From: Pseudomonas putida
Lineage (GTDB): Bacteria; Pseudomonadota; Gammaproteobacteria; Pseudomonadales; Pseudomonadaceae
NCBI GenBank assembly: GCA_029953615.1
Contig: CP124529.1
Coordinates: 1-64,000 of the forward strand
Length of the DNA: 64,000 nucleotides
Reading direction: 5' to 3'
Below, piece after piece: positions 1 through 64,000 of this stretch. The position numbers were made by a program, and so were the translations under genes. Within the stretch, counting starts at the first letter, position 1. Each line of letters starts with the position of its first letter. Below the pieces are notes generated by a model, which worked only from the letters and a program-made list of their open reading frames with translations, ran no database searches and was not told the origin of the DNA.

Positions 1-975
1 CGAGAGCAGGTAACCCGACTGGGCGGCGACCCTGCCTGTATTCATGCAGTTGAAGGAGATATCAGCAGGGAGGGGCTTGGACTCAGTGAAGCCGACAGAC
101 AACGCGTGTCTTCGGCCGCTGTTGTTTTCCACCTCGCGGCGCAATTTACCTGGGGCCTGACCATGGAGCAGGCCCGCGCAGTCAATGTACAAGGCGCACT
201 GAGGGTCGCCAGGCTCGCAGCTGACCTGCGCGTCCGATTGCTGATGGTAGGCGGCTTCATGGTGCAGAATCTTGCCTACCTTGCAAGTATCGGGGTTGAT
301 AACGAGCACCCTGAAAACACCGATTGGCCGGCAGTCTACGACCACGCAGGCGGTTACGAAGGCAGCAAGCTGGAGTCCCATTTCGCAGTTATCCGTTACA
401 TGCAGGAAGCGGGTGCAGATTACTCAATCGTTCATCCTGCTACGGTGTGTGGCCATAGCGAGAGTGGGCACATTCCTGAAGGCCAACCCCTGGCCGAACT
501 CATTCGAAATCTGGCCCTGGGCCGGTTCAAGGCTGTTCCCGGCTCCGCCAGGCACTGGTTGCCCTTGGTCAGCGTCGATTACCTGGTGAAGATGATGACC
601 TGCGTGGCGTTCGACCCTGCAATGGCCAACCGGGAAGTCCTGGCGCTTTTCGAAAATACCCCGAACTTGCAGGGTATGCTCGAGCAACTGGCAAAAACGC
701 TGAATATCAAGGCACCCCGCCGCCATGTACCGATGGGGTTGCTCAAGTGGCTATTGAAGATCCCCGGCCTGGCGACCAGATTCGCGATCAGCCCCGAATC
801 ATTGAACTTCATTCAGACACAGCGCTTCGACATGCGTGATAGCGAGCAACTGGCACTAAAGTATCAGTTGGCACATCCCGACATGGCGGGCACGCTGGAG
901 AAGACCGTGCGATACGTCCAGGGTTACTGGCCTGATTACCCTGCTCACGCTTGTGCAAACCCTGTTCCAAGATGA
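1..975 (+). CDS. Extended short-chain dehydrogenase/epimerase-type protein, 5' end outside window
   Basis: The reading frame is already open at base 1, so the start lies upstream of the window; about 324 codons are visible. The visible part looks like the C-terminal two thirds or more of an extended SDR (NAD-dependent epimerase/dehydratase fold): a hydrophobic strand ending in AVVFHLAAQFTWG follows the expected site of the (missing) glycine-rich NAD loop, and the YEGSK tetrad near base 357 fits the catalytic YxxxK. The C-terminal half has the looser substrate-binding features of sterol-dehydrogenase or reductase-like SDRs. The substrate cannot be inferred. No partner gene is visible: the next gene is a diguanylate cyclase 172 bases away. 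Confidence 0.75.
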   Translation, partial: REQVTRLGGDPACIHAVEGDISREGLGLSEADRQRVSSAAVVFHLAAQFTWGLTMEQARAVNVQGALRVARLAADLRVRLLMVGGFMVQNLAYLASIGVDNEHPENTDWPAVYDHAGGYEGSKLESHFAVIRYMQEAGADYSIVHPATVCGHSESGHIPEGQPLAELIRNLALGRFKAVPGSARHWLPLVSVDYLVKMMTCVAFDPAMANREVLALFENTPNLQGMLEQLAKTLNIKAPRRHVPMGLLKWLLKIPGLATRFAISPESLNFIQTQRFDMRDSEQLALKYQLAHPDMAGTLEKTVRYVQGYWPDYPAHACANPVPR

Positions 976-1147
976 TGACGCCGCGCGCCCGCAGGAAAAC
1001 TTCAGCCCGGGTCATTCTGTCGGACAGTACAACGATTTAGCTGTTATATTATTGCACATGAACCGGATAGTTACCTTCGGACTGTCTGGTTGGTTAAAGC
1101 GTGTCGACGCTCAACTTGATCCATAGGGAAAAGGCGCGTGAATTGAC

Positions 1148-2659
1148 GTGAAGCGTGACATTCATCTCGTTGTGCTGTTGCTATTGGTCATAGGTTTTTC
1201 TCTCGCCTCGCTAACGTTCTGGAAGGTCATGGCCTCCCGAGAGCGCGTACTGGAAGACATCAATGTCCATGGCCTGAACCTGACCCAGGCACTGTCCACC
1301 TATTCGGAAGGCATCGTCCGGCAAAGCTCGATGCTGCTGCTGGGCCTGGTCGAGCGCCTGGAAACCGAGGGCACCGCACCTGCGCAGATCGAACGGCTGG
1401 GTCAGCTGGTCAAACGCCAGCAACCCTTGATGCCGCCAATGAGCGGCATCACCATCTATGCCAAGGATGGTCGCTGGCTGATGTCGTCCCACCGCCCTAC
1501 CCCCGTCGGGGCCAACAGCAGCGATCGGGCCTTTTTCATCCACCACCGTGACGACCCCTCCCGCGAGCCTTTCATCGGCCTGCCAATCCGTAGCCGCGTT
1601 ACCCAGGAATGGGTGATCACCATCAGCAGGCGCTTCAACGATGACCGCGGTGAATTCGCCGGCGTCATTGCCATGACGTTTGGCGTAGAAAACTTCCTGC
1701 AGCTTTTCGGCAAGCTGGACGTCGGCCATGACGGTGCCATCGGGCTGGCCTTTACCGACGGTGCGATGCTGGTGCGCTATCCGTTTCGCGAGCAGGACAT
1801 GGGGCGCAACTTTTCCAAGTCGCCAATCTTCGCCAAATACCTCATCGACCAGTCAGCCGGCACCGCATCGTTCACCTCCAGCCTGGACGGCGTAGAGCGC
1901 CTCTATGCATTTCGCAAGAGTGACAAGCTGCCGCTGGTGACAACGGTCGCGCTAGGCAAGCAAGAAGCGCTGGCAGCCTGGCGGCTGGAGGCGCTGCTGT
2001 CATCGCTGGTGGTGACAGCGCTGCTCGCACTGACCGGAACCATTGGCTGGCTGCTGATTCGGGCCATGAGCCGGCGAGGCGCGGTCGAAAGCGAACTCCG
2101 GCTGACCCAACAGCAACTGCTCGAGAGCAACCAGCAGCTCGAACGCCAGGCGATGCATGATGCGCTGACCGGGCTTGCCAACCGGCGCTGCTTTGACGAG
2201 GCGCTGACCCAGGAATTCCGCACGGCCCATCGCGACGGGACCACGCTGGCTTTACTGATGATCGACATCGATCATTTCAAACGCTACAACGACACCTACG
2301 GGCATCCGGCTGGCGATGCCTGCCTGCAGCAGATGGCCCACCTGCTCTCTTCATGCATCCGCCGCCCTCGCGACCTGCTGGCACGCTACGGGGGTGAGGA
2401 AATGGCGGTGATCCTGCCCGATACCGACAATGACGGCGCGACCGTCGTGGCCAGGCTGATGCTCGAGCGCCTGGCCTTGCAATCCATCCCTCACAAAGGC
2501 AGCCCGTTCGGGCATGTGACCGCCAGTATCGGCATTGCCTGCTCCGATGGCACGGTCCTCGACAACCCGACATCGCTGATTGAACGCGCTGATCAGGCGC
2601 TCTACATCGCCAAGCAGGCAGGCCGCAATCGTCTGCATATCGAGCGGGCGAAGGTATGA
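1148..2659 (+). CDS. Membrane-bound diguanylate cyclase with periplasmic Cache-type sensor
   Basis: 503 residues with a GTG start. Domain order: TM helix (about residues 5-25), a periplasmic region of about 250 residues that reads as a double-Cache/PDC sensor, a second TM helix (about 284-306), a short coiled coil, then a GGDEF domain (about 335-500). The active loop is GGEEM at residues 415-419, so the usual final Phe is Met; the two acidic residues that matter for GTP and metal binding are present. An RxxD inhibitory site (RPRD) lies five residues before the loop, so product inhibition by c-di-GMP is expected. It probably turns an extracellular small-molecule signal into c-di-GMP synthesis. 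It stands alone, convergent with the oprD-type gene. Confidence 0.88.
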   Translation: MKRDIHLVVLLLLVIGFSLASLTFWKVMASRERVLEDINVHGLNLTQALSTYSEGIVRQSSMLLLGLVERLETEGTAPAQIERLGQLVKRQQPLMPPMSGITIYAKDGRWLMSSHRPTPVGANSSDRAFFIHHRDDPSREPFIGLPIRSRVTQEWVITISRRFNDDRGEFAGVIAMTFGVENFLQLFGKLDVGHDGAIGLAFTDGAMLVRYPFREQDMGRNFSKSPIFAKYLIDQSAGTASFTSSLDGVERLYAFRKSDKLPLVTTVALGKQEALAAWRLEALLSSLVVTALLALTGTIGWLLIRAMSRRGAVESELRLTQQQLLESNQQLERQAMHDALTGLANRRCFDEALTQEFRTAHRDGTTLALLMIDIDHFKRYNDTYGHPAGDACLQQMAHLLSSCIRRPRDLLARYGGEEMAVILPDTDNDGATVVARLMLERLALQSIPHKGSPFGHVTASIGIACSDGTVLDNPTSLIERADQALYIAKQAGRNRLHIERAKV

Positions 2660-2687
2660 AGCCAATAACCTGGCAGCGAACCTGGCA

Positions 2688-3941
2688 TTACCAGACCGCT
2701 ATATCGTAGGTCAGATAAATCCGATTGCTGTCGCGGCCTCGGGAAAAGTCGGAACGGTAGACATAGTTACGCAGTTTCACGCCCAACCCTTTCATGGGCC
2801 CGGCTTGCACTACATAGGCAAGCTCCACATCACGCTCCCACTCGCTGAGCCCGTCGTCAGCAGAGCGACCGTTGTCCCCGCTCAGGTAGCGCGCCATGAA
2901 GGTGAGCCCCGGGACACCAGCCGCTGCAAAGTTGTAGGCGTAGCTCGCCATCCAGGTCTTCTCTTCCTCCTCGATGAATTTGCCGATACCCACATTGCTG
3001 AACGAGTACACCGTCGCGCCGCTGATGTACGGCAGCCCGGCCTCGCCGTCGAGCACCTGGTAACCGGCACCGACCGTGTGCCCGGAGTGTGTGTACGACA
3101 GCTGCCCGCTGAACATGTCATTGTCGATCTCGCCACCGTGAGCGGCTCCGCTGTCGCGGCTCTTGAAATAGCGCAAGTCGGTGGTGAACACCCCGCCAGC
3201 CAACGGCAGGTCATGGACCAGGCCGACATAGTCCTGGCGGTAGAAGTGTTCGAGCTGGCCGTGGAAGTAGCTCAAGCGCAGCTGCTTGCTGACGGCATAG
3301 TCGGCACCGGCAAAGTTGAAGTCGCCAGACTCCCCGCCGCTGTAGCCATCCAGAAACAGGCCCGTGCTGTCGGAGGAATCCCGCTGCTTGAAGCGGTCCA
3401 GGTGGCCGGCAGTCAAGGTCAGGCCAGCGACATCGGTACTGGTCAGCTGCGTGCCTTGGTAGGTCTGCGGCAACAACCGCGCATCGTTGTAGACCAGCAC
3501 CGGCGTCTTCGGCAGCAAGGTGCCATGCTTGACCACGGTCTGCCCCAGGCGCGCCTTGGCCGTCACCCCGGCACTGGCGAACTCGTCAGCAGCACGGCCA
3601 TCGTCATGCACTGGCAGCAAGCCGGTACCGCTGCGGCCGCGGCCCGAATCAAGCCGTACGCCTACAAGCCCCAAGGCATCGAGCCCCAGGCCCAGCGGGC
3701 CTTGCGTGAACCCCGATTGGTAGTCCAGCAAAAAGCCCTGTGCCCACTCCACCCGCTCACTCTTGGCAGTTGCAGCAGCGCGGGCGCTCATGCCTTGTTC
3801 GTCGCGGAAGTTTTCGTTGAAGTAAACGTTGCGCAGCTGCAGCTTGAGCTTGCCGTCGTCGATGAACCCGGCGGCGCCGGCCACAGGCAGCCAGCCGCAC
3901 AGCAGGCCACAGGTGGCCCCACGGAAAACAGTTAGGGACAT
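2688..3941 (-). CDS. OprD-family outer membrane porin
   Basis: 417 residues from the ATG at 3941. This start gives a clean signal peptide (SLTVFRGATCGLLCGWLPVAGAAG) right before mature FIDDGKLKLQLRN, the usual N-terminus of OprD porins; an upstream in-frame extension adds only implausible residues. The alternating hydrophobic/polar strands and C-terminal aromatic end (YDIAVW) fit an 18-strand substrate-specific barrel. It is the last gene of a leftward operon (isomerase, DctA, CitMHS, porin) and probably admits tricarboxylates or dicarboxylates. An A-rich Crc-type site lies 10 bases upstream of the start. OprD assignment is firm; substrate is inferred from neighbours. Confidence 0.9.
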   Translation of the reverse strand: MSLTVFRGATCGLLCGWLPVAGAAGFIDDGKLKLQLRNVYFNENFRDEQGMSARAAATAKSERVEWAQGFLLDYQSGFTQGPLGLGLDALGLVGVRLDSGRGRSGTGLLPVHDDGRAADEFASAGVTAKARLGQTVVKHGTLLPKTPVLVYNDARLLPQTYQGTQLTSTDVAGLTLTAGHLDRFKQRDSSDSTGLFLDGYSGGESGDFNFAGADYAVSKQLRLSYFHGQLEHFYRQDYVGLVHDLPLAGGVFTTDLRYFKSRDSGAAHGGEIDNDMFSGQLSYTHSGHTVGAGYQVLDGEAGLPYISGATVYSFSNVGIGKFIEEEEKTWMASYAYNFAAAGVPGLTFMARYLSGDNGRSADDGLSEWERDVELAYVVQAGPMKGLGVKLRNYVYRSDFSRGRDSNRIYLTYDIAVW

Positions 3942-3950
3942 GTTCGATAC

Positions 3951-3965
3951 TCTGTTGTTGTTCTT
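3951..3965 (-). promoter_or_regulatory. Putative Crc/Hfq catabolite-repression site upstream of the oprD-type gene
   Basis: On the minus strand this reads AAGAACAACAACAGA, a run of AAnAAnAA units ending about 10 bases before the porin ATG. Hfq/Crc in Pseudomonas binds such CA motifs near start codons and blocks translation when preferred carbon is present. The sequence match is seen; function is inferred. Confidence 0.5.
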
Positions 3966-3999
3966 GGATGAGGTGGGCGCCAGCAGCGCCCGAGGCAGA

Positions 4000-5304
4000 T
4001 CAGACGAAGAAGGACAACGCACCCGTGAGCAAGGCCAGTGCGGTGATGACCAGCGATGTCAGCACCGCCCATTTCACGGTGGCCTTCTGGAAGTCGCCGA
4101 TGTCGCGATCGACCATGCCCACCAGCAGCAAGGTCGAGGCCACCAGCGGGCTCATCAGGTGCACCGGCTGCCCCAACACCGAGGCGCGGGCGATTTCAAC
4201 CGGGTCGATGCCATAGGCAGCCGCAGCGTTGGCAAGGATCGGCACCACGCCAAAGTAGTAGGCGTCGTTGGACAGCACGAAGGTCAGCGGCATGCTGGTC
4301 AGCGCCACCACCAGCGGGAACCAGTGGCTCCACGCCTCGGGAATCCAGTCGACCAGGGTCTGCGCCAGCGCATCGACCATCTTGGTGCCCGAGAAGATCC
4401 CCGCGAAGATGCCTGCGGCGAATACCAGCAGTACCACGGTCATGGCGTTGCCCGAATGTGCGAGGATGCGTTCTTTCTGCAGGTCCAGTTGCGGGTAGTT
4501 GATCATCAGCGCCGCGACGAAGCCGATCATGAACAGCAGTGCGGAGTGCATGACGCCCATCACCAGCGCTGTCATGACGGCAATCACCAGCACCAGGTTC
4601 ACATAGGCCAGACGTGGGCGTTTATGGGGGTTGTCACCGAGGATTTCCTTGATGTAGCAATTGCCGCCGCCAGACTCCAGGGCGATGTTGCCGATGCGCC
4701 GGCGCTCGGCTCGGCCCAGCAGGTAAGCGGTGAACACCACCCAGGCCGCACCGCCGATCACGGTCGGCAGCATCGGGATGAAATACTCGGTCGCATCCAG
4801 CCCGAGCGCGGCAATGGCCCGGGTGGCCGGCCCACCCCAGGGGCTCATGCCACTCATGATGCTCAGCGACAGCATGGACACCGTAGCCAGGATCATCGGG
4901 TTCATGCCAATACGCTTGTACAGCGGCAGCATGGCCGCGCAGGTAATCATGTAGGTGGTGGTGCCGTCACCGTCGAGCGCCACCAGCAGCGACAGCAGCG
5001 CGGTACCGATGGCGATCTTGATCGGGTCGCCATTGACGCGCTTGAGGATCTTGCGGATCAGCGGGTCGAACAGGCCGGCATCGATCATCAGGCCGAAGAA
5101 CAGGATGGCGAACAGCAACAGGGCCGCCGAGGGCGCCACCATTTTCAAGCCATCGAGCATCATCTTGCCCAGTTCGGGGGCGAAGCCGCCGATTACCGCG
5201 AAGACAATGGGTACCACGGTGAGCGCAACGATCGGCGACAGGCGTTTGCTCATGATCAGGTAGGTGAAGGTCACCACCATGATCAGGCCCAGGAGTGCGA
5301 GCAT
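4000..5304 (-). CDS. CitMHS-family citrate/metal-citrate type transporter
   Basis: 434 residues and almost entirely membrane helices, starting at the ATG at 5304. The pattern matches the CitMHS (divalent metal-citrate:H+ symporter) family: the N-terminal LLGLIMVVTFTYLIMSKRLS, the LDGDGTTTYMITCAAMLPLY loop in the middle of the first half, SIMSGMSPWGGPATR, and SNDAYYFGVVPIL in the second half. In this context (PrpF-type isomerase, tcuAB nearby) its substrate may be citrate, aconitate or tricarballylate. It lies 58 bases upstream of the oprD-type gene and 123 bases after dctA in the same leftward operon. An A-rich stretch precedes the start. Confidence 0.88.
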   Translation of the reverse strand: MLALLGLIMVVTFTYLIMSKRLSPIVALTVVPIVFAVIGGFAPELGKMMLDGLKMVAPSAALLLFAILFFGLMIDAGLFDPLIRKILKRVNGDPIKIAIGTALLSLLVALDGDGTTTYMITCAAMLPLYKRIGMNPMILATVSMLSLSIMSGMSPWGGPATRAIAALGLDATEYFIPMLPTVIGGAAWVVFTAYLLGRAERRRIGNIALESGGGNCYIKEILGDNPHKRPRLAYVNLVLVIAVMTALVMGVMHSALLFMIGFVAALMINYPQLDLQKERILAHSGNAMTVVLLVFAAGIFAGIFSGTKMVDALAQTLVDWIPEAWSHWFPLVVALTSMPLTFVLSNDAYYFGVVPILANAAAAYGIDPVEIARASVLGQPVHLMSPLVASTLLLVGMVDRDIGDFQKATVKWAVLTSLVITALALLTGALSFFV

Positions 5305-5310
5305 GGTCTT

Positions 5311-5332
5311 TTCTCTTGTTTTTATTCTGTTG
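5311..5332 (-). promoter_or_regulatory. Putative Crc/Hfq site upstream of the citM-type gene
   Basis: The minus strand carries an A-rich CA motif (AATAAAAACAAGAGAA) ending about 6 bases before the start codon, overlapping the ribosome-binding region. It resembles the AAnAAnAA targets of Hfq/Crc and would place the carrier under carbon catabolite repression. Inference from sequence only. Confidence 0.4.
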
Positions 5333-5427
5333 CGGCCATCGCCAAGGCAGACGGCCCCCTACCCCACTCGGCATCGCCGGGATGCTGAGTGGGATTCTAA
5401 GTCAACAATGGGAAGTGGAAGAGGCTT

Positions 5428-6741
5428 TCAGCCGTGATGCCGGGGCTCGGCAGACCAGTCGGCCTGCGCAACATCGGCCTTGTCCGGTACAGCCGTAGTG
5501 CCGTTCAGGCGGTGCAGCAAGGTTTCCCGGTCACAGGCATTTTCCGACAGCGAGATGACCACGGTGGCCACGGCGTTGCTGGCCAGGCTGGTGAGGGCAC
5601 GCGCCTCGGACATGAAGCGGTCGATGCCGATCAGCAAGGCAAGCCCTGCCAACGGGATGTCGTGAATCACCGTCAAGGTCGAGGCCAGCGCAACGAAGCC
5701 ACTGCCGGTCACACCCGCGGCGCCTTTTGAGGACAACAGCATGATCGCCAGCATGGTCACCGTCTGACCGAGGCTCAGATCGATATTGCAGGCTTGGGCG
5801 ATGAACACCGCCGCCAGCGACAGGTAGATGGCAGTGCCGTCGAGGTTGAAGGAATAGCCGGTTGGCAGCACCAGCCCGACCACGCCTTTCTTGCAGCCCA
5901 GCTTCTCCAGTTTTTCCAGCATGCGTGGCAGCACGGGCTCGGTGGACGAGGTGCCGAGCACCACCAGGAACTCCTCGCGGAAATAGCGCAGCAGCTTCCA
6001 CAGGCTGAAACCATGGGCACGGCAGATGCCGCCGAGCACCACCAGCACGAAAAACGCACAGGCGATGTAGAGCGTACCGACCAGCTTGGCCAATGCCCCC
6101 AGGGACGTCACGCCATACTGCCCGACGGTGAAGGCCAGGGCACCGAAGGCGCCGACCGGGGCGAAACGCATCAGGTAGCCAAAGATGCGGAACACCATGG
6201 TCGAAGCAGACTCCAGTACATCGAGTACCGGCTTGCCCTTCTCGCCCATCGACGACAGGGCAAAACCGCTGAGTACCGCGATGAACAGCACCGGCAACAC
6301 TTCACCCTTGTTGAACGCCCCGATGAATGTGTCGGGAATGATGTGCATGAAGAAGTCGACAACACTGAGCTTCGCCGCAGACGCGGCGTACTGGCCGAGC
6401 CCCTCGGTGCTGAGCGTGGCCGGGTCGATGTTCATGCCGACACCCGGGCGGAACAGGTACACCGCTGCCAGGCCGATCATCAGGCTGACCACGGTCAGTA
6501 CCAGGAACAGCAGCAGGGTCTTGCTCATCAAACGCCCGAGCGAGCGTTTGTCGGTCATGCCGGCGATACCGGTGACGATGGTGCAGAAGACCACCGGCGC
6601 AATCATCATTTTGATCAGCTTGATGAACGCATCACCCAGCGGCTTGAGCGCAACGGCCTGTTGCGCCCAGAAGTGACCGACCACCACGCCCAGCAGGACG
6701 GCGCAGAGGATCTGGAAGTACAACGATTTGGCAAGTCTCAT
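5428..6741 (-). CDS. dctA: C4-dicarboxylate:cation symporter, DctA type
   Basis: 437 residues of the DAACS family. Recognisable segments are the N-terminal KSLYFQILCAVLLGVVVGHF, the PLGDAFIKLIKMMIAPVVF stretch, the serine-rich re-entrant hairpin VLGTSSTEPVLPRM, and SFNLDGTAIYLSLAAVFIAQ with the conserved NLDGT. Length is normal for DctA (about 430-440). It imports succinate, fumarate or malate with protons/sodium. It sits inside the leftward operon 73 bases after the isomerase gene, so here it is probably dedicated to the intermediates of that pathway rather than being the housekeeping DctA copy; that distinction is inferred. Confidence 0.88.
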   Translation of the reverse strand: MRLAKSLYFQILCAVLLGVVVGHFWAQQAVALKPLGDAFIKLIKMMIAPVVFCTIVTGIAGMTDKRSLGRLMSKTLLLFLVLTVVSLMIGLAAVYLFRPGVGMNIDPATLSTEGLGQYAASAAKLSVVDFFMHIIPDTFIGAFNKGEVLPVLFIAVLSGFALSSMGEKGKPVLDVLESASTMVFRIFGYLMRFAPVGAFGALAFTVGQYGVTSLGALAKLVGTLYIACAFFVLVVLGGICRAHGFSLWKLLRYFREEFLVVLGTSSTEPVLPRMLEKLEKLGCKKGVVGLVLPTGYSFNLDGTAIYLSLAAVFIAQACNIDLSLGQTVTMLAIMLLSSKGAAGVTGSGFVALASTLTVIHDIPLAGLALLIGIDRFMSEARALTSLASNAVATVVISLSENACDRETLLHRLNGTTAVPDKADVAQADWSAEPRHHG

Positions 6742-6814
6742 GAGGCATCACCCATTGTTCAAATTGTGCGGATGCGCTTGTTGCGAATGTACAGGTCTGG
6801 GCTACCGCCTGGGC

Positions 6815-7894
6815 TTACCCCGCCAACCTGCGGAATGTAGGGGCATAAACGAAACCTGAGAACAGCCGCCGGGCGGTTCGCACCACCGAGGCCTGAATCG
6901 TCTTGCCGTCGGCACCGCTGCGCGACAGCGCGACATCGATACCGCCACTTGGGTGTTCCAGGCGTACCTCGGTCAGTTGCTCGGCGCCCTCGCCCAGCAG
7001 TTCGCCGATGACGGTGCCTGGGCTGACGCAGGCAGTCGCCAGCCCGATCGCGCCGGTGATAGCCAGGGCGCGGTGGCAGTTGTGCGGCATGAAATAGCGA
7101 ACCTGCAACGTGCCGTCATAGCGCGGCCTGGACACCAGCACCGGTTTCGGGATGACCATACCGCTGACATCACCAAGGCCCATGGCCTTGCCGGCCTTCA
7201 GGCGCAACGCTTCGAGGCGCTCGAGCAGACCGGCATCGGCATCGAGTTCGGCCGGGGTTTCCGAGCCGCTGACGCCCAGCTGGCTGGCTTCTACCACCAT
7301 CATCGGCATGGCCATGTCGATGCAGGTGACTGCTACGCCATCAATCACATCCTTGGCCTTGCCAGTGGGGAACAACTTGCCGGTCTTGCTGCCGACCGCA
7401 TCGAGGAAAGTCAGGTGCACCGGGGCGGCAGTGCCCGGTACGCCATCGATCGCCGTACGGCCTTCGTAGCGCACGATGCCGCCGGGGGTTTCCACCAGCG
7501 AGTTGACGAAAGTACCGGTGTTGAGGTTGCGAATACGCACCAGCGTCTTGCCGTCCTGGCCTTTGACCAGGCCTTGTTCGATGGCGAACGGGCCAACGGC
7601 GCACAGCATGTTGCCGCAGTTGGGCGCGGTATCGACCCGGCGCTGGGCAACCATCACCTGCACGAACAGGTAGTCGACGTCGGCGTCGGCATGCAGCGAG
7701 GGGCTGACAATCGCTACCTTGCTGGTTTGCGGGCTACCGCCACCGATGCCGTCGATTTCCAACTCATGCCCGGAGCCCATCAGGTTGAGCAGCAATTCGT
7801 CGCGTTCGACCACATTGGCAGGAAGGTCCCATGCATGGAAAAACGGGCCCTTGGAGGTGCCGCCGCGCATGAGTACGCAAGGAATTCGTTGCAT
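6815..7894 (-). CDS. PrpF/GalD-family isomerase (4-oxalomesaconate tautomerase or aconitate isomerase type)
   Basis: 359 residues from the ATG at 7894 (MQRIPCVLMRGGTSKG, the canonical N-terminus of this family; a 28-codon in-frame extension upstream is not typical). Other family marks are GIGGGSPQTSKVAIV, APNCGNMLCAVGPFAIE and MPHNCHRALAITGA, with the two cysteines that act in the proline-racemase-like fold. Relatives are GalD (4-oxalomesaconate tautomerase of gallate breakdown) and PrpF (methyl-aconitate isomerase). No galA/B/C genes are present; instead tcuAB, citM-type and dctA genes surround it, so a cis/trans-aconitate or related isomerase role fits better. It is the first gene of the leftward operon, divergent from a LysR gene. 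Confidence 0.8.
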   Translation of the reverse strand: MQRIPCVLMRGGTSKGPFFHAWDLPANVVERDELLLNLMGSGHELEIDGIGGGSPQTSKVAIVSPSLHADADVDYLFVQVMVAQRRVDTAPNCGNMLCAVGPFAIEQGLVKGQDGKTLVRIRNLNTGTFVNSLVETPGGIVRYEGRTAIDGVPGTAAPVHLTFLDAVGSKTGKLFPTGKAKDVIDGVAVTCIDMAMPMMVVEASQLGVSGSETPAELDADAGLLERLEALRLKAGKAMGLGDVSGMVIPKPVLVSRPRYDGTLQVRYFMPHNCHRALAITGAIGLATACVSPGTVIGELLGEGAEQLTEVRLEHPSGGIDVALSRSGADGKTIQASVVRTARRLFSGFVYAPTFRRLAG

Positions 7895-8041
7895 GATTTC
7901 GCACTCTTGTTGATCAATGGACATCATTGATGCTGTGGAGACAAGATTGACAGGGATGGATAAATCAATCCAATGCAAATATCGTAGCTATTGTTCCGAT
8001 TCAAGCATCAATACTGAACCTGGCCCAAAGAGCGATCCGAG
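7895..8041. promoter_or_regulatory. Divergent promoter region between isomerase operon and LysR gene
   Basis: 147 bases separate the isomerase start (leftward) and the LysR start (rightward), the classic layout where a LysR protein controls its divergent target. The stretch is AT-richer than its flanks. I cannot single out a convincing T-N11-A dyad by eye. Confidence 0.5.
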
Positions 8042-8935
8042 ATGGAATACGAGCTGCAAGACATACGATCTTTCGTGAAAATCGCCGAACTTGGCAGTTT
8101 CCATGAAGCCGCAGAAGCGTTGCACCTGTCGCAGCCTGCCCTGAGCCGGCGGATCAAGAAGCTTGAGGAAGGGCTGGGCACTTCGTTGCTGGAGCGCACC
8201 ACACGCCGCGTCAGCCTGACCAGCGTCGGGCGTGACTTCCTGCCCAAGGCCAGGCGCCTGCTGGATGACTTCGAAGACTCGATCCTGAGCATTCGCGAAC
8301 TCGCCGAGCGACAGACCGGGCAGGTCACCCTCGCCTGCATCCCGACCGCGGCGTTCTATTTCCTGCCTTCGGTGATCCGCGACTACAACGAGCAATACCC
8401 GAAGATCCGCATTCGTCTGCTGGACCTCAGCGCCAACGACGGGCTCGAAGCCGTGCTGCGGGGTGAGGCCGATTTCGGCATCAACATGATGAGCGGCCAG
8501 CATCCGGACATCGAGTTCGTCTCCCTGGTACAGGAGCATTTCGTGCTGGCCTGCCGCAGGGACCACAAGCTGGCGAACCGTGACGCCGTCACCTGGACAG
8601 AACTGGCCGACTACCGCTTGATCGGCGTAGGCCGACTGAGCGGCAACCGGATGCTGCTGGACCATGCCCTGTCCGGGCTCAACCTGCGGCCCAAGTGGTT
8701 CTATGAGGTTCAGCACCTGTCCACCTCGCTGGGCATGGTCGAGGCCGGGCTGGGCGTGTCGGCCATGCCCAGCCTGGCCATGCCCAACGCCGACCACCCG
8801 ACGCTGGTCAGCGTGCCGCTGATCGAACCCCAGGTCACCCGCACCCTGGGGTTGGTGTATCGCCGAGGGGCGTCGCTGTCGCCAGCAGCGGAGAAGTTCG
8901 TGTCGATCCTGCTGGACAAGTGGCCCAACCGGTAA
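8042..8935 (+). CDS. LysR-family regulator, divergent from the tricarboxylate operon
   Basis: 297 residues. Winged HTH at about 1-62 (AELGSFHEAAEALHLSQPAL followed by SRRIKKLEEGLG), linker helix, then a two-lobe periplasmic-type effector domain to the end. Its position, divergent from the isomerase-dctA-citM-oprD operon, makes it the likely activator of that operon, with an intermediate such as aconitate or a keto-acid as co-inducer (inference). It is convergent with tcuB, with a perfect hairpin just after its stop. Confidence 0.9.
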   Translation: MEYELQDIRSFVKIAELGSFHEAAEALHLSQPALSRRIKKLEEGLGTSLLERTTRRVSLTSVGRDFLPKARRLLDDFEDSILSIRELAERQTGQVTLACIPTAAFYFLPSVIRDYNEQYPKIRIRLLDLSANDGLEAVLRGEADFGINMMSGQHPDIEFVSLVQEHFVLACRRDHKLANRDAVTWTELADYRLIGVGRLSGNRMLLDHALSGLNLRPKWFYEVQHLSTSLGMVEAGLGVSAMPSLAMPNADHPTLVSVPLIEPQVTRTLGLVYRRGASLSPAAEKFVSILLDKWPNR

Positions 8936-8956
8936 GCGAAACGCCTTGCGTTTCGC
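8936..8956. terminator. Bidirectional terminator-like hairpin between LysR gene and tcuB
   Basis: A perfect 9-bp stem (GCGAAACGC / GCGTTTCGC) with a 3-base loop begins directly after the LysR stop and lies 40 bases past the tcuB stop on the other strand. There is no clear T tract, so intrinsic termination is only likely. Confidence 0.55.
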
Positions 8957-8995
8957 CCGGTGCGGCACAGGGGAAATACCGGCTGCGTGCATGCT

Positions 8996-10177
8996 TCACT
9001 CCCCGCCCAGGCCCAGCTCGTCAGGGCGGCGTTTCTCGATCGCGAACTTCAGCAGTGCCGCGCTGCGGAACAGGCCATGGGCAAACTTGCCATAGGGCAG
9101 CGTGATGAACAGCGCCATCACGGTGCCCAGATGGATCGCCAGCAGAATCGCCATCGCTGCGGTATCACGCAGGCCCAGCAACGCAAGGCCCGTGGCGCTG
9201 ACCAGCAGCAGAAGGAGGATGAACGCCCGGTCTATGGGGCGCTGGGCGACATCGCCCTGCTCCGGCGCCCTGCGCAGGTTCAGCGCCAATAGCCCTGCAG
9301 GCCCGACAATCAAGCCAATACCGCCAAGTGTTCCGAGCAACACCGGGGCACTCAGTAGCGGGTAAGGTGCCTGCTGGCCCAGCAGGTAGTGGTACCCGGT
9401 GGCGACCACCGTGGCGGCAAAGCACAGCATGAACCCGTAGAAGGTGAAGTGATGGAAGCGTCGGCGCCAGAGCGTGTAGCGATCATCGGCATTGTTGCAA
9501 CCTTGGCCGTGCCCACCGTCCAGGTACTTAAGGGTCAATGCCGCGCCTGATGCCTCGAACACGGCTCCTTTGGCCGGTTGCGCCAGCGCCTCTGCCGGCG
9601 AGACCGAACGCCAGAAGCGACGTACGGCCACCGCCAGCGCCACACCTGCAGCGGCAAAGACACTACCGAACATCAGCGCCAGAGCGTTGTGCGGGAAGAC
9701 CGCATAGAAGTTCCCCGCCAACCGCCCAGGCAGCAGCGTGCCGTTGACGAACAAGGTCAGCAGCAGGAACAGCGACAAGGCTACGGTCAACGCAGTGGCG
9801 ACATAGGTGCCGTTGTGTCGATACAGCCGTCCGAAGCGCGCCGGCCAGGCGTACTCGGCGTATGTCTGCCCGCGCACCTTGGCCATAGCCTGCGGCACGT
9901 TGACCGCGAATTCGTGGGGCTGCGCGTACTGGCAGGCATGCAGACAGGCGCCGCAGTTGTGGCACAGGTTGGCCAGGTAATGGATGTCGGCCTTGCCGAA
10001 CTCCAGCCTGCGGGTCATCGCCGGGAAAACTGCGCAGAAGCCTTCGCAATAGCGGCAGGCGTTGCATATCCGCATTTGCCGGTCCACTTCCTGCTCCTCC
10101 AGGTTCAACACCGGGATCAGTTCGAGGGCCGACCGGGCGGCATCAGGCTGGCGTGGTTCAGGCAGTTGCGCAGTCAT
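8996..10177 (-). CDS. tcuB: Tricarballylate utilisation electron-transfer protein TcuB
   Basis: 393 residues from the ATG at 10177, preceded by an AAAGAGAA ribosome-binding region. The N-terminal third carries two ferredoxin-like cysteine clusters ([15 protein letters not shown] and [14 protein letters not shown]), followed by about six membrane helices with spaced histidines suited to heme or quinone binding. TcuB reoxidises the FAD cofactor of TcuA and passes electrons to the membrane. The gene overlaps the end of tcuA by 20 bases, so the two are translationally coupled. Confidence 0.9.
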
Positions 10178-11613
10178 GGCGATTCTCTTTTTCTGGATGT
10201 ACGTGACCGGCCGCCGCAGCGGCACTGGTCCCGGCGATACGGCCGAAGGCGGTGCCGATGGACATGCCGACACCTGCGGTGTAGCCCTTGCCCAGCACAT
10301 TGCCCGCCATCATCTCGCCGGCAACGAACAGGTTCGGGCTGGGACGCCCATCGAAATGGACGGCGGCGGTTTCGTCGGTGCGCAGCCCCAGGTAGGTGAA
10401 CGTCACGCCAGGACGCAGCGGGTAGCCGTAGTAAGGCGGTGTATCGATCGGGCGCGCCCAATGGCTTTTCACCGGTTCCAGGCCTACGGTGTGGCAGTCG
10501 TCCAGCCGGGTGTGATCGAAAGTGCCCACCTGGCAGGCCTGGTTGTAGGCATGCACGGTTTCGAGAAATGCCTGCACCGGCACACCGAGCAGGCCGGCCA
10601 ATGCCTCCAGGCTATCGGCGGTAGCGCCCGGGAAAACCGGTGGCATGAAGCGCCCGAGGGCTTTGCGGTCGATGATCGAGAACCCCACCTGCCCAGGCTG
10701 ATGCGCCACCAGGCGCCCCCAGATGGCATAGCGTTTGGGCCAGAAATCCTCGCCTTCATCGTAAAAGCGCTGGCCGTCGCGGTTGACCACCACGCCCAGC
10801 GACACACAATCGATGCGCGTGCAGATGCCGCCATCGTATAGCGGCGCGCGGGCATCGATCGCCACCATGTGCGCCTGGGTCGGGTCGCCGATCGTGTCGG
10901 CGCCCTGTTCGATCATGCGGCGCAACAGCACCCCGTCATTGAAACGCGTGCCACGGATCAGGAAATTGTCCGAAGGGCCACTCCCCTCGCTCGTTCTGCC
11001 CCCAGGCCTCGCGCAACCACTGCCGGTTGGACTCGAAACCGCCGGCGGCCAGCACACAGGTACGTGCCTCGATGCGCTCGGCGGGCAGCTGGCGCCCTTG
11101 AACCTCACGTGCCGGCACATGGGCCGCCACAAAGCGGCCGCCCTGCAGTTCGATGTCGGCTACCGGTGCGTCGTAGCGTATCTGTACGCCAAGGCTTTCG
11201 GCGCTGCGAAAGTAGGCATTGACCAGCGCCTTGCCGCCGCCCATGAAGAAGGCATTGGTCCGTGCGGTGTGCAGCGCACCCGACAACGACGGCTGGAAAT
11301 GCACGCCATGGCGGCGCATCCACCCGCGACAACTGGAGGATGCGCGAATCACCAGGCGCGCGAGCTTTTCGTTGGTCTGGCCACCGGTGACCTTCAGCAG
11401 GTCCTGCCAGAACTCTTCCTCCGGGTACGCCTCGACCAGTACGTCCTGCGGGGCATCGTGCATGCAGCGCAGGTTACGCGTGTGTTGTGAATTGCCACCA
11501 CGCCAGGCGCGGGGTGCGGCCTCGAGCAGCAGCACGCTGGCTCCGGCCTCTCGCGCCATCAGCGCGGCACAGAGGGCGGCATTGCCCCCTCCGATGACTA
11601 GCACATCGATCAT
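10158..11613 (-). CDS. tcuA: FAD-dependent tricarballylate dehydrogenase TcuA (single-base frameshift)
   Basis: TcuA oxidises tricarballylate to cis-aconitate. The start at 11613 has an AGGCGAA ribosome-binding site. The first part carries the FAD loop ([20 protein letters not shown]) and [11 protein letters not shown]; the second part has [12 protein letters not shown] and the C-terminal FAD-site motif [16 protein letters not shown]. The two parts lie in different frames. The switch is near 10983-10986, a run of four C (four G on the coding strand); removing one base restores a continuous protein of 484 residues ([14 protein letters not shown]). One extra base is therefore present, most likely a sequencing error, though a real mutation would abolish tricarballylate growth. 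Confidence 0.85.
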
Positions 11614-11761
11614 TTCGCCTCCCGAACACGAGGAGCCGAATGTTCGGGGGCTCCTCGTGGCCACGGACTTTAATGAGTGCCCGGAGGGTGCGAAACGCGA
11701 TCGTCGAGGGGAGGCATTCAGTTTTTCTAAAGGAGTTGGATGGGGGAACCCAGAGTTCGGG

Positions 11762-12682
11762 TCAAAGCAACCGCGCCCCAGGCCATCGCCCCTGCTGCAC
11801 CAGGTCCCGAGCGACCTCCTGCAGTACGATCCGTGTCGCCAATGCGGCTGGCGAGAGCTCGTCATCGGTCAGGCTGACAATCACATTGCGACGCTGCGCC
11901 TGTGCTTCATCGATGGCAAACACGCGCAAGCCCGCCTGATGCGCCCGGGCCACCGTCGCGCCGGGCTGGATGGTGGCGGCATGGCCCGCGCACACGCAAT
12001 CCATCAACAGCGACAAACCATCGACTTCCATGACGATGCTGGCCTCCAGCCCTGCCCGCTCGAAAATCGAGCGCAACGTCGAGCGCAGGCCATGTTGTGC
12101 GCTGGGCATCACCAAGGGGAGCGTCGCGATCTGTTGCAACGTGAGCGACTCGCCCCACTCGGCCTTGACCAGCGGGGCGGGAACCAGCACGAACAACCGC
12201 TCGGTCAGAAGCGCCCGCACGTCCAGCCGCGGCCCCGTCTCTGCCTGGAACAGCACCGCCAGGTCGAGGTGCCGGGCATTGAGCTGGTTCATCAGATAAC
12301 CAGACAGCATTTCCACCAGGTGCAGGCGGATGTCGGGATAGCGTTCGCGCATCCTGTCGATCAGCGCCAGGCCAAGAATCGAGGCAGTGGTCGGTGCCAG
12401 CCCCACGCTGGCATAGCCGCTCATGCGCCCGCTTTGCGCCGCCAGCACAGCATGCTCCGCCTGGCGAAGCGCCAGGCGCGCATGGTACTCGAAGGCCAGG
12501 CCCGCCGCCGTCGGCGAAACGCCGGTGCTCGAACGTGTCAAAAGCCGGGTACTCACCTCGCTCTCCAGCTTCGACAGTTGTTGGCTCAGTGCCGAGGCGC
12601 CGACCCCGAGTTCGACCGCTGCCCTGCCAAGGCTGCCGTACTCCAGAACACTCAGGAAATAGCGAAGCTGACGTAACTCCAT
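11762..12682 (-). CDS. tcuR: LysR-family regulator, likely TcuR
   Basis: 306 residues from ATG 12682. HTH in the first 60 residues (YGSLGRAAVELGVGASALSQ then QLSKLE), followed by the effector-binding domain. It lies immediately upstream of tcuA on the same strand with a 148-base gap, the arrangement expected for the tricarballylate-responsive activator TcuR. The N-terminus (MELRQLRYFLSVLEYGSLGR) resembles the Nac/Cbl-like subgroup, so the name rests mainly on context. It is preceded by a large REPIN. Confidence 0.75.
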   Translation of the reverse strand: MELRQLRYFLSVLEYGSLGRAAVELGVGASALSQQLSKLESEVSTRLLTRSSTGVSPTAAGLAFEYHARLALRQAEHAVLAAQSGRMSGYASVGLAPTTASILGLALIDRMRERYPDIRLHLVEMLSGYLMNQLNARHLDLAVLFQAETGPRLDVRALLTERLFVLVPAPLVKAEWGESLTLQQIATLPLVMPSAQHGLRSTLRSIFERAGLEASIVMEVDGLSLLMDCVCAGHAATIQPGATVARAHQAGLRVFAIDEAQAQRRNVIVSLTDDELSPAALATRIVLQEVARDLVQQGRWPGARLL

Positions 12683-12789
12683 ACAGGTCTCTTTCAACGA
12701 TGGGGGGGCGGACCTGGAGCATGTTAAACGTATTTGCACAGCCTGGATCGACAGAACGCTACTGTGGATTAGCAGGGACACTGTGGCCA

Positions 12790-12924
12790 GCACTGGCCCT
12801 TGTAGGAGCGGCCTTGTGTCGCGATGGGCTGCGCAGCAGCCCCGGCAATTTGTGCATCTGTGCGCAAACCGGGGCTGCTGCGCAGCCCATCGCGACACAA
12901 GGCCGCTCCTACAAGGGCCAGTGC
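12790..12924. repeat. REPIN: perfect 56-bp inverted repeat (GTAGGAGCGGCC type)
   Basis: The arms 12790-12845 and 12869-12924 are exact reverse complements over 56 bases, separated by 23 bases. The arms contain TGTAGGAGCGGCCTTGTGTC and GCTGCGCAGCAGCC, the classic P. putida REP sequence. It separates tcuR from the arsR operon and could form a very stable cruciform or act as a transcription barrier. Confidence 0.92.
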
Positions 12925-12988
12925 CTGCCTGGAACGTGATGCAGGCCAGGTGGGAGATTCTATGGCGCGATCCATATGGGCAGCCTTG

Positions 12989-13039
12989 CAATACATGCGA
13001 AAATCCATATATTTGAAAAACCACATATATCAAGCATAG
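12989..13039 (+). promoter_or_regulatory. AT-rich putative ArsR operator/promoter
   Basis: A strikingly AT-rich patch just before arsR contains several related half sites (ATACATGCG, CCATATATTTG, CCACATATATCAAG). This resembles the imperfect dyads bound by ArsR repressors. The exact operator cannot be set by eye. Confidence 0.5.
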
Positions 13040-13061
13040 AAAGCGAACGCCAGAAACTGCC

Positions 13062-13418
13062 ATGACTGAATCGCTGACCCCAACCCAGGTCTTCAAATGC
13101 CTCGCCGACGAAAACCGCATTCGGATGATGCTGCTGATCGCTCGCGAGGAAGAGCTATGCGTCTGTGAACTGATCTGCGCCCTGGAACAAAGCCAACCCA
13201 AGGTTTCCCGCCACCTCGCACAACTGCGCACCTGCGGCCTGCTTGAAGACCGCCGGCAAGGCCAGTGGGTTTACTATCGCCTGCATCCAGAACTGCCCAA
13301 CTGGGTACGCGATGTCCTGTTAACAACGCTGCAGGCCAATCGCGAATGGTTGAGCACCAGCGCCAAACGACTGGACACCATGGGTGGCCGCCCTCAGCGC
13401 GTCGCTACCTGCTGCTGA
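13062..13418 (+). CDS. arsR: ArsR-family arsenite-responsive repressor
   Basis: 118 residues with a winged HTH of the ArsR/SmtB type. The arsenic-binding ELCVCEL motif lies at residues 31-37 (Cys33 and Cys35), in the usual place at the start of the recognition region, followed by SQPKVSRHLAQLRTCGLLEDR. Additional cysteines occur at residue 39 and at the C-terminal end (TCC). It is the first gene of arsR-gapdh-arsJ and should repress that operon until As(III) binds. The downstream gene starts 33 bases later. Confidence 0.9.
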   Translation: MTESLTPTQVFKCLADENRIRMMLLIAREEELCVCELICALEQSQPKVSRHLAQLRTCGLLEDRRQGQWVYYRLHPELPNWVRDVLLTTLQANREWLSTSAKRLDTMGGRPQRVATCC

Positions 13419-13451
13419 CCACTGCCCGGAAATACACTTGAGAATACGACC

Positions 13452-14456
13452 ATGGCAATCAAAGTAGGCATCAACGGATTTGGCCGTATCGGTCGTCTGG
13501 CGCTGCGGGCGTCCTGGGACTGGCCGGAGTTCGAATTCGTCCAGATCAATGACCCGGCCGGCGATGCCGAGACCCACGCCCACCTGATCAACTTCGACTC
13601 GGTCCACGGGCGCTGGCATCGTGAAGCCGGGTCGGAAGGCGATTCGCTGGTGATCGATGGCACGCGCGTCAAGGTCACCGCGAACAAGGCGATCGCCGAC
13701 ACCGATTGGTCGGGCTGCGACCTGGTCATCGAGGCCAGCGGCAAAATGAAGTCGGTAGCCCTGCTGCAGGCCTACCTGGATCAGGGCGTCAAACGTGTGG
13801 TGGTCTGCGCTCCGGTAAAGGAGAACGGCGCGCTGAACGTGGTGATGGGCGTCAACCAGCACCTGTTCGACCCGGTACAACACCGTATCGTCACCGCTGC
13901 GTCCTGCACCACGAACTGCCTGGCCCCGGTGGTGAAGGTGATTCACGAGAACCTGGGCATCCGCCACGGCTCGATCACCACTATTCACGACCTGACCAAT
14001 ACCCAGAGCATCCTCGATACGCCACACAAGGACCTGCGTCGCGCCCGCGCCTCGGGCATGAGCCTGATCCCGACCACCACGGGCTCGGCCACCGCAATTG
14101 CCGAAATCTTTCCCGAGTTGCGTGGCAAGCTGAACGGCCATGCCGTACGCGTCCCGCTGGCCAACGCCTCGCTGACCGACTGCGTGTTCGAGGTGGCGCG
14201 CGAGACCACGGCTGAAGAGGTCAATACGTTGCTGAAGGCAGCTGCCGAAGGCCCGTTGAAGGGTATCCTGGGCTACGAACAGCGCCCGCTGGTGTCCATC
14301 GACTACCGTACCGATCCGCGCTCGTCGATCATCGATGCGCTGTCAACGCTCGTGGTCAATGGTACCCAGGTGAAGATCTACGCCTGGTACGACAACGAGT
14401 GGGGCTACGCCAACCGTGCAGCGGAACTGGCCCGAATGGTCGGCATGGCGGAGTAA
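13452..14456 (+). CDS. ArsJ-associated glyceraldehyde-3-phosphate dehydrogenase
   Basis: 334 residues, full length for GAPDH. It has the NAD loop [15 protein letters not shown] at the N-terminus and the catalytic SCTTNC with Cys152. In arsenic operons this enzyme uses arsenate in place of phosphate and makes 1-arseno-3-phosphoglycerate, which the partner ArsJ pumps out. The arsJ start follows 9 bases after the stop, so the two are co-translated. The family assignment is certain; the arsenate-dedicated role follows from the arsR/arsJ context. Confidence 0.9.
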
Positions 14457-14465
14457 TCGGCAACC

Positions 14466-15682
14466 ATGAAGGCGTTGTCAGCCCTGCCTGCCCAAGTGCG
14501 TCAGTACCTGCTGGTTACCGGCAACTACTGGGCCTTCACCCTTACCGACGGCGCATTGCGCATGTTGGTTGTGCTGCATTTCCATTCGCTGGGCTACACG
14601 CCGCTGCAGATCGCGGCGCTGTTCCTGTTCTACGAAGTATTCGGCGTTATCACCAATCTGGTGGGCGGCTACCTCGGCGCCCGCCTGGGCCTCAACCGCA
14701 CCATGAACATCGGCCTGGGCATGCAGGTGCTGGCCTTGCTGATGCTCACGGTGCCGGCAAACTGGCTGACAGTGCCCTGGGTGATGACGGCCCAGGCGTT
14801 GTCCGGCATCGCCAAGGACCTGAACAAGATGAGCGCCAAGAGCGCCATCAAACTTCTGGTGCCGGACAGCCAGCAAGGCACCCTGTACAAGTGGGTAGCC
14901 ATTCTCACCGGTTCGAAAAACGCGCTCAAGGGCGTGGGTTTCTTCCTTGGCGGCGCCCTGCTCGCCCTGCTCGGTACTTCACCCTGGCGGTGCTGGCCAT
15001 GGCAGCGTTATTGGCATTGATCTGGATCGGCAGCCTGATCCTGCTGAAGAAGGACCTGGGCAAAACCAAGGCCAGACCGAAGTTTCGCGACATGCTGTCC
15101 AAGAGTCGGGCCATCAACATCCTCTCGGCTGCTCGGCTGTTTCTCTTTGGCGCCCGTGACGTCTGGTTTGTGGTGGCATTGCCGGTGTACCTGAGCACCA
15201 CGTTTGCCTGGGACTTCTGGCTGGTCGGCGGCTTTCTGGCAGCTTGGATAATCGGCTACGGCATCGTACAGTCGCTTGCCCCCCACATTACTGGCAAGGA
15301 GCGCGGCCAGGTACCCGATGGTCGAGCGGCTTTCATCTGGGCGATCATCCTGGCCGGGCTGCCTGCGCTCATCGCCCTGGGCCTGTCGGCAGGCTGGTCA
15401 GCCCGGCTGGTGCTACTTGGCGGGCTGACGCTGTTCGGCGTACTGTTCGCCGTTAACTCGTCACTGCACAGCTACCTGATCATCAGTTATGCCAAGGAAG
15501 ATGGGGTATCACTGGATGTGGGCTTCTATTACATGTCCAACGCAATAGGGCGGCTGGTCGGTACGCTGCTTTCCGGTTGGGTGTTCCAGGCATACGGGCT
15601 GCAAGCCTGCCTGTGGATCTCCACAGCCTTCGTTCTGCTGGCTGCCCTGGTCTCGATCGGCTTGCCAAAGAGCAAGCATTGA
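14466..15682 (+). CDS. arsJ: Organoarsenical efflux MFS transporter ArsJ (single-base frameshift)
   Basis: A 12-helix MFS protein specific for 1-arseno-3-phosphoglycerate. The first frame encodes residues up to GVGFFLGGALLALLG; the second frame continues FTLAVLAMAALLALIW and runs to the stop at 15682. Adding one base near 14977 (CTCGG-TACTTC) joins them into a 405-residue protein of normal ArsJ length, so one base is missing here. Characteristic stretches are TGNYWAFTLTDGALRMLVVL and SGIAKDLNKMSAKSAIKLLV. Probably a sequencing error; if real, the arsenate efflux pathway would be broken. Confidence 0.85.
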
Positions 15683-15762
15683 CAATGACGATCAACTGAC
15701 AACCGTCGCCGGCGGCATCTTCGACGGGCTACTGACGGCTTTCGCGAGTGAGGAAGTTCACA

Positions 15763-17133
15763 ATGGTTGACAGCACCTCTGCAGTGGGCGAACAGCCACC
15801 GGCGCAAGTGGCTCTGCGCCCGGTCGGACTGTTTGAAGCATTCCTGTTCTGGCTCAAGCTCGGCTTCATCAGCTTTGGTGGGCCCGCCGGGCAGATCTCG
15901 ATCATGCACCAGGAGCTGGTCGAGCGGCGGAGATGGATCAGCGAAAAGCGATTCTTGCATGCGCTGAACTACTGCATGTTGTTGCCCGGCCCTGAGGCGC
16001 AGCAGCTCGCCACCTACATCGGCTGGCTCATGCACCGCAGCTGGGGCGGTATAATTGCCGGCGCATTGTTCGTGCTGCCTTCGCTGTTCATCCTGATTGG
16101 TTTGTCCTGGGTATACATTGCCTTCGGAGAGGTGCCGGTGGTCGCCGGGATCTTCTATGGCATCAAGCCGGCGGTCACGGCCATTGTCGTCCACGCAGCC
16201 CATCGCATAGGTTCGCGAGCGCTGAAGAACGGCTGGCTGTGGGCCATGGCCGGGGCCTCGTTCGTGGCGATCTTCGCGCTCAACGTGCCCTTCCCGCTGA
16301 TCGTGCTGGCGGCCGCCATCATCGGTTACCTGGGCGGCCGCTTCGCGCCCGGCAAGTTCGTGATCGGTGGCGGGCATGGGCCCGCGAAGAACAGTTATGG
16401 CCCGGCCCTGATCGATGACGACACCCCGCCTCCCGAGCATGCCCGTTTCAATGGGTGGCACGTTCTGCGCCTGTTGCTGGTCGCTGCGGCGCTGTGGGCC
16501 CTGCCCATGGGGCTGCTTGCGCTGTCGTCTGGCTGGGACGCTACCCTGACCCAAATGGGCTGGTTCTTCACCAAGGCTGCCTTGATGACGTTTGGCGGGG
16601 CATATGCCGTGCTGCCCTATGTCTACCAAGGCGCTGTCGGGCATTACGGGTGGCTGACTCCAACCCAGATGATCGATGGGCTCGCCTTGGGCGAAACCAC
16701 GCCAGGGCCGCTGATCATGGTGGTTGCCTTTGTCGGCTTCGTTGGCGGCTACGTGCATCCAATGTTCGGTGCCGAACACCCGTTCCTCGCCGGCGCGGTC
16801 GCGGCAAGCCTCGTCACCTGGTTCACCTTCCTGCCTTCGTTCATCTTCATCCTGGCCGGTGGCCCGGTGGTGGAGTCGACTCACAATGAGATGAAATTCA
16901 CCGCTCCCCTGACTGGGATCACCGCCGCTGTGGTGGGAGTGATCCTGAACCTCGCCATGTTCTTCGGCTACCATGTGCTCTGGCCAAAGGGCCTCGCAGG
17001 GGCATTTGACTGGCCTTCAGCGGTCATTGCGGTTGCTGCAGCGGTTGCCTTGTTCCGCTTCAAGCGGGGTGTGATCCAGGTGCTGCTGGCCTGCGCCCTG
17101 GTTGGCCTGGCAGTCCACATGTTGCGGGTTTGA
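15763..17133 (+). CDS. chrA: Chromate transporter ChrA
   Basis: 456 residues with two homologous halves of the CHR superfamily. The first half has FWLKLGFISFGGPAGQI and LNYCMLLPGPEAQQLATYIG; the second has FTKAALMTFGGAYAVLPYVYQ and LALGETTPGPLIMVVAFVGFVGG. It exports chromate. I prefer ATG 15763, which has an AGGAAG site six bases upstream, over the in-frame GTG at 15748. It directly follows the arsenic operon, giving a metal/metalloid resistance block. Confidence 0.93.
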   Translation: MVDSTSAVGEQPPAQVALRPVGLFEAFLFWLKLGFISFGGPAGQISIMHQELVERRRWISEKRFLHALNYCMLLPGPEAQQLATYIGWLMHRSWGGIIAGALFVLPSLFILIGLSWVYIAFGEVPVVAGIFYGIKPAVTAIVVHAAHRIGSRALKNGWLWAMAGASFVAIFALNVPFPLIVLAAAIIGYLGGRFAPGKFVIGGGHGPAKNSYGPALIDDDTPPPEHARFNGWHVLRLLLVAAALWALPMGLLALSSGWDATLTQMGWFFTKAALMTFGGAYAVLPYVYQGAVGHYGWLTPTQMIDGLALGETTPGPLIMVVAFVGFVGGYVHPMFGAEHPFLAGAVAASLVTWFTFLPSFIFILAGGPVVESTHNEMKFTAPLTGITAAVVGVILNLAMFFGYHVLWPKGLAGAFDWPSAVIAVAAAVALFRFKRGVIQVLLACALVGLAVHMLRV

Positions 17134-17141
17134 GGCCAGGG

Positions 17142-17627
17142 TCAGTCGTCGTAACGGTGGTGCTTGCGCCAGCCATAGTGGTGGCCACGATCATGACGGT
17201 GACGACGCCAGCCGCGATCATCGTCATCGTAGTCATCATCACGATAACGATGCCCACTCTCGTCATCGTAGTCCCGGCCCATGTGGTTGCCCAAGGCACC
17301 ACCCACACCGCCACCGGCTGCGGCGCCGATCATGCTGCCAGTGGTGCCGCCCATCTTGCGTCCCACCACGTTACCGCCCGCTGCACCCAGTGCGCCGCCA
17401 ATGGCCGCCTCGCCACGGCTGTGCTTGTTGGCGCCCACCGCACTACCGGCCGCGCCCCCCAGGCCGGCGCCGATTGCCGAGCCAGTGCTGCCGCCGATCG
17501 ATTGACCGACTACCGAGCCCAATACCCCACCCAATGCGCCACCTATACCGGCTTCGGTATTGCCGCCAGCCGACGCAACGCCGCTCAGCAGACCCAGTGA
17601 CAACAAGAGAATCGAGGAGTACTTCAT
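17142..17627 (-). CDS. Glycine-zipper lipoprotein-like/outer envelope protein
   Basis: 161 residues from ATG 17627. A signal peptide (KYSSILLLSLGLLSGVASA) is followed by a glycine-zipper core of about 90 residues in which GxxxG units repeat every four residues (GGALGGVLGSVVG, GAGLGGAAGSAVG), then a low-complexity Asp/His/Arg tail. Such proteins insert in the envelope as amphipathic oligomers and are often stress induced. There is no lipobox cysteine. It converges on chrA with an 8-base gap. No specific function can be given. Confidence 0.75.
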   Translation of the reverse strand: MKYSSILLLSLGLLSGVASAGGNTEAGIGGALGGVLGSVVGQSIGGSTGSAIGAGLGGAAGSAVGANKHSRGEAAIGGALGAAGGNVVGRKMGGTTGSMIGAAAGGGVGGALGNHMGRDYDDESGHRYRDDDYDDDDRGWRRHRHDRGHHYGWRKHHRYDD

Positions 17628-17774
17628 TTGTAAAAGCCTCAAAGGGAAACCGAGGCGATCCTGAGGCTCTGAACGGGGGCATACAATAAAAATCCGACGA
17701 ATAACCCGACTTGAAAAAAATCTCCAAGCGACTGTTTTTTCGATGAAACTTCGGGAAGTCTGGCCGGTCTCAGG

Positions 17775-18458
17775 TTAATTGTGAAAGGCCCTTGCAGCGG
17801 TGGGGAGACCTTTCTTTTTGCCCAGCGTTGCATGGATCAACGTGACGAGTGCACCAAGCAAAGCCAAAGCCATATCCTTCTGCGCATCCCAAGGGTCTTG
17901 CTGGGTTGCAAGAAAGGCTTGCGCCCGGTCATCGCCCAGGTATTGGCCGCCTATCCACTCCAGTAGCTTGTACAACGCCGATGTGGCAAGCACGAAAGAA
18001 ACCGTGCACAACGCCAACCAAAGGCCGCGCAGCATGGCTTGGCGCTGGAGCAACTCCCTGATCGGCAAGGCGAACAGCAGGCCGTAGCTCAGGTGCACCA
18101 GGCGATCGAACTGATTACGGTGCCAGCCCATCCAGGTATTCAGAGAGTGATCGGTAAGCGCATACAGCCAAGCGTCATAAGGTACCTTGGCATAGGTGAA
18201 GTGCGCGCCCAACTCATGAATCGCCAGCATCACTACGATTGCCAGATAAGCCTGCCGCGAGAAGCGCCAGTAGCGCAGGGTCGCAGCCAAGGTGAGCAGG
18301 AGTGCTAAAGGCAAGACGTTCTCGACCCACCAGTCTGCACGGTCAAGCGGTGCAACTCCGGAGGCAAGCACAATGGCCATTGCCGTCCCCAGCAAACCCG
18401 CCGCCTGACGTGGCGTGGCCGGCGACACCGGCAATTCAACGCTTGCGCTGTGTTTCAT
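17775..18458 (-). CDS. DUF2238 (YjdF-type) integral membrane protein
   Basis: 227 residues from ATG 18458 with about six TM helices. The DUF2238 signatures are visible: AIHELGAHFTYAKVPYD, the NTWMGWHRNQFDRLVHLSYG core, and ALYKLLEWIGG later on. The conserved His/Glu/Asp residues in the membrane suggest metal binding but the family has no known function. It is the last gene of a three-gene leftward operon: PLDc_N protein, a 49-residue peptide, then this gene, whose start overlaps the peptide gene by 23 bases. Confidence 0.8.
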   Translation of the reverse strand: MKHSASVELPVSPATPRQAAGLLGTAMAIVLASGVAPLDRADWWVENVLPLALLLTLAATLRYWRFSRQAYLAIVVMLAIHELGAHFTYAKVPYDAWLYALTDHSLNTWMGWHRNQFDRLVHLSYGLLFALPIRELLQRQAMLRGLWLALCTVSFVLATSALYKLLEWIGGQYLGDDRAQAFLATQQDPWDAQKDMALALLGALVTLIHATLGKKKGLPTAARAFHN

Positions 18459-18585
18459 CACGCGCGGTTTTCTGCGCAGTAGAATCATGCGACGTGCCCG
18501 TGGAACCATCGGGACGCTGCGCATCGTTGTCGCGCTCTTCTTCACCCCGGGTTCCGCTGCGAGGTGCCACCGATTCTTTTTTCAT
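18436..18585 (-). CDS. Small hydrophilic protein, 49 residues
   Basis: A very short gene with a strong ribosome-binding site (AGGAGGGG) just before the ATG at 18585. It encodes a highly charged, Gly/Ser/Thr-containing peptide starting MKKESVAPRSGTRGEEERDN and ending DETQRKR, probably disordered. It lies between the PLDc_N gene (stop 8 bases upstream) and DUF2238, whose start codon it overlaps by 23 bases in another frame. That layout suggests translational coupling. Unknown function; a leader role for the downstream gene is possible. Confidence 0.6.
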   Translation of the reverse strand: MKKESVAPRSGTRGEEERDNDAQRPDGSTGTSHDSTAQKTARDETQRKR

Positions 18586-18593
18586 AGCCCCTC

Positions 18594-18827
18594 CTAACCC
18601 TTGCTATGTTCCGACGAAGACGGCCCCGTGCCGCGCTTGATTCCACGCGGGCCGAGCACACCCCAGATGGCCAGGCCCACGACAGGCAGCACCAACAGCA
18701 ACAACGCCCACATCGCCTTCGTCACATCGCTCTTGTCACTGCGGAAAACACTGACAATGGCCCACAGATCGAGCAACAGAATGATCGCTGCCACAGCGAT
18801 CCAGAAATACGTCACAGGCTCGGTCAT
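18594..18827 (-). CDS. Small PLDc_N (phospholipase D nuclease N-terminal-like) membrane protein
   Basis: 77 residues with two TM helices (YFWIAVAAIILLLDLWAIVSV and AMWALLLLVLPVVGLAIWGVLGP). This is the PLDc_N/cardiolipin-synthase N-terminal module found alone in many small bacterial membrane proteins. The short spacer between helices contains the usual SDKSDVTK polar stretch. It leads the leftward operon with the 49-residue peptide and DUF2238. No catalytic HKD motif is present, so it is not itself a phospholipase. Confidence 0.8.
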   Translation of the reverse strand: MTEPVTYFWIAVAAIILLLDLWAIVSVFRSDKSDVTKAMWALLLLVLPVVGLAIWGVLGPRGIKRGTGPSSSEHSKG

Positions 18828-19012
18828 GATCGTTTCTCCTCTGTCTGAACGGGCAGCAGTGCGTGATTCGCGCTACCCCTCCTACCCAGAGGAAACCAGC
18901 AGACGCAACAAAGTTCAGGTTGCTTTCCCCGCCATTGATGGGTGGCCCTCACGCAATGAACCAATCCCGCAGGAAACACGTCCACCACAAAACAACGCAT
19001 GAGTGACCGACC

Positions 19013-19516
19013 ATGGCGATCGACCCTGTACTCGAGGCCCTTGATTACCTCAAGGCCAACAAACTGGTGCTGACCACCGCGGAGTCCTGCACGGCTGGCG
19101 CCATGGTCGCGCTGTTGGCGGCAGTACCCGGTACCGGCGAAGTGCTGGAAAGCGGCTACGTGGTGTACTCGCCAAGTGCCAAGAAACGCCTGCTCGGCGT
19201 CAGCCCACAGACTATCGAACGCTACGGCCTGACCAGTGAGGCAGTAGCCTGGGAGATGGCGCTCGGCGCATTGAAAGACAGCGACGCCACCGTCGCCATC
19301 GCCAGCACGGGTGTCGCCGGGCCTGAGCCGCAGGATGCCATCGCCCCGGGCACCGTGTGCTTTGCCTGGGCCTTTGCCGGCGAGCCCTTGGCCGTGTTTA
19401 CCCGCAGCCAGCGTTTTTTTGGCGAGCGCGCGGAGGTGATCCGCCAGGGCGCACTCTATGGGTTGTCGCACATTGCCCATTACCACCAACGCTGGCTGCG
19501 CGGTGAGCGCGCCTGA
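19013..19516 (+). CDS. CinA C-terminal domain protein (NMN amidohydrolase PncC type)
   Basis: 167 residues, just the CinA-C/PncC domain without the N-terminal CinA part. Seen motifs are TTAESCTAGAMVALLAAVPG (catalytic Ser/Thr region), SGYVVYSPSAKKRLLGV and ASTGVAGPEPQD. PncC removes the amide of nicotinamide mononucleotide in NAD salvage. The sequence departs from housekeeping PncC in some places (e.g. PGTVCFAWAF), and its neighbours are stress-type genes, so this may be an accessory paralogue. First gene of a rightward run with the 19529 gene and yetF. Confidence 0.82.
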   Translation: MAIDPVLEALDYLKANKLVLTTAESCTAGAMVALLAAVPGTGEVLESGYVVYSPSAKKRLLGVSPQTIERYGLTSEAVAWEMALGALKDSDATVAIASTGVAGPEPQDAIAPGTVCFAWAFAGEPLAVFTRSQRFFGERAEVIRQGALYGLSHIAHYHQRWLRGERA

Positions 19517-19528
19517 GGGGCCTGGAGC

Positions 19529-20035
19529 ATGGACGAAGAGGAGTTTATTTCAAGGCGCCACCCCGTCGAGGAAGACATGCGGATGCAGCAGCGCGTCTGG
19601 CGTTTCGAACGGGTGGGCTGGTATGCCCTGGTGCTGGTCGTGCTGCTGGGCCTGGCCGGGGTTTTCGGCAACGGCCCGCTCAGTAACGCCCAGCTCACGA
19701 GTGAAGACGGCCGGGTGCATGTGGAATATCAGCGCCTGAGCCGCAGCGGCACCACCGACAACCTGCGCATCACGGTTCGCGGTACTGCCGGGGAGCCTGT
19801 GATGTTGCTACTTGGGGGGACCTTGCTGCGCGAAGCCAGCATCGAAACGCTGCAGCCAGAGCCGCAAGTGTCGCAATCCCACGGCAGATCGCTGCTGCTC
19901 CAGCTTGGCACCAGCAAAAAGGGTATTGCCACCCTTTACCTGACCCTGCGCAGCGAATACGTCGGCCCTCTCGAAGGTGTTGTCAGGGCGGGGCCGAACA
20001 GCGTCGTGCATTTCTCGACCTTTCTCTACCCGTAG
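19529..20035 (+). CDS. Hypothetical single-pass membrane protein paired with YetF
   Basis: 168 residues: a cytoplasmic acidic N-terminus (MDEEEFISRRHPVEEDMRM), one TM helix (about 31-47), then a periplasmic beta-rich domain of about 115 residues ending FSTFLYP. I do not recognise a named family. It lies 12 bases after the CinA-C gene and 9 bases before the DUF421 gene. Its tight linkage to YetF suggests that the two proteins act together in the membrane. Confidence 0.65.
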   Translation: MDEEEFISRRHPVEEDMRMQQRVWRFERVGWYALVLVVLLGLAGVFGNGPLSNAQLTSEDGRVHVEYQRLSRSGTTDNLRITVRGTAGEPVMLLLGGTLLREASIETLQPEPQVSQSHGRSLLLQLGTSKKGIATLYLTLRSEYVGPLEGVVRAGPNSVVHFSTFLYP

Positions 20036-20044
20036 GAGCGCGCC

Positions 20045-20488
20045 ATGGACTCCATTCTCCGTGCGGCAGGCATGTACATCGCGCTGATGCTGCTGTTTCG
20101 GGTGGCGGGCAGGCGCTCGCTGGCAGACCTGACCACCTTCGACTTCGTCCTGCTGCTGATCATCGGTGAAGCCACCCAGCAGGCTTTGCTTGGCGAGGAC
20201 TTTTCGTTCACCAACGCCATGCTGGTGATCGCCACGCTGATCGTCCTGGATGTCGGCCTGTCACTGGCCAAGCTCAACTCCAGGCGCCTGGCCCGCCTGG
20301 TCGACGGCCACGCGACACTGGTCGTGGATCAGGGGCGCTTTCTGCATCACCGAATGCGGCGGGCACGGCTGACCGAGGACGACATTCTCGAATCGGCCCG
20401 GGACAGCCAGGGTATCGAAAGCGTCAGCCAGATCAAGTTCGCCATCGTCGAGCGCAACGGCAAGATCTCGATCATCCCGCAGGAATGA
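20045..20488 (+). CDS. DUF421/YetF-family membrane protein
   Basis: 147 residues: two or three N-terminal TM helices (MYIALMLLFRVAGRRSLADLTTFDFVLLLIIGEA) followed by the small alpha/beta cytoplasmic YetF domain (GHATLVVDQGRFLHHRMRRARLTEDDI). The motif FRVAGRR and TTFDFVLLLIIGE are diagnostic for DUF421. Related proteins are implicated in spore and membrane stress phenotypes; the biochemical role is unknown. Start ATG has a GGAGCGCGCC sequence upstream. Confidence 0.82.
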   Translation: MDSILRAAGMYIALMLLFRVAGRRSLADLTTFDFVLLLIIGEATQQALLGEDFSFTNAMLVIATLIVLDVGLSLAKLNSRRLARLVDGHATLVVDQGRFLHHRMRRARLTEDDILESARDSQGIESVSQIKFAIVERNGKISIIPQE

Positions 20489-20636
20489 CCCAGCCTGGCC
20501 GGTGCAGCCTGTGCGGCTCCTTGAGCGAGCGGCTTTTCGCGATACCGGTACGTTGATCATCCGCTTTGAACCTTGGCGCACGCGCCCTACTCCATCGAAG
20601 GCAATCGTGATTTTTACAGCCCGAAAGAGGTGCCGC

Positions 20637-21101
20637 ATGAACGCTATCGAATTGTTGGTCCAGGACCATGAACTGGTGAAGAAGCTGCTGGAGGAACTCT
20701 CCTCCACCACCGAGCGCGCGGTTAAAAAGCGCGCCGAGCTGCTCGAGCGCATCAAACAGGAGGTGACCATCCACACCGCTCTGGAGGAAGAAATCCTGTA
20801 CCCGGCCATCAAGCAGGCCGGCGGCAAGGAAGAAGCGAAGATGTATTACGAAGCCAAGGAGGAGCACCGCACGGTCGATTCGCTGGTACTGCCGGACCTG
20901 CTTCAAACCGAGACCGGTAGCGTCGAGTTCGCCGGTCGGGTCAAGGTCATGAAGGAACTGTTGGAGCACCATATCGAGGAAGAAGAAAGCGAGCTGTTCC
21001 CGACCGCCCGCAAGCTGCTCGGCAAGCAGGCACTGGATGAGCTCGGCCAGGCCATGGAAGCACAGAAGAAACTGCTCAAGGGCGAACAGCGTGCCGCGTG
21101 A
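20637..21101 (+). CDS. Hemerythrin HHE-domain protein
   Basis: 154 residues from ATG 20637 (AAAGAGG ribosome-binding site; the frame extends upstream but without coding character). Helical hemerythrin-like fold with iron-ligand candidates in order: QDHELVKKLLEEL, ITIHT-like VTIHTALEEEILYPAI, EEHRTV and HHIEEEESELFP. Such cytoplasmic HHE proteins bind a diiron centre and respond to oxygen, NO or redox stress. Its stop overlaps the start of the next gene (TGATG). Confidence 0.85.
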   Translation: MNAIELLVQDHELVKKLLEELSSTTERAVKKRAELLERIKQEVTIHTALEEEILYPAIKQAGGKEEAKMYYEAKEEHRTVDSLVLPDLLQTETGSVEFAGRVKVMKELLEHHIEEEESELFPTARKLLGKQALDELGQAMEAQKKLLKGEQRAA

Positions 21102-21346
21102 TGGAGGCCTGGATCGACTTTCTTGAATGGCCCGCCATGGCCCTGACGGTACTTGCCGCCTGGTGCATCGGTTCGCGGCGCCCAGGCCGGCGCAAGCTGG
21201 GTTTCTGCTGCTTCATTGGCAGCAACGTGTTGTGGGCCATCTGGGGATGGCAAGCGCAAGCCTGGGCGCTGATTCTCCTGCAGGTTTGCCTGTGCGCCAT
21301 GAACCTGCGGGGCTGGAAGAAAAATACTGCAGTGGAGTCGGGCTGA
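21101..21346 (+). CDS. Small membrane protein, 81 residues
   Basis: Starts at ATG 21101, sharing one base with the hemerythrin stop, so it is translationally coupled. Two to three TM helices (FLEWPAMALTVLAAWCIG, KLGFCCFIGSNVLWAIWGW, ALILLQVCLCAMNLRGW). The repeat of GxxxN/W-rich helices resembles a half of PnuC- or YgjV-like transporters, but I cannot assign a family. Short enough to be a modulator rather than a transporter. Confidence 0.65.
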   Translation: MEAWIDFLEWPAMALTVLAAWCIGSRRPGRRKLGFCCFIGSNVLWAIWGWQAQAWALILLQVCLCAMNLRGWKKNTAVESG

Positions 21347-21391
21347 ACGTCCGCTCCTGCACCCGAAAGCCCAACGACGAGGAACCAGACC

Positions 21392-21529
21392 ATGATTGAA
21401 CCCAACGACCCTGACCCTTACGTGGACGAAATACCGCACAACCCTGGCGAACCTGTACCTGAACCGGACCAGGAAGCACCCGACTGGCCTGAAGGCCAGG
21501 TACCACCGGAGGAACAGTCCGACGGCTGA
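21392..21529 (+). CDS. Small acidic proline-rich protein, 45 residues
   Basis: ATG 21392 with GAGGA about nine bases upstream. The peptide (MIEPNDPDPYVDEIPHNPGE then PVPEPDQEAPDWPEGQVPP...) is a quarter proline and a quarter acidic, so it is intrinsically disordered. It lies between the small membrane protein and the MscS gene on the same strand. Coding character is supported by the ribosome-binding site and the strong compositional bias; no homologue is known to me. Confidence 0.55.
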   Translation: MIEPNDPDPYVDEIPHNPGEPVPEPDQEAPDWPEGQVPPEEQSDG

Positions 21530-21613
21530 GGCTCAACCATCGAGCGGCGTTGCCTGCTGCGCCGGCAATGCCGCCCCCCAGTCCCCCTTCCTGCGCAAGG
21601 AGGCAAGCGTCTC

Positions 21614-22723
21614 ATGAGTGATCGCATCATCGCCTTGTTCACCGATACCACACTGTTCGGAATATCCGTTCTCAACCTGTTGCTGGCACTGACCGTAGCC
21701 TTGCTGACATTCCTCGTGGCGCGGGCAGCCATCAGTTTCATGCTGCATCGTGTCAGGCGCTGGTCCGAGCATGACGGCGCGTTGAGCCAGGTACTGGCCA
21801 AAGTGCTCGGCGGGACCAGCAATTTTCTGTTGTTCCTTGCCTCGCTGCTGGTGGGCCTGAGCATGCTCGACCTGCCCGAGCGCTGGCTGACCCGGGTCGG
21901 TAGCCTGTGGTTCGTGGTCGCGGCATTGCAGATCGGGTTGTGGGCCAACCGTGCCATCGGCCTGGGTCTGAATCGCTACTTCGCCCGGCACCGTACCGAC
22001 GGCCTTAACCAGGGCAGCGCGCTGGCCACGCTGTCGGCATGGGGGGCGCGGGTACTGTTGTGGTCAGTGGTGCTGCTGGCGATGCTCTCCAACCTGGGCG
22101 TGAACATCACCGCCTTCGTCGCCAGCCTGGGGGTAGGCGGTATCGCTGTTGCGCTGGCCGTGCAGAACATCCTTGGCGACCTGTTCGCCTCGCTATCCAT
22201 CGCCGTGGACAAACCGTTCGAGGTGGGCGACTTCATCGTCATTGGCCCGCTGGCCGGCACGGTGGAACATGTGGGGCTGAAAACCACACGTATCCGCAGC
22301 CTGGGCGGCGAGCAGATCGTCATGGCCAACGCCAGCATGATCAGCAGCACCATCCAGAACTACAAGCGCCTGCAGGAACGGCGGATCGTGTTCGAGTTCG
22401 GCCTGTCCTATGACACGCCAACCGAAGCAGTGAAAAAAGCGCCCGCCATCGTCGAGGAAGCGATCAAAGCCCAGCAGCAGGTGCGCTTCGACCGTGCCCA
22501 CCTGCGCGGCTTCGGCAAAGAGGCGCTGGAATTCGAGTGCGTATATATCGTCCAGGACCCCGGCTACAACCTGTACATGGACATCCAGCAAGCGATCAAT
22601 TTCCACCTGCTCGAGCGCTTCTCGAAAGTCGGTGCCAAGTTCGCCGTCCCGGTACGCGCGATCAAGGTCACTGCCCTGCCCGAGCAATCAATGCGCGGGG
22701 CGCAGAATGCCCATGTGGGATAA
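21614..22723 (+). CDS. MscS-family mechanosensitive channel
   Basis: 369 residues. Four TM helices, then the MscS core: pore-lining TM3 (NITAFVASLGVGGIAVALAVQ), the beta domain (DKPFEVGDFIVIGPLAGTVE and RIRSLGGEQIVMANASMIS), and the alpha/beta cage. The Gly/Ala pattern of TM3 is typical of gated MscS-like channels. It releases solutes on osmotic downshock. It follows the small acidic-protein gene, with an AAGGAGG ribosome-binding site. Confidence 0.92.
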   Translation: MSDRIIALFTDTTLFGISVLNLLLALTVALLTFLVARAAISFMLHRVRRWSEHDGALSQVLAKVLGGTSNFLLFLASLLVGLSMLDLPERWLTRVGSLWFVVAALQIGLWANRAIGLGLNRYFARHRTDGLNQGSALATLSAWGARVLLWSVVLLAMLSNLGVNITAFVASLGVGGIAVALAVQNILGDLFASLSIAVDKPFEVGDFIVIGPLAGTVEHVGLKTTRIRSLGGEQIVMANASMISSTIQNYKRLQERRIVFEFGLSYDTPTEAVKKAPAIVEEAIKAQQQVRFDRAHLRGFGKEALEFECVYIVQDPGYNLYMDIQQAINFHLLERFSKVGAKFAVPVRAIKVTALPEQSMRGAQNAHVG

Positions 22724-22758
22724 CCCCCATGCCGGCCAACCAGCAAAGGAGTATCACC

Positions 22759-23100
22759 ATGAAAATCCTGAAGCCCCATTCACTACTGTTGGCGCTGTGC
22801 CTGGGTGCCAGCGCACCTGTCGCCCTGGCAGCCACCGACATGAACGATCAACGTGCGCCAGGCACCCAGACACATGAAGGCGAGCACAGGGACGCCCACG
22901 GGGGCGCGACCGGTTCAGGAACACCGGCGGATGCCATGGGTACAGGGTCTGGCGGTACCGATAGCAATGGTACTGACAAGACCGGCGGGGATGGCACCAC
23001 CAACGGGTCGGGTAGCGGCCACGGTGGAACGGGCAATGGCGGCACCGGTAGCGGAGCCGGTGGCTCGGGCTCGGGCTCCGGCAGCGGTTCCGGTAGTTGA
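22759..23100 (+). CDS. Secreted Gly/Ser/Thr-rich low-complexity protein
   Basis: 113 residues with a clear signal peptide (KILKPHSLLLALCLGASAPVALA) and AAAGGAG ribosome-binding site. The mature part begins ATDMNDQRAPGTQTHEGEHRD, then turns into a long Gly/Ser/Thr/Asn/Asp sequence with many GSG and GTG units (the last 15 residues alternate Gly and Ser). No known domain. It is probably a disordered periplasmic protein of the stress set; 35 bases after mscS. Confidence 0.65.
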   Translation: MKILKPHSLLLALCLGASAPVALAATDMNDQRAPGTQTHEGEHRDAHGGATGSGTPADAMGTGSGGTDSNGTDKTGGDGTTNGSGSGHGGTGNGGTGSGAGGSGSGSGSGSGS

Positions 23101-23136
23101 AGGTTTATCGCCCTGCGCGCGAATGACTGCCCACGA

Positions 23137-23160
23137 GCGCCTGCGCTACAGCGCGGGCGC
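23137..23160. terminator. Hairpin between convergent genes
   Basis: GCGCCTGCGC-taca-GCGCGGGCGC forms a GC-rich stem (one mismatch) between the low-complexity protein gene and xthA, which converge here. Likely a shared terminator; no T tract is visible. Confidence 0.45.
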
Positions 23161-23178
23161 ACACCGGCCCTGACAGCG

Positions 23179-23976
23179 CTACGCCCGTCGACGACGCGTG
23201 CCCAGCTCGACCCAGGTGGGTGCATGGTCGCTGGCCTTGGGTTCGTTACGCACCCAGGCATCGACACCAGCCCGCTTCAGGTAAGGCGCCAGTTCGGGGT
23301 TGAGCAACAGATGGTCGATACGTAAACCGGCGTTGCGTGCCCAATGGTTGCGGAAATAATCCCAGAAGGTGTAGATGCGTTCGTCCGGATACAGATGGCG
23401 AATGGCATCGACCCAGCCCTGTTGCAGCAACTGCTGAAAGCACGCACGTGACTCGGGCTGCAGCAGTGCATCCTTCAACCAGGAGCGTGTGTCGTAGATG
23501 TCCATGTCGGTCGGCACGACATTGAAGTCGCCCGCCAGTACCGTGGGATGGCCGCTACCATACAACCCTGCCGCATGCGCGATCAGGCACTCGAACCAAC
23601 GGAGTTTGTAAGCGAATTTCGGCCCGGGTTGCGGGTTGCCATTCGGCAGATACAGGCAGGCTACCAGCACCCCGTGCACCGCAGCTTCAAGGTAACGGCT
23701 CTGGTTGTCGTCCTCCATGCCAGGCAGGCCCCGACGTACTTCCAGGGGTTCGCTACCTCGCGCCAGAATGGCCACGCCGTTCCAGGCAGGCTGCCCTTGG
23801 TAGAGGCTGCCATAACCCGCCGCTTCGAGCGCCTGGTGCGGAAACTGCTGGTCCGCCGCCTTGAGCTCCTGCAGGCAGGCGATGTCGGGCTTTTCCCTCT
23901 CCAGCCAGGCCAGCAGTGCGGGTAGCCGGCTACGAATGCCGTTTATGTTGAACGTGGCAATCTTCAGCGCTTTCAT
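23179..23976 (-). CDS. xthA: Exodeoxyribonuclease III family AP endonuclease
   Basis: 265 residues. The endonuclease/exonuclease/phosphatase fold shows all key motifs: TFNINGIRSR at the start, CLQELKA (metal-binding Glu), LAGDFNVVPTDMDIYD, RIDHLLLNPEL and SDHAPTWVEL (catalytic Asp-His). It repairs abasic sites and removes 3' blocks in DNA. This copy lies in an accessory stress block, so it may be an additional paralogue to the housekeeping gene. Its start overlaps the stop of the small upstream gene by four bases. Confidence 0.92.
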   Translation of the reverse strand: MKALKIATFNINGIRSRLPALLAWLEREKPDIACLQELKAADQQFPHQALEAAGYGSLYQGQPAWNGVAILARGSEPLEVRRGLPGMEDDNQSRYLEAAVHGVLVACLYLPNGNPQPGPKFAYKLRWFECLIAHAAGLYGSGHPTVLAGDFNVVPTDMDIYDTRSWLKDALLQPESRACFQQLLQQGWVDAIRHLYPDERIYTFWDYFRNHWARNAGLRIDHLLLNPELAPYLKRAGVDAWVRNEPKASDHAPTWVELGTRRRRA

Positions 23977-24215
23977 GCGTCGGGGTCGCTCACATGGGCC
24001 TGCACGGCATCTTCCAGGGCGCGCACATGGGCGTCATCGGCCAATGCCTTGAGTGCCAGCCAGTCGTCCCAGTCGATGGCACCATCGTCACGCAGGGCCT
24101 CGGCAGTGCGCAGCAGTTCATGGTGGTAGGCATCCGGCGACTCACGGCGGTAACTGATGTCGTCGTACTGGGCGTACCAGGCCTCGAGCTCGGGGATACT
24201 GCGTTCAATGCTCAT
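23973..24215 (-). CDS. Small acidic protein of unknown function upstream of xthA
   Basis: 80 residues, rich in Asp and Glu (IDWDDWLALKALADDAHVRA), helical, with no membrane segment. It overlaps xthA by ATGA, so it is in the same operon. I do not recognise the family. Might be an accessory to the nuclease or just co-regulated. Confidence 0.65.
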   Translation of the reverse strand: MSIERSIPELEAWYAQYDDISYRRESPDAYHHELLRTAEALRDDGAIDWDDWLALKALADDAHVRALEDAVQAHVSDPDA

Positions 24216-24465
24216 GATGGAGCCCTCACGGTGTCCTTTGCATTAAGAGCCCCACCATCGAGCGACGTTCAAATTCAACGCCACGGCCTGTCGCGCCGAG
24301 AACAAATATCACTGGTTGGCGCATCCTTTGTAGGAGCAGCCTTGTGCTGCTCCTCCAGAACCCCCACCTGCCGCCAGGCGAGCCGCTCAGATGCTGTGCA
24401 TGAAACGAGCTCGCCGCGAACCAGGTTGCCCGGTTCGCGGCGTAATCGAAGCGTTGCTCAGGCAA
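24216..24465. other. Intergenic region with two hairpins
   Basis: No gene found. A single REP-like stem (GGAGCAGC-cttgt-GCTGCTCC) lies near 24333-24353, and a perfect 11-bp stem (CGCCGCGAACC / GGTTCGCGGCG, eight-to-nine-base loop) lies at 24412-24442, just past the stop of the leftward membrane-protein gene. The second is a plausible terminator for that gene. Confidence 0.5.
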
Positions 24466-25125
24466 TCAGACAGGAATGCCTGCCAGCCGCCAGACAGGCG
24501 CTGGAACCGGTTCGGCCTGGCTGCGGTTGCGCGCCCACTGGGTCAGGGCAGCCATCGTGGCAAAGCCGAGCAGGATCAGTACCGGATAGGCCAGCAGCAA
24601 CTCGGTCAGCGAGTATTTCCAGGCCAGTGGGCGGCCCACGCCCAGCATCGCCGCATACAGCCAGGACACACCCGACAATGCGCCGGAAAACAGCGCGAAC
24701 ATGCGCACGCCAAAATTCAGGTCAAGCAAGTTGCCCGCTTTGAGCAGAGCAGGCAAAACATAGCGGTGCAACAACATGCCGTTAAAGGTCAACAACATGA
24801 CAATAATAACTTTCGCTTGAAGTTTTGGATTGGCAAAATAGTTCATACCTTTATCAAGGTAGTCAATCCCAATCACCGCAATGCCCGTGAGCCACAAAAA
24901 TATCAAGGCATTGGCCACGGACTTCTGCAAACGCGCCATATGCTGACTGTCATGTCCGGTTCCTTTATGACCTTTCAACAAGTTCCTGACCATCTCGGCA
25001 TCGCTGGCAAACACCAGGCCAATGGCGATGCAACAGGCCAGCAAATGCACGTAAATTACCGACAACCGCACCAGCTCCATGGATTCTTTCTGCCCGAACA
25101 GGCTAATAATTGTATTAATCTCCAC
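24466..25125 (-). CDS. Multi-pass inner membrane protein, unknown function
   Basis: 219 residues with about six TM helices (VIYVHLLACCIAIGLVFAS, ANALIFLWLTGIAVIGIDYL, VIIVMLLTFNGMLLHRYVLP, ...). I chose GTG 25125 because a GGAG box lies seven bases upstream; ATG 25080 is the alternative and would remove 15 residues (the frame also extends up to 25170). Conserved-looking histidines in the first and fourth helices suggest a heme or metal protein, but I cannot name the family. It stands alone. Confidence 0.65.
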   Translation of the reverse strand: MEINTIISLFGQKESMELVRLSVIYVHLLACCIAIGLVFASDAEMVRNLLKGHKGTGHDSQHMARLQKSVANALIFLWLTGIAVIGIDYLDKGMNYFANPKLQAKVIIVMLLTFNGMLLHRYVLPALLKAGNLLDLNFGVRMFALFSGALSGVSWLYAAMLGVGRPLAWKYSLTELLLAYPVLILLGFATMAALTQWARNRSQAEPVPAPVWRLAGIPV

Positions 25126-25170
25126 GACGTTTTCTCCACGTAATGCGTTAGCGCTAGATGACCTTGCCAT

Positions 25171-25970
25171 AGGCGTGCGAACACGTTTTATCGCAGCGGC
25201 AAGATCAAATTCAGATCGTTAGTTTAAATAGAGGATCGTTATTCAATACACACGGTGGCTCACCCGAAGAGCCGCGGTTGGGCATGGCATTGCTCCACTG
25301 GTCCGAATAAAAAAGCCCCATGAGCATCCCTGCGATGCCGATGAGGTTGAACGTCCATAAGTTCAGGGGGAAAAGGTGCGAGGTGCGCTCACAGTGAAAG
25401 CACCTGCTGGCAAATAGGAGTCAGCGTCACCCAAATCGTTCATTTCTCAAGCAAAACGACCGACAGGCGGTACACTCTTAAAAGTTACTTAGTTTGCTAA
25501 GTTATTGCAATTTGACCGAGTGGAAAGTTTTTCGAGTGAATGGATCCAAACTTGGCAAGCGACTTCGAATGCTCTATTTCGCTGTTTTACAGTTGTCGTT
25601 TTGCCAGCAGCCATGGCTGAAGTGCCATCAGTCAGGCCAGAAGCAGCCCTGTTCTGGTCGCCAGGCACAGCCAACGACCCGCATGTCGTCTTCAGCCTGC
25701 CCAGCGACCGCCGCTTGCCTTGGGTGATGCCAGGCAGCACCAACCGCGTGGTGCAGACCTGCGGATGTCATCGACGCGGTCTATCAACTCATCCATTCCA
25801 TCGATTTGACCGCGTCAAATTGCCTCATGTAGCTTGCCGCCCTCTTCGAAGCTGGCCCAAAGCTGTGCGTTACACCTTTGCGCCAGCTGCGCAGCCTGTC
25901 CCCGTACTGATCAGCCCCACCACGGCGTGCCTACCCATTGCGTCGCCGTCACTGTGTTCGAGTTTGCGAA
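25171..25970. other. Gene-poor 800-base stretch with possible decayed ORF
   Basis: The first half is clearly lower in GC than the surroundings. On the plus strand a reading frame from about 25505 contains SSEWIQTWQATSNALF and later EVPSVRPEAALFWSPGTAND, and if one base is skipped near 25757 it continues PADVIDAVYQLIHSIDLTAS to a TAG at 25830. This might be a small real protein with a frameshift, of no family known to me, or a decayed gene. A MarR-type palindrome (25487-25502) lies just upstream. Nothing else is recognisable up to the formate-channel gene. Confidence 0.3.
25487..25502. promoter_or_regulatory. MarR/SlyA-type palindrome
   Basis: ACTTAG-tttg-CTAAGT is a perfect 6+6 dyad. Its core on the minus strand, TTAGCAAACTAA, differs by one base from the SlyA consensus TTAGCAAGCTAA. 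It lies before the unexplained frame at about 25505, below a possible promoter (TACACT near 25471). Sequence match is seen; binding is inferred. Confidence 0.4.
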
Positions 25971-26759
25971 ATGTCCGTCAATAGCCCCACCCGTATCACC
26001 GAGCTCGTCATCGAGAGCGGAGTCAAGAAAGCTCATCTATCCACCCATGCGACACTGGTCCTGGGGTTTCTCGCAGGTGCATTCATTTCGCTGGGGTTTC
26101 TCCTGGCCATCCACGTCAGCACCATGATCCCGGTACAGTGGGCCTCGTTCGGCACACTGCTGGGCGCCGCGGTATTCCCTATCGGCCTGATCCTGGTGAT
26201 CCTGGCCGGTGGCGAACTGCTCACCGGCAACATGATGAGCTTGCCCTTGGCGATGTTCGCCCGGCGTATCGGCCCAGGCGCCGTGGCGCGCAACTGGCTG
26301 CTGGTGACTGTCGCCAACCTGTTGGGTGCACTGTTCGTTGCCGGGTGCTTCGGCCACCTGCTGGGCCTGACCGAGGGGGCCTACCTGAACAAGATGTTGG
26401 CGGCTGCGACCAGCAAGACCAACGCCGACTTCCTCCACGCCTTCGTCTCCGGAATCGGCTGCAACTGGCTGGTGTGCCTGGCAGTGTGGCTGTCGTATGC
26501 CAGCCGTGAAATGAGCGGCAAGATTCTCGGCATCTGGTTCCCGATCATGGCGTTCGTCGCCATCGGTTTCCAGCACGTGGTAGCCAACATGTTCCTGATT
26601 CCGGCAGCGATCTTTGCCGGCTACTTGAGCTGGGGGCAGTTGGTGGAGAACCTGGTGGCCGTGTTCCTGGGGAATGCAGTGGGTGGGGCGATCTTCGTGG
26701 GGTTGGCGTATTACGTGTCCTACGGTGTGCCTTCGCAGGAAGCGTGCGAGGTGCAGTGA
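25971..26759 (+). CDS. Formate/nitrite transporter (FNT) family channel
   Basis: 262 residues, six TM helices. FNT signatures are present: LILVILAGGELLTGNMM in helix 2 and GIGCNWLVCLAVWLSYASRE, plus AFVAIGFQHVVANMFLIPAA near the end. These form the narrow pore for formate, nitrite or hydrosulfide. ATG 25971 begins the conserved part; a short upstream extension is not needed. No formate dehydrogenase or nitrite reductase neighbour is visible, so the physiological ion is unknown. Confidence 0.9.
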   Translation: MSVNSPTRITELVIESGVKKAHLSTHATLVLGFLAGAFISLGFLLAIHVSTMIPVQWASFGTLLGAAVFPIGLILVILAGGELLTGNMMSLPLAMFARRIGPGAVARNWLLVTVANLLGALFVAGCFGHLLGLTEGAYLNKMLAAATSKTNADFLHAFVSGIGCNWLVCLAVWLSYASREMSGKILGIWFPIMAFVAIGFQHVVANMFLIPAAIFAGYLSWGQLVENLVAVFLGNAVGGAIFVGLAYYVSYGVPSQEACEVQ

Positions 26760-26796
26760 AGCATTGCGGAACCGCCTTGTCTGGCACCGGCTGCGC

Positions 26797-26886
26797 CGGT
26801 GTTCGCGGCTAAAGCCGCTCCCACGTGAACCGCGCATTCTCTGAGCTTCGCGATCCCTGTGGGAGCGGGCGTGCCCGCGAACACCG
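26797..26886. repeat. REPIN (TGTGGGAGCGGGC type)
   Basis: Two inverted REP units, 26797-26824 and 26859-26886, share CGGTGTTCGCGG..GCTCCCAC and GTGGGAGC..CCGCGAACACCG. The second unit directly abuts the truncated LysR frame. Confidence 0.85.
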
Positions 26887-26889
26887 ACG

Positions 26890-27256
26890 GTGATCGAACG
26901 TACCCGTGCAGAACCCCAGGGCACGATCCGCATGACATGCCCCACTGCCCTGCTGCATTACCGCATTGGCGGGCTGGTCAGTCGTTTCATGGCCGAGAAC
27001 CCTAAAGTGCGGGTGCACCTTGAACCTACCAACCGACGTGTGGACGTATTGGGCGAAGGCCTCGACCTGGCGCTGCGTGTGCGCTTCCCGCCGCTGGAGG
27101 GCAGCGAGCTGGTCATGCGCACACTGGCCAGGAGCCCGCAGCGGCTGGTCGCGAGCCCCTCGCTGGTGGAGCGGCTGGCGCTGCAGCTGCCCGTCGAACC
27201 CGAGCACCTGGGTGAGCAGCCTGATCGAGTTTCTGGCCGAACATATCTGGGAATGA
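26890..27256 (+). pseudogene. Remnant of a LysR-family regulator
   Basis: The frame encodes the first lobe of a LysR effector domain (EPQGTIRMTCPTALLHYRI, then GGLVSRFMAENPKVRVHLEP and SPQRLVASPSLVERL) but no HTH: the first 80 or so residues are missing and a REPIN lies at that edge. After about 110 residues the sequence jumps, in another frame, to SLIEFLAEHIWE and a stop at 27256, which is the usual C-terminal end of such regulators. So roughly 90-100 internal residues have also been lost. A second REPIN follows. Confidence 0.8.
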
Positions 27257-27390
27257 CCGGCGCTTCGTAGCCCATTCGAAATAGTCCTGCAAACAGCCAA
27301 AGGCGGCACCAGCCGCTGCATCGAACAATGCCCGCAGATATATGGAGGGGCACTTCTAGCCCGGACTACTCTGGGTGGGCAGTAAAATCC

Positions 27391-27509
27391 CGGGGCCGCC
27401 TTGCGGCCCTTCGCGGGCACGCCCGCTCCCACAGGATGGTGCATTCCCTGAGGCCTGCACCGTACTTGTGGGAGCGGGCGTGCCCGCGAAGGGCTGCAAG
27501 GCAGCCCCG
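27391..27509. repeat. REPIN (TGTGGGAGCGGGC type)
   Basis: Arms 27391-27433 and 27467-27509 are near-perfect reverse complements (CGGGGCCGCCTTGCGGCC.. and ..GGGCTGCAAGGCAGCCCCG). It lies downstream of the LysR remnant. The remaining bases up to 27661 hold only small hairpins (27562-27581 with perfect 8-bp stem; 27641-27656 after the osmC stop) and no gene. Confidence 0.88.
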
Positions 27510-27661
27510 ATCAATGTCACATCAGGCTTGTATGAACAAGCATCATCATTTCAGCGGGGCTGTGCGTCGTGGCCGACGCACATCACGCAGTTAGAACAGG
27601 CTGATCGGGTAGCCCAACGCTCAGGCGGCGGCAGCCGGCGGGCGCAACGCTGCGCCTTGCC

Positions 27662-28069
27662 TCATCCAACCAGCTTGCTGGCAATGACGGTTTCGCCGCT
27701 CAACACCTTGTGAATGGGGCAGGCATTGGCAATTTCCAGCAAGCGCGTGCGTTGCTCCTCGCTCAGCGGCCCGCTCAAGCGAATGTCACGAGCGATCTGG
27801 ATCCGAGGTTCGCGCCCCAGTTGTTCATGCTCGATGCGTATATCCACATCGATGGCTTGCAGCGGCATTTCCTTGCGCTGTGCGTACATGGCAACCGTGA
27901 TGGAAGTGCAGGCGCCAAGGGATGACAGCAACAGCCCATGGGGTGACGGCCCGACATCCCCGCCGCCTGCCGCCGCATCCACATCGCTGGCCCACTGGTG
28001 CTGGCCATCTGTCACGTTCACCTGATATGCCACGCCTGCAAAAGAAGCGCGGATTGCTCGCTCTGACAT
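27662..28069 (-). CDS. OsmC/Ohr-family protein
   Basis: 135 residues. Family marks are GPSPHGLLLSSLGACTSITVAMYA with the redox Cys, and NACPIHKVLSGE with the second Cys close to the C-terminus. These reduce organic hydroperoxides through a Cys pair. This is the YhfA/OsmC-like subgroup rather than classical Ohr. It is divergent from the redoxin-oxygenase gene across a 281-base gap with no visible gene; the shared region might hold an oxidative-stress promoter. Confidence 0.88.
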   Translation of the reverse strand: MSERAIRASFAGVAYQVNVTDGQHQWASDVDAAAGGGDVGPSPHGLLLSSLGACTSITVAMYAQRKEMPLQAIDVDIRIEHEQLGREPRIQIARDIRLSGPLSEEQRTRLLEIANACPIHKVLSGETVIASKLVG

Positions 28070-28350
28070 TGAAACTCCTGATTGACGGTTGCCTGTGGCA
28101 ACCCGGCTGCGCGGGTCGCAAAGCCGGAATGATAGATGTACGACTTCACTGAAGATAGGCGATGAAATGTACCGCAGCGTTCTGCCAGATGAACGCTGCC
28201 CCAGCCAGAGGTGCTACATAGGTGCACAGCGATCCAGGGTGATCTAGCCTTAGGCGAAGCCACTCCGCCAGCGGTCGCAGCGTGGCCATGCATGCGGCAA
28301 ATGACCTGAACCTGCCTGCAATGCCGCCAATCATGCGGCAAGGGGGCGAA

Positions 28351-29434
28351 ATGAGCTCGAAGCTTCTTGAAACCGGTACGCCCGCACCCTGGTTTTTCTG
28401 TCGAACCGCTACCCGAGAGCAATTTTGCTTCGACTCCGTCGCCGGCCGTTACATCGTGCTGTGTTTCTTTGGTTCGTGCCAATGATTCCGTCACACGCAC
28501 GATCCTGGCAGAGATTCAGGCGAACCGCAGTCTCTTCGATGATGATCGGGTGTCTTTCTTCGGGATCTCGACTGACCCGGCAGACGAGGCCTTGGGGCGC
28601 GTGCAGGACCACATACCCGGTATCCGCTATTTCTGGGATTTCGATCGCGCGGTAAGCGAACGATACGGGGCCACCAGCAGCAACGGCCATACGACGCGCG
28701 TGACCTATGTCGTCGACCCCCGACTACGAGTCCTGGCGGTCAACCCGATCACCGAATCAGCCGAGCAGCATGTGCAGTCCTTGATTCGCCTGCTCAAGCG
28801 CCTGCCCGCGCCTACACCGCCACATCGCGCCGGGCCACATGCCCCGGTGATCGTGGTGCCCAGGGTATTCGAAGCGTCACTGTGCAAGGCGCTGATCGAT
28901 TACTACGACGAACAGGGCGGCAAGGAGTCGGGATTCATGGTCGAGCGCGAGGGCAAGACGGTTGAAATTGCCGACCGCAGCCACAAGCGGCGACGCGACA
29001 GCATGATTCAGGATCAAGCGCTCAAAGCGGCCTGCACCAGGCGCATCAGGGACCGCCTGATGCCCGAGATACACAAGGCTTTCCAGTTCGAAGTGACGCG
29101 CATCGAGCGCTACCTGGTGGCTTGTTATTGCAGCAAGGAAGGCGGGCATTTCAGCCCGCACCGGGATAACACCACCAAAGGCACCGCACATAGACGATTC
29201 GCTGTATCGCTGTTTCTCAATTCCGGTGAGTACGAAGGTGGCTTGTTACGCTTCCCGGAGTATGGGCGTGCGCTGTACAGCGCCCCGGTCGGAGGGGCCG
29301 TGGTGTTTTCCTGCTCCCTGCTGCACGAGGCAACGCCTGTCTGCGACGGGAAGCGCTACATGTTCCTGCCCTTCCTCTACGACGAGGCCGCACGCGTGAT
29401 CCGCGAGCAGAATCTGCAGGTTTTCGAACGATGA
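28351..29434 (+). CDS. Redoxin domain fused to 2-oxoglutarate/Fe(II) oxygenase (single-base frameshift)
   Basis: Start ATG 28351 has AGGGGGCG upstream. Residues 1-160 are AhpC/TSA-like (LETGTPAPWFFCRTATREQF, RYIVLCFFGSANDSVT, DHIPGIRYFWDFDRAVSERYG); the peroxidatic Cys position reads Ser/Ala, so the peroxidase may be inactive. Residues from about 175 form a prolyl-4-hydroxylase-like double-stranded helix with the iron ligands HFSPHRDN and a later His (LHEATPVCDGKRY, with the Arg/Lys for 2-oxoglutarate). The frame shifts near 28475-28478 (TTCGTGCC); dropping one base gives a continuous 360-residue protein. The oxygenase substrate is unknown. Confidence 0.78.
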
Positions 29435-29482
29435 CGAGGAACTGAGCCCCCTTTCGGGAACAGCTACCTGGCACTGCGCGAA

Positions 29483-29608
29483 CCCCTGTAGGAGCGGCCT
29501 TGTGTCGCGACAGGGCTGCGAAGCAGCCCCAGGATTTCAGCGCAAACGCACAAATTGCCGGGGCTGCTTCGCAGCCCTGTCGCGACACAAGGCCGCTCCT
29601 ACAAGGGG
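29483..29608. repeat. REPIN (GTAGGAGCGGCC type)
   Basis: Arms 29483-29530 and 29560-29608 match as reverse complements except for one indel at the outer end; both contain GTAGGAGCGGCCTTGTGTCG. It lies between two convergent genes. Same family as the element at 12790. Confidence 0.9.
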
Positions 29609-29634
29609 CCGCGCAAGGCCGTGGAGTTGAGGCA

Positions 29635-31362
29635 TCAGCCCAGCAACTGGCTCAACACTGCGCGAAGCTTCCCCGGTTTGACGGGTTTGTTCAGCAATGG
29701 CGCGCCGAGTTTGTTCAAGGCGCGTCGGCACTGATCGCTGCGATCAGCAGTGATGATCACCGCGGGGATGGCGACACCGAAATGTTCGCGCAAATGCCTG
29801 ACCACCTCGCAGCCGACCACGCCGTGGTCCAGGTGAAAATCCGCCAGGATCAATTCCGGTGCCCGCCCCTGCAGCGCCAGTAAGGCTCCGGCCTGGTCGG
29901 TCGCGGTAACCACTTCGCAACCCCACTGCCCGAGCAATGCGCCCATGCTCTCGAGGATGCTCACTTCGTTGTCCACTACCAGCAGGCGGCGGCCCGGCAA
30001 CGGGTTGCCGGCGCCCGCCTGCGGCGAAGCCTGGTGAACAGGCTCCGGCATGGCTTCGCCGATCGGCACCTCGATGCTGAACATCGAGCCACGCCCTGGC
30101 CACGAGCGCACCTCGACCCGGTAGCCGAGAATCTTGGCAATCCGTTCGACGATGGCCAGCCCCAGGCCCACGCCCTTGCGGTCGGCGGCGCGGCCAACAT
30201 CCAGTTGATTGAACTCGAGGAAAATGGCCTGCAGCCGATCTGCCGCAATGCCTCGCCCGGTATCCCACACCTCCAGGCGCAAGTGATCGCCGCGGCGCCT
30301 GGCCCCCAGCAGGATCCTGCCCTCGTCGGTATAACGGCAGGCGTTGCTGAGAAAGTTGCGCAGGATACGCGTCATCAGCCGCAGGTCGGTACTGATGGCG
30401 TAGTCGCCAATGCGCGCGCGCAGCTTCAGGCCTGCCGCATCGGCCACCGTGCAGAACTCCGAGACCAGTGGCCCGAACAGTTCGTCGAGGCGGTACAGCG
30501 CCACGTCCGGCTTGACCGCCGCCTGGTCGAGCCGGGAAATGTCCAGCAGGTCGGTCAGCAGGTCTTCGGCGCCCTCCAGGGCCTGGTGGGTACGCTCCAC
30601 CAGCACTTTTTCCGCTTCTGGCAGTGGCCGTTCGCGCAAGGTCGATATCAGCAGCCGCGCGGCGTTCAGCGGTTGCAACAGGTCGTGGCTGGCGGCAGCA
30701 AGGTACTTGTCCTTGCTGCGGTTGGCGGTTTGCGCGGCGTCGCGGGCATCGCGCAGGGCGCGGGCGATCTGCTTGCGCTCGGCGATCTGCTGTTGCAGGT
30801 TGCGGTTGGCCTCCAGCAGTTCATCGGTGCGGGCGGCCACCCGTTGCTCGAGTTCGTCATTCAGTTGCTGCAGGCGCTGCTGGGCCAGCTTGCGTTCGGT
30901 GATGTCGGCGACAAAGCCTTCCACCAGCCCTTCCTGGCCTGGCTTGAGCAACAGGTTCATCAGCACATCGAGGTGGCTACCGTCCTTGCGCCGCAGGCGG
31001 GTTTCGTAGCCGTGCAGGCTGCGTTCACGGGCGAGGGTGGCGGTAATGCCGTGCAGCTCTTCGGCCCCGCCGACAAACAGGTCGGCGGCAAGGTCCGTCA
31101 GCGGAAACAGCAACGCTTGCGGATTGTCGTAACCGAGCATGCGGGCCAACGCCGGGTTGGCGGCGCGCATGCCGTCTTGCAGGCTGGCCTGGAAAATCCC
31201 GTGCACGGCATTTTCGAACAGCCATTTGTAGCGGTTGCGTTCGGCCTCCAGCTCGTCCAGACGCGCCGCCAGCTCCGGGTAATGGCTCTTGCGCGCCGAG
31301 TGGTCGCCCAGCCCCAGCAGCCCGGCCAGCGCCCGCTGCTGCTCGTCAGAGGGCCTCGCCAT
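29635..31362 (-). CDS. PAS hybrid sensor histidine kinase of the ped cluster (ErcS-like)
   Basis: 575 residues from ATG 31362. Order: coiled coil, PAS domain (about 45-165, ending FVADITERK), second coiled coil, HisKA with the phospho-His in LAAASHDLLQPLNAARL, HATPase_c (DTGRGIAADRLQAIF, GVGLGLAIVERIAK) and a C-terminal receiver (LILADFHLDHGVVGCEV carries the phospho-Asp, LLNKPVKPGKLRA the Lys). No TM helix, so cytoplasmic. It overlaps the ercA stop by 17 bases, making it the last gene of pqqA2-pqqD2-ercA-kinase. It corresponds to ErcS of P. aeruginosa in gene order. Confidence 0.85.
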   Translation of the reverse strand: MARPSDEQQRALAGLLGLGDHSARKSHYPELAARLDELEAERNRYKWLFENAVHGIFQASLQDGMRAANPALARMLGYDNPQALLFPLTDLAADLFVGGAEELHGITATLARERSLHGYETRLRRKDGSHLDVLMNLLLKPGQEGLVEGFVADITERKLAQQRLQQLNDELEQRVAARTDELLEANRNLQQQIAERKQIARALRDARDAAQTANRSKDKYLAAASHDLLQPLNAARLLISTLRERPLPEAEKVLVERTHQALEGAEDLLTDLLDISRLDQAAVKPDVALYRLDELFGPLVSEFCTVADAAGLKLRARIGDYAISTDLRLMTRILRNFLSNACRYTDEGRILLGARRRGDHLRLEVWDTGRGIAADRLQAIFLEFNQLDVGRAADRKGVGLGLAIVERIAKILGYRVEVRSWPGRGSMFSIEVPIGEAMPEPVHQASPQAGAGNPLPGRRLLVVDNEVSILESMGALLGQWGCEVVTATDQAGALLALQGRAPELILADFHLDHGVVGCEVVRHLREHFGVAIPAVIITADRSDQCRRALNKLGAPLLNKPVKPGKLRAVLSQLLG

Positions 31363-32509
31363 AGACGACCTCGACATCACGCTGGCTCGACGCACGCGGG
31401 TTGGTGAGGATGCACGGGTCATCCATGGCGTGTTGCGACAGGAACGGGATATCGGCCGTGCGCACCCCATGCAGGCCCAGGGTTTCATGGAAACCGATGG
31501 CATGCTTCAGCGCGATCAGGTGCTCCACCAGGCGCGCGCAGATCTGCCGGTGGTTGAGGCCGCGGCAGTCGATGCCCAGCACTTCGGCGATCACCTTGAA
31601 ACGCTCCGGCGCCGAGCTGTAGTTGAACGCCACCACGTGCTCCACCAGCACCGCATTGCACAAGCCGTGCGGCAGGTCGAGGAACCCGCCCAGGCTGTGC
31701 GACATGGCGTGGACAGCCCCCAGGATCGCGTTGGAAAACGCCAGCCCCGCCTGCATGCTGCCCAGCATGATCTTCTCGCGCAGGGCGATATCGCTGGGGT
31801 TGGCGATCATTTCCACCAGGTTGCCGTTGATCAGGCGCATGGCCTCCAGCGCATGGGGGTCGGTCAACGGGCCGTGGCCAGTGGAAACGAAGGCTTCGAT
31901 GGCATGCACCAGCGCATCGATGCCGGTGCAGGCCGACAGGAACGGGTCCATGCTCAGGGTGGTTTGCGGATCGATCAGCGACACGTCCGGCACCACCGCC
32001 TTGCTGACGATGGAGAACTTCATGCGCTCCTGCTGGTTGGAAATGATCACGAACTGCGACACGTCCGCCGAGGTGCCGGCCGTGGTCGGGATCAGGATCA
32101 GCGGCGGGCTGGGCACGCGGATCATGTCCACGCCTTCGAATTCGAGGATGCTGCGCCCGTGGGCGACCACGATGCCGATGGCCTTGCCGCAATCCATCGG
32201 GCTGCCGCCGCCAACCGCGACAATCACATCACAATGGTTTTGCCGATAGATCTCGGCACCGAGCATCACCTCTTCGACCCGTGGGTTGGGTGATACGGCG
32301 CTGTACAGGCAGTAGTCGATGCCCTGGGCCTGCAGGCTGGCCTCCACGTCCGCCACCCAACCGGCGGCAATCACACCGGGGTCGCTGACCACCAGCACCT
32401 TGCGCGCACCGAAGGTCTTGGCGTAATTGGCAACGTTATGCCGGCAGCCGGCACCAAAGATGATCTCGGGCGAAACGAACTTGCGAAGCGGGCTGAAACT
32501 CTGGCTCAT
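31346..32509 (-). CDS. ercA: Iron-containing alcohol dehydrogenase ErcA
   Basis: 387 residues from ATG 32509 (the frame extends far upstream but without coding sense). Group III Fe-ADH: VAVGGGSPMDCGKAIGIV (NAD), LILIPTTAGTSADVSQF, and metal ligands in CTGIDALVHAIEAFVS, NAILGAVHAMSHSLGG and LPHGLCNAVLVEHVV. ErcA is needed for regulation of PQQ ethanol oxidation and is thought to help produce or modify a signal rather than to drive catabolism. Lies 89 bases after pqqD2 and overlaps the kinase. Confidence 0.88.
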   Translation of the reverse strand: MSQSFSPLRKFVSPEIIFGAGCRHNVANYAKTFGARKVLVVSDPGVIAAGWVADVEASLQAQGIDYCLYSAVSPNPRVEEVMLGAEIYRQNHCDVIVAVGGGSPMDCGKAIGIVVAHGRSILEFEGVDMIRVPSPPLILIPTTAGTSADVSQFVIISNQQERMKFSIVSKAVVPDVSLIDPQTTLSMDPFLSACTGIDALVHAIEAFVSTGHGPLTDPHALEAMRLINGNLVEMIANPSDIALREKIMLGSMQAGLAFSNAILGAVHAMSHSLGGFLDLPHGLCNAVLVEHVVAFNYSSAPERFKVIAEVLGIDCRGLNHRQICARLVEHLIALKHAIGFHETLGLHGVRTADIPFLSQHAMDDPCILTNPRASSQRDVEVVYGEAL

Positions 32510-32598
32510 CGGAAAGCCTGTTCTTATTGTTCTGGAAGGTAACCGCCAGCGTAAAGCATCCCGTGACGAAAGCAACCAGACCAAAGCGGGGGCACGGC

Positions 32599-32871
32599 TC
32601 ATTCGATCCAGTACTTGGCACGGGCCACCTCCAGGAACGCCAGAATGTCTTCGTCGAGCCCCGCTACACCGGGAAAGCGCTGTGCCAGGCGGTCGATGAC
32701 CGCCGCCACGCTGCGCTGACCGTCCAGCAACTCGAGCACCCAGCCGGCGCTGGCGTTGAGCTCGATGATGCCCTCGGGGTACAGCAGCACATGGCACGCC
32801 TGGTGCGGCTCCCAGCGCAAGCGAAAGCCTTTGCGCAAGGCCAGGGCTTGCTCACGATCGATCAGGTTCAC
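32599..32871 (-). CDS. pqqD2: PqqD-type peptide chaperone (second copy)
   Basis: 90 residues matching Pqq[40 protein letters not shown], and [12 protein letters not shown]. PqqD is the RiPP recognition element which holds PqqA and presents it to the radical-SAM enzyme PqqE. The main pqq operon is not in this window, so this is a stand-alone copy inside the ped cluster. It lies 51 bases downstream of a tiny pqqA-like gene (32923-32995), giving a substrate-chaperone pair. Confidence 0.9.
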
Positions 32872-32922
32872 AGGCGGGTGCGCAAGGAAGACCCGGCCAT
32901 CGCGACGATGGCCGGACAGGCA

Positions 32923-32995
32923 TCAACGATTGGCGAAGTACATCGTCACTTCGAAGCCGATGCGCAGGTCGGTAATAGGCGGGTTTAGTCCACAT
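32923..32995 (-). CDS. pqqA2: PqqA-like PQQ precursor peptide (single-base frameshift)
   Basis: Starts at ATG 32995 with a GAGGA ribosome-binding site seven bases upstream. The first frame reads MWTKPAY; one base later the other frame reads TDLRIGFEVTMYFANR and stops at 32923. Together these are a 23-residue PqqA, with the EVTMY segment whose Glu and Tyr are cross-linked to make PQQ. The extra base is the second T of TATT (32974/32975). It heads the operon with pqqD2, and an element shared with other ped promoters lies 73 bases upstream. The match to PqqA is close to exact, so a real gene with a consensus error is the best reading. Confidence 0.85.
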
Positions 32996-33057
32996 GGGGC
33001 AGTCCTCTTGTTGTGCCGGGCGATTCCGGTACAGGCATTAATGCACGAGGGGCGACG

Positions 33058-33079
33058 GGGCCGAATGCTACTTTGGGAC
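33058..33079. promoter_or_regulatory. ped promoter element upstream of pqqA2
   Basis: GCCGAATGCTACTTTGGGAC matches similar sequences before pedF/pedE (40178), between pedS2 and the 45248 gene (45170) and before the FIST gene (53694). Probably a binding site for a ped-cluster regulator; seen as a repeated sequence, function inferred. Confidence 0.5.
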
Positions 33080-33143
33080 AGGTTTGCGGGGTGCGTTGGT
33101 AGGGGTAACACGGAACTGCTGTGGATCTGTGCATGGCAGTGCC

Positions 33144-33235
33144 GGCCTCTTCGCGGGCTCGCCCGCTCCCACAGGGACTGCACAAGTTTCAAGACCAGTG
33201 CAATACCTGTGGGAGCGGGCGAGCCCGCGAAGGCC
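33144..33235. repeat. REPIN (TGTGGGAGCGGGC type)
   Basis: Arms 33144-33175 and 33206-33235 (GGCCTCTTCGCGGGC.. / ..GCCCGCGAAGGCC) form an inverted pair between the pedI stop and the pqqA2 promoter. Confidence 0.88.
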
Positions 33236-33245
33236 GCGAAGAGGT

Positions 33246-34767
33246 TTAGAAGAAGCCCAGCGGGTTGATGTCGTAGCTCACCAGCAGGTTCTTGGTCTGC
33301 TGGTAGTGATCGAGCATCATCTTGTGCGTCTCGCGGCCTACCCCGGACTTCTTGTAGCCACCGAACGCCGCATGCGCCGGGTACAGGTGGTAGCAGTTGG
33401 TCCACACACGCCCGGCCTTGATCCCACGGCCCATGCGATACGCACGGTTGATGTCACGGGTCCACAACCCCGCGCCCAGGCCAAACTCGCTGTCGTTGGC
33501 GATCGCCAGCGCTTCGGCTTCGTCCTTGAAGGTGGTCACGCCGACCACCGGGCCGAAGATTTCCTCCTGGAACACGCGCATCTTGTTGTTGCCCTTGAGC
33601 AGGGTCGGCTGGATGTAGTAACCGCTGGCCAGGTCGCCGTCGAGCCGCTCGGCACCGCCACCGGTGAGCAGCTGCGCGCCCTCCTCGCGGGCTATCTGCA
33701 GGTAGGAAAGGATCTTGTCATATTGCTGCTCCGAGGCCTGGGCGCCGACCATGGTCTCGGTGTCCAGCGGGTTGCCACGGGTAATTTTGGCGATCTTCTT
33801 CATCACCTCGGCCATGAACGGCTCGTAGATCGACTCCTGGATCAGCGCCCGCGATGGGCAGGTGCACACTTCACCCTGGTTGAAGAACGCCAGCACCAGG
33901 CCTTCGGCGGCCTTTTCGATGAACGCGGGCTCGGCCTGCATGATGTCTTCGAAGAAGATGTTCGGCGACTTGCCGCCCAGTTCGACGGTGGACGGGATGA
34001 TGTTCTCGGCCGCGCACTTCATGATGTGCGAGCCGACCGGGGTGGAGCCGGTGAAAGCGATCTTGGCGATGCGCTTGCTGGTGGCCAAGGCCTCGCCGGC
34101 TTCACGGCCAAAGCCCTGGACGATGTTCAGCACGCCTGCCGGCAGCAGGTCGGCGATCAGCTCGGCGAAAATGGTGATCGACAGTGGCGTCTGTTCCGCT
34201 GGCTTGAGTACCACGCAGTTGCCGGCGGCCAGTGCCGGGGCGAGTTTCCAGGCGGCCATCAGCAGCGGGAAGTTCCATGGGATGATCTGCCCGACCACGC
34301 CCAGCGGCTCGTGGATATGGTAGGCCACGGTGCCTTCGTTGATCTCGGCGGCGCCGCCTTCCTGGGCCCGGATGCAGCCGGCGAAGTAGCGGAAGTGGTC
34401 CGCCGCCAGCGGCACGTCTGCGTTGAGGGTTTCGCGCACGGCCTTGCCGTTGTCCCAGCTTTCGGTAACCGCCAGTTACTTCAAGATTCTGCTCGATGCG
34501 GTCGGCGATTTTCAGCAGCGCCAGCGCACGGTCCTGCACCGAGGTCTTGCCCCAGGCCTCGGCAGCGGCATGGGCGGCGTCCAGGGCCCGCTCGATGTCC
34601 TCGGCACCAGAGCGCGGGAACTCGGCAATCGGCTGGCCGTTGACCGGCGAGCTGTTGGTGAAGTACTGGCCGCCCAGCGGCGGCACGAATTCGCCGTTGA
34701 TGAAATTGCCGTAGCGTGGCTTGAAGGACACGATGGCGCCTGGGGTTCCGGGTTGTGCGTAGATCAT
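33246..34767 (-). CDS. pedI: Aldehyde dehydrogenase PedI (single-base frameshift)
   Basis: NAD-dependent ALDH that oxidises the aldehydes made by PedE/PedH. Motifs: [20 protein letters not shown], the NAD-binding [24 protein letters not shown], and the catalytic region [17 protein letters not shown] with Cys; it ends YDINPLGFF. The first 100 residues lie in a different frame: EQNLEV then [11 protein letters not shown]. One extra base at 34476/34477 (GTAACTGG instead of GTACTGG) explains the shift and gives a 506-residue enzyme of normal length. It follows pedH on the same strand with a 162-base gap that carries a ped promoter half-site. Confidence 0.88.
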
Positions 34768-34871
34768 GCTGAGCCTCTGTGGGTCGATGCCTGTCCGGCG
34801 ACAGGCGATGAGCCGATGGTAAAAAGCCCCGCCTGCCGGGCGAATGCATCGTTGGCAGCGGGGCTCTCGTC

Positions 34872-34885
34872 ATTTGGTAGTAAGG
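34872..34885. promoter_or_regulatory. ped promoter half-site upstream of pedI
   Basis: ATTTGGTAGTAAGG shares TTGGTAGTA with the dyad at 40204-40221. It lies about 105 bases before the pedI start. Weak on its own; reported because of the repeat in the cluster. Confidence 0.35.
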
Positions 34886-34929
34886 CCGCTTGCTGCAGTG
34901 TCCCTGGCAGCAAGCGGCAGGTGACCGGC

Positions 34930-36715
34930 TTAGCGACTGGCGCTTGCCGTTTGCAGTTGCTTGGGCAGCTTGAAGGTCCAGAGCATGCCGCCCTGGTTGA
35001 AGTCCTTGACCCGCTTGGCCACTTCGCCGCCCCACAGCGGCACCGCGCCGCCCCAGCCGGAAACCACCGAAACGTACTGTTCGCCGTCCATTTCCCAGGT
35101 TACTGGCGAGCCGAGCACGCCGGAGCCGGTCTGGAACTCCCAGACCTTGTCGCCAGTCTTGGCGTTGAACGCCTGCAGGAAGCCTTCCGGCGTGCCGGTG
35201 AACACCAGGTTGCCCTTGGTAGTCAGTACCCCGCCCCACAGCGGCGCATAGTTCTTGTGGCGCCAGACTTCCTTGCCGCTGACCGGGTCGATGGCGCGCA
35301 ACACGCCGATGTAGTCTTCATTGAGCGGCTTGATGGTGAAGCCGGCGCCGAGGAATGCCGCGCCCTTCTTGTAGGCGATGCCTTCGTTCCAGATGTCCAT
35401 GCCCCACTCGTTGGAGGGCACGTAGAACAGGCCAGTGTCCTTGTTGTATGCCATCGGCATCCAGTTCTTGGCACCGAGGAACGCCGGGGCCACGAACACC
35501 GAGCTGCCCTTGGCCTCGCTACCCGGTGCACCCGGCCGGCTGGCCTCGTTGTAGATCGGCCGACCATCCTTGTCCAGGCCGGTGGCCCAGGTGATCTTGT
35601 CGACGAAGGGGAAGCCGCGGATAAACTTGCCGTTGGTGCGGTCCAGCACGTAGAAGAAGCCGTTGCGGTCAGCAGTGGCAGCGGCCTTGACTTCCTTGCC
35701 GCCGTCCTTGTAGTTGAACGAAATCAGCTCGTTGACGCCGTCGAAGTCCCAACCGTCATGCGGCGTGCTCTGGAAGTGCCACTTGATGGTGCCATCGTCG
35801 GGGTTCAGGGCCAGGCGCGACGAGGAATACAGGTTGTCGCCCGGACGCAGGTGCGAGTTCCACGGTGCCGGGTTGCCGGTGCCAAACAGGATCAGGTTGG
35901 TTTCCGGGTCGTAGTAACCACCCAGCCAGGGCGCCGCTCCGCCGGTCTTCCACAGGTCGCCGGGCCAGGTCTTGCCCGCCTCGCCGCCGGAAATGCCATT
36001 TTCGATCGCCTTGCCGTCCTTGTACACGTAGCCCATGTGCCCTTCCACGGTCGGGCGCATCCACAGCAGTTCGCCGTTTTCCGGGTTGTAGGCCTGGATC
36101 TTGCCCACCACGCCAAACTCGCCACCGGCAACACCGGTGATCAGCTTGCCGTTGACGATCATCGGCGCGGCACTGATGGAGTAGCCTTCCTTGTGGTCGG
36201 CCACTTTCTTGCTCCAGACCACCTTGCCGGTGTCCTTGTTCAGCGCCACCAGCTTGGCATCGAGGGTGCCGAAGAACACCAGGTTGCCGTAGAGCGCCAC
36301 ACCGCGGTTGATCACGTCGCAGCACGGGCGGATGTCATCGGGCAGGCGCGCATCGTATTGCCACAGCTTCTTGCCGGTACGCGCGTCCACGGCGAACACC
36401 CGCGAGTAGGAGCCGGTCAGGTACATCACCCCGTCCTTGACCAGCGGCTGGGCCTGCTGGCCGCGCTGTTTCTCGCACCCCGAAGGAAAACGCCCAGACC
36501 GGCCGCAGGTCCTTGACGTTGTCGGTATTGAGCAGGTTCAGCGGGCTATAGCGCTGGCCCTGCACGCCCAGGCCATTGGTCACGATCTGCTGCGGGTTCT
36601 TCGGGTCCTGGAGAATTTCTTCGTTGCTGACAGCGGCGTGGGCTGCACCGGCAAGCAGCATGGCGCTGAGCACCAGGCTCAAGGCGAACACGGGACGACG
36701 TGGGGATCGGGTCAT
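34930..36715 (-). CDS. pedH: Lanthanide-dependent PQQ alcohol dehydrogenase PedH (single-base frameshift)
   Basis: Periplasmic quinoprotein with a signal peptide ([22 protein letters not shown]) and an eight-bladed propeller. Adjacent cysteines in DIRPCCDV form the disulfide next to PQQ. The catalytic WDFDG at residues 322-326 has Asp323 plus the extra Asp325 that marks Ln3+-using enzymes, in contrast to WDFSG in pedE of this cluster. The start ATG is at 36715; the frame shifts near 36474-36478 (GGGGTGCGAG), where one extra base is present; corrected length is 594 residues. It oxidises primary alcohols and aldehydes and is expected to be induced by lanthanides through PedS2/PedR2. Confidence 0.92.
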
Positions 36716-36726
36716 GACGGCTACCT

Positions 36727-36743
36727 TTGGTTTTTTTGTTGTA
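36727..36743 (-). promoter_or_regulatory. Putative Crc/Hfq site in the pedH leader
   Basis: Minus strand ACAACAAAAAAACCAAA, about 12-28 bases before the pedH start, resembles the A-rich CA motifs bound by Hfq/Crc. Inference from sequence only. Confidence 0.4.
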
Positions 36744-36820
36744 TCCGGGAAAACTTCCCGGTGTGTCGGGAATTCTTGGGCCCGACCCGATTGCCAACAA
36801 TTGCCCGCAGTGCGGAGTTT

Positions 36821-36835
36821 TCTAGTTCCTTGGTA
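36821..36835. promoter_or_regulatory. ped promoter dyad upstream of pedH
   Basis: TCTAGTTCCTTGGTA lies about 110 bases upstream of the pedH start and aligns base for base with TCTAATACTTTAGTA at 49122, ATTACTACCTTGGTA at 45153 and CTTACTCCCTTGGTA at 40204. Likely target of PedR1 or PedR2; inferred. Confidence 0.5.
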
Positions 36836-36872
36836 TGGGACTGGGCACTGACGCGATCCCTGAGCGGCCTTG

Positions 36873-37805
36873 TCAGCCCTTGCTGTCCACGCGCCGCAGC
36901 TGCTGGCGTTCGTAACGCGGGTACAGGTGGCTGACACTGCGAATCAGCTCGTAACGGGTCAGGCGGATACCGGCAAACCGCTCGGGGATCGGGCTGCGGA
37001 TCATTTCGGCCATGTCATCGCCACGCGCCGCGCCGTCACGCATCAGCCCATCCAGCCAGCCCAGGTAATCACGCATCTGGGCAAACGGCCGGGTATCGCT
37101 GGCCAGCGGCCCGTGACCGGGTACCAGTTGCTTCCAGGGCAGCGCCTGCAAGGTGTCCAGGTCCTTTAGCCAAACTTCCAGTCCCGGGCTGTTGGGCGTG
37201 GTCAGCGCGCGCTCGTAAAACACCAGGTCGCCGGCGAACAGCACGCCGGTGGTTTCATCCAGAATCGCCAGGTCGGCCCCGGTATGCCCGCCCAGCGCCA
37301 GCAGCCGCAGGCGGTGCCCGCCCACCTCATGGATACCCGGCTCCAGCACCCGGGTCGGCAGTACCACCTCGGTACCGCGCATCCAGTCGCCGACCAGGCG
37401 GTACATGTTCTCGGCCATGGCCTCGCCCTGTTGGCGCAGCAGCTCGCGGGTGCCGGCCAGGGCGCCGATTGGCACATCGGCAAAGGCCTGGTTGCCCAGT
37501 ACGTGGTCGGGGTGATGGTGGGTCAGCAGCACCTCGACCACCGGCTTGTCGGTGGTGGCCGCAATGGCCTGACGCAAGGCCTCCCCGTAGCGTTTCGACG
37601 GCCCGCTGTCGATCACCACCACCCCGCTGTCGGTGACGATGAACGCGGTGTTGACGATATTGCCGCCGTTGTCCTTGGCAAAATTGTCGGTGCTGCCCTC
37701 CAGCAGCCAGGTGCCCTCGGCGATCTGCCGGGGCTTGAGCCGATAGTCCAGGTCGGCCCAGGCCGGCAAGCCCAGGCACAGCAGCAACAGCAGAATGCAA
37801 CGCAT
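36873..37805 (-). CDS. Quinoprotein relay-associated zinc metallohydrolase
   Basis: 310 residues with a signal peptide (RCILLLLLCLGLPAWA) and a metallo-beta-lactamase fold. The zinc ligands are seen in LLTHHHPDHVLGNQ (HxHxDH), ALGGHTGADLAIL and VFAGDLVF-like LFAGDLVFYERA, and VPGHGPLAS. Such periplasmic hydrolases sit next to PQQ dehydrogenases in many genomes and are named after this link; the substrate is unknown. It starts 40 bases after the SoxYZ-like gene, in an operon with it, the binding protein and pedF. Confidence 0.87.
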   Translation of the reverse strand: MRCILLLLLCLGLPAWADLDYRLKPRQIAEGTWLLEGSTDNFAKDNGGNIVNTAFIVTDSGVVVIDSGPSKRYGEALRQAIAATTDKPVVEVLLTHHHPDHVLGNQAFADVPIGALAGTRELLRQQGEAMAENMYRLVGDWMRGTEVVLPTRVLEPGIHEVGGHRLRLLALGGHTGADLAILDETTGVLFAGDLVFYERALTTPNSPGLEVWLKDLDTLQALPWKQLVPGHGPLASDTRPFAQMRDYLGWLDGLMRDGAARGDDMAEMIRSPIPERFAGIRLTRYELIRSVSHLYPRYERQQLRRVDSKG

Positions 37806-37845
37806 GACGGGCGCCTCTGGTCGGGGGTGAAGTCAGGCAACACGC

Positions 37846-38613
37846 TCAGGGCACTGCCGCCTCGAACTGGTTGCCGCTGTTGTCCTGCAACACCAACCGG
37901 GTCGGCCCGGGGCCCTGAATGTCGAAGCCCAGGTTGGGGTTTTCGCTGACTGCCGGGTACAGTTCCAGGCTGGCCAGGCGCTGGCCGTCCGCGCCTTGCA
38001 GCTCGGCATGGTTGAGGAAGAATTCGGGAATGCCGCTGACCAGGCCATTGTCCATCGGGTGGGCCACCTGCAGGCGCAGGCGGCTGCTGTCGCCGCGCGG
38101 GTAGCGCCCGCCGAGGACTTCACCAAGGTGCTCCTCCCAGCCGGGCTGAGTGCGTACCACGCTGGGTGCGGTGCAACCGCCACCGGCGGCATCGATCAGG
38201 GTCGAGCCGACATGCCACAGGCCGTCGCGCGTCAGCACCGCAGCCCGCAGCGGTGTAGCCTGTTCGATACGGATACGGATCGACAACCAGGGCAGCACGC
38301 GCTCGCCGGGCTGGAAGTCGACAATGCGCGGCAGCGGGTTGAGTTCGGCCCAGGCGAGGATCCGCACTACCTCGCCGCTGAACGCCCGGGCGTCGATCTC
38401 CAGCGGTACCTGGCGGGCGTCCTCGGCAAAGGGTGGCGCCAGCAGCTTGACCCGGTCATCGAACACGAATGCGGCCTGGCCGAGCAGCTGCTTGTGGTAG
38501 AAGTCCCACATCACTGACGGCACCGGGTCCTTCTGGCTACCTGGCTCACTGGCCTGGGCCTGTGCGGCCCAGGGCATCCAGCAGGCCAGCAGCAACATTG
38601 CTCGCCAGTTCAT
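37846..38613 (-). CDS. Quinoprotein dehydrogenase-associated SoxYZ-like carrier
   Basis: 255 residues from ATG 38613, with a signal peptide (WRAMLLLACWMPWAAQAQA). The first half is SoxY-like and contains the carrier cysteine in IDAAGGGCTAP; the second half is SoxZ-like (VAHPMDNGLVSGIPEFFLNH, and SENPNLGFDIQGPG). By analogy the Cys would carry a covalently bound intermediate, which the neighbouring metallohydrolase may release. This family is found beside PQQ dehydrogenases; its role there is not established. Confidence 0.85.
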   Translation of the reverse strand: MNWRAMLLLACWMPWAAQAQASEPGSQKDPVPSVMWDFYHKQLLGQAAFVFDDRVKLLAPPFAEDARQVPLEIDARAFSGEVVRILAWAELNPLPRIVDFQPGERVLPWLSIRIRIEQATPLRAAVLTRDGLWHVGSTLIDAAGGGCTAPSVVRTQPGWEEHLGEVLGGRYPRGDSSRLRLQVAHPMDNGLVSGIPEFFLNHAELQGADGQRLASLELYPAVSENPNLGFDIQGPGPTRLVLQDNSGNQFEAAVP

Positions 38614-38657
38614 CGCCCACTCCTTGATGAAACAGTTGTCCATTGAGCCAGCGCCGC

Positions 38658-38748
38658 CCCTGTGGGAGCGGGCGTGCCCGCGAACACGGGCGAAGCCCGT
38701 GCCATCCTCCGCGGTGCCTGCTTCGCGGGCATGCCCGCTCCCACAGGG
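38658..38748. repeat. REPIN (TGTGGGAGCGGGC type)
   Basis: Inverted REP units CCCTGTGGGAGCGGGCGTGC and GCATGCCCGCTCCCACAGGG with a GCACGGGCT-type stem inside. It lies inside the pedF operon, between the binding-protein gene and the SoxYZ-like gene, so it may lower expression of the distal genes. Confidence 0.88.
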
Positions 38749-38759
38749 ATACGCATGCG

Positions 38760-39635
38760 CTACTGATACATTTCCGGGACTTGATAGCGCAGGCCGTAGT
38801 GGGCATAAATCGCCTTCATCCGCCCGTCACGAATCAGCGCTTCAAGCGCCTCCTCCACCGCATAGGCCAGTTGCCGGTTGCTTTCATGCACTGCCATGCC
38901 GATCTCCCAGGCCTGCTTGCCCAGGTTCGGGTAGGCGTTTTCCGCCAAGGCCAGTTGCGGGTCGGCGGTGCGGTGCAGCTGCCAGTCAACCTCGCCGCGC
39001 ATGGCCATCACCGCGTCGACCTGGCCGGCCTGCATGGCATCGAAGGCCTGCTGCACATTGGGGTAATGATGGGTTTTTGCACCCAGCATGCCGTTGAACA
39101 CTGACGTCAGGTAGAACGACGGCACGCTGTCCACCTCGACCCCGATCGGGTGCTGCCGGAACACCGCGACACTGGCCACCGAGGGCAGGCGGCGCCGGTC
39201 GTAGGCGACCTGCCAGCGCTCCTCCTGATAGGGGCCGAACATCACCACCTGGGCGTTCTCCAGCTCGCCCACCTCATTGCGCCTTTGCGCGTAGGCGTGG
39301 TCGTACGGCACCCGCATCATCAGGTCCGCCAGTTGTTGGTGGCGCAGCGGGCTGCCGCGCCAGATGTAGTCGCGCAGATCGTCGTCGAGCTTTTCTCCCG
39401 GCGGCGCCCAGATCAGCTGCAAGCGCACCCCCAACGCCGTCGCCAGTGCCTGCGCCAGCTCGACATCGACACCGCGCGGCTGGCCGTGGTCCTGGAAGCT
39501 ATAGGGCGCAAAGTCCTTGTACACCGCCACCTTCAGCTCACCGGCAGCGATGATCGCGTCGTAGCTGCGCACCTGTGCCTGCGCCGCTGCGCAACACAAC
39601 AGCAGGCCGCTCAACAGCACCGCCAACAGACGCAT
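38760..39635 (-). CDS. pedG: Quinoprotein-associated periplasmic solute-binding protein (PedG)
   Basis: 291 residues from ATG 39635; signal peptide RLLAVLLSGLLLCCAAAQAQ. Type II periplasmic-binding fold of the family 3 kind: ELKVAVYKDFAPYSFQDHGQ, GVDVELAQALATALGV, and later VDAVMAMRGEVDWQL. No matching permease genes are beside it, and such proteins occur next to cytochrome/PQQ dehydrogenases in methylotrophs (MxaJ/XoxJ type), where they help the dehydrogenase mature or bind. The gene is 5 bases downstream of pedF. The J-type role is inferred. Confidence 0.85.
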   Translation of the reverse strand: MRLLAVLLSGLLLCCAAAQAQVRSYDAIIAAGELKVAVYKDFAPYSFQDHGQPRGVDVELAQALATALGVRLQLIWAPPGEKLDDDLRDYIWRGSPLRHQQLADLMMRVPYDHAYAQRRNEVGELENAQVVMFGPYQEERWQVAYDRRRLPSVASVAVFRQHPIGVEVDSVPSFYLTSVFNGMLGAKTHHYPNVQQAFDAMQAGQVDAVMAMRGEVDWQLHRTADPQLALAENAYPNLGKQAWEIGMAVHESNRQLAYAVEEALEALIRDGRMKAIYAHYGLRYQVPEMYQ

Positions 39636-39640
39636 GGCCG

Positions 39641-40102
39641 TCACTCCTCGACGTGCACGCTGTCCAGGTAGGTACGCACCGCCCACAGGGCTTCCTGGCT
39701 CAGGTAGTCGGCCATTTTCGGCATGTACACCCGGCCGTCGCGAACGGCGCCATGGCGTACCCGTTCGACGAACCATTCATCCCCCGCCTCGCCGGCATCG
39801 AGCATGCGCAAATCCGGGGCGATACCGCCGGACTTGGCCTCCAGGCCATGGCAGGCGGCGCAGTTCTGGTTGTAGGCGGAGGCACCGATTTCCACGGCCT
39901 TGTCGTGCTCGGGAGAGGTGCGGTACGGGTTGACCGCCGCCCAGCCATCGCCGTCCAGGGTAACGCCGGCGTCCTTGATCGGGGTCAGGCCCTGGGTTTC
40001 CACGGCCTGCGGCACCACATTGCCATGTGCCCAGGTCGTGCCAGTCAGCACTGCACTGGCAAGCAGCCCGGCAGCCAGCAAGACGTTGCGTTTTGTTGTC
40101 AT
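39641..40102 (-). CDS. pedF: Cytochrome c550, electron acceptor of PedE/PedH
   Basis: 153 residues from ATG 40102. Signal peptide KRNVLLAAGLLASAVLTGTTWA, then a single heme site CAACH at residues 81-85 and later methionines in RVYMPKMADYLS that can supply the axial ligand. It takes electrons from PQQH2 of PedE and PedH and passes them to the terminal oxidase. Divergent from pedE across a 253-base promoter region. The start region MTTKRN is encoded by an A-rich CA sequence (ATGACAACAAAACGC), a possible Crc target. Confidence 0.92.
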   Translation of the reverse strand: MTTKRNVLLAAGLLASAVLTGTTWAHGNVVPQAVETQGLTPIKDAGVTLDGDGWAAVNPYRTSPEHDKAVEIGASAYNQNCAACHGLEAKSGGIAPDLRMLDAGEAGDEWFVERVRHGAVRDGRVYMPKMADYLSQEALWAVRTYLDSVHVEE

Positions 40103-40177
40103 TTTTATGCCCTCACGATTGCACGCAGGCCTCAACCACAGAGGCCGTGCCGCCATCTTAGAAACAGCCCGCAGGCG

Positions 40178-40221
40178 GCCGAATGCTGCTTTGGTGGCCG
40201 CGCCTTACTCCCTTGGTAGTA
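40178..40221. promoter_or_regulatory. Shared pedF/pedE promoter with two ped elements
   Basis: Between the divergent pedF and pedE genes. It contains GGCCGAATGCTGCTTTGGTG (40178-40197) and, next to it, CTTACTCCCTTGGTAGTA (40204-40221), a dyad with TACTCCC and GGTAGTA half-sites. Both elements recur elsewhere in the cluster. This is the best candidate operator for the PedR regulators. Confidence 0.55.
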
Positions 40222-40355
40222 GGGCTTGTGGCGAAGGGCCAAATGAGGTGCCCTGCGGGAACTATTCCCGGCAAGGGCGGGAATTTTTCCGTATCCGGCT
40301 ACGCCCGCCCCGTCCCACCCTGTGCAGGCCAAAACCTCCACTGGGAACTGCAACC

Positions 40356-42250
40356 ATGACAACAAGAACGCTACCCGCCCCTTCCCCTCTGGCCCTCAGC
40401 GTGCGGGCCCTGCTGCTGGCCGGTAGCCTGGCCCTCGGCAGCATGGCCACTGCGGCCACCGCCCCGGCACCTGCCAGCAAGAACGTGACCTGGGAAGACA
40501 TCGCCAACGACCACCTGACCACCCAGGACGTGCTGCAATACGGCATGGGTACCAACGCCCAGCGCTGGAGCCCGCTGGCCCAGGTCAACGACCAGAACGT
40601 GTTCAAGCTGACCCCGGCGTGGTCCTACTCGTTTGGGGACGAGAAACAGCGCGGCCAGGAATCCCAGGCCATCGTCAGCGACGGCGTGGTCTACGTCACC
40701 GGCTCCTATTCGCGGGTGTTCGCCCTCGATGCCAAGACCGGCAAGCGCCTGTGGACCTACAACCACCGGCTGCCGGACAACATTCGCCCCTGCTGCGATG
40801 TGGTCAACCGCGGCGCGGCGATCTACGGTGACAAGATCTACTTCGGCACCCTGGACGCGCGGGTCATCGCCCTCGACAAGCGCACCGGCAAAGTGGTGTG
40901 GAACAAGAAGTTCGGTGACCACGCCGCCGGCTACACCATGACCGGCGCGCCAGTGCTGATCAAGGACAAGACCAGCGGCAAGGTACTGCTGATCCACGGC
41001 AGCTCCGGCGATGAATTCGGCGTGGTCGGCCAGCTGTTCGCCCGCGACCCGGACACCGGCGAAGAGGTGTGGATGCGGCCCTTCGTCGAAGGCCACATGG
41101 GCCGCCTGAACGGCAAGGACAGCACCCCGACCGGTGACGTCAAGGCACCGTCCTGGCCGGACGACCCCACCACCGAAACCGGCAAGGTCGAAGCCTGGAG
41201 CCACGGCGGCGGTGCGCCTTGGCAAAGCGCCAGCTTCGACCCCGAGAGCAACACCATCATTGTCGGCGCTGGCAACCCCGGCCCCTGGAACACCTGGGCG
41301 CGCACCTCGAAGGACGGCAACCCGCAGGACTTCGACAGCCTGTACACCTCTGGGCAGGTCGGCGTCGACCCGAGCACCGGTGAGGTGAAATGGTTCTACC
41401 AGCACACGCCCAACGACGCCTGGGATTTCTCCGGCAACAACGAGCTGGTGCTGTTCGACTACAAGGGCAAGGACGGCAAAAAGTGGTCAAGGCCACCGGC
41501 CACGCCGACCGCAACGGTTTCTTCTATGTGGTGGACCGCAGCAACGGCAAGCTGCAGAACGCCTTCCCCTTCGTCGACAACATCACCTGGGCCAGCCACA
41601 TCGACCTCAAGACCGGTCGCCCGGTGGAGAACCCCGGTCAACGCCCGCCCAAGCCGCTGCCAGGTGAAACCAAGGGCAAACCGGTGGAAGTCTCGCCACC
41701 GTTCCTGGGCGGCAAAAACTGGAACCCCATGGCCTACAGCCAGGACACCGGCCTGTTCTACATCCCCGGCAACCAGTGGAAGGAGGAATACTGGACCGAG
41801 GAAGTGAACTACAAGAAGGGCTCGGCCTACCTGGGCATGGGCTTCCGCATCAAGCGCATGTACGACGACCACGTCGGCACCTTGCGCGCCATGGACCCGA
41901 CCACCGGCAAACTGGTGTGGGAGCACAAGGAACACCTGCCGCTGTGGGCCGGCGTGCTGGCGACCAAGGGCAACCTGGTGTTCACCGGCACCGGCGACGG
42001 CTTCTTCAAGGCCTTCGACGCCAAAACGGGCAAGGAGCTGTGGAAGTTCCAGACCGGCAGCGGCATCGTCTCGCCGCCGATCACCTGGGAACAGGACGGC
42101 GAGCAGTACATCGGCGTGACCGTGGGCTACGGCGGCGCAGTACCGCTGTGGGGCGGCGACATGGCCGAGCTGACCAAGCCGGTGGCCCAGGGCGGTTCGT
42201 TCTGGGTATTCAAGATCCCCAGCTGGGACAACAAGACTGCACAGCGTTGA
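40356..42250 (+). CDS. pedE: Calcium-dependent PQQ alcohol dehydrogenase PedE (single-base frameshift)
   Basis: Periplasmic quinoprotein ethanol dehydrogenase with a 34-residue signal peptide. PQQ-site features: [11 protein letters not shown], the vicinal disulfide Cys146-Cys147 in NIRPCCDV, and catalytic Asp357 in WDFSG, where Ser359 replaces the extra Asp of the Ln enzyme, so Ca2+ is expected. The frame shifts in a run of five A at 41478-41482; adding one A links DYKGKDGK to [16 protein letters not shown] and gives 631 residues, the normal size. The start sequence ATGACAACAAGAACG is CA-rich, a possible Crc site. A hairpin at 42320 ends the unit. Confidence 0.92.
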
Positions 42251-42319
42251 CTTCCTGAGCTGACCTGCGGTGCAGCCTGTCGCTTGTAGGAGCTGCCTTG
42301 TGCTGCTCCTGCAGGCGAT

Positions 42320-42336
42320 GGGCCGCAAAGCGGCCC
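42320..42336. terminator. Terminator-like hairpin after pedE
   Basis: GGGCCGC-aaa-GCGGCCC is a perfect 7-bp stem about 70 bases past the pedE stop, preceded by a REP-like single unit (TGTAGGAGCTGCCTTGTGCT). No T tract. Confidence 0.5.
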
Positions 42337-42375
42337 CAGCATGTATACCCGACTTCACATCGAGAGCCTTTCGCC

Positions 42376-43020
42376 ATGAACTACCTGCCACTTGCCTTGC
42401 TGATCGTGCTGTCCCCTGCCATGGCCGAGAGTGCCGACGACGCTGGCAACGATCCCCCTCTTACCATCAACGGCTGCGTGATTGCCGAGGCCAGCCAGTG
42501 CCCGGGGGCGGACCTGCGCGGTGCCAACCTGGCCAACCAGGACCTGCGCAAGATGAACCTGGCTGGCGCCGACCTGCGCGATGCCGACCTGCGCCATGCC
42601 CGGCTGGACCTGGCCAACCTGGAAAAGGCCAGCCTGCAAGGCGCCAACCTGACCCGCGCCAGCCTGCAGCAGAGCAACCTGCGCCTGGCCGACCTGAGCC
42701 ATGGCCGGCTTGTGGCCATTCAGGGCTGGGGCCTGTTTGCCCAGGGTGCGCAATTTGCCGACGCCGACCTGAGCGCGGCCTACCTGCAATTTGCCAGGTT
42801 GTCAGGGGCAAAGATGCACCAGGCCAACCTGCGCGCGGCGGACCTGGAAATGGCCTGGCTGAGCAAGGCTGACCTGCAAGGGGCCGACCTTGGCGATGCC
42901 AACCTGCAGGAGGCCAAGTTTGGCCAGAGCAACCTGGCCCGCGCCGATCTGCGCGGGGCGCGGCAGCATTACGGGAATTATTCAGGAGGCCAACATGGAG
43001 GGGTGCAAGGGGTGCCCTGA
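42376..43020 (+). CDS. Pentapeptide-repeat protein with signal peptide
   Basis: 214 residues from ATG 42376. Signal peptide NYLPLALLIVLSPAMA, then about 25 tandem A(D/N)LxX pentapeptides (GADLRGANLANQDL, KASLQGANLTRASL, ...) that form a right-handed quadrilateral beta helix, interrupted once near residue 115 (HGRLVAIQGWGLFAQ). It sits between pedE and the pedR2/pedS2 genes in this cluster. An exported pentapeptide protein may be a scaffold for the quinoprotein system; its function is not known. Confidence 0.85.
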   Translation: MNYLPLALLIVLSPAMAESADDAGNDPPLTINGCVIAEASQCPGADLRGANLANQDLRKMNLAGADLRDADLRHARLDLANLEKASLQGANLTRASLQQSNLRLADLSHGRLVAIQGWGLFAQGAQFADADLSAAYLQFARLSGAKMHQANLRAADLEMAWLSKADLQGADLGDANLQEAKFGQSNLARADLRGARQHYGNYSGGQHGGVQGVP

Positions 43021-43065
43021 GACTTGGGACAATTGAGCGCTGCCATTTTTGCAACTACTCGGTTA

Positions 43066-43155
43066 CCTGTGGGAGCGGGCGCGCCCGCGAAGCTGCCGAC
43101 GCGGTGTCTGGCACCGGCTTCGCCGGTGTTCGCGGGCATGCCCGCTCCCACAGGG
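43066..43155. repeat. REPIN (TGTGGGAGCGGGC type)
   Basis: CTGTGGGAGCGGGCGCGCCC and GGGCATGCCCGCTCCCACAG inverted units around a CGGTGTCTGGCACCGG stem. Lies between convergent pentapeptide and pedR2 genes. Confidence 0.88.
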
Positions 43156-43179
43156 TACCGGCGCCGAACCATAAAGACG

Positions 43180-43818
43180 TCACCCCGCCACCCGCACCAC
43201 CCCCAGATCAATCCCCAGGTGCACCAACTCGGCATGCGAACTGACCTGCAACTTGCTCTTGAGCACGGTCACGTGGTTGGACACGGTCTTGGCGCTGATG
43301 CACAGCTGCTCGGCAATCCCCCGCACCGGTGTGCCCTTGGCCAGCATCACGAAAATCTCCAGCTCACGCTGGGTCATGCGCTGCAGGCGCGGGTCGCTGG
43401 CATTCTGCTGTGAGGTGCAGGCCAGCTGGGTGGCCAAAGGCTGTTCGATATAGGCATGCCCCGCCAACACCCGCTGCACCGCCTCGATCAGCACTTCGGG
43501 TGCCGAGTTCTTGGTCAGGTATCCCGAGGCCCCGGCATCCAGCGCCTGGCGCACCAACGGCAGTTCGTCATGCATGCTGAAGAACAGCACCCGTAATTGC
43601 GGCAAGCGCTGGCGCAGGCGCCGGGTGGTTTCCAGGCCACTGATACCTGGCAGGCCGAAATCCATGATCACCAGATTGGGCACTTGCTCCTGAACCCGCG
43701 CCAGCGCCTCTTCGCCACTGGCAGCCTCACGCACCTGTACTGTCGGCAGTACCGCGCGCAGCAGGCTGGCATAGCCCTGGCGGACCACGGCGTGGTCATC
43801 GACCAACACGATATTCAT
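43180..43818 (-). CDS. pedR2: LuxR-type response regulator PedR2
   Basis: 212 residues from ATG 43818, which overlaps the kinase stop by one base (TGATG). Receiver domain with the acidic pocket VDDH and phospho-Asp53 in VIMDFGLPGISG; the C-terminal GerE-type HTH is MTQRELEIFVMLAKGTPVRG then IAEQLCISAKTVSNHV. With PedS2 it governs the Ca/Ln switch: without lanthanides it activates pedE, and Ln3+ blocks signalling so that pedH takes over. That role is known for the P. putida orthologue; assignment here rests on sequence and position. Confidence 0.9.
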   Translation of the reverse strand: MNIVLVDDHAVVRQGYASLLRAVLPTVQVREAASGEEALARVQEQVPNLVIMDFGLPGISGLETTRRLRQRLPQLRVLFFSMHDELPLVRQALDAGASGYLTKNSAPEVLIEAVQRVLAGHAYIEQPLATQLACTSQQNASDPRLQRMTQRELEIFVMLAKGTPVRGIAEQLCISAKTVSNHVTVLKSKLQVSSHAELVHLGIDLGVVRVAG

Positions 43819-45093
43819 CACACCTCCATGGGAATGTTCAGGGCCAGCGCCCAGCCGGCACCCGGGCGGCTGAGGATGCGCAGCTCACCACCGAGGCTGC
43901 GGGCGCGCTCGGCCATCGAGTGCAGGCCAACTCCGGGGCGCTGGGGCTGGCTTGCGCCGCGACCGTTGTCGCGAACCAGCAGGCGCAAGCCCTTGGCGCT
44001 GCGTTGCAGGCGTACCCGCACCTGGCTGGCGCCGGCGTGCCGGGCGACGTTGGTCAACGCCTCCTGCAGCAAGCGATACAAATGCGTGCGGCTCGCCCCA
44101 GACAGCACCGGCAGTTGCTCGCCGACCCGCAGGCGGCAATCGATACCCTGGCTGGCCTGCCATTGGCTCACCAGCAGGCCGAAGGCCTCGGCCAGCGGCA
44201 TGTGCTGCAACGCCAGCGGATACAGGTCATGCACCAAGGCGCGGAAACCCTGCTGCAGGCGTTCGCAATCGAGCTCCAGGGTACGTGTTGTCTGCACCAC
44301 CTGGGTGGGCTGGTCGGCCACCATGCGCAGCAGGCAGAGCTGGGCGCGAATACCCGCCAGGTATTGCCCCAGGTCGTCGTGCAGGGTCTGCGCCAGGTGG
44401 GTGCGTTCCTGCTCCTGCACCGCCAGCAGGGCCTGGGTCAGCTGGGTATTGTCGGCCCGGGCCTGCTCCAGGGAGGCGGTCCATGTGGTTGAAGTGCCCG
44501 GCCAGCTGGCGCGCCTCCGGCAGGCCGGCCTCGCGCAGGCGCGTGGTCAATTGCCCGCCCGAGACCTGGCGCAAGGCCTGCAGCAGATCGTCCAGCAAGC
44601 TCATGCCTCGCCGCACCGCCCAGCGGATGGTCAACAAGCTCAGCAACAACGCCACGCCGCACAAAACCACCAGCTGCTGCAGGGAGTCGCGGACTTCATC
44701 GATTTCGTCCCGGGCATCCACGGCTATCAGCACCCGGCGCCCGTCACCCAGTTCCAGCAGCCGGCTGCTGTGGTGGCGCTGGCCAAGCAGTTGGCGGCCC
44801 AGCCAGGCATCCAGGCCGGCCTCCTGCGGCAGGCGCGCGGCTTCATCCGCCGCCAGCCAGTGCACCCGCACATGGCGCAGGCGTTGCGTCAACCGTGGTT
44901 GCAGGCGCTGCGGATCGCGCTCGGCGGTGTCGCCGAGGTACGCCACCACGGCCTCGGCCGACTGCAACTCTCTCTCCACATCAGCGACCGCCTGATGCAA
45001 CAGTACCGCGGCACAGGCCAGCGTCACCATCGCGAAGCAACACGTGACCCCGAGGTTGATCCGCCACTGGGCCGACAGGTTGACGAGGCGCAT
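43818..45093 (-). CDS. pedS2: Sensor histidine kinase PedS2 (single-base frameshift)
   Basis: Start ATG 45093 with a GGAGGAGAA site seven bases upstream. TM1 (NLGVTCCFAMVTLACAAVLL), a periplasmic sensor of about 110 residues rich in Asp/Glu/His, TM2 (LQQLVVLCGVALLLSLLTIRW), HAMP (VSGGQLTTRLREAGLPEA), then HisKA_3 with the phospho-His in LAQTLHDDLGQYLAG and an HATPase (LLQEALTNVARHAGASQV, VRDNGRGA). The frame shifts at about 44478 (GACCGCC, one extra C on the coding strand); corrected length 424. In P. putida this kinase senses lanthanides; the acidic periplasmic part fits metal binding. Confidence 0.88.
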
Positions 45094-45152
45094 GGGGTGG
45101 TTCTCCTCCAAGGGTGCTGCGGCCCATCGTAAAACCCGGGCCCGCGTGGTGA

Positions 45153-45190
45153 ATTACTACCTTGGTACCGGCCGAGCGCTACTTTCTGCA
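45153..45190. promoter_or_regulatory. Divergent ped promoter with two regulatory elements
   Basis: ATTACTACCTTGGTA (45153-45167) and GGCCGAGCGCTACTTTCTGC (45170-45189) lie between pedS2 and the 45248 gene. Both types of element seen in the pedF/pedE promoter are present here side by side, in the opposite order. Confidence 0.5.
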
Positions 45191-45247
45191 TATTCCCCCC
45201 TCCCGACGGGCTTCCTATGCTGGCGCCATCTGCCGTGGAGTTGCCTT

Positions 45248-46441
45248 ATGCGCCAGCCTGCCCATCTTGCCCTGACCTGCCTGCTGGCCCTGGCCGCGAC
45301 GCTTTTTGCGAGCCCGGCGCCCGCCGCACAGGCCCAGGCCGCGGCCCCCTTGCAGGTACGCATCGGCTACCTTGGCTATCGCCCCGATCCCGGCCCGCTG
45401 CTGTCCAATATCATCCCTGAGCCCGTCGATGCCGGGCTACAGGGCGCTGAACTGGCGATCGTCGACAGCAACAGCAGCGGGCGTTTTCTCAAGCAGGAGT
45501 TCTACCTGGCCAACGCCAGCGTCGATAGCCCCGAAGCCCTGCTGCAAGCCGCCAGGGCCCAGCATGACCAGGGCCTGCGGCTGTTCGTGGTAAATGCCCC
45601 AGCCGCCAGCCTGCGTGCGCTGTCTGCCGCCCTGCCCGACAGCCTGCTGTTCAACGCCGGCAGCCCGGACGACAGCCTGCGCAGCAGCCAGTGCCTGGGC
45701 AATGTGCTGCACAGCCTGCCCAGCCGCGCCATGCTGGCCGATGCCCTTGCGCAGTTCCTGGTGCTGCGCAAATGGCCACGGGCGCTGTTGATCGTCGGCC
45801 AGACCGACGATGACCGGGCCTACGCGGCGGCCTTGCGCCGCGCCATGAAGCGCTTCGGCATGCAGCTGGTGGCGGAGAAAGCCTGGACATTCGACAACGA
45901 CCAGCGCCGCAGCGCCCAGGCCGACATGCCGCTGTTCACGCAAACCGCCGAGTACGACGTGGTGCTGGTGGCCGACGAGCGCGGCGACTTCGGCGAGTAC
46001 CTGCCCTACCAGACCTGGTACCCACGCCCGGTGGCCGGCACTCAGGGCCTGACCCCCACCGGCTGGCACAAGACAGTGGAAACTTTCGGCGCGGCGCAAT
46101 TGCAAAAGCGCTTCGAAGCCCAGGCCGGGCGCTGGATGAACGACCGCGACTTCGCCGCATGGATGGCCGTGCGCAGCGTGGCCAGCGCGGTGAGCAAACT
46201 GCGCCAGGCCGAGCCCCGCGCCCTGCAGCAACTGCTGCTCAGCGAGCAGTTGCCGCTGGACGGTTTCAAGGGCCGCAAGCTCAGCTACCGCCCGTGGAAC
46301 GGCGAGCTGCGCCAGCCGATCCCGCTGGTGCAGCCGCGGGCCCTGGTCAGCACGTCGCCGCAGGAGGGCTTCCTGCACCCGTTCAACGAAATGGATAGCC
46401 TGGGCTACGACAAGCCCGAAGTGACCTGCGCCTACCCCTGA
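45248..46441 (+). CDS. Branched-chain amino acid ABC-like periplasmic binding protein of the ped cluster
   Basis: 397 residues from ATG 45248; signal peptide RQPAHLALTCLLALAATLFA. Leucine-binding-protein-like fold (LQVRIGYLGYRPDPGPLLSN, QGAELAIVDSNSSGRFLKQE, KWPRALLIVGQTDDDRAYAA). It leads a rightward operon with a beta-propeller protein, an ABC ATPase and permease. This set accompanies PQQ alcohol oxidation in many genomes, so the protein may sense or bind a compound linked to alcohol oxidation, or act in export with the ABC pair. The ligand is unknown. Confidence 0.8.
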   Translation: MRQPAHLALTCLLALAATLFASPAPAAQAQAAAPLQVRIGYLGYRPDPGPLLSNIIPEPVDAGLQGAELAIVDSNSSGRFLKQEFYLANASVDSPEALLQAARAQHDQGLRLFVVNAPAASLRALSAALPDSLLFNAGSPDDSLRSSQCLGNVLHSLPSRAMLADALAQFLVLRKWPRALLIVGQTDDDRAYAAALRRAMKRFGMQLVAEKAWTFDNDQRRSAQADMPLFTQTAEYDVVLVADERGDFGEYLPYQTWYPRPVAGTQGLTPTGWHKTVETFGAAQLQKRFEAQAGRWMNDRDFAAWMAVRSVASAVSKLRQAEPRALQQLLLSEQLPLDGFKGRKLSYRPWNGELRQPIPLVQPRALVSTSPQEGFLHPFNEMDSLGYDKPEVTCAYP

Positions 46442-46472
46442 ACCGATAACCACAACAAAAAAGGATTTCGCC

Positions 46473-47462
46473 ATGCGTCGCTCCCCATTTCACCGGGCAC
46501 TGCTTTACCCCAGCCTGCTGTCGGGCGCCCTGGCCCTTGCCAGCGGGCACGCCGTGGCCGCGACTGCCTGGGTGTCGAACGAGAAGGACAACAGCCTCAG
46601 CCTGATCGACATGCAGACCCTGCAAGTCACCGACACCCTGCCGGTGGGCCAGCGCCCGCGCGGCCTGCTGCTGTCGCACGACAACAGGCTGCTGTACATC
46701 TGCGCCAGTGATTCGGACCGGGTTCAGGTGATGGACGTGGCCACCCGCAAGATCATCAAGGAACTGCCCTCCGGCAAGGACCCCGAGCAGTTCGCCCTGC
46801 ACCCCAACGACCGCTGGTTGTACGTGTCCAACGAGGACGACGCGCTGGTGACGGTGATCGATACCCAGACCGACAAGGTGCTCGGGCAGATCGACGTCGG
46901 CATCGAGCCCGAAGGCATGGCGGTGAGCCCGGATGGCAAGTGGGCGGTGAACACCAGCGAAACCACCAACATGCTGCACTGGATCGACACCAGCACCCAG
47001 ACCCTGGCCGAAAGCACCCCGGTGGACCAGCGGCCGCGCTTCGTCGAATTCAGCCAGGACGGTTCGCGGCTGTGGGCTTCGGCGGAAATCGGCGGCACGG
47101 TAACCATCCTCGATGTCGCCAGCCGCCAGGTACTGAAAACCCTGAACTTCCAGATCAAGGGCGTGCACCCGGACAAGGTCCAGCCGGTGGGCATCAAGCT
47201 CAGCGCCGATGGCAAGTACGCGTTCGTCGCCCTGGGCCCGGCCAACCATGTGGCTGTGGTCGATGCCAGGACTTATGAAGTACTCGACTACCTGCTGGTG
47301 GGCCGGCGCGTCTGGCAACTGGCGTTCACCCCGGACCAGAGCCAGTTGCTGGCCACCAACGGGGTCAGCGGCGACGTTTCGGTGATCGATGCCAAAAACC
47401 TCAAGGTGCTCAAGTCGGTGAAGGTTGGCCGCTACCCCTGGGGCGTGGTGGTGACGCCATGA
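46473..47462 (+). CDS. YVTN-type beta-propeller protein, PQQ-catabolism associated
   Basis: 329 residues; signal peptide ending ASGHAVA. Seven repeats of about 42 residues with the YVTN/NHL-like pattern (AWVSNEKDNSLSLIDMQTLQ, WLYVSNEDDALVTVIDTQTD, QLLATNGVSGDVSVIDAKNL) build a periplasmic propeller. It starts 31 bases after the binding-protein gene; a CA-rich leader (CACAACAAAAAAGG, 46451-46464) includes the ribosome-binding site and fits a Crc target. It overlaps the ABC ATPase start by four bases. Function unknown beyond its association with PQQ dehydrogenases. Confidence 0.85.
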   Translation: MRRSPFHRALLYPSLLSGALALASGHAVAATAWVSNEKDNSLSLIDMQTLQVTDTLPVGQRPRGLLLSHDNRLLYICASDSDRVQVMDVATRKIIKELPSGKDPEQFALHPNDRWLYVSNEDDALVTVIDTQTDKVLGQIDVGIEPEGMAVSPDGKWAVNTSETTNMLHWIDTSTQTLAESTPVDQRPRFVEFSQDGSRLWASAEIGGTVTILDVASRQVLKTLNFQIKGVHPDKVQPVGIKLSADGKYAFVALGPANHVAVVDARTYEVLDYLLVGRRVWQLAFTPDQSQLLATNGVSGDVSVIDAKNLKVLKSVKVGRYPWGVVVTP

Positions 47463-48199
47463 ATACCCTCGAAGTCAGTGATGTGAGCTTTGCCTACGGC
47501 CAGCGCGAGGCGCTCAGGCAGGTCAGCTTCAGCCTGGCGCCGGGGCGCTTCGCCGCCTTGCTGGGCCCCAACGGTGCCGGCAAGTCGACCTTGATCGCCC
47601 TGCTTACCCGGCTGTACGACCTGCAGCACGGCGACATCCGCGTGTGCGGCTGCTCGCTGCGCAACGCAGCGAGTGCGGCCTTGCGCCAGCTGGGCGTGGT
47701 GTTCCAGCAAAGCACCCTGGACCTGGACCTGAGCGTGGAGCAGAACCTGCGCTATCACGCCTCGCTGCATGGCCTGTCGCGGCGCCAGGGCAGTATTCGG
47801 GTCGATGCCGAGCTGGCCCGCCAGGGCCTCGATGAACGGCGACGTGAGCCGGTCCGGGCGCTGAACATCGGCCATCGGCGCCGGGTGGAGATTGCCCGCG
47901 CGCTGCTGCACGAGCCGCGCTTGCTGTTGCTCGACGAGGCCAGCGCCGGCCTTGACCCGGCCAGCCGCCTGGCGCTCAACCAGCACCTGCGGCTGCTGTG
48001 CCGCGAGCAGCGCCTGAGTGTGCTGTGGACCACGCATCTGCTTGACGAAGTGCAGCCCAACGATGACTTGCTGATCCTGCATCAAGGGCGCCTGGTGGCC
48101 AGCGGCACGGCCGATGCCCTTAGCCTGGAGCATGGCGGCGACCTCGACCATGCCTTTGCCCGCCTGACCAGCGCCCCCTCAGGAGCCAACGCCCGATGA
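47459..48199 (+). CDS. ABC transporter ATP-binding protein of the ped cluster
   Basis: 246 residues. Walker [11 protein letters not shown]-loop [15 protein letters not shown], Walker [17 protein letters not shown] and H-loop WTTHLLDE. The ABC signature is degenerate: [13 protein letters not shown] instead of LSGGQ. This is an ABCA/DRA-type exporter subunit, paired with the ABC-2 permease that overlaps its stop by four bases. In P. putida the orthologous exporter has been linked to alcohol or solvent tolerance during growth on alcohols; I treat the cargo as unknown. Confidence 0.88.
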
Positions 48200-48987
48200 A
48201 CGCTTACTGGCAGTGCTTCAATGGCATTCTCCTGCGCGAATGCCTACGTTTCGTCCTGCAGCGCACACGCTTTCTCAGCGCCCTGGTGCGCCCGTTGCTG
48301 TGGCTGCTGGTGTTCGCCGCCGGCTTTCGCGCGGCCTTGGGTATCGCGATCATCGAACCCTACGACACCTACATCCCCTACGAGGTGTACATCATCCCGG
48401 GCTTGGCCTGCATGATCCTGCTGTTCAACGGCATGCAGGGCTCGCTGTCGATGGTGTATGACCGGGAAATGGGCAGCATGCGCGTGCTGCTGACCAGCCC
48501 GTTGCCGCGGCCCTTCCTGCTCGGCAGCAAGCTGCTGGCGACCTCGTTGATTTCCCTGCTGCAGGTGTACGCGTTCCTCGCCATCGCCTGGCTGTATGGC
48601 GTGCAGCCACCGGCCGCGGGCTTGTTGCTGGCGCTGCCGGCGTTGTTGCTGGTGGCGCTGATGCTCAGCGCCCTGGGGCTGTTGCTGTCGAACGCGATTC
48701 GCCAGCTGGAGAACTTTGCCGGGGTGATGAATTTCGTGATTTTCCCGCTGTTCTTCCTGTCCTCGGCGCTATACCCGTTGTGGAAAATGCGCGAAGCCAG
48801 CCAGTGGCTGTATTGGCTGTGCGCGGTCAACCCGTTCACCCATGCCGTGGAACTGGTGCGCTTTGCCTTGTATGAACGCTTCAACCCACTGGCGCTGGTG
48901 GTATGCCTGGTGCTGACCGTGCTGTTCAGCCTGCTGGCGATCCTTACCTTCAACCCCCAGCATGCGGCGCTGCGCAAGCCGCGCTGA
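48196..48987 (+). CDS. ABC-2 type permease of the ped cluster
   Basis: 263 residues with six TM helices and the ABC-2 topology: a cytoplasmic coupling segment (ECLRFVLQRTRFLSALVRPL), VYIIPGLACMILLFNGMQGS, the FPLFFLSSALYPLWKM signature between helices 5 and 6, and NPFTHAVELVRFALYERF. It starts inside the end of the ATPase gene (ATGA), so the two are translationally coupled. It is followed by a REPIN. Confidence 0.88.
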   Translation: MNAYWQCFNGILLRECLRFVLQRTRFLSALVRPLLWLLVFAAGFRAALGIAIIEPYDTYIPYEVYIIPGLACMILLFNGMQGSLSMVYDREMGSMRVLLTSPLPRPFLLGSKLLATSLISLLQVYAFLAIAWLYGVQPPAAGLLLALPALLLVALMLSALGLLLSNAIRQLENFAGVMNFVIFPLFFLSSALYPLWKMREASQWLYWLCAVNPFTHAVELVRFALYERFNPLALVVCLVLTVLFSLLAILTFNPQHAALRKPR

Positions 48988-49011
48988 CTGGCCGCAATCC
49001 AATTGTTCAGC

Positions 49012-49110
49012 GCAACCCTGTGGGAGCGGGCGCGCCCGCGAAACAGACGATGCGGTGCATGGCACCGGCTTCGCCGGTGTTCGCGGGCGCGCCCGCTCCC
49101 ACAGGGTTGC
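49012..49110. repeat. REPIN (TGTGGGAGCGGGC type), perfect 31-bp arms
   Basis: Arms 49012-49042 and 49080-49110 are exact reverse complements over 31 bases (GCAACCCTGTGGGAGCGGGC...). Inner stem CACCGGCTTCGCCGGTG. It lies between the permease gene and the promoter of the CXXCW gene. Confidence 0.9.
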
Positions 49111-49121
49111 GCGCCCGGTTT

Positions 49122-49136
49122 TCTAATACTTTAGTA
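49122..49136. promoter_or_regulatory. ped promoter dyad upstream of the CXXCW gene
   Basis: TCTAATACTTTAGTA, preceded by GGTTT as before pedH (GTTTTCTA in both). It lies about 85 bases before the start codon. Same class as 36821, 40204 and 45153. Confidence 0.45.
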
Positions 49137-49217
49137 CTGCCTTTGCTGTCTGATCGTCGCATTCACAATGCACCGCCACTGGCATGTAATGGGCCTATAA
49201 CAAAAAGGATAAACCCC

Positions 49218-49778
49218 ATGCCACGTGCCCTGCCCCGGCTGCCACGCCCCTTGCTGGCGGCGCTTTCCCTGAGCCTGTCGCTGGGCATCGCCCAGGCCGA
49301 CACCACGCCGCTGTTCTCCGCCGAGGGCTATCGCACCACCCTCTACCGCAGCCCGACCCCACAGCAGGTCGACGGCGGCCAGGTCATCGACACCACCAGG
49401 CTGCAAGGCCTGCTGGGGCACACCCCCAAACCGGTGCTGATCGACGTCTACCGCCGCCAGTGGCTGCAAGGCCGCTTCATCGAAGATGAGCCCCACGCCA
49501 ACATCCCCGGCAGCCGCTGGCTGGCCAACACCGGCGACGGCGAGCTGAGCCCGGCGTGGCACGATTACTTCGTGCACAATCTGCAACAAGCCACCGCCGG
49601 GCGCATGGAGCAACCGCTGGTCTTTTACTGCCGCTCCGATTGCTGGTTAAGCTGGAACGCGGTAAAACGCGCCAAAGCCCTGGGCTATAAGAATCTGTAT
49701 TGGTACCGCGACGGCCTGGACGCCTGGCAGCAGGCCAACCTGCCACTGCAGCCGGCGCAGCCAGAACCCTTCCCCTGA
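49218..49778 (+). CDS. PQQ-dependent catabolism-associated CXXCW-motif protein (rhodanese-like)
   Basis: 186 residues from ATG 49218 with AAAGGAT upstream. Signal peptide ends LSLGIAQA. Rhodanese-like fold: VLIDVYRRQWLQGRFIED, IPGSRWLANTGDGE, LVFYCRSDCWLSWNAVKRA, LGYKNLYWYRDGLDAWQQAN. The loop that would carry the rhodanese Cys reads CRSDCW, the family's Cys-pair-Trp signature. It may act as a periplasmic thiol protein for the vicinal-disulfide quinoproteins; that idea is inference. It precedes pedR1. Confidence 0.85.
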   Translation: MPRALPRLPRPLLAALSLSLSLGIAQADTTPLFSAEGYRTTLYRSPTPQQVDGGQVIDTTRLQGLLGHTPKPVLIDVYRRQWLQGRFIEDEPHANIPGSRWLANTGDGELSPAWHDYFVHNLQQATAGRMEQPLVFYCRSDCWLSWNAVKRAKALGYKNLYWYRDGLDAWQQANLPLQPAQPEPFP

Positions 49779-49836
49779 ATTCATCGCCTGCGAACGCGTG
49801 CCCCGCTCCATCCAATAAAAACGAGGTGAAAAGGCC

Positions 49837-50502
49837 ATGTACAAAATTCTGATTGCCGACGATCACCCCCTGTTTCGCGAAGCCATCCACAACGTAATCA
49901 GCGATGGCTTCCAGGGCAGCGAAATCATCGAAACTGCCGACCTGGACAGCGCCCTGGCGCTGACCCACGAGCACGATGACCTCGACCTTATCCTGCTCGA
50001 CCTGAACATGCCCGGCATGCATGGCCTCAATGGCCTGATCACCCTGCGCAACGAGGCACCGACCACGCCGGTGGTGATCGTCTCGGCCGAGCAGGAGAAG
50101 CAGATCGTGCTACAGGCCATCACTTATGGCGCGGTGGGTTTCATCACCAAGTCCTCGCCACGCTCGCAGATGATCGAAGCGATCGAGCAGATCCTCAACG
50201 GCAATGTCTACCTGCCGCCCGACATCATCCGCGCCCAGAAAAGCAGCAGCAGCCGGCGCCTGAACGATGCCCCGAGCTTCCCGCCAGAGATGCTCCAGGC
50301 CCTGACCCGCAAGCAGCTGTTGGTGCTCGAACGCATGACCAAGGGCGAATCGAACAAACAGATCGCCTACACCCTGGATATCGCCGAGACCACGGTCAAG
50401 GCCCATGTTTCGGCGATCCTGCGCAAACTCAACGTGCACAACCGGGTGCAGGCCATCCTTAGTGCCGGTGATATCGATTTTGCTGATTACCTGCGGCGTT
50501 GA
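49837..50502 (+). CDS. pedR1: LuxR-type response regulator PedR1 (AgmR/ErbR)
   Basis: 221 residues. Receiver with ADDH, phospho-Asp55 in [12 protein letters not shown] and Lys in FITKSS; Ger[22 protein letters not shown] then [18 protein letters not shown]. Orthologues AgmR (P. putida) and ErbR (P. aeruginosa) activate PQQ alcohol oxidation and pqq genes. It is followed by a REPIN, then by the convergent hybrid kinase gene, its presumed partner. An AACGAGGTGAAAAGG leader gives a good ribosome-binding site. Confidence 0.9.
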
Positions 50503-50510
50503 CCTGTTCC

Positions 50511-50603
50511 GGCCTCTTCGCGGGCTCGCCCGCTCCCACAGGTATTGCGCAACACTGAAACCTGCGGGAATCCTGTGGGAGCGGGCAAGCCCGCGAAGAG
50601 GCC
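50511..50603. repeat. REPIN (TGTGGGAGCGGGC type)
   Basis: Arms 50511-50542 and 50572-50603 (GGCCTCTTCGCGGGC.. / ..GCCCGCGAAGAGGCC), one mismatch only, between convergent pedR1 and pedS1. Its outer ends match the element at 33144. Confidence 0.9.
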
Positions 50604-50608
50604 GGCGG

Positions 50609-52547
50609 CTATGACACACTGCTGCCCAGCAAATGGCTCATCGCCGCCTTCAGCCTCATCGGCCGCACCGGCTTGTGCATCAAGGTGTGCCCCAGCTCGC
50701 GGATCTGTTGCTTGAGCTCGTTGCTGTAGTTGGCGGTGATCATCATCGCCGGCAAGGGCTGGGCGCGGCGGGCATTGATCCGCGCCACGGCATCGACACC
50801 ATTGCAGTCGTTGTCCAGGTGGTAGTCGGCGATCAGCAGGTCGGCCTCGGCATGGTAGTTGTCCACCTGGCGCGCCAGGTCCTCCTCCGACAGCGCGGTG
50901 ACTACCTGGCAACCCCACCCCTCCAGCAGGGTGCGCATGCCGGCGCAAATCGCCGCATCGTTATCCAGCACCCATACCCGCGCCCCGCGTAGCCGTTCGA
51001 GCATCGGCTCGCTGATCGCCTGGCTCGGCTGGGCCTTGGGCGCGGTGGCACTCAACGGCACCTCCACCGCGAATACCGAGCCTTTGCCAAGCCACGAGCG
51101 CACCCGAATCCGGTGGCCGAGGATGCCTGCGATCTTTTCCACGATCGCCAGGCCCAGGCCCAACCCACGATCCTGGTCCGGGCGCTGCACATCGCCGCGC
51201 CTGAACTCCTGGAACATTTCTTCGAGGTGCTCCTCGGCAATACCGATTCCGCTGTCCCATACTTCGATCCGCAGACCGCCACGCAGGCGTCGGCAACCCA
51301 GCACCACGCGGCCGCTGGGGGTGTAGCGAATGGCATTGCTGAGCAGGTTGCGCAGGATCCGCGCCAGCAGCTGGATGTCACTGCGCACCACGGCAGAGCA
51401 ACCCACGAAATGCAGCTCCAGCCCTTCGCTGCGCGCCACCTGGGCGTATTCGGCAGCGAGGTTGTCCATCAGTTCGTGCACGGGCGAACGGGGCGACATC
51501 GGCCTTGATCACACCGGCATCAAGCTTGGAAATGTCCACCAGCGTACCTAGCAGGTTCTCCACATCCGCCAGGGAGTTGCTCACATTACGCACCAGGTGA
51601 GCACTGTTCTGCGGCTCGCGGTGCTCGAGCAAGGCACTGGTGAACAGCCGCGCCGCATTCAGCGGTTGCAGCAGGTCATGGCTGACGGCGGCAAGAAACT
51701 TGGTTTTCGACAGGTTGGCCTGCTCGGCCTCGCGCTTGGCCTCGCGCAGGCGCGATTCCACCCGGCTGCGCTCCTCGATTTCGCGCAGCAACTGCTCGTT
51801 GAGGCTGGTCAGCTCGGCGGTGCGCTCGCGTACCCGCTGCTCCAGGTGCTGATAGGCCTGGTGCAACGCCTGTGCGGTATTACGCCGTTCGGTGATGTCG
51901 CGGATCAACACGAAGATGCCCACCACTTCACCGTTGGCCAGGCGGTTCGGCACGTAGGAGCGCAGCATGTAACGTTCCTGGCCCTTGATATTGGTTTCGG
52001 CGAACTCGAAGGTTACGCTCTCCCCTGCCAGCGCCCGCGCCACGTAGGCCTCCAGGCGCTGGTAATGCTGCTCGCTGTGGGCCTCGCGCAGGCTCTGGCC
52101 CAGCATCACGCCGCGGGGCCAGCAGTACCATTCTTCATAGACCTTGTTGGTAAATTCGTAGACCAGGTCGGCATTCAGGTAGGCGATCAGCGCCGGCACA
52201 TGGTCGGTGATCAGGCGAATCTGGTGCTGGTGGGCGGTCTCGGCCCGCTGCCGCGCCTCGCTGAGCAGGTGGTTGACGGCCTTGAGCTCGGCCATGGCCT
52301 GGTTCAGCGCTTCGGTACGCTCGCGCACCTGCTCGGCCAGCACCACCGAATGCTGGAACGCGGCATAAGGGTCGTTGCCCCGCGTCACGCCAGACTCGAT
52401 ACGCTCGATCAGCGCGCCGTTGATACGCTGCAGCTTGTGGTTATGGTGCTGCAGCCGGGCGACCTCGGCCTGCAGTTCAGCGACCGACAGGAGGCCGGTT
52501 GCGGGCAATGGCGACCCCGGTAAAGGTCTGGTTGATGTGCATGCCAT
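50609..52547 (-). CDS. pedS1: PAS hybrid sensor kinase PedS1 (ErcS'/NahK-like; single-base frameshift)
   Basis: Cytoplasmic kinase of 645 residues once corrected. Order: coiled coil (AELQAEVARLQHHNHKLQRI), PAS domain (about 110-230, FVLIRDITERRN), long coiled coil, HisKA with phospho-His in LAAVSHDLLQPLNAARL, HATPase (LLSNAIRYTPSGRVVLG, DSGIGIAEEHLEEMF, GLGLAIVEKIA), receiver (LLIADYHLDNDCNGVDA). The frame shifts at about 51485 (TTCGCCCGTG, one extra base): VIKADVAPF joins PVHELMDNL. ATG 52547 overlaps the FIST gene by 71 bases; a later start is possible. With the neighbouring FIST gene it matches the NosP-NahK pair of P. aeruginosa. Confidence 0.85.
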
Positions 52548-53640
52548 TGAACTGTTCTCCGTAGGTGTTGAAACCGATCACCCGCTGCTCGCGCAGAAAC
52601 GCGCCGATCGGCTCCAGGCCGTGCCGGGCTTCCAGCTCCAGCCGCCGCAGGAAGCAATCGCAGCCGATGGTCAGCAGCAGCGGGCCGAGGCGCTGCTGCA
52701 AGCCGTCGAACAACTGGTGCAGGTTGGGCAACAGCGGGCCTGGAGTCATGGCGGTAAGCACGATGCCGTTTTCCACCGCGCAGTAGAAACTCAGGCTCAG
52801 GTCCGGGTGCACTTGCTGGATCGCCCGCACGTAATACTGGTCATGGATGCGCACAGCCAGTGGATGGGCGGCGAAGACCCGATGATCGAGCTCGGCCACC
52901 GGCACGCCGATGTGCCTGGCGTATTCCTCGGCAGCAGGCTCGGCATTCAGCTCGATGACCCGGCGCTGGGCACTGTCGGCGCTGGTGACCACCAGCTTTT
53001 CCTGGCGCGGCAGGATGTGGTGGGTGGTGAACACTTCGAAGTCGAGCCAGGTATTGACCAGCACCACCACCGCCGCGCCGTGGCGGAACGCGCCGCCGTA
53101 ATACACGTGGGTGCGGGTCAGGTAGTTGTCATCGCCGGCCGAACCGCCGAAATGCGGGATGTCGCCCAGGGCGGCACTGAGGGCGGCGAGCACCATCTCC
53201 TCGCGGCTGGACAAGCCATCGAGCAGGGTCAGGGCAAAGCTGTGGCCCTTGATCGGCGCCAGGGTATTGCTGCGGCAGGTGCCGACCAGGCGCTCGACCA
53301 TCTGCTGGGCGTCGATCAGGCTGAAGCGCTCCATTTCATCGATCAGCTCGGTGGCGATGGAAAAGTGCCGATGATCGAACCCGACTGCCGTTATGCAATT
53401 ACGGCCATAGCCCTGCGGGGTGATTTCGCCGGCGCTGGTGCAGCCGACCAGGCGGATACCACCAAAACCCTGCTCCAGGGCCTCGCCCAGGGCCTGCAGG
53501 TCGTATTCGGCAGAGCAGAAGAACAGCACGAAGCCCAGGTGCGGGTGCAGCAACTGCGCCGCCAGCTCCTGGGCTGCCTGCCGGGCGTCGGTGGCCTGGG
53601 ACATGGCGCTGACCACCCCGTCGTTGTGAGCCTGTTGCAT
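52477..53640 (-). CDS. FIST-domain sensor protein, NosP-like
   Basis: 387 residues with an N-terminal FIST domain (about 35-220: GFVLFFCSAEYDLQALGEAL, RLVGCTSAGEITPQGYG, FGGSAGDDNYLTRTHVYYGG) and a FIST_C domain to the end (GCDCFLRRLELEA, IGFNTYGEQFNGMHINQTFT). In P. aeruginosa the orthologue NosP binds heme, senses nitric oxide and inhibits the adjacent kinase NahK. The same gene pair and order is present here, overlapping the kinase gene. The link from NO sensing to alcohol oxidation or biofilm control is an inference. A ped-type element lies 54 bases upstream. Confidence 0.85.
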   Translation of the reverse strand: MQQAHNDGVVSAMSQATDARQAAQELAAQLLHPHLGFVLFFCSAEYDLQALGEALEQGFGGIRLVGCTSAGEITPQGYGRNCITAVGFDHRHFSIATELIDEMERFSLIDAQQMVERLVGTCRSNTLAPIKGHSFALTLLDGLSSREEMVLAALSAALGDIPHFGGSAGDDNYLTRTHVYYGGAFRHGAAVVVLVNTWLDFEVFTTHHILPRQEKLVVTSADSAQRRVIELNAEPAAEEYARHIGVPVAELDHRVFAAHPLAVRIHDQYYVRAIQQVHPDLSLSFYCAVENGIVLTAMTPGPLLPNLHQLFDGLQQRLGPLLLTIGCDCFLRRLELEARHGLEPIGAFLREQRVIGFNTYGEQFNGMHINQTFTGVAIARNRPPVGR

Positions 53641-53693
53641 CGTGGTCTCCGGCGCGGGTGGCTGAGTGATGAGTGTACGAAGGCGATCATCGA

Positions 53694-53714
53694 GGACGAA
53701 TGCTACTTGGGTAG
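53694..53714. promoter_or_regulatory. ped promoter element upstream of the FIST gene
   Basis: GACGAATGCTACTTGGGTAG shares CGAATGCTACTT with the element before pqqA2 (33058) and, less exactly, with those at 40178 and 45170. CTACTTGGGTAG is itself a short dyad. Confidence 0.45.
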
Positions 53715-53765
53715 CGGGTGGGCGGTTCGATGGGTGTAAAAACCACCATCCGGGGCCGCCTTGCG

Positions 53766-53855
53766 GCCCATCGCCGGCAAGCCAGCTCCCACCTCGACCG
53801 CATCGACTTCAAGCCATGTGCAGTACCTGTGGGAGCCGGCTTGCCGGCGATGGGC
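53766..53855. repeat. REPIN (variant with GGCAAGCC centre)
   Basis: Arms 53766-53792 and 53829-53855 (GCCCATCGCCGGCAAGCC.. / ..GGCTTGCCGGCGATGGGC). Between the porin stop and the FIST promoter. Confidence 0.88.
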
Positions 53856-53912
53856 TGCGCAGCAGCCCCCGACCACGGTGCGATGCGCACACCGTGGCTG
53901 GAGGCAAGGTCA

Positions 53913-55097
53913 CTACCAGGTCAACACCGCCCCCACCGCAAAGGTATCGGTGTCTTCGTTCTGGTCACTGGTTTCATGCCCATCGATGGAGAACTGGTTG
54001 TACTCGGCAACCAGCTTGAGGTTGTCGTTGACGTCATGGAACAGCGCCACGCCGCGGGTTTCGTAATCCGCACCACTGCCCACCGCGCCGTTGCCATCGT
54101 CCTTGGTCTTGCCATAGGACAGCGCCACGCGGTTCTTGCCGACCTTGTAGGAGCCCTGCAGCAGGTAGCCATCGCTGTCGACGTTGCGCAAGGTCGGTTC
54201 GCCAGCGTTATTGGTGAAGAACGGGTTGATGCCCTTGGCCTGGAACCCCGAACCGGTCAGCGACAACCCACCCATCTTCGCCTGCACACCGTAGCCGACA
54301 CCTTTGGAGGTGACCGACTGCACCGCCGGGTCGGTGTTGTCGGAGGTCTGGTAGCTGCCGTTGAGCCAGCTGTAGATCTGCGCCCCACCCAGGTCGAACT
54401 GGTAGGTGATCTCGCTCTCGGTACGCGGGTTCTCCTGGTAGGCCTTGCCGGTCGGGCTGCTGTCGTTGGTGTCTACCGGGTCCATGATGCCCACCGCTAC
54501 CCGCAGGCCGTCCATCACTGGGGTGCGGTAGGTGATCTGCGAGGTGGGGAACGGGTACGGGTAGCCACTACCGATGTTGCCGAACGACACCCCGCCGCCA
54601 TCCACCAGCCCCAGGGTGTCACTGACCTGGCCATAACCGGCCAGCAGCTCGTCGAGCAGAATGTTGGAACGGGCGAACAGCCCGAAGTCCTTGCCGATCA
54701 GCACCTCGCCCCACTCGGGGTTGGCCACGGTACCGTAGAACTGGCGCACGTCGATGGCCGTGTCGGTGCCGTTGGTTTCACTGTCGTTGATGGTCACCCA
54801 GAACGAGGCACGCGCCCCGAGCTTCAGGTCATCCACCTGCTTGCCCATGTTGAAGCCCAGGTAGTTGGGCAGAAAGCCCATCTTCACCCGTGACTGGCGG
54901 CGGTCGAACTGCTCGCCTTCGCGATCGACATCGCTGTTGACGTAGAAGGCGTTGATGTAGCCGTCGGTGGAAAACGTCGTCTGGTCCTTGTCGTACAGCA
55001 TGATCTCGGCCTGGGCGAGGCTGCTCAGGCAAAGGGTCGACAGGCTGACGGTAACAGCCGTCAGCAAACGTGAGGACAGGTTCTTATTGTTGTACAT
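53913..55097 (-). CDS. Outer membrane porin (general porin family)
   Basis: 394 residues from ATG 55097; signal peptide ending LSTLCLSSLAQA, mature start EIMLYDKDQTTFSTDGYIN. Features of Gram-negative 16-strand porins: DRRQSRVKMGFLPNYLGF, TAIDVRQFYGTVANPEWGEV, LIGKDFGLF, and C-terminal FAVGAVLTW with a terminal aromatic. It lies after the ped cluster but has its own upstream region of about 200 bases. The permeant is unknown; passage of small alcohols or acids would suit the neighbourhood. Confidence 0.87.
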   Translation of the reverse strand: MYNNKNLSSRLLTAVTVSLSTLCLSSLAQAEIMLYDKDQTTFSTDGYINAFYVNSDVDREGEQFDRRQSRVKMGFLPNYLGFNMGKQVDDLKLGARASFWVTINDSETNGTDTAIDVRQFYGTVANPEWGEVLIGKDFGLFARSNILLDELLAGYGQVSDTLGLVDGGGVSFGNIGSGYPYPFPTSQITYRTPVMDGLRVAVGIMDPVDTNDSSPTGKAYQENPRTESEITYQFDLGGAQIYSWLNGSYQTSDNTDPAVQSVTSKGVGYGVQAKMGGLSLTGSGFQAKGINPFFTNNAGEPTLRNVDSDGYLLQGSYKVGKNRVALSYGKTKDDGNGAVGSGADYETRGVALFHDVNDNLKLVAEYNQFSIDGHETSDQNEDTDTFAVGAVLTW

Positions 55098-55304
55098 GGC
55101 GCGCTCCGAAACGGGGACGGGATGTCGGAGGCGATTATCAGAAGCTGGCAAACAGCCAGAAACACTGCCTTGGAAGGGCTTGGCAGGCGCTTTGGGCCGG
55201 CGCGCAGGGCGCGATGATTCAGACCCAGGACCGGGTTACGTCCAGAGGCAAGACTTCTGGCCTAACCCACAGGAGCAGGTAGGGATCAATACCGCAGGCC
55301 CCGG

Positions 55305-56192
55305 TCAGAGGTCCAGGGCACCCTTGAGCAACGCATTGAGCGTGCTTGCGGCGTCAGCGCGTTGCTCGTCCAGCAGACACAACGGCAGGCCTTGCCAGGC
55401 TGTTGGCGAATCGGCCAGCCCCCCGCCAATCAAGGCCAGCGGGCAAGCGATCTGCATTTGCAGCGATCGCAGGCGCCTGGCCAAGGCAGCGTCCACCGGC
55501 ACCTGGACCTTGATCACCAGTGCTGCTGGCTGCATGGCCGCACACAGCATGGGGATTTCTTCCAGCGGCTGCCCGCACCCGAGTACTTCGACGCGTTGCT
55601 GCTCGTTGCTCAACAACAGCCCGGCGCACAATACCTGCAGTTCGGCTTGCCCCTCGGTGCCCACCAGCAGCACGTGCGGCGCATCGGCCTGGTTCATCTG
55701 CAGGCGCAGCAGCAGGCGGGCGCGCAAGAACATGTCAAGGAACAGCCATTGACTACGCTGCCCTGGCTCAAGGCCTGAAGCCAGGCCATGCCAGACCGGC
55801 ATCAGCACCTCACACAGCACGGTGGCCTTCGGCAGGATGGTGAACAACTGCCCATGGATGGCTTCCAGCGCTTGTGTATCGAATGCCCTGGTTGCGCGCT
55901 CCACGGCGGCGCGCCAGTCGTCGAAGCCCGAGCGCTGGCGCACCGGCACATCTGGCTGACCGGCGAGAATGTCGCCTACCTTGCTGATGGGCACGCCATT
56001 GCCGGTCCAGTGCAAGATGTCGCGTATGCGCTGGACATCCCGGGCCGTGTACAGGCGATGGCCGCCCTCGGTGCGCTGCGGGCTTATCAGCCCATGGCGC
56101 CGCTCCCAGGCCCGCAAGGTCACCGGATTGATGCCGGTCAGGCTGACCACATCGCGCATGGGTAGCAAATCGGCTGGGGTGGCGTCAGTCAT
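55305..56192 (-). CDS. MerR-family light-response regulator, class II LitR type
   Basis: 295 residues. MerR HTH at about 10-80 (MRDVVSLTGINPVTLRAWER, RHGLISPQRTEGGHRLYTAR), helical linker, then a domain with the layout of cobalamin-binding regulators (FLDMFLRARLLLRLQ, HVLLVGTEGQAELQVLCAGL, EVLGCGQPLEEIPML). The cobalamin motif DxHxxG is absent, so this fits class II LitR proteins (PplR of P. putida), which do not sense light through B12 and instead depend on a LOV protein. The LOV gene lies divergently, 154 bases away. Confidence 0.87.
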   Translation of the reverse strand: MTDATPADLLPMRDVVSLTGINPVTLRAWERRHGLISPQRTEGGHRLYTARDVQRIRDILHWTGNGVPISKVGDILAGQPDVPVRQRSGFDDWRAAVERATRAFDTQALEAIHGQLFTILPKATVLCEVLMPVWHGLASGLEPGQRSQWLFLDMFLRARLLLRLQMNQADAPHVLLVGTEGQAELQVLCAGLLLSNEQQRVEVLGCGQPLEEIPMLCAAMQPAALVIKVQVPVDAALARRLRSLQMQIACPLALIGGGLADSPTAWQGLPLCLLDEQRADAASTLNALLKGALDL

Positions 56193-56315
56193 GATGGGGG
56201 TTTATCTGGGGGGTGGCACATTCTAAACCCATATGCACCTTCTGCGGCGAGCCTCCTTGGTTCATCATGCAACAAACGGCGCCGAGGCCTTCTGCACGCA
56301 GGCCAGGCTGCGCAC

Positions 56316-56327
56316 TTCGTATACGAA
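56316..56327. promoter_or_regulatory. 12-bp perfect palindrome upstream of the LOV gene
   Basis: TTCGTATACGAA is a perfect dyad 19 bases before the LOV start, in the region shared with the regulator gene. Its centre GTATAC is close to the TGTACA core of the operators at 56803. It may be an operator; unproven. Confidence 0.45.
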
Positions 56328-56346
56328 ATGCCTGTAGGTGGGCCCC

Positions 56347-56794
56347 ATGATCAACGCGAAACTCCTGCAACTGATGGTCGAGCATTCCAACGATGGCATC
56401 GTCGTCGCAGAGCAAGAAGGCGACGACAGCATCCTTATCTACGTCAACCCCGCCTTCGAACGCCTGACCGGCTATCGCGCCAGACGAAATCCTGTATCAG
56501 GACTGCCGTTTTCTTCAGGGTGAAGATCATGACCAGGCGGCCCTCGCCAACATCCGCGAGGCAATCCGTGGAGGCCTCCCGTGCTGCCAGGTACTTCGCA
56601 ATTACCGCAAGGACGGGAGCCTGTTCTGGAACGAATTATCCATCACGCCCGTGCACAACGAGGCGGATCAGTTGACGTACTACATAGGCATCCAGCGCGA
56701 CGTCACAGCGCAGGTTTTCGCCGAGGAAAAGCTGCGCGAGCTAGAGGCCGAGGTAGCTGAATTGCGTCGGCAACTGGGCCAGGCGGACCGCTGA
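56347..56794 (+). CDS. Short LOV blue-light photoreceptor, PpSB-LOV type (single-base frameshift)
   Basis: A single LOV domain with a C-terminal coiled coil and no effector, 148 residues after correction. Start ATG 56347. Seen: LLQLMVEHSNDGIVVAEQEG, IYVNPAFERLTGY, the photoactive Cys in DEILYQDCRFLQGEDHDQ, NYRKDGSLFWNELSITPV, YYIGIQRDVTAQVFAEEKLR and a C-terminal helix. One extra A at 56482 (GCCAGACGAA) shifts the frame between GYRA and DEILY. The position just before the Cys reads Asp where most LOV domains have Asn. In P. putida such proteins act as antirepressors of LitR-type regulators in blue light. Confidence 0.88.
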
Positions 56795-56802
56795 GCAAAA
56801 CC

Positions 56803-56877
56803 TGTACAAGATCGTTGACTTGTATAGATTTACGCTTAGACTTCAGCTATACCTGTACAGCAAGCCATTTTTGTACA
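56803..56877 (+). promoter_or_regulatory. Light-operon promoter with two paired TGTACA operators
   Basis: Four sites: TGTACA 56803-56808, TGTATA 56821-56826, TGTACA 56854-56859, TGTACA 56872-56877. In each pair the sites are exactly 18 bases apart (TGTACA-N12-TGTACA). The first pair straddles a -35-like TTGACT (56815-56820) followed by TAGACT 16 bases later. This is the form expected of LitR/CarH-type operators, so light-controlled repression of the downstream operon is likely. The spacing and sequence are seen; binding is inferred. Confidence 0.75.
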
Positions 56878-56896
56878 GGATTCCCTGGAGCCCAGC

Positions 56897-57319
56897 ATGT
56901 CAGCGTATCTGCAGCAATTCGCCGAGCACTTCACCAGACTCGACGGGGGCAACCTCGACACCCTTGAAAAGCTGTACAGCGACGATGTGACCTTTCGGGA
57001 TCCATTGCATCAGATCCAAGGGCTTCGGGCTCTGCAGGCATACCTGGCGCAGCAGTACGCCAACGCTCACGATATTCGCTATCACTTCTCCAGCATCGAC
57101 GAGGTGACGCCTGGTCAAGGTTACCTGCGTTGGACCCTGCAGTTCCGCCATCCACGCCTGTCCCGTGGTCAGCAGATCAGCTTGCAGGGATGCAGTTACC
57201 TGCAATGGCATGACCGGGTGCATTTTCACCAGGACTATTTCGACGCTGCGGCCTTGCTGTACGAACATGTTCCGGTGATGGGCGGTGCGATTCGATGGCT
57301 CAAAGGCCGAATGGCATGA
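56897..57319 (+). CDS. SnoaL/NTF2-like protein, first gene of the light operon
   Basis: 140 residues, alpha+beta cone fold: FAEHFTRLDGGNLDTLEKLY, SDDVTFRDPLHQIQGLRALQ, and the beta core RWTLQFRHPRLSRGQQISLQ. NTF2-like proteins can be small isomerases, hydrolases or binding proteins; no catalytic residues can be assigned. Its start follows the second operator pair by 20 bases and its stop overlaps the SDR start (ATGA). Orthologues are light-induced together with the genes below. Confidence 0.82.
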   Translation: MSAYLQQFAEHFTRLDGGNLDTLEKLYSDDVTFRDPLHQIQGLRALQAYLAQQYANAHDIRYHFSSIDEVTPGQGYLRWTLQFRHPRLSRGQQISLQGCSYLQWHDRVHFHQDYFDAAALLYEHVPVMGGAIRWLKGRMA

Positions 57320-58083
57320 GCCGCTGCTGGCTGACTGGCGCAAGCAGCGGTATCGGTGCCGCACTTGCGCGTTGCCTGCTGGAGCAAGGCCACCAGGTTG
57401 CCTTGGGCGCACGCCATGCGGATCGACTCGCGCCATTGGCTGAACGCTTCCCCGGGCAGGTGCTGCTGGCCACTGGCGACCTTGACGACCCTGTACAGGT
57501 AGCCGGGATGGCAACCCGTATCGAGCAGGCCTGGGGGGCGCTGGACCAGGTGATCCTCAATGCAGGCACCTGCGAATACCTGGAACCGGGCCGTTTCGAC
57601 CCTGCCCTGGTCGAGCGCGTGCTGCGTACCAATTTCCTTGCTGTCAGCTACTGCCTGGCGGCGGCCTTGCCCCTGCTTCGCGCCGGTCAGCACCCTCACC
57701 TGGTGGTGATGGGCAGTTCGGTGACCTGGCTGGCCTTGCCCCGCGCCGGCGCCTATGGCGCGTCCAAGGCAGCCGTGCGCTATCTGGTGGAATCGCAGCG
57801 CATCGACCTGGCCCGCGAAGGCATCGCCGTCACCCTCGTCAGCCCAGGCTTTGTGGACACGCCATTGACCCGTCGCAACGATTTTCCCATGCCGCAGCTA
57901 TGGTCGGCGCAGCGCGCAGCCAGCCATATTGCCAGACGCCTTCCCGAGCGCCCGCTGGAAATCAACTTCCCCTGGTTCTTCACCCTGGTGTTGCGCCTGC
58001 TTGGCGCACTGCCCGCACGCCTGCGCCTGGCGCTTGGGCAACGCCTCGCCCGTCATGAACAGGAAGATGATCCATGCGTATAG
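57316..58083 (+). CDS. Classical SDR-family oxidoreductase
   Basis: 255 residues from ATG 57316. Cofactor loop TGASSGIGAALARCL, LDQVILNAGTCEY (NAG motif), the active Ser in VVMGSSVTWLALPRAGAYGA and YGASKA (Tyr-x-x-x-Lys), then VSPGFVDTPLT. Membrane-associated C-terminus (LEINFPWFFTLVLRLLGALP) is common in SDRs of this lipid cluster. It overlaps the FAD oxidoreductase start by 10 bases. Probably reduces or oxidises a lipid intermediate; inferred. Confidence 0.88.
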   Translation: MSRCWLTGASSGIGAALARCLLEQGHQVALGARHADRLAPLAERFPGQVLLATGDLDDPVQVAGMATRIEQAWGALDQVILNAGTCEYLEPGRFDPALVERVLRTNFLAVSYCLAAALPLLRAGQHPHLVVMGSSVTWLALPRAGAYGASKAAVRYLVESQRIDLAREGIAVTLVSPGFVDTPLTRRNDFPMPQLWSAQRAASHIARRLPERPLEINFPWFFTLVLRLLGALPARLRLALGQRLARHEQEDDPCV

Positions 58084-59322
58084 CAATCATCGGCAGCGGC
58101 ATCTCAGGGCTGTCCTGCGCTCACCTGCTGTCACGCAGGCATGAGGTTACGGTTTTCGAAGCCGGGCAATGGATCGGGGGCCACACGCATACCCTCGACG
58201 TGATCTGGCAAGGTGAACGCCATGCGATAGATACCGGCTTCATTGTCTTCAATGACTGGACCTATCCGCACTTCATCCGCTTGCTCGAGCACTTGAAGGT
58301 GGCCTCACGGCCGACCGAAATGAGTTTCTCGGTGCATGATCCGCTCACCGGCCTGGAATACAACGGGCACGACCTGAACACCCTGTTTGCCCAGCGCCGC
58401 AACCTGCTGTCACCGGGCTTCTGGGGGATGCTACGGGATATTCTGCGCTTCAATCGTCAGGCGCTCGCCGACCTGGATAACCCAGCGTATCGATACCAAC
58501 GCTACCCTCGGCGCCTACCTCCAGGCGCAGCGGTATGGGCAGCGCTTCATCGATCATTACATCGTACCGATGGGGTCGGCGATCTGGTCGATGTCCCGCG
58601 CGGACATGCTCGGCTTCCCGCTCGCGTTCTTTGTGCGGTTCTGTCGCAACCACGGCTTGTTGTCGGTCAACCAACGCCCACAGTGGCGTGTGGTCGAAGG
58701 GGGCTCGCGCAGCTATGTCGGTCCGCTGTGCCGGCCGTTTGCCGGGCGCATTCGCCTCAACTGCAAGGTTTACCGGGTCCGCCGCGACGAAGGTGGCGTC
58801 ACCCTGATGAGCGCTGCCGGTACCGAGCGTTTCGACAATGTGGTGTTCGCCTGCCATAGCGACCAGGCCCTGGCGCTGCTGGAAGCGCCAAGCGTGCAGG
58901 AACGGGAAGTGCTCGGCGCCATCGGCTATGCCAGCAGTGATGTGGTACTGCACACCGATACCCGTCTGCTACCCCGCCGCAAACGTGCGTGGGCCAGCTG
59001 GAACTACCGTCTCGGCGGGCCACCGCAGGCCCCTGCCGCGCTGACCTACAACATGAACATTCTGCAAGGTATCCAGGCGCCGGTGACTTTCTGCGTGAGC
59101 CTGAACCAGACTGCACTGGTGGATCCGGCACAGGTCATCGCCCGCATCCGGTACGACCATCCGCAATACAGCCTTGCGGCGTGCGCCGCGCAGGCACGCC
59201 AGGCGCAGCTGCAGGGTCATCTCAACAGTTACTTCTGCGGCGCCTACTGGGGCAACGGCTTTCACGAAGATGGCGTGGTCAGTGCGCTGAAGGTGGCCGC
59301 GCATTTCGGAGAGCACCTGTGA
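58074..59322 (+). CDS. FAD-dependent oxidoreductase (amine-oxidase/desaturase fold; single-base frameshift)
   Basis: 415 residues when corrected. FAD loop IAIIGSGISGLSCAHLLSR with HEVTVFEAGQWIGGHTHTLD, then IDTGFIVFNDWTYPHFIRLL, MGSAIWSMSRADMLGFPLAF, VVEGGSRSYVGPL, and the C-terminal FAD contact YFCGAYWGNGFHEDGVVSAL. The frame shifts at about 58487 (GCGTATCGATACC), one extra base. This COG2907-type protein occurs with DUF1365 and CFA-synthase-like genes in many proteobacteria and is involved in fatty-acid modification (furan fatty acid synthesis in Rhodobacter has a related enzyme). The precise reaction here is unknown. Confidence 0.84.
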
Positions 59323-60128
59323 ACAGCAGCCTTTGCACGGGATGGGTCAGCCACCGGCGCCTGAGGCCGCGGCCCCACGCGTTCCGCTACAGGATCGGCA
59401 TGTTCTACCTGGACCTGGACGAGCAAGCCTGGCTGACAGGCCTGTCACGCTGGCTGTGGCGCTGGCGCCTGGCGCCGCTGAGCTGGCGCCAGGCGGATTA
59501 CCTGCCAGCCTGGACCCGCCAGGGCGAGACGCTGGCCCAGGCTGCACGCTTGCTGGTGCAGAAGGCAACGGGAGACATGCCCGCAGGGCCGGTGCACCTG
59601 CTCACGCAATTGCGTTGCTGGGGGCTGTCGTTCAACCCGGTGAGCTTCTATTTCTGCCATGAGCGCGACGGGCGGCTGACAGCGATCCTGCTGGAGGTGC
59701 GAAACACGCCATGGCACGAGCGCTTTCATTACGTGCTGCCGGTGCAAGAAAACCTTGCCAGGCCCTTCACCGTCGCCAAGGCCTTCCATGTGTCGCCATT
59801 CATGCCACTGCACATGGACTATCGCTTGCGCTTCACCCTGGACGCTGAACATGTACGCATCCACATGGAGAACTGGCAAGCGGATCGCAAGGTGTTCGAG
59901 GCCGACCTGGCCCTGCAGCGCCAGCCGCTGGATAAAGCCGCCGTGCACCGATACGTACTGGCCTTCCCATGGATGAGCCTGCGCACCGTCCTGGCCATCT
60001 ACTGGCAGGCACTGCGCCTGTTGTTCAAACGCACGCCCATCCATGACCACACGCCCAGCCAGAGTGACCTGGCGCTCGGCCATTGCTGCGAGGACCCTGA
60101 TGATGTCGAACCCCACCCTGAGCGTTAG
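59319..60128 (+). CDS. DUF1365 protein
   Basis: 269 residues; I choose the GTG at 59319, which overlaps the previous stop (GTGA). DUF1365 marks: GWVSHRRLRPRPHAFRYRIG, the FNPVSFYFCHERDGRLTAIL core, EVRNTPWHERFHYVLPV, AKAFHVSPFMPLHMDYRLRF and the late ALQRQPLDKAAVHRY. This family always accompanies the FAD oxidoreductase and CFA synthase in such clusters; its activity is not known, though it is likely to act on lipids at the membrane. Confidence 0.87.
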   Translation: MNSSLCTGWVSHRRLRPRPHAFRYRIGMFYLDLDEQAWLTGLSRWLWRWRLAPLSWRQADYLPAWTRQGETLAQAARLLVQKATGDMPAGPVHLLTQLRCWGLSFNPVSFYFCHERDGRLTAILLEVRNTPWHERFHYVLPVQENLARPFTVAKAFHVSPFMPLHMDYRLRFTLDAEHVRIHMENWQADRKVFEADLALQRQPLDKAAVHRYVLAFPWMSLRTVLAIYWQALRLLFKRTPIHDHTPSQSDLALGHCCEDPDDVEPHPER

Positions 60129-61365
60129 CAAGTTCGCCGGCCTCGGGCCATTGTTCGGTGGCCTGGCACGAAACGCCGTGCTCACCCGGCTGGGCAGGCT
60201 GCGCCATGGCCACCTGCGCCTGCTCAGCCATGGGCAGCAATGGAGCTTCGGTGACGCCGACAGCCCATTGCAGGCCGAAGTGGAGATCCTTGATGACATC
60301 ACCTGGAGCCTGATAGCCGGCAATGGCTCGATCGGTGCTGGCGAAGCCTACATCCACGGCTATTGGCGAAGCCCCGATCTGGCGCTGGTGACTCGCCTGT
60401 TCGTCGCAAACCTCGAGGTACTTGACGCACTCGAGGGCGGCCTGGCCCGCTTCGGCCGCCCGGCCCTGCGGTTGCAGCACAAACTCAACCGCAACAGCAG
60501 GCGCGGTGCCCGCCGCAATATTCTGGCGCACTACGATCTGGGCAATGCCCTGTTCGAGCGGCTGCTAGACCCCACCATGATGTATTCGGCAGCTCAATTC
60601 GAACACCCTGGGCAGACGCTTGAGCAAGCCCAGTTGCACAAGCTGGAGCGTATCTGCCAGAAGCTGGAACTAAGCCCTGACGACCACCTGCTGGAGATCG
60701 GTTGCGGTTGGGGCAGCCTGGCGATCCATGCCGCCACCCGATATGGCTGCAGGGTCACCACAACGACGCTCTCCGAAGCGCAGTACAGTCACACCCTGCA
60801 GCGCGTTCAGGCCTTGGGGCTGGAGCAGCGCGTAAAAGTGCTTCGCGAAGACTACCGCGATCTTCAGGGCAGCTTCGACAAACTGGTCTCGATCGAGATG
60901 ATCGAAGCCGTCGGCCATCGTTACCTGCCGGTGTATTTCCGCCAGTGTGCCTCTTTACTCAAGCCCGACGGCCTGATGCTGTTGCAGGCAATCACGATCC
61001 GCGACCAGCGCTATGCGCAGGCGCGGCGGTCGGTCGATTTCATCCAGCGCTACATCTTCCCCGGCGGCGCCCTGCCTTCGTTGAGCGTGTTGCTGGAAAC
61101 TGCCAGCCGGCACACCGCCCTCAACCTCCTGCACATGGAAGATTTCGGCCAGGACTATGCCCGCACCCTGCAGCATTGGCGAGAAAACCTGCGCCAGGCA
61201 CGCACGGCATTGACTGAGCTGGGCTATGACGAGATGTTCCAGCGCCTGTGGGAGTTCTACCTGTGTTACTGCAAAGGCGGTTTCGAGGAGCGCACCATCG
61301 GTGTCGCGCATCTGCTCTGGGCAGCGCCGCAGGCACGGCGTGCGCCCTTGCCTGGCAGTGCCTGA
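60100..61365 (+). CDS. cfa: Cyclopropane-fatty-acid synthase family methyltransferase
   Basis: 421 residues. Start ATG 60100 (or 60103) after GAGGA, within the end of the DUF1365 gene. N-terminal lipid-binding part (SIGAGEAYIHGYWRSPDLAL), then AHYDLGNALFERLLDPTMMYS, the SAM motif LEIGCGWGSLAIHAATRYGC, SIEMIEAVGHRYLPVYF with catalytic Glu, and WEFYLCYCKGGFEERTIGV. It transfers a methylene or methyl group from SAM to membrane unsaturated fatty acids. In this light-controlled operon it would protect or tag lipids under photo-oxidative stress. Confidence 0.9.
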   Translation: MMSNPTLSVSKFAGLGPLFGGLARNAVLTRLGRLRHGHLRLLSHGQQWSFGDADSPLQAEVEILDDITWSLIAGNGSIGAGEAYIHGYWRSPDLALVTRLFVANLEVLDALEGGLARFGRPALRLQHKLNRNSRRGARRNILAHYDLGNALFERLLDPTMMYSAAQFEHPGQTLEQAQLHKLERICQKLELSPDDHLLEIGCGWGSLAIHAATRYGCRVTTTTLSEAQYSHTLQRVQALGLEQRVKVLREDYRDLQGSFDKLVSIEMIEAVGHRYLPVYFRQCASLLKPDGLMLLQAITIRDQRYAQARRSVDFIQRYIFPGGALPSLSVLLETASRHTALNLLHMEDFGQDYARTLQHWRENLRQARTALTELGYDEMFQRLWEFYLCYCKGGFEERTIGVAHLLWAAPQARRAPLPGSA

Positions 61366-61853
61366 TGAGCCGTCGCCAGCTGGTCGCCAATGCCCTGTGG
61401 TTACAGGCTGGCTGGTGGCTCTGCGTACTTGGCGCCGGAACCCCGCTGCTCGCGGTGCTGGTGATTGCCGGCCTGGCCATACACCTGAGCCTGTGCCCGG
61501 ATCTCCACGCAGAGCTAATGGCGCTGTTGCGCGTAACGCCGGTCGGGTGGGTACTGGATAGCGTGCTGGGCGCGCTGGGCGTGTTCGGCTTCGACACCTG
61601 GCCACTGCCGCTGTGGCTCGCGCTGCTGTGGCTGGTGCTGGCCAGCGGCATGCGTCACAGCCTGGCATGGGCGGGCAGGCACTGGCGGTGGGGTGCGCTG
61701 CTGGGTGCAATTGGCGGCCCGCTGGCCTATGTAGGCGGAGCGAGGCTGGCAGATGTCGACCTGCCCATGGGCCCACTGCAAACCGGCCTGCTACTGATGC
61801 CGATATGGGCCGTTACCCTGCCCCTGCTCGTGCGCCTCGCGGCGCGGTGCTGA
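61365..61853 (+). CDS. DUF2878 integral membrane protein
   Basis: 162 residues from ATG 61365, which shares one base with the CFA stop (TGATG). Five TM helices ([75 protein letters not shown]). This is DUF2878, found at the end of these operons; no function is known. Its 3' end overlaps the convergent DUF2256 gene by 63 bases. Confidence 0.82.
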
Positions 61854-61973
61854 CTTGCGGCATCGTTCAGAGCAGTAGCGCACCTGCGCCCAGCAACGCG
61901 CCCAGCGCTTGCGCCAGTTGTACGGCAGTCCGCACACCACACAGACCTTGCTGGGCAAAAGACCCTTTTTCAT
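61791..61973 (-). CDS. DUF2256 zinc-ribbon-like small protein
   Basis: 60 residues. The compact core [20 protein letters not shown] and [10 protein letters not shown] shows a CxxC...CxxxC zinc-binding site typical of DUF2256. Its start overlaps the photolyase stop (ATGA), so the two are coupled; in many genomes DUF2256 is adjacent to or fused with FeS-type photolyases, so it may assist them. The 3' end overlaps the DUF2878 gene on the other strand. Confidence 0.85.
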
Positions 61974-63496
61974 ATCGGCTGCGCTGCATCGAGTCGTGCC
62001 AGTAGTGCCTGCCCACGCTGCCAGATGGCATCGCGGCGCTCGGCCGACATGCCATCGAGGCTTCGATAGACCAGCGCCAGACGCGGGTTAGCCGAAAGCA
62101 GGGGGCGATGGCGAATCAGAAAATGCCAGTACAAGGCATTGAACGGGCAGGCATCCTCCCCGGTCGCCTGGCCAACCCTGTAACTGCACGCCTTGCAATG
62201 GTCGGACATGCGCTGGATGTAACGACCACTGGCGCAGTAAGGTTTGGAACCGAGGTAGCCGCCATCGGCGTACATCACCATACCCAGCGTGTTGGGCAGC
62301 TCGACCCAGTCGAAGGCATCCATGTAGACCGCCAGGTACCATTCACAGATCGCGGCTGGGGCAATACCGGCCAGCAAGGCGAAGTTGCCGGTGACCATAA
62401 GCCGCTGGATATGGTGAGCGTAGCCCAGGCGAAGGGTCTGGCCGATGGCCTGTTCCATGCAGCGCATGCGGGTGCGCCCGGTCCAGTAGAATTCCGGCAA
62501 CGCTCGCTCGTTGCCCAGGTAATTGAGCGCGGCATACTCCGGCATGCGCAGCCAATAGATGCCATGTACATATTCGCGCCAGCCGATCAGCTGGCGAATA
62601 AAACCCTCGGCTGCATTGACAGGCACCCGCCCCTCACGCCAGGCCTTGTCGACCTCATCGCACAGGCAACGGACGTCCAGAAGCCCGATGTTCAGCGCCG
62701 CGCTGATGCGCGCATGGAACAGGTATGGCTCGCCCTCGGCCATCGCGTCCTGGTAATCACCGAAAGCCGCCAGGCCGAACTCCAGAAAGTGTTGCCAGAG
62801 CTGCAGTGCCTCGGCATGGGTCACAGGGTAGTCGAAACCGTCGATGGCTCCGTAGTGGTCGCTGAAGCGTTGACGTACCAGGGCTATGACCGCTGCCGTG
62901 ATCTCGTCCTGCTCGAAATGCGCGGCGAAGGGGCCACGTAGCTGGCGAGGCAAGGCCTTGCGATTGTCGCCATCGAGATTCCAGGTTCCACCTGCCGGGC
63001 TACCGTCAGGCTCCAGCAGCAGGCCGGTACGCCTGCGCATGCCACGGTAGAAGTGCTCCATGCGCAGTTGCCCACGCTCCCGGGCCCAGCGCGCGAAGGC
63101 TTCGCGAGAGCAAAGAAAGCGCGTGTCGCGATGCCACACAAGCGGCAGCGCAGCATTGCGCAACGCCTGCTCCAGGCGCCACTCACCGCACTCGGTCAGG
63201 TGAATGTGCGTGGCTCCCAGGGCTTTCTGCCAGCGCCGCAACTCGCCCACGATGGTACCGCTGTTGCCGTCATCGTCGAGTTGCACATAGTACACTTGCC
63301 AACCGCGCTCACGCAGCGCCTGGGCGAAGTGCCGCATGGCACTGAAGATCAGAACGATCTTCAGCGGATGATGCGGTACGTAGCGGGCCTCCCCTTCCAC
63401 CTCCGCCATCAGCAAAGCATCGCGGGCAGGATCGAGGGCTTTCAGGCTTGCCAGGTCGAACGACAGCTGGTCACCCAATACCAGGCCCAGGCGCAT
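61970..63496 (-). CDS. phrB: Cryptochrome/photolyase-family protein of the FeS (PhrB/CryB) class
   Basis: 508 residues starting [13 protein letters not shown]-terminal alpha/beta part ([36 protein letters not shown]) and C-terminal FAD-binding helical part ([35 protein letters not shown]). The four-cysteine 4Fe-4S signature is seen in [40 protein letters not shown] and ACPFNALYW. This prokaryotic class repairs (6-4) photoproducts or acts as a blue-light receptor. It shares an overlapping start with DUF2256 and follows a chalcone-isomerase-like gene by 44 bases. Confidence 0.92.
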
Positions 63497-63540
63497 CGTT
63501 CAGGCTACTCCTGGCTGGTCAGCGTTACCGCTACGCAGAT

Positions 63541-64000
63541 TCATGGCACGCCCTCCAGCAGACGCTGACGCAGTTGTTGATCCCTGGCCCGCGGATCGAG
63601 CCAGATGGCGAAGAACGCCCGGGCAAAGACCGGGTCGGCGATCGCCCGGCTGAGTTTGCCATCGACGTAGAAGCGGCAACCCTGCCCCGGCATGTACAAG
63701 CCGGTAATGCGCATCCCAGGGCGTACATCCACGAACGCCTGCTGCATTGCCTGGGACCACGCCGCGCGCCGCTGCGGTGTCACGCTATCAGCATCCAGGC
63801 GGTACATCTCCTCAAGGCTGGCCTGTACCAGCATGTCTCTGGACAACCTTCGGTGATAGGCGAGCTCAAGGGCAAAAGGCCGGTTCCAGTCCTGAACCGG
63901 GCCTGCTGCCCATAGCTGTGCGGTGTAAAGGCGCAGGCCGAACCAGGTGAACTCACCGGAGCCCAGCCGTTGTGCCGCCGGGAGCTCCGCTCGCCAGTCC
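63541..64000 (-). CDS. Chalcone-isomerase-like family protein, 5' end outside window
   Basis: About 153 residues are visible and the frame is open to the window edge, beyond the ATG at 63846: upstream it reads LGSGEFTWFGLRLYTAQLWA and ALELAYHRRLSRDMLVQASL, the typical core of Chalcone_3 proteins. It continues GMRITGLYMPGQGCRFYVDG and FFAIWLDPRARDQQLRQRLL. In this lipid and photolyase cluster it probably binds fatty acids, as related CHI-fold proteins do. It is in the same leftward unit as the photolyase and DUF2256 genes. Confidence 0.85.
   Translation of the reverse strand, partial: DWRAELPAAQRLGSGEFTWFGLRLYTAQLWAAGPVQDWNRPFALELAYHRRLSRDMLVQASLEEMYRLDADSVTPQRRAAWSQAMQQAFVDVRPGMRITGLYMPGQGCRFYVDGKLSRAIADPVFARAFFAIWLDPRARDQQLRQRLLEGVP

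Follow-up and report, generated by a model that had tools for sequence, protein, structure and literature searches.

RESULTS

A second pqqA gene in the ped cluster

The DNA analyzed here, positions 1 to 64,000 of contig CP124529.1 of Pseudomonas putida (GenBank assembly accession number GCA_029953615.1), is referred to as the window. On its minus strand lies a small gene, pqqA2 (32995..32923), whose 73 nt consist of 23 codons, a stop codon, and a single additional base within codon 7. The gene starts with ATG TGG ACT AAA CCC GCC, carries AAGAGGA 7 nt upstream of its ATG (Shine-Dalgarno sequence AGAGGA, 33003..33008, minus strand), and is separated by 51 nt from the GTG start (32871) of pqqD2 (32599..32871, minus strand), which encodes a second PqqD chaperone (TIGR03859, 116.3 bits at a cut-off of 46; NF002535, 131 bits). 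Downstream, on the same strand, the locus is anchored by ercA (yiaY; 31346..32506; NF041833 ErcA, 604 bits at a cut-off of 550), a regulatory gene resembling iron-dependent alcohol dehydrogenases (ADHs), and upstream by the aldehyde dehydrogenase gene exaC (pedI), the 3' part of which is in frame (33246..34439, minus strand). This part matches profile positions 107 to 503 of 503 of NF050026 with 765 bits; the cut-off of 900 for the whole protein is not reached, as the rest of the gene is out of frame. The 5' part is found in another frame beyond a private 1-nt insertion at 34476. The preliminary description of the locus had the coordinates, the strand, the ribosome-binding site, and the 51-nt spacing of a pqqA-like gene right.

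The second part of the encoded peptide, TDLRIGFEVTMYFANR, is identical to residues 8 to 23 of the main PqqA of the same genome and includes EVTMY, the E-x3-Y positions of which we take to be the Glu and the Tyr of PqqA that are cross-linked by PqqE. A Glu/Tyr cross-link in PqqA is stated in the relevant passage of PMC12997753. The Pfam profile PqqA (PF08042) scores 25.4 bits on pqqA2 over profile positions 5 to 19, and since the cut-off is 21.1, the gene is not a chance match. In the genome of 5.76 Mb, the profile exceeds its cut-off at two places, namely the main copy (43.4 bits, 2780620) and pqqA2; a supposed third pqqA at 2749561 was rejected (13.3 bits, one internal stop). Four relatives (G368, G072, G103, and G057) reach 44.2 bits over positions 1 to 19. 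As sequenced, the ATG frame of the window runs into an unrelated open reading frame of 47 residues, whereas an uninterrupted short reading frame with a ribosome-binding site is present in 15/15 close relatives and in all 136 loci of the sample introduced below. Profile match and relatives together indicate that pqqA2 is a genuine second pqqA, encoding the peptide from which PQQ is made.

The interruption in codon 7 is private to the window

The preliminary description had proposed a gene split by one extra base and had made its case dependent on an intact frame in close relatives. In all 15 relatives aligned, the frame is open, and the 73 nt of the window are one base longer than each of them, the difference lying in codon 7. 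The proposed peptide length holds with 23 codons, but the Tyr assigned to the break is uncertain, as residue 7 is Phe in 10 of the 15 relatives, including the closest ones (L067 to L070 and L087), and Tyr in 5.

Alignments with relatives revealed further private insertions in the same assembly. They affect one quinoprotein ADH gene at 36477, the other at 41478 (two bases by the alignment used), a PAS hybrid kinase gene at 51481, whose open frame of 399 codons compares with 654 to 659 codons in 6/6 relatives, and the main pqqB of the window genome (L066) with 226 codons versus 303 in 11/11 relatives. With artifacts at the ends of a 9.9-kb alignment left aside (at 29640 and 39500, affecting the window, L067, and L068), the window shows three private one-base coding insertions; of the four relatives, L069 lacks one base at 36731, and no such event is present in the remaining three. 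Both rpoB and rpoC have open frames in this genome. A codon-usage frame scan was not used as a count, since it also flagged several normal, short overlaps between genes and missed known breaks, and a tblastn count of split genes is limited by spurious antisense reading frames, so that alignments were used instead. Because several further private insertions are present in the same assembly, the extra base in pqqA2 is likely a sequencing or assembly error.

pqqA2 and pqqD2 as parts of a reduced operon

The survey of ErcA is a sample in which 194 of 398 genomes matched, our own included. Gene order upstream of ercA was determined for 139 Pseudomonas genomes (19 picked genomes and 120 of the best-scoring ErcA matches listed), while some loci at contig ends, the last listed matches, and lower-scoring genomes were excluded. 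Seven named loci were added, of which the duplicates L086, L088, and L090 were dropped and L087, L089, L096, and L102 kept, resulting in 143 loci. Among the matches listed, 136 loci contain pqqA upstream of ercA and 7 contain neither exaC nor pqq genes there, one of the latter (L236) being an uninformative stretch of 410 bases that ends with its contig. The stretch read upstream of ercA is free of exaC and pqq genes in L234, L255, L257, L262, L265, and L271, and four of these genomes (G048, G339, G283, and G261) have a single pqqA match.

The 136 nonredundant loci can be divided into those with pqqA alone (n = 62), pqqABCDE (36), pqqAD (16), pqqABCE (12), pqqAB (6), and pqqACDE (4), the last class including L089 of P. 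capeferrum WCS358, although its truncated pqqC is a mere stub between pqqA and pqqD; pqqB is absent from three other loci. In the 12 pqqABCE loci (L172, L173, L186, L190, L195, L204, L213 to L215, L240, L243, and L247), pqqD is cleanly absent between pqqC and pqqE, which are spaced by -15 to 24 nt. The loci with pqqA and pqqB but without pqqC, pqqD, and pqqE are L170, L201, L245, L246, L258, and L276. In L282 (G255) and L284 (G229), pqqA to pqqE are followed by ercA some 2 kb later, and pqqC occurs once per genome; this layout fits that of P. aeruginosa as far as it can be read from the locus tags PA1984 to PA1992 in tables of PMC12997753. A broken pqqA would appear as a locus with exaC and without pqqA, and the window was the only such case: with the window excluded, pqqA2 is intact in 136/136 loci in which pqq genes precede ercA among the matches listed.

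On a tree of ExaC (125 sequences with more than 900 nt of exaC, the window being entered by hand as pqqAD), the state of pqqA alone requires seven changes, of which branches with strong support demand at least four, and the presence of pqqB, pqqC, and pqqE requires five changes each and that of pqqD 15; the tree gives no rooted direction, and loss is deduced from the intermediates, in which genes are truncated or cleanly deleted. The window shares flanking genes and gene order with the complete exaC-pqqABCDE-ercA operons, to which the intermediates lead over. PqqD2 is 63 to 73% identical to PqqD of exaC-linked operons (L091 to L120) and 51 to 58% identical to that of pqqF-linked ones (L123 to L151). 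Since the gradation of classes, the gene order, and the closer relationship of PqqD2 to exaC-linked PqqD agree, pqqA2-pqqD2 is identified as the remainder of a second pqqABCDE operon between exaC (pedI) and ercA (yiaY). A recent duplication of the main pqqA and pqqD was rejected on the basis of gene order and PqqD2 identity.

A pqqC gene is located elsewhere in all 62 genomes with pqqA alone (one copy in 60 and two copies in 2 of them) and, as one copy each, in the 13 pqqAD genomes checked and in the genome of the window (all read by hand). Because pqqC lies elsewhere, PqqA2 could be matured only in trans in the genomes with pqqA alone, and maturation in trans appears possible in these and in the pqqAD genomes checked.

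Purifying selection on pqqA2 and relaxed constraint on pqqD2

Selection was assessed by dN/dS, calculated as simple pairwise Nei-Gojobori sums, which in the case of pqqA rest on as few as 23 codons. In the class with pqqA alone, dN/dS of pqqA2 is 0.050 (pS, 0.41; pN, 0.029) for 61 genes of 69 nt, 47 of them distinct, one longer gene being left out. Residues vary solely at positions 3, 4, 6, 7, and 22, and the cross-linking residues Glu15 and Tyr19 are unchanged in 61/61 genes. The ratio amounts to 0.035 in the pqqAD class (16 genes), 0.036 in the pqqABCDE class, and 0 in the pqqAB class, and is higher (0.127) in the pqqABCE class, which comprises 12 genes of low divergence. In the pqqAD class of the P. 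putida type, it is 0.041 for pqqA2 (11 genes), 0.033 for exaC (12 genes), and 0.449 for pqqD2 (12 genes), the sequences of which are free of stops despite this high value; the main pqqD reaches 0.074 (8 of the 12 genomes, i.e., those with genes of one length). These ratios indicate that pqqA2 is under strong purifying selection and is about as firmly held as exaC, and that the constraint on pqqD2 is relaxed. The proposal that PqqA and PqqD form a functional pair at this locus is therefore not supported, all the more as pqqA2 occurs without any pqqD in 80 of the 136 sampled loci (62 with pqqA alone, 12 pqqABCE, and 6 pqqAB). The picture of an "orphan" pqqD2 is corrected accordingly, the conserved gene being the neighboring pqqA.

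Conserved signals around pqqA2

A conserved box, AAAGTAGCATTCG (33062..33074, minus strand), is located upstream of pqqA2 and is probably the site of a regulator. It is exact in the window and in 125 of the 136 sampled loci, has at most two mismatches in 135 of them, and is mostly situated 64 to 69 nt before the ATG. With one mismatch the box recurs as AAAGCAGCATTCG (40180..40192, minus strand) between pedF and pedE, about 23 nt ahead of an open reading frame for a pedF-like cytochrome c, which bears out the earlier suggestion of a promoter element common to other ped units. A second box near pedF (at most two mismatches) is present in 9 of the 17 loci of relatives searched; it was not found in L071, L075, and L080, which cover that place, and some other loci fall short of it. 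The loose pattern on its own is weak, because 4 of 100 shuffled sequences had as many as the five matches with at most two mismatches counted in the window (2.0 expected); position and conservation carry the claim. Upstream of the main pqqA, no close match was seen in 12 genomes (4 to 5 mismatches at best), and the promoter carries the related sequence TACCCAAGTAGTA or a near form of it. The idea that the box is the binding site of AgmR (ErbR/PedR1) is a guess.

A further copy with one mismatch, CAAGTAGCATTCG (53697..53709, minus strand), precedes the open reading frame of a FIST-domain gene (52477 to 53640) by about 56 nt. Next after this gene follows the hybrid kinase gene with PAS, HisKA, HATPase, and receiver domains (50609 to 52547, minus strand) that is split by the frame break. 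The two genes possibly encode paired sensors linked to the alcohol regulon. In addition, an inverted, G+C-rich repeat resembling REP elements was noticed by eye between exaC and the pqqA2 promoter (33150 to 33240).

Between box and gene, alignments of the upstream regions show a conserved leader block, TGCATTAATG..TACCGGAATCGCCCGG (33016..33045, minus strand), with one match in the window versus 0.08 expected; the fold of the leader is no better than that of shuffled sequences (z, 0.20). The ribosome-binding site is likewise conserved, as AGAGGA is present no more than 25 nt from the ATG in 134 of the 136 sampled loci. The leader (33016 to 33045 and 33003 to 33008, minus strand) contains two GGA motifs, one within a small CCGG repeat and the other in the ribosome-binding site. 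Rsm proteins bind GGA in stem-loops (PMC7937890). The RNA of pqqD-II, which belongs to the same unit, is a reported Rsm target in KT2440, and an Rsm site on the pqqA2 leader is possible.

Directly after the pqqA2 stop codon, an RNA hairpin is predicted (32892..32916, minus strand; -21.6 kcal/mol), which folds moderately better than shuffled sequences (z, -1.72). The first 60 nt past the stop fold below -12 kcal/mol in 136/136 relatives and the window, a threshold that is loose for G+C-rich DNA (median z of the classes, -1.15 to -2.61; window, -1.2). All nine pairs of the hairpin are kept in 15/15 aligned sequences; its covariation is confined to a single pair varying between UA, CG, and UG, which is reached by 13 of 500 shuffles.

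DISCUSSION

pqqA2 as a probable extra source of the PQQ precursor

One PqqA is consumed per PQQ, whereas the enzymes of the pathway are reused. This difference would explain the retention of the precursor gene and the loss of the duplicate enzyme genes. The strong conservation of pqqA2 is consistent with an extra precursor supply for the alcohol dehydrogenases, and we propose, with a probability of roughly two-thirds, that pqqA2 is an additional, alcohol-regulon-controlled source of the consumed precursor that is matured by the enzymes of the main operon. Alcohols would be sensed through ErcA/ErcS and AgmR, and the pqqA2 promoter would yield extra PqqA. The peptide would be cross-linked, cut, and oxidized in trans by the main PqqD/PqqE, PqqF(G), PqqB, and PqqC, and the PQQ supply would climb along with the apo-dehydrogenases PedE and PedH, which need PQQ. 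The hairpin probably protects or ends a short mRNA, so that the peptide may be made in excess over PqqD2 or ErcA.

Published data touch on this locus through its neighbor pqqD-II of strain KT2440. In evolved strains with mutations in yiaY (ercA), the pqqD-II transcript dropped together with pedH and aldB-II according to qRT-PCR (PMC7427536), pqqD-II RNA is among the 75 RNAs bound by all three Rsm proteins (PMC7937890), and light lanthanides lower PP_2681 along with further pqq genes (PMC11520305); the passages on pqqD-II or PP_2681 in these three sources do not report pqqA2. Overexpression of pqqAB in Acetobacter raised PQQ by 29% and that of the whole operon eightfold (passages of PMC7936290), and because the full operon had a far larger effect, the precursor is not the sole limit on PQQ. 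Since the main pqqA promoter has the related sequence TACCCAAGTAGTA, pqqA2 may not be alone in responding to alcohols. A passage of PMC12997753 on P. putida, which does not specify whether the 23-codon pqqA itself was hit, suggests that pqqA2 may be unable to substitute for the main pqqA in the conditions applied there. The dN/dS of 0.127 in the pqqABCE class and the broken copy of the window were also counted against the proposed function.

The break could mean that the copy of the window is a true recent pseudogene, perhaps in the course of a decay of PQQ-dependent alcohol oxidation. It sits in a single-contig assembly, which also has breaks in the main pqqB, in exaC, and in the two quinoprotein ADH genes, but each of the six private breaks aligned is an insertion (one base long, or two in one of the ADH genes), as is the pattern of assembly errors, one of them hits the hybrid kinase gene at 51481, and rpoB and rpoC are open, which makes a pseudogene unlikely. 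Still less probable is that pqqA2 is merely the leftover of a redundant second operon in which deletions are incomplete, without any present role. The locus plainly is a reduced operon, and the constraint on the partner pqqD2 is relaxed; a passive remnant is nevertheless hard to reconcile with intact frames in all 136 loci, with a dN/dS of about 0.05 at a pS of 0.41 in the class with pqqA alone, with at least seven changes of state and no observed case of exaC next to ercA with pqqA lost, and with the retention of box, ribosome-binding site, and hairpin alongside the gene.

The same signals could also be the actual object of selection, in that promoter, leader, and hairpin control pqqD2 or ercAS and the peptide is incidental. 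Hairpin and leader elements are retained in every class, the ercA match starts 109 to 196 nt past the last PqqA codon in the class with pqqA alone, and in KT2440 each of the three Rsm proteins targets the RNA of pqqD-II (Table 3 of PMC7937890). We nonetheless regard a pure leader function as improbable, as it leaves unexplained why PqqA residues, Glu15 and Tyr19 included, are invariant while synonymous sites vary. A signaling role in addition to precursor supply, in which PqqA2 or its PqqE-modified form is read by ErcA/ErcS and PQQ-making capacity is gauged before the quinoprotein dehydrogenases are switched on, would explain why the peptide gene stays beside ercA whatever else is lost, but appears highly speculative and very improbable.

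Comparison with known systems

The reduction of the exaC-linked operon represents a natural experiment on a ribosomally made cofactor: the second operon was redundant, its enzyme genes were lost along several lines, and the peptide gene was kept in each such locus of the sample, which suggests that selection in the alcohol cluster holds the dosage of the precursor and not that of the enzymes. A description of pqqA alone in the ped cluster, or of this pattern of retention, was not found in the parts of the open-licence literature covered, which is weak evidence of absence. Secondary pqq operons have been reported for several Pseudomonas genomes, where they are often incomplete and may sit in the ped cluster (PMC12997753); in the passages on incomplete operons, pqqD-II alone is named for KT2440, without a second pqqA and without specifying the gene that is retained, and the accessible part of the KT2440 ped gene table has no entry between pedI and pqqD-II. 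The preliminary description considered the small gene easily missed, which is not always the case, since in P. putida LWPZF a second pqqA is likewise annotated ("pqqA2"), far from pqqFABCDEG (PMC9346032); unlike in the present analysis, its location in a ped cluster, its conservation, and its function are not discussed in the passages concerned.

Additional pqqA genes, some of them stand-alone and with condition-dependent responses, are known from methylotrophs, e.g., Methylovorus MP688 (Ge et al. 2015, cited in PMC6520949 and PMC9851590). As far as these sources describe them, they belong to other lineages with other users of the cofactor and apparently do not lie in an alcohol dehydrogenase cluster left by operon reduction. 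The closest counterpart is the exaC-pqqABCDE-(PA1990)-ercA operon of P. aeruginosa (PA1984 to PA1991; PMC12997753), which occupies the same place between the aldehyde dehydrogenase gene and ercA in the same order and in strain PAO1 lies between pedI and yiaY. PqqA2 and PqqD2 of the window are the equivalents of PqqA and PqqD of this operon, which is complete in P. aeruginosa, whereas the window keeps pqqA and pqqD, with the main pqqFABCDE locus elsewhere in the genome.
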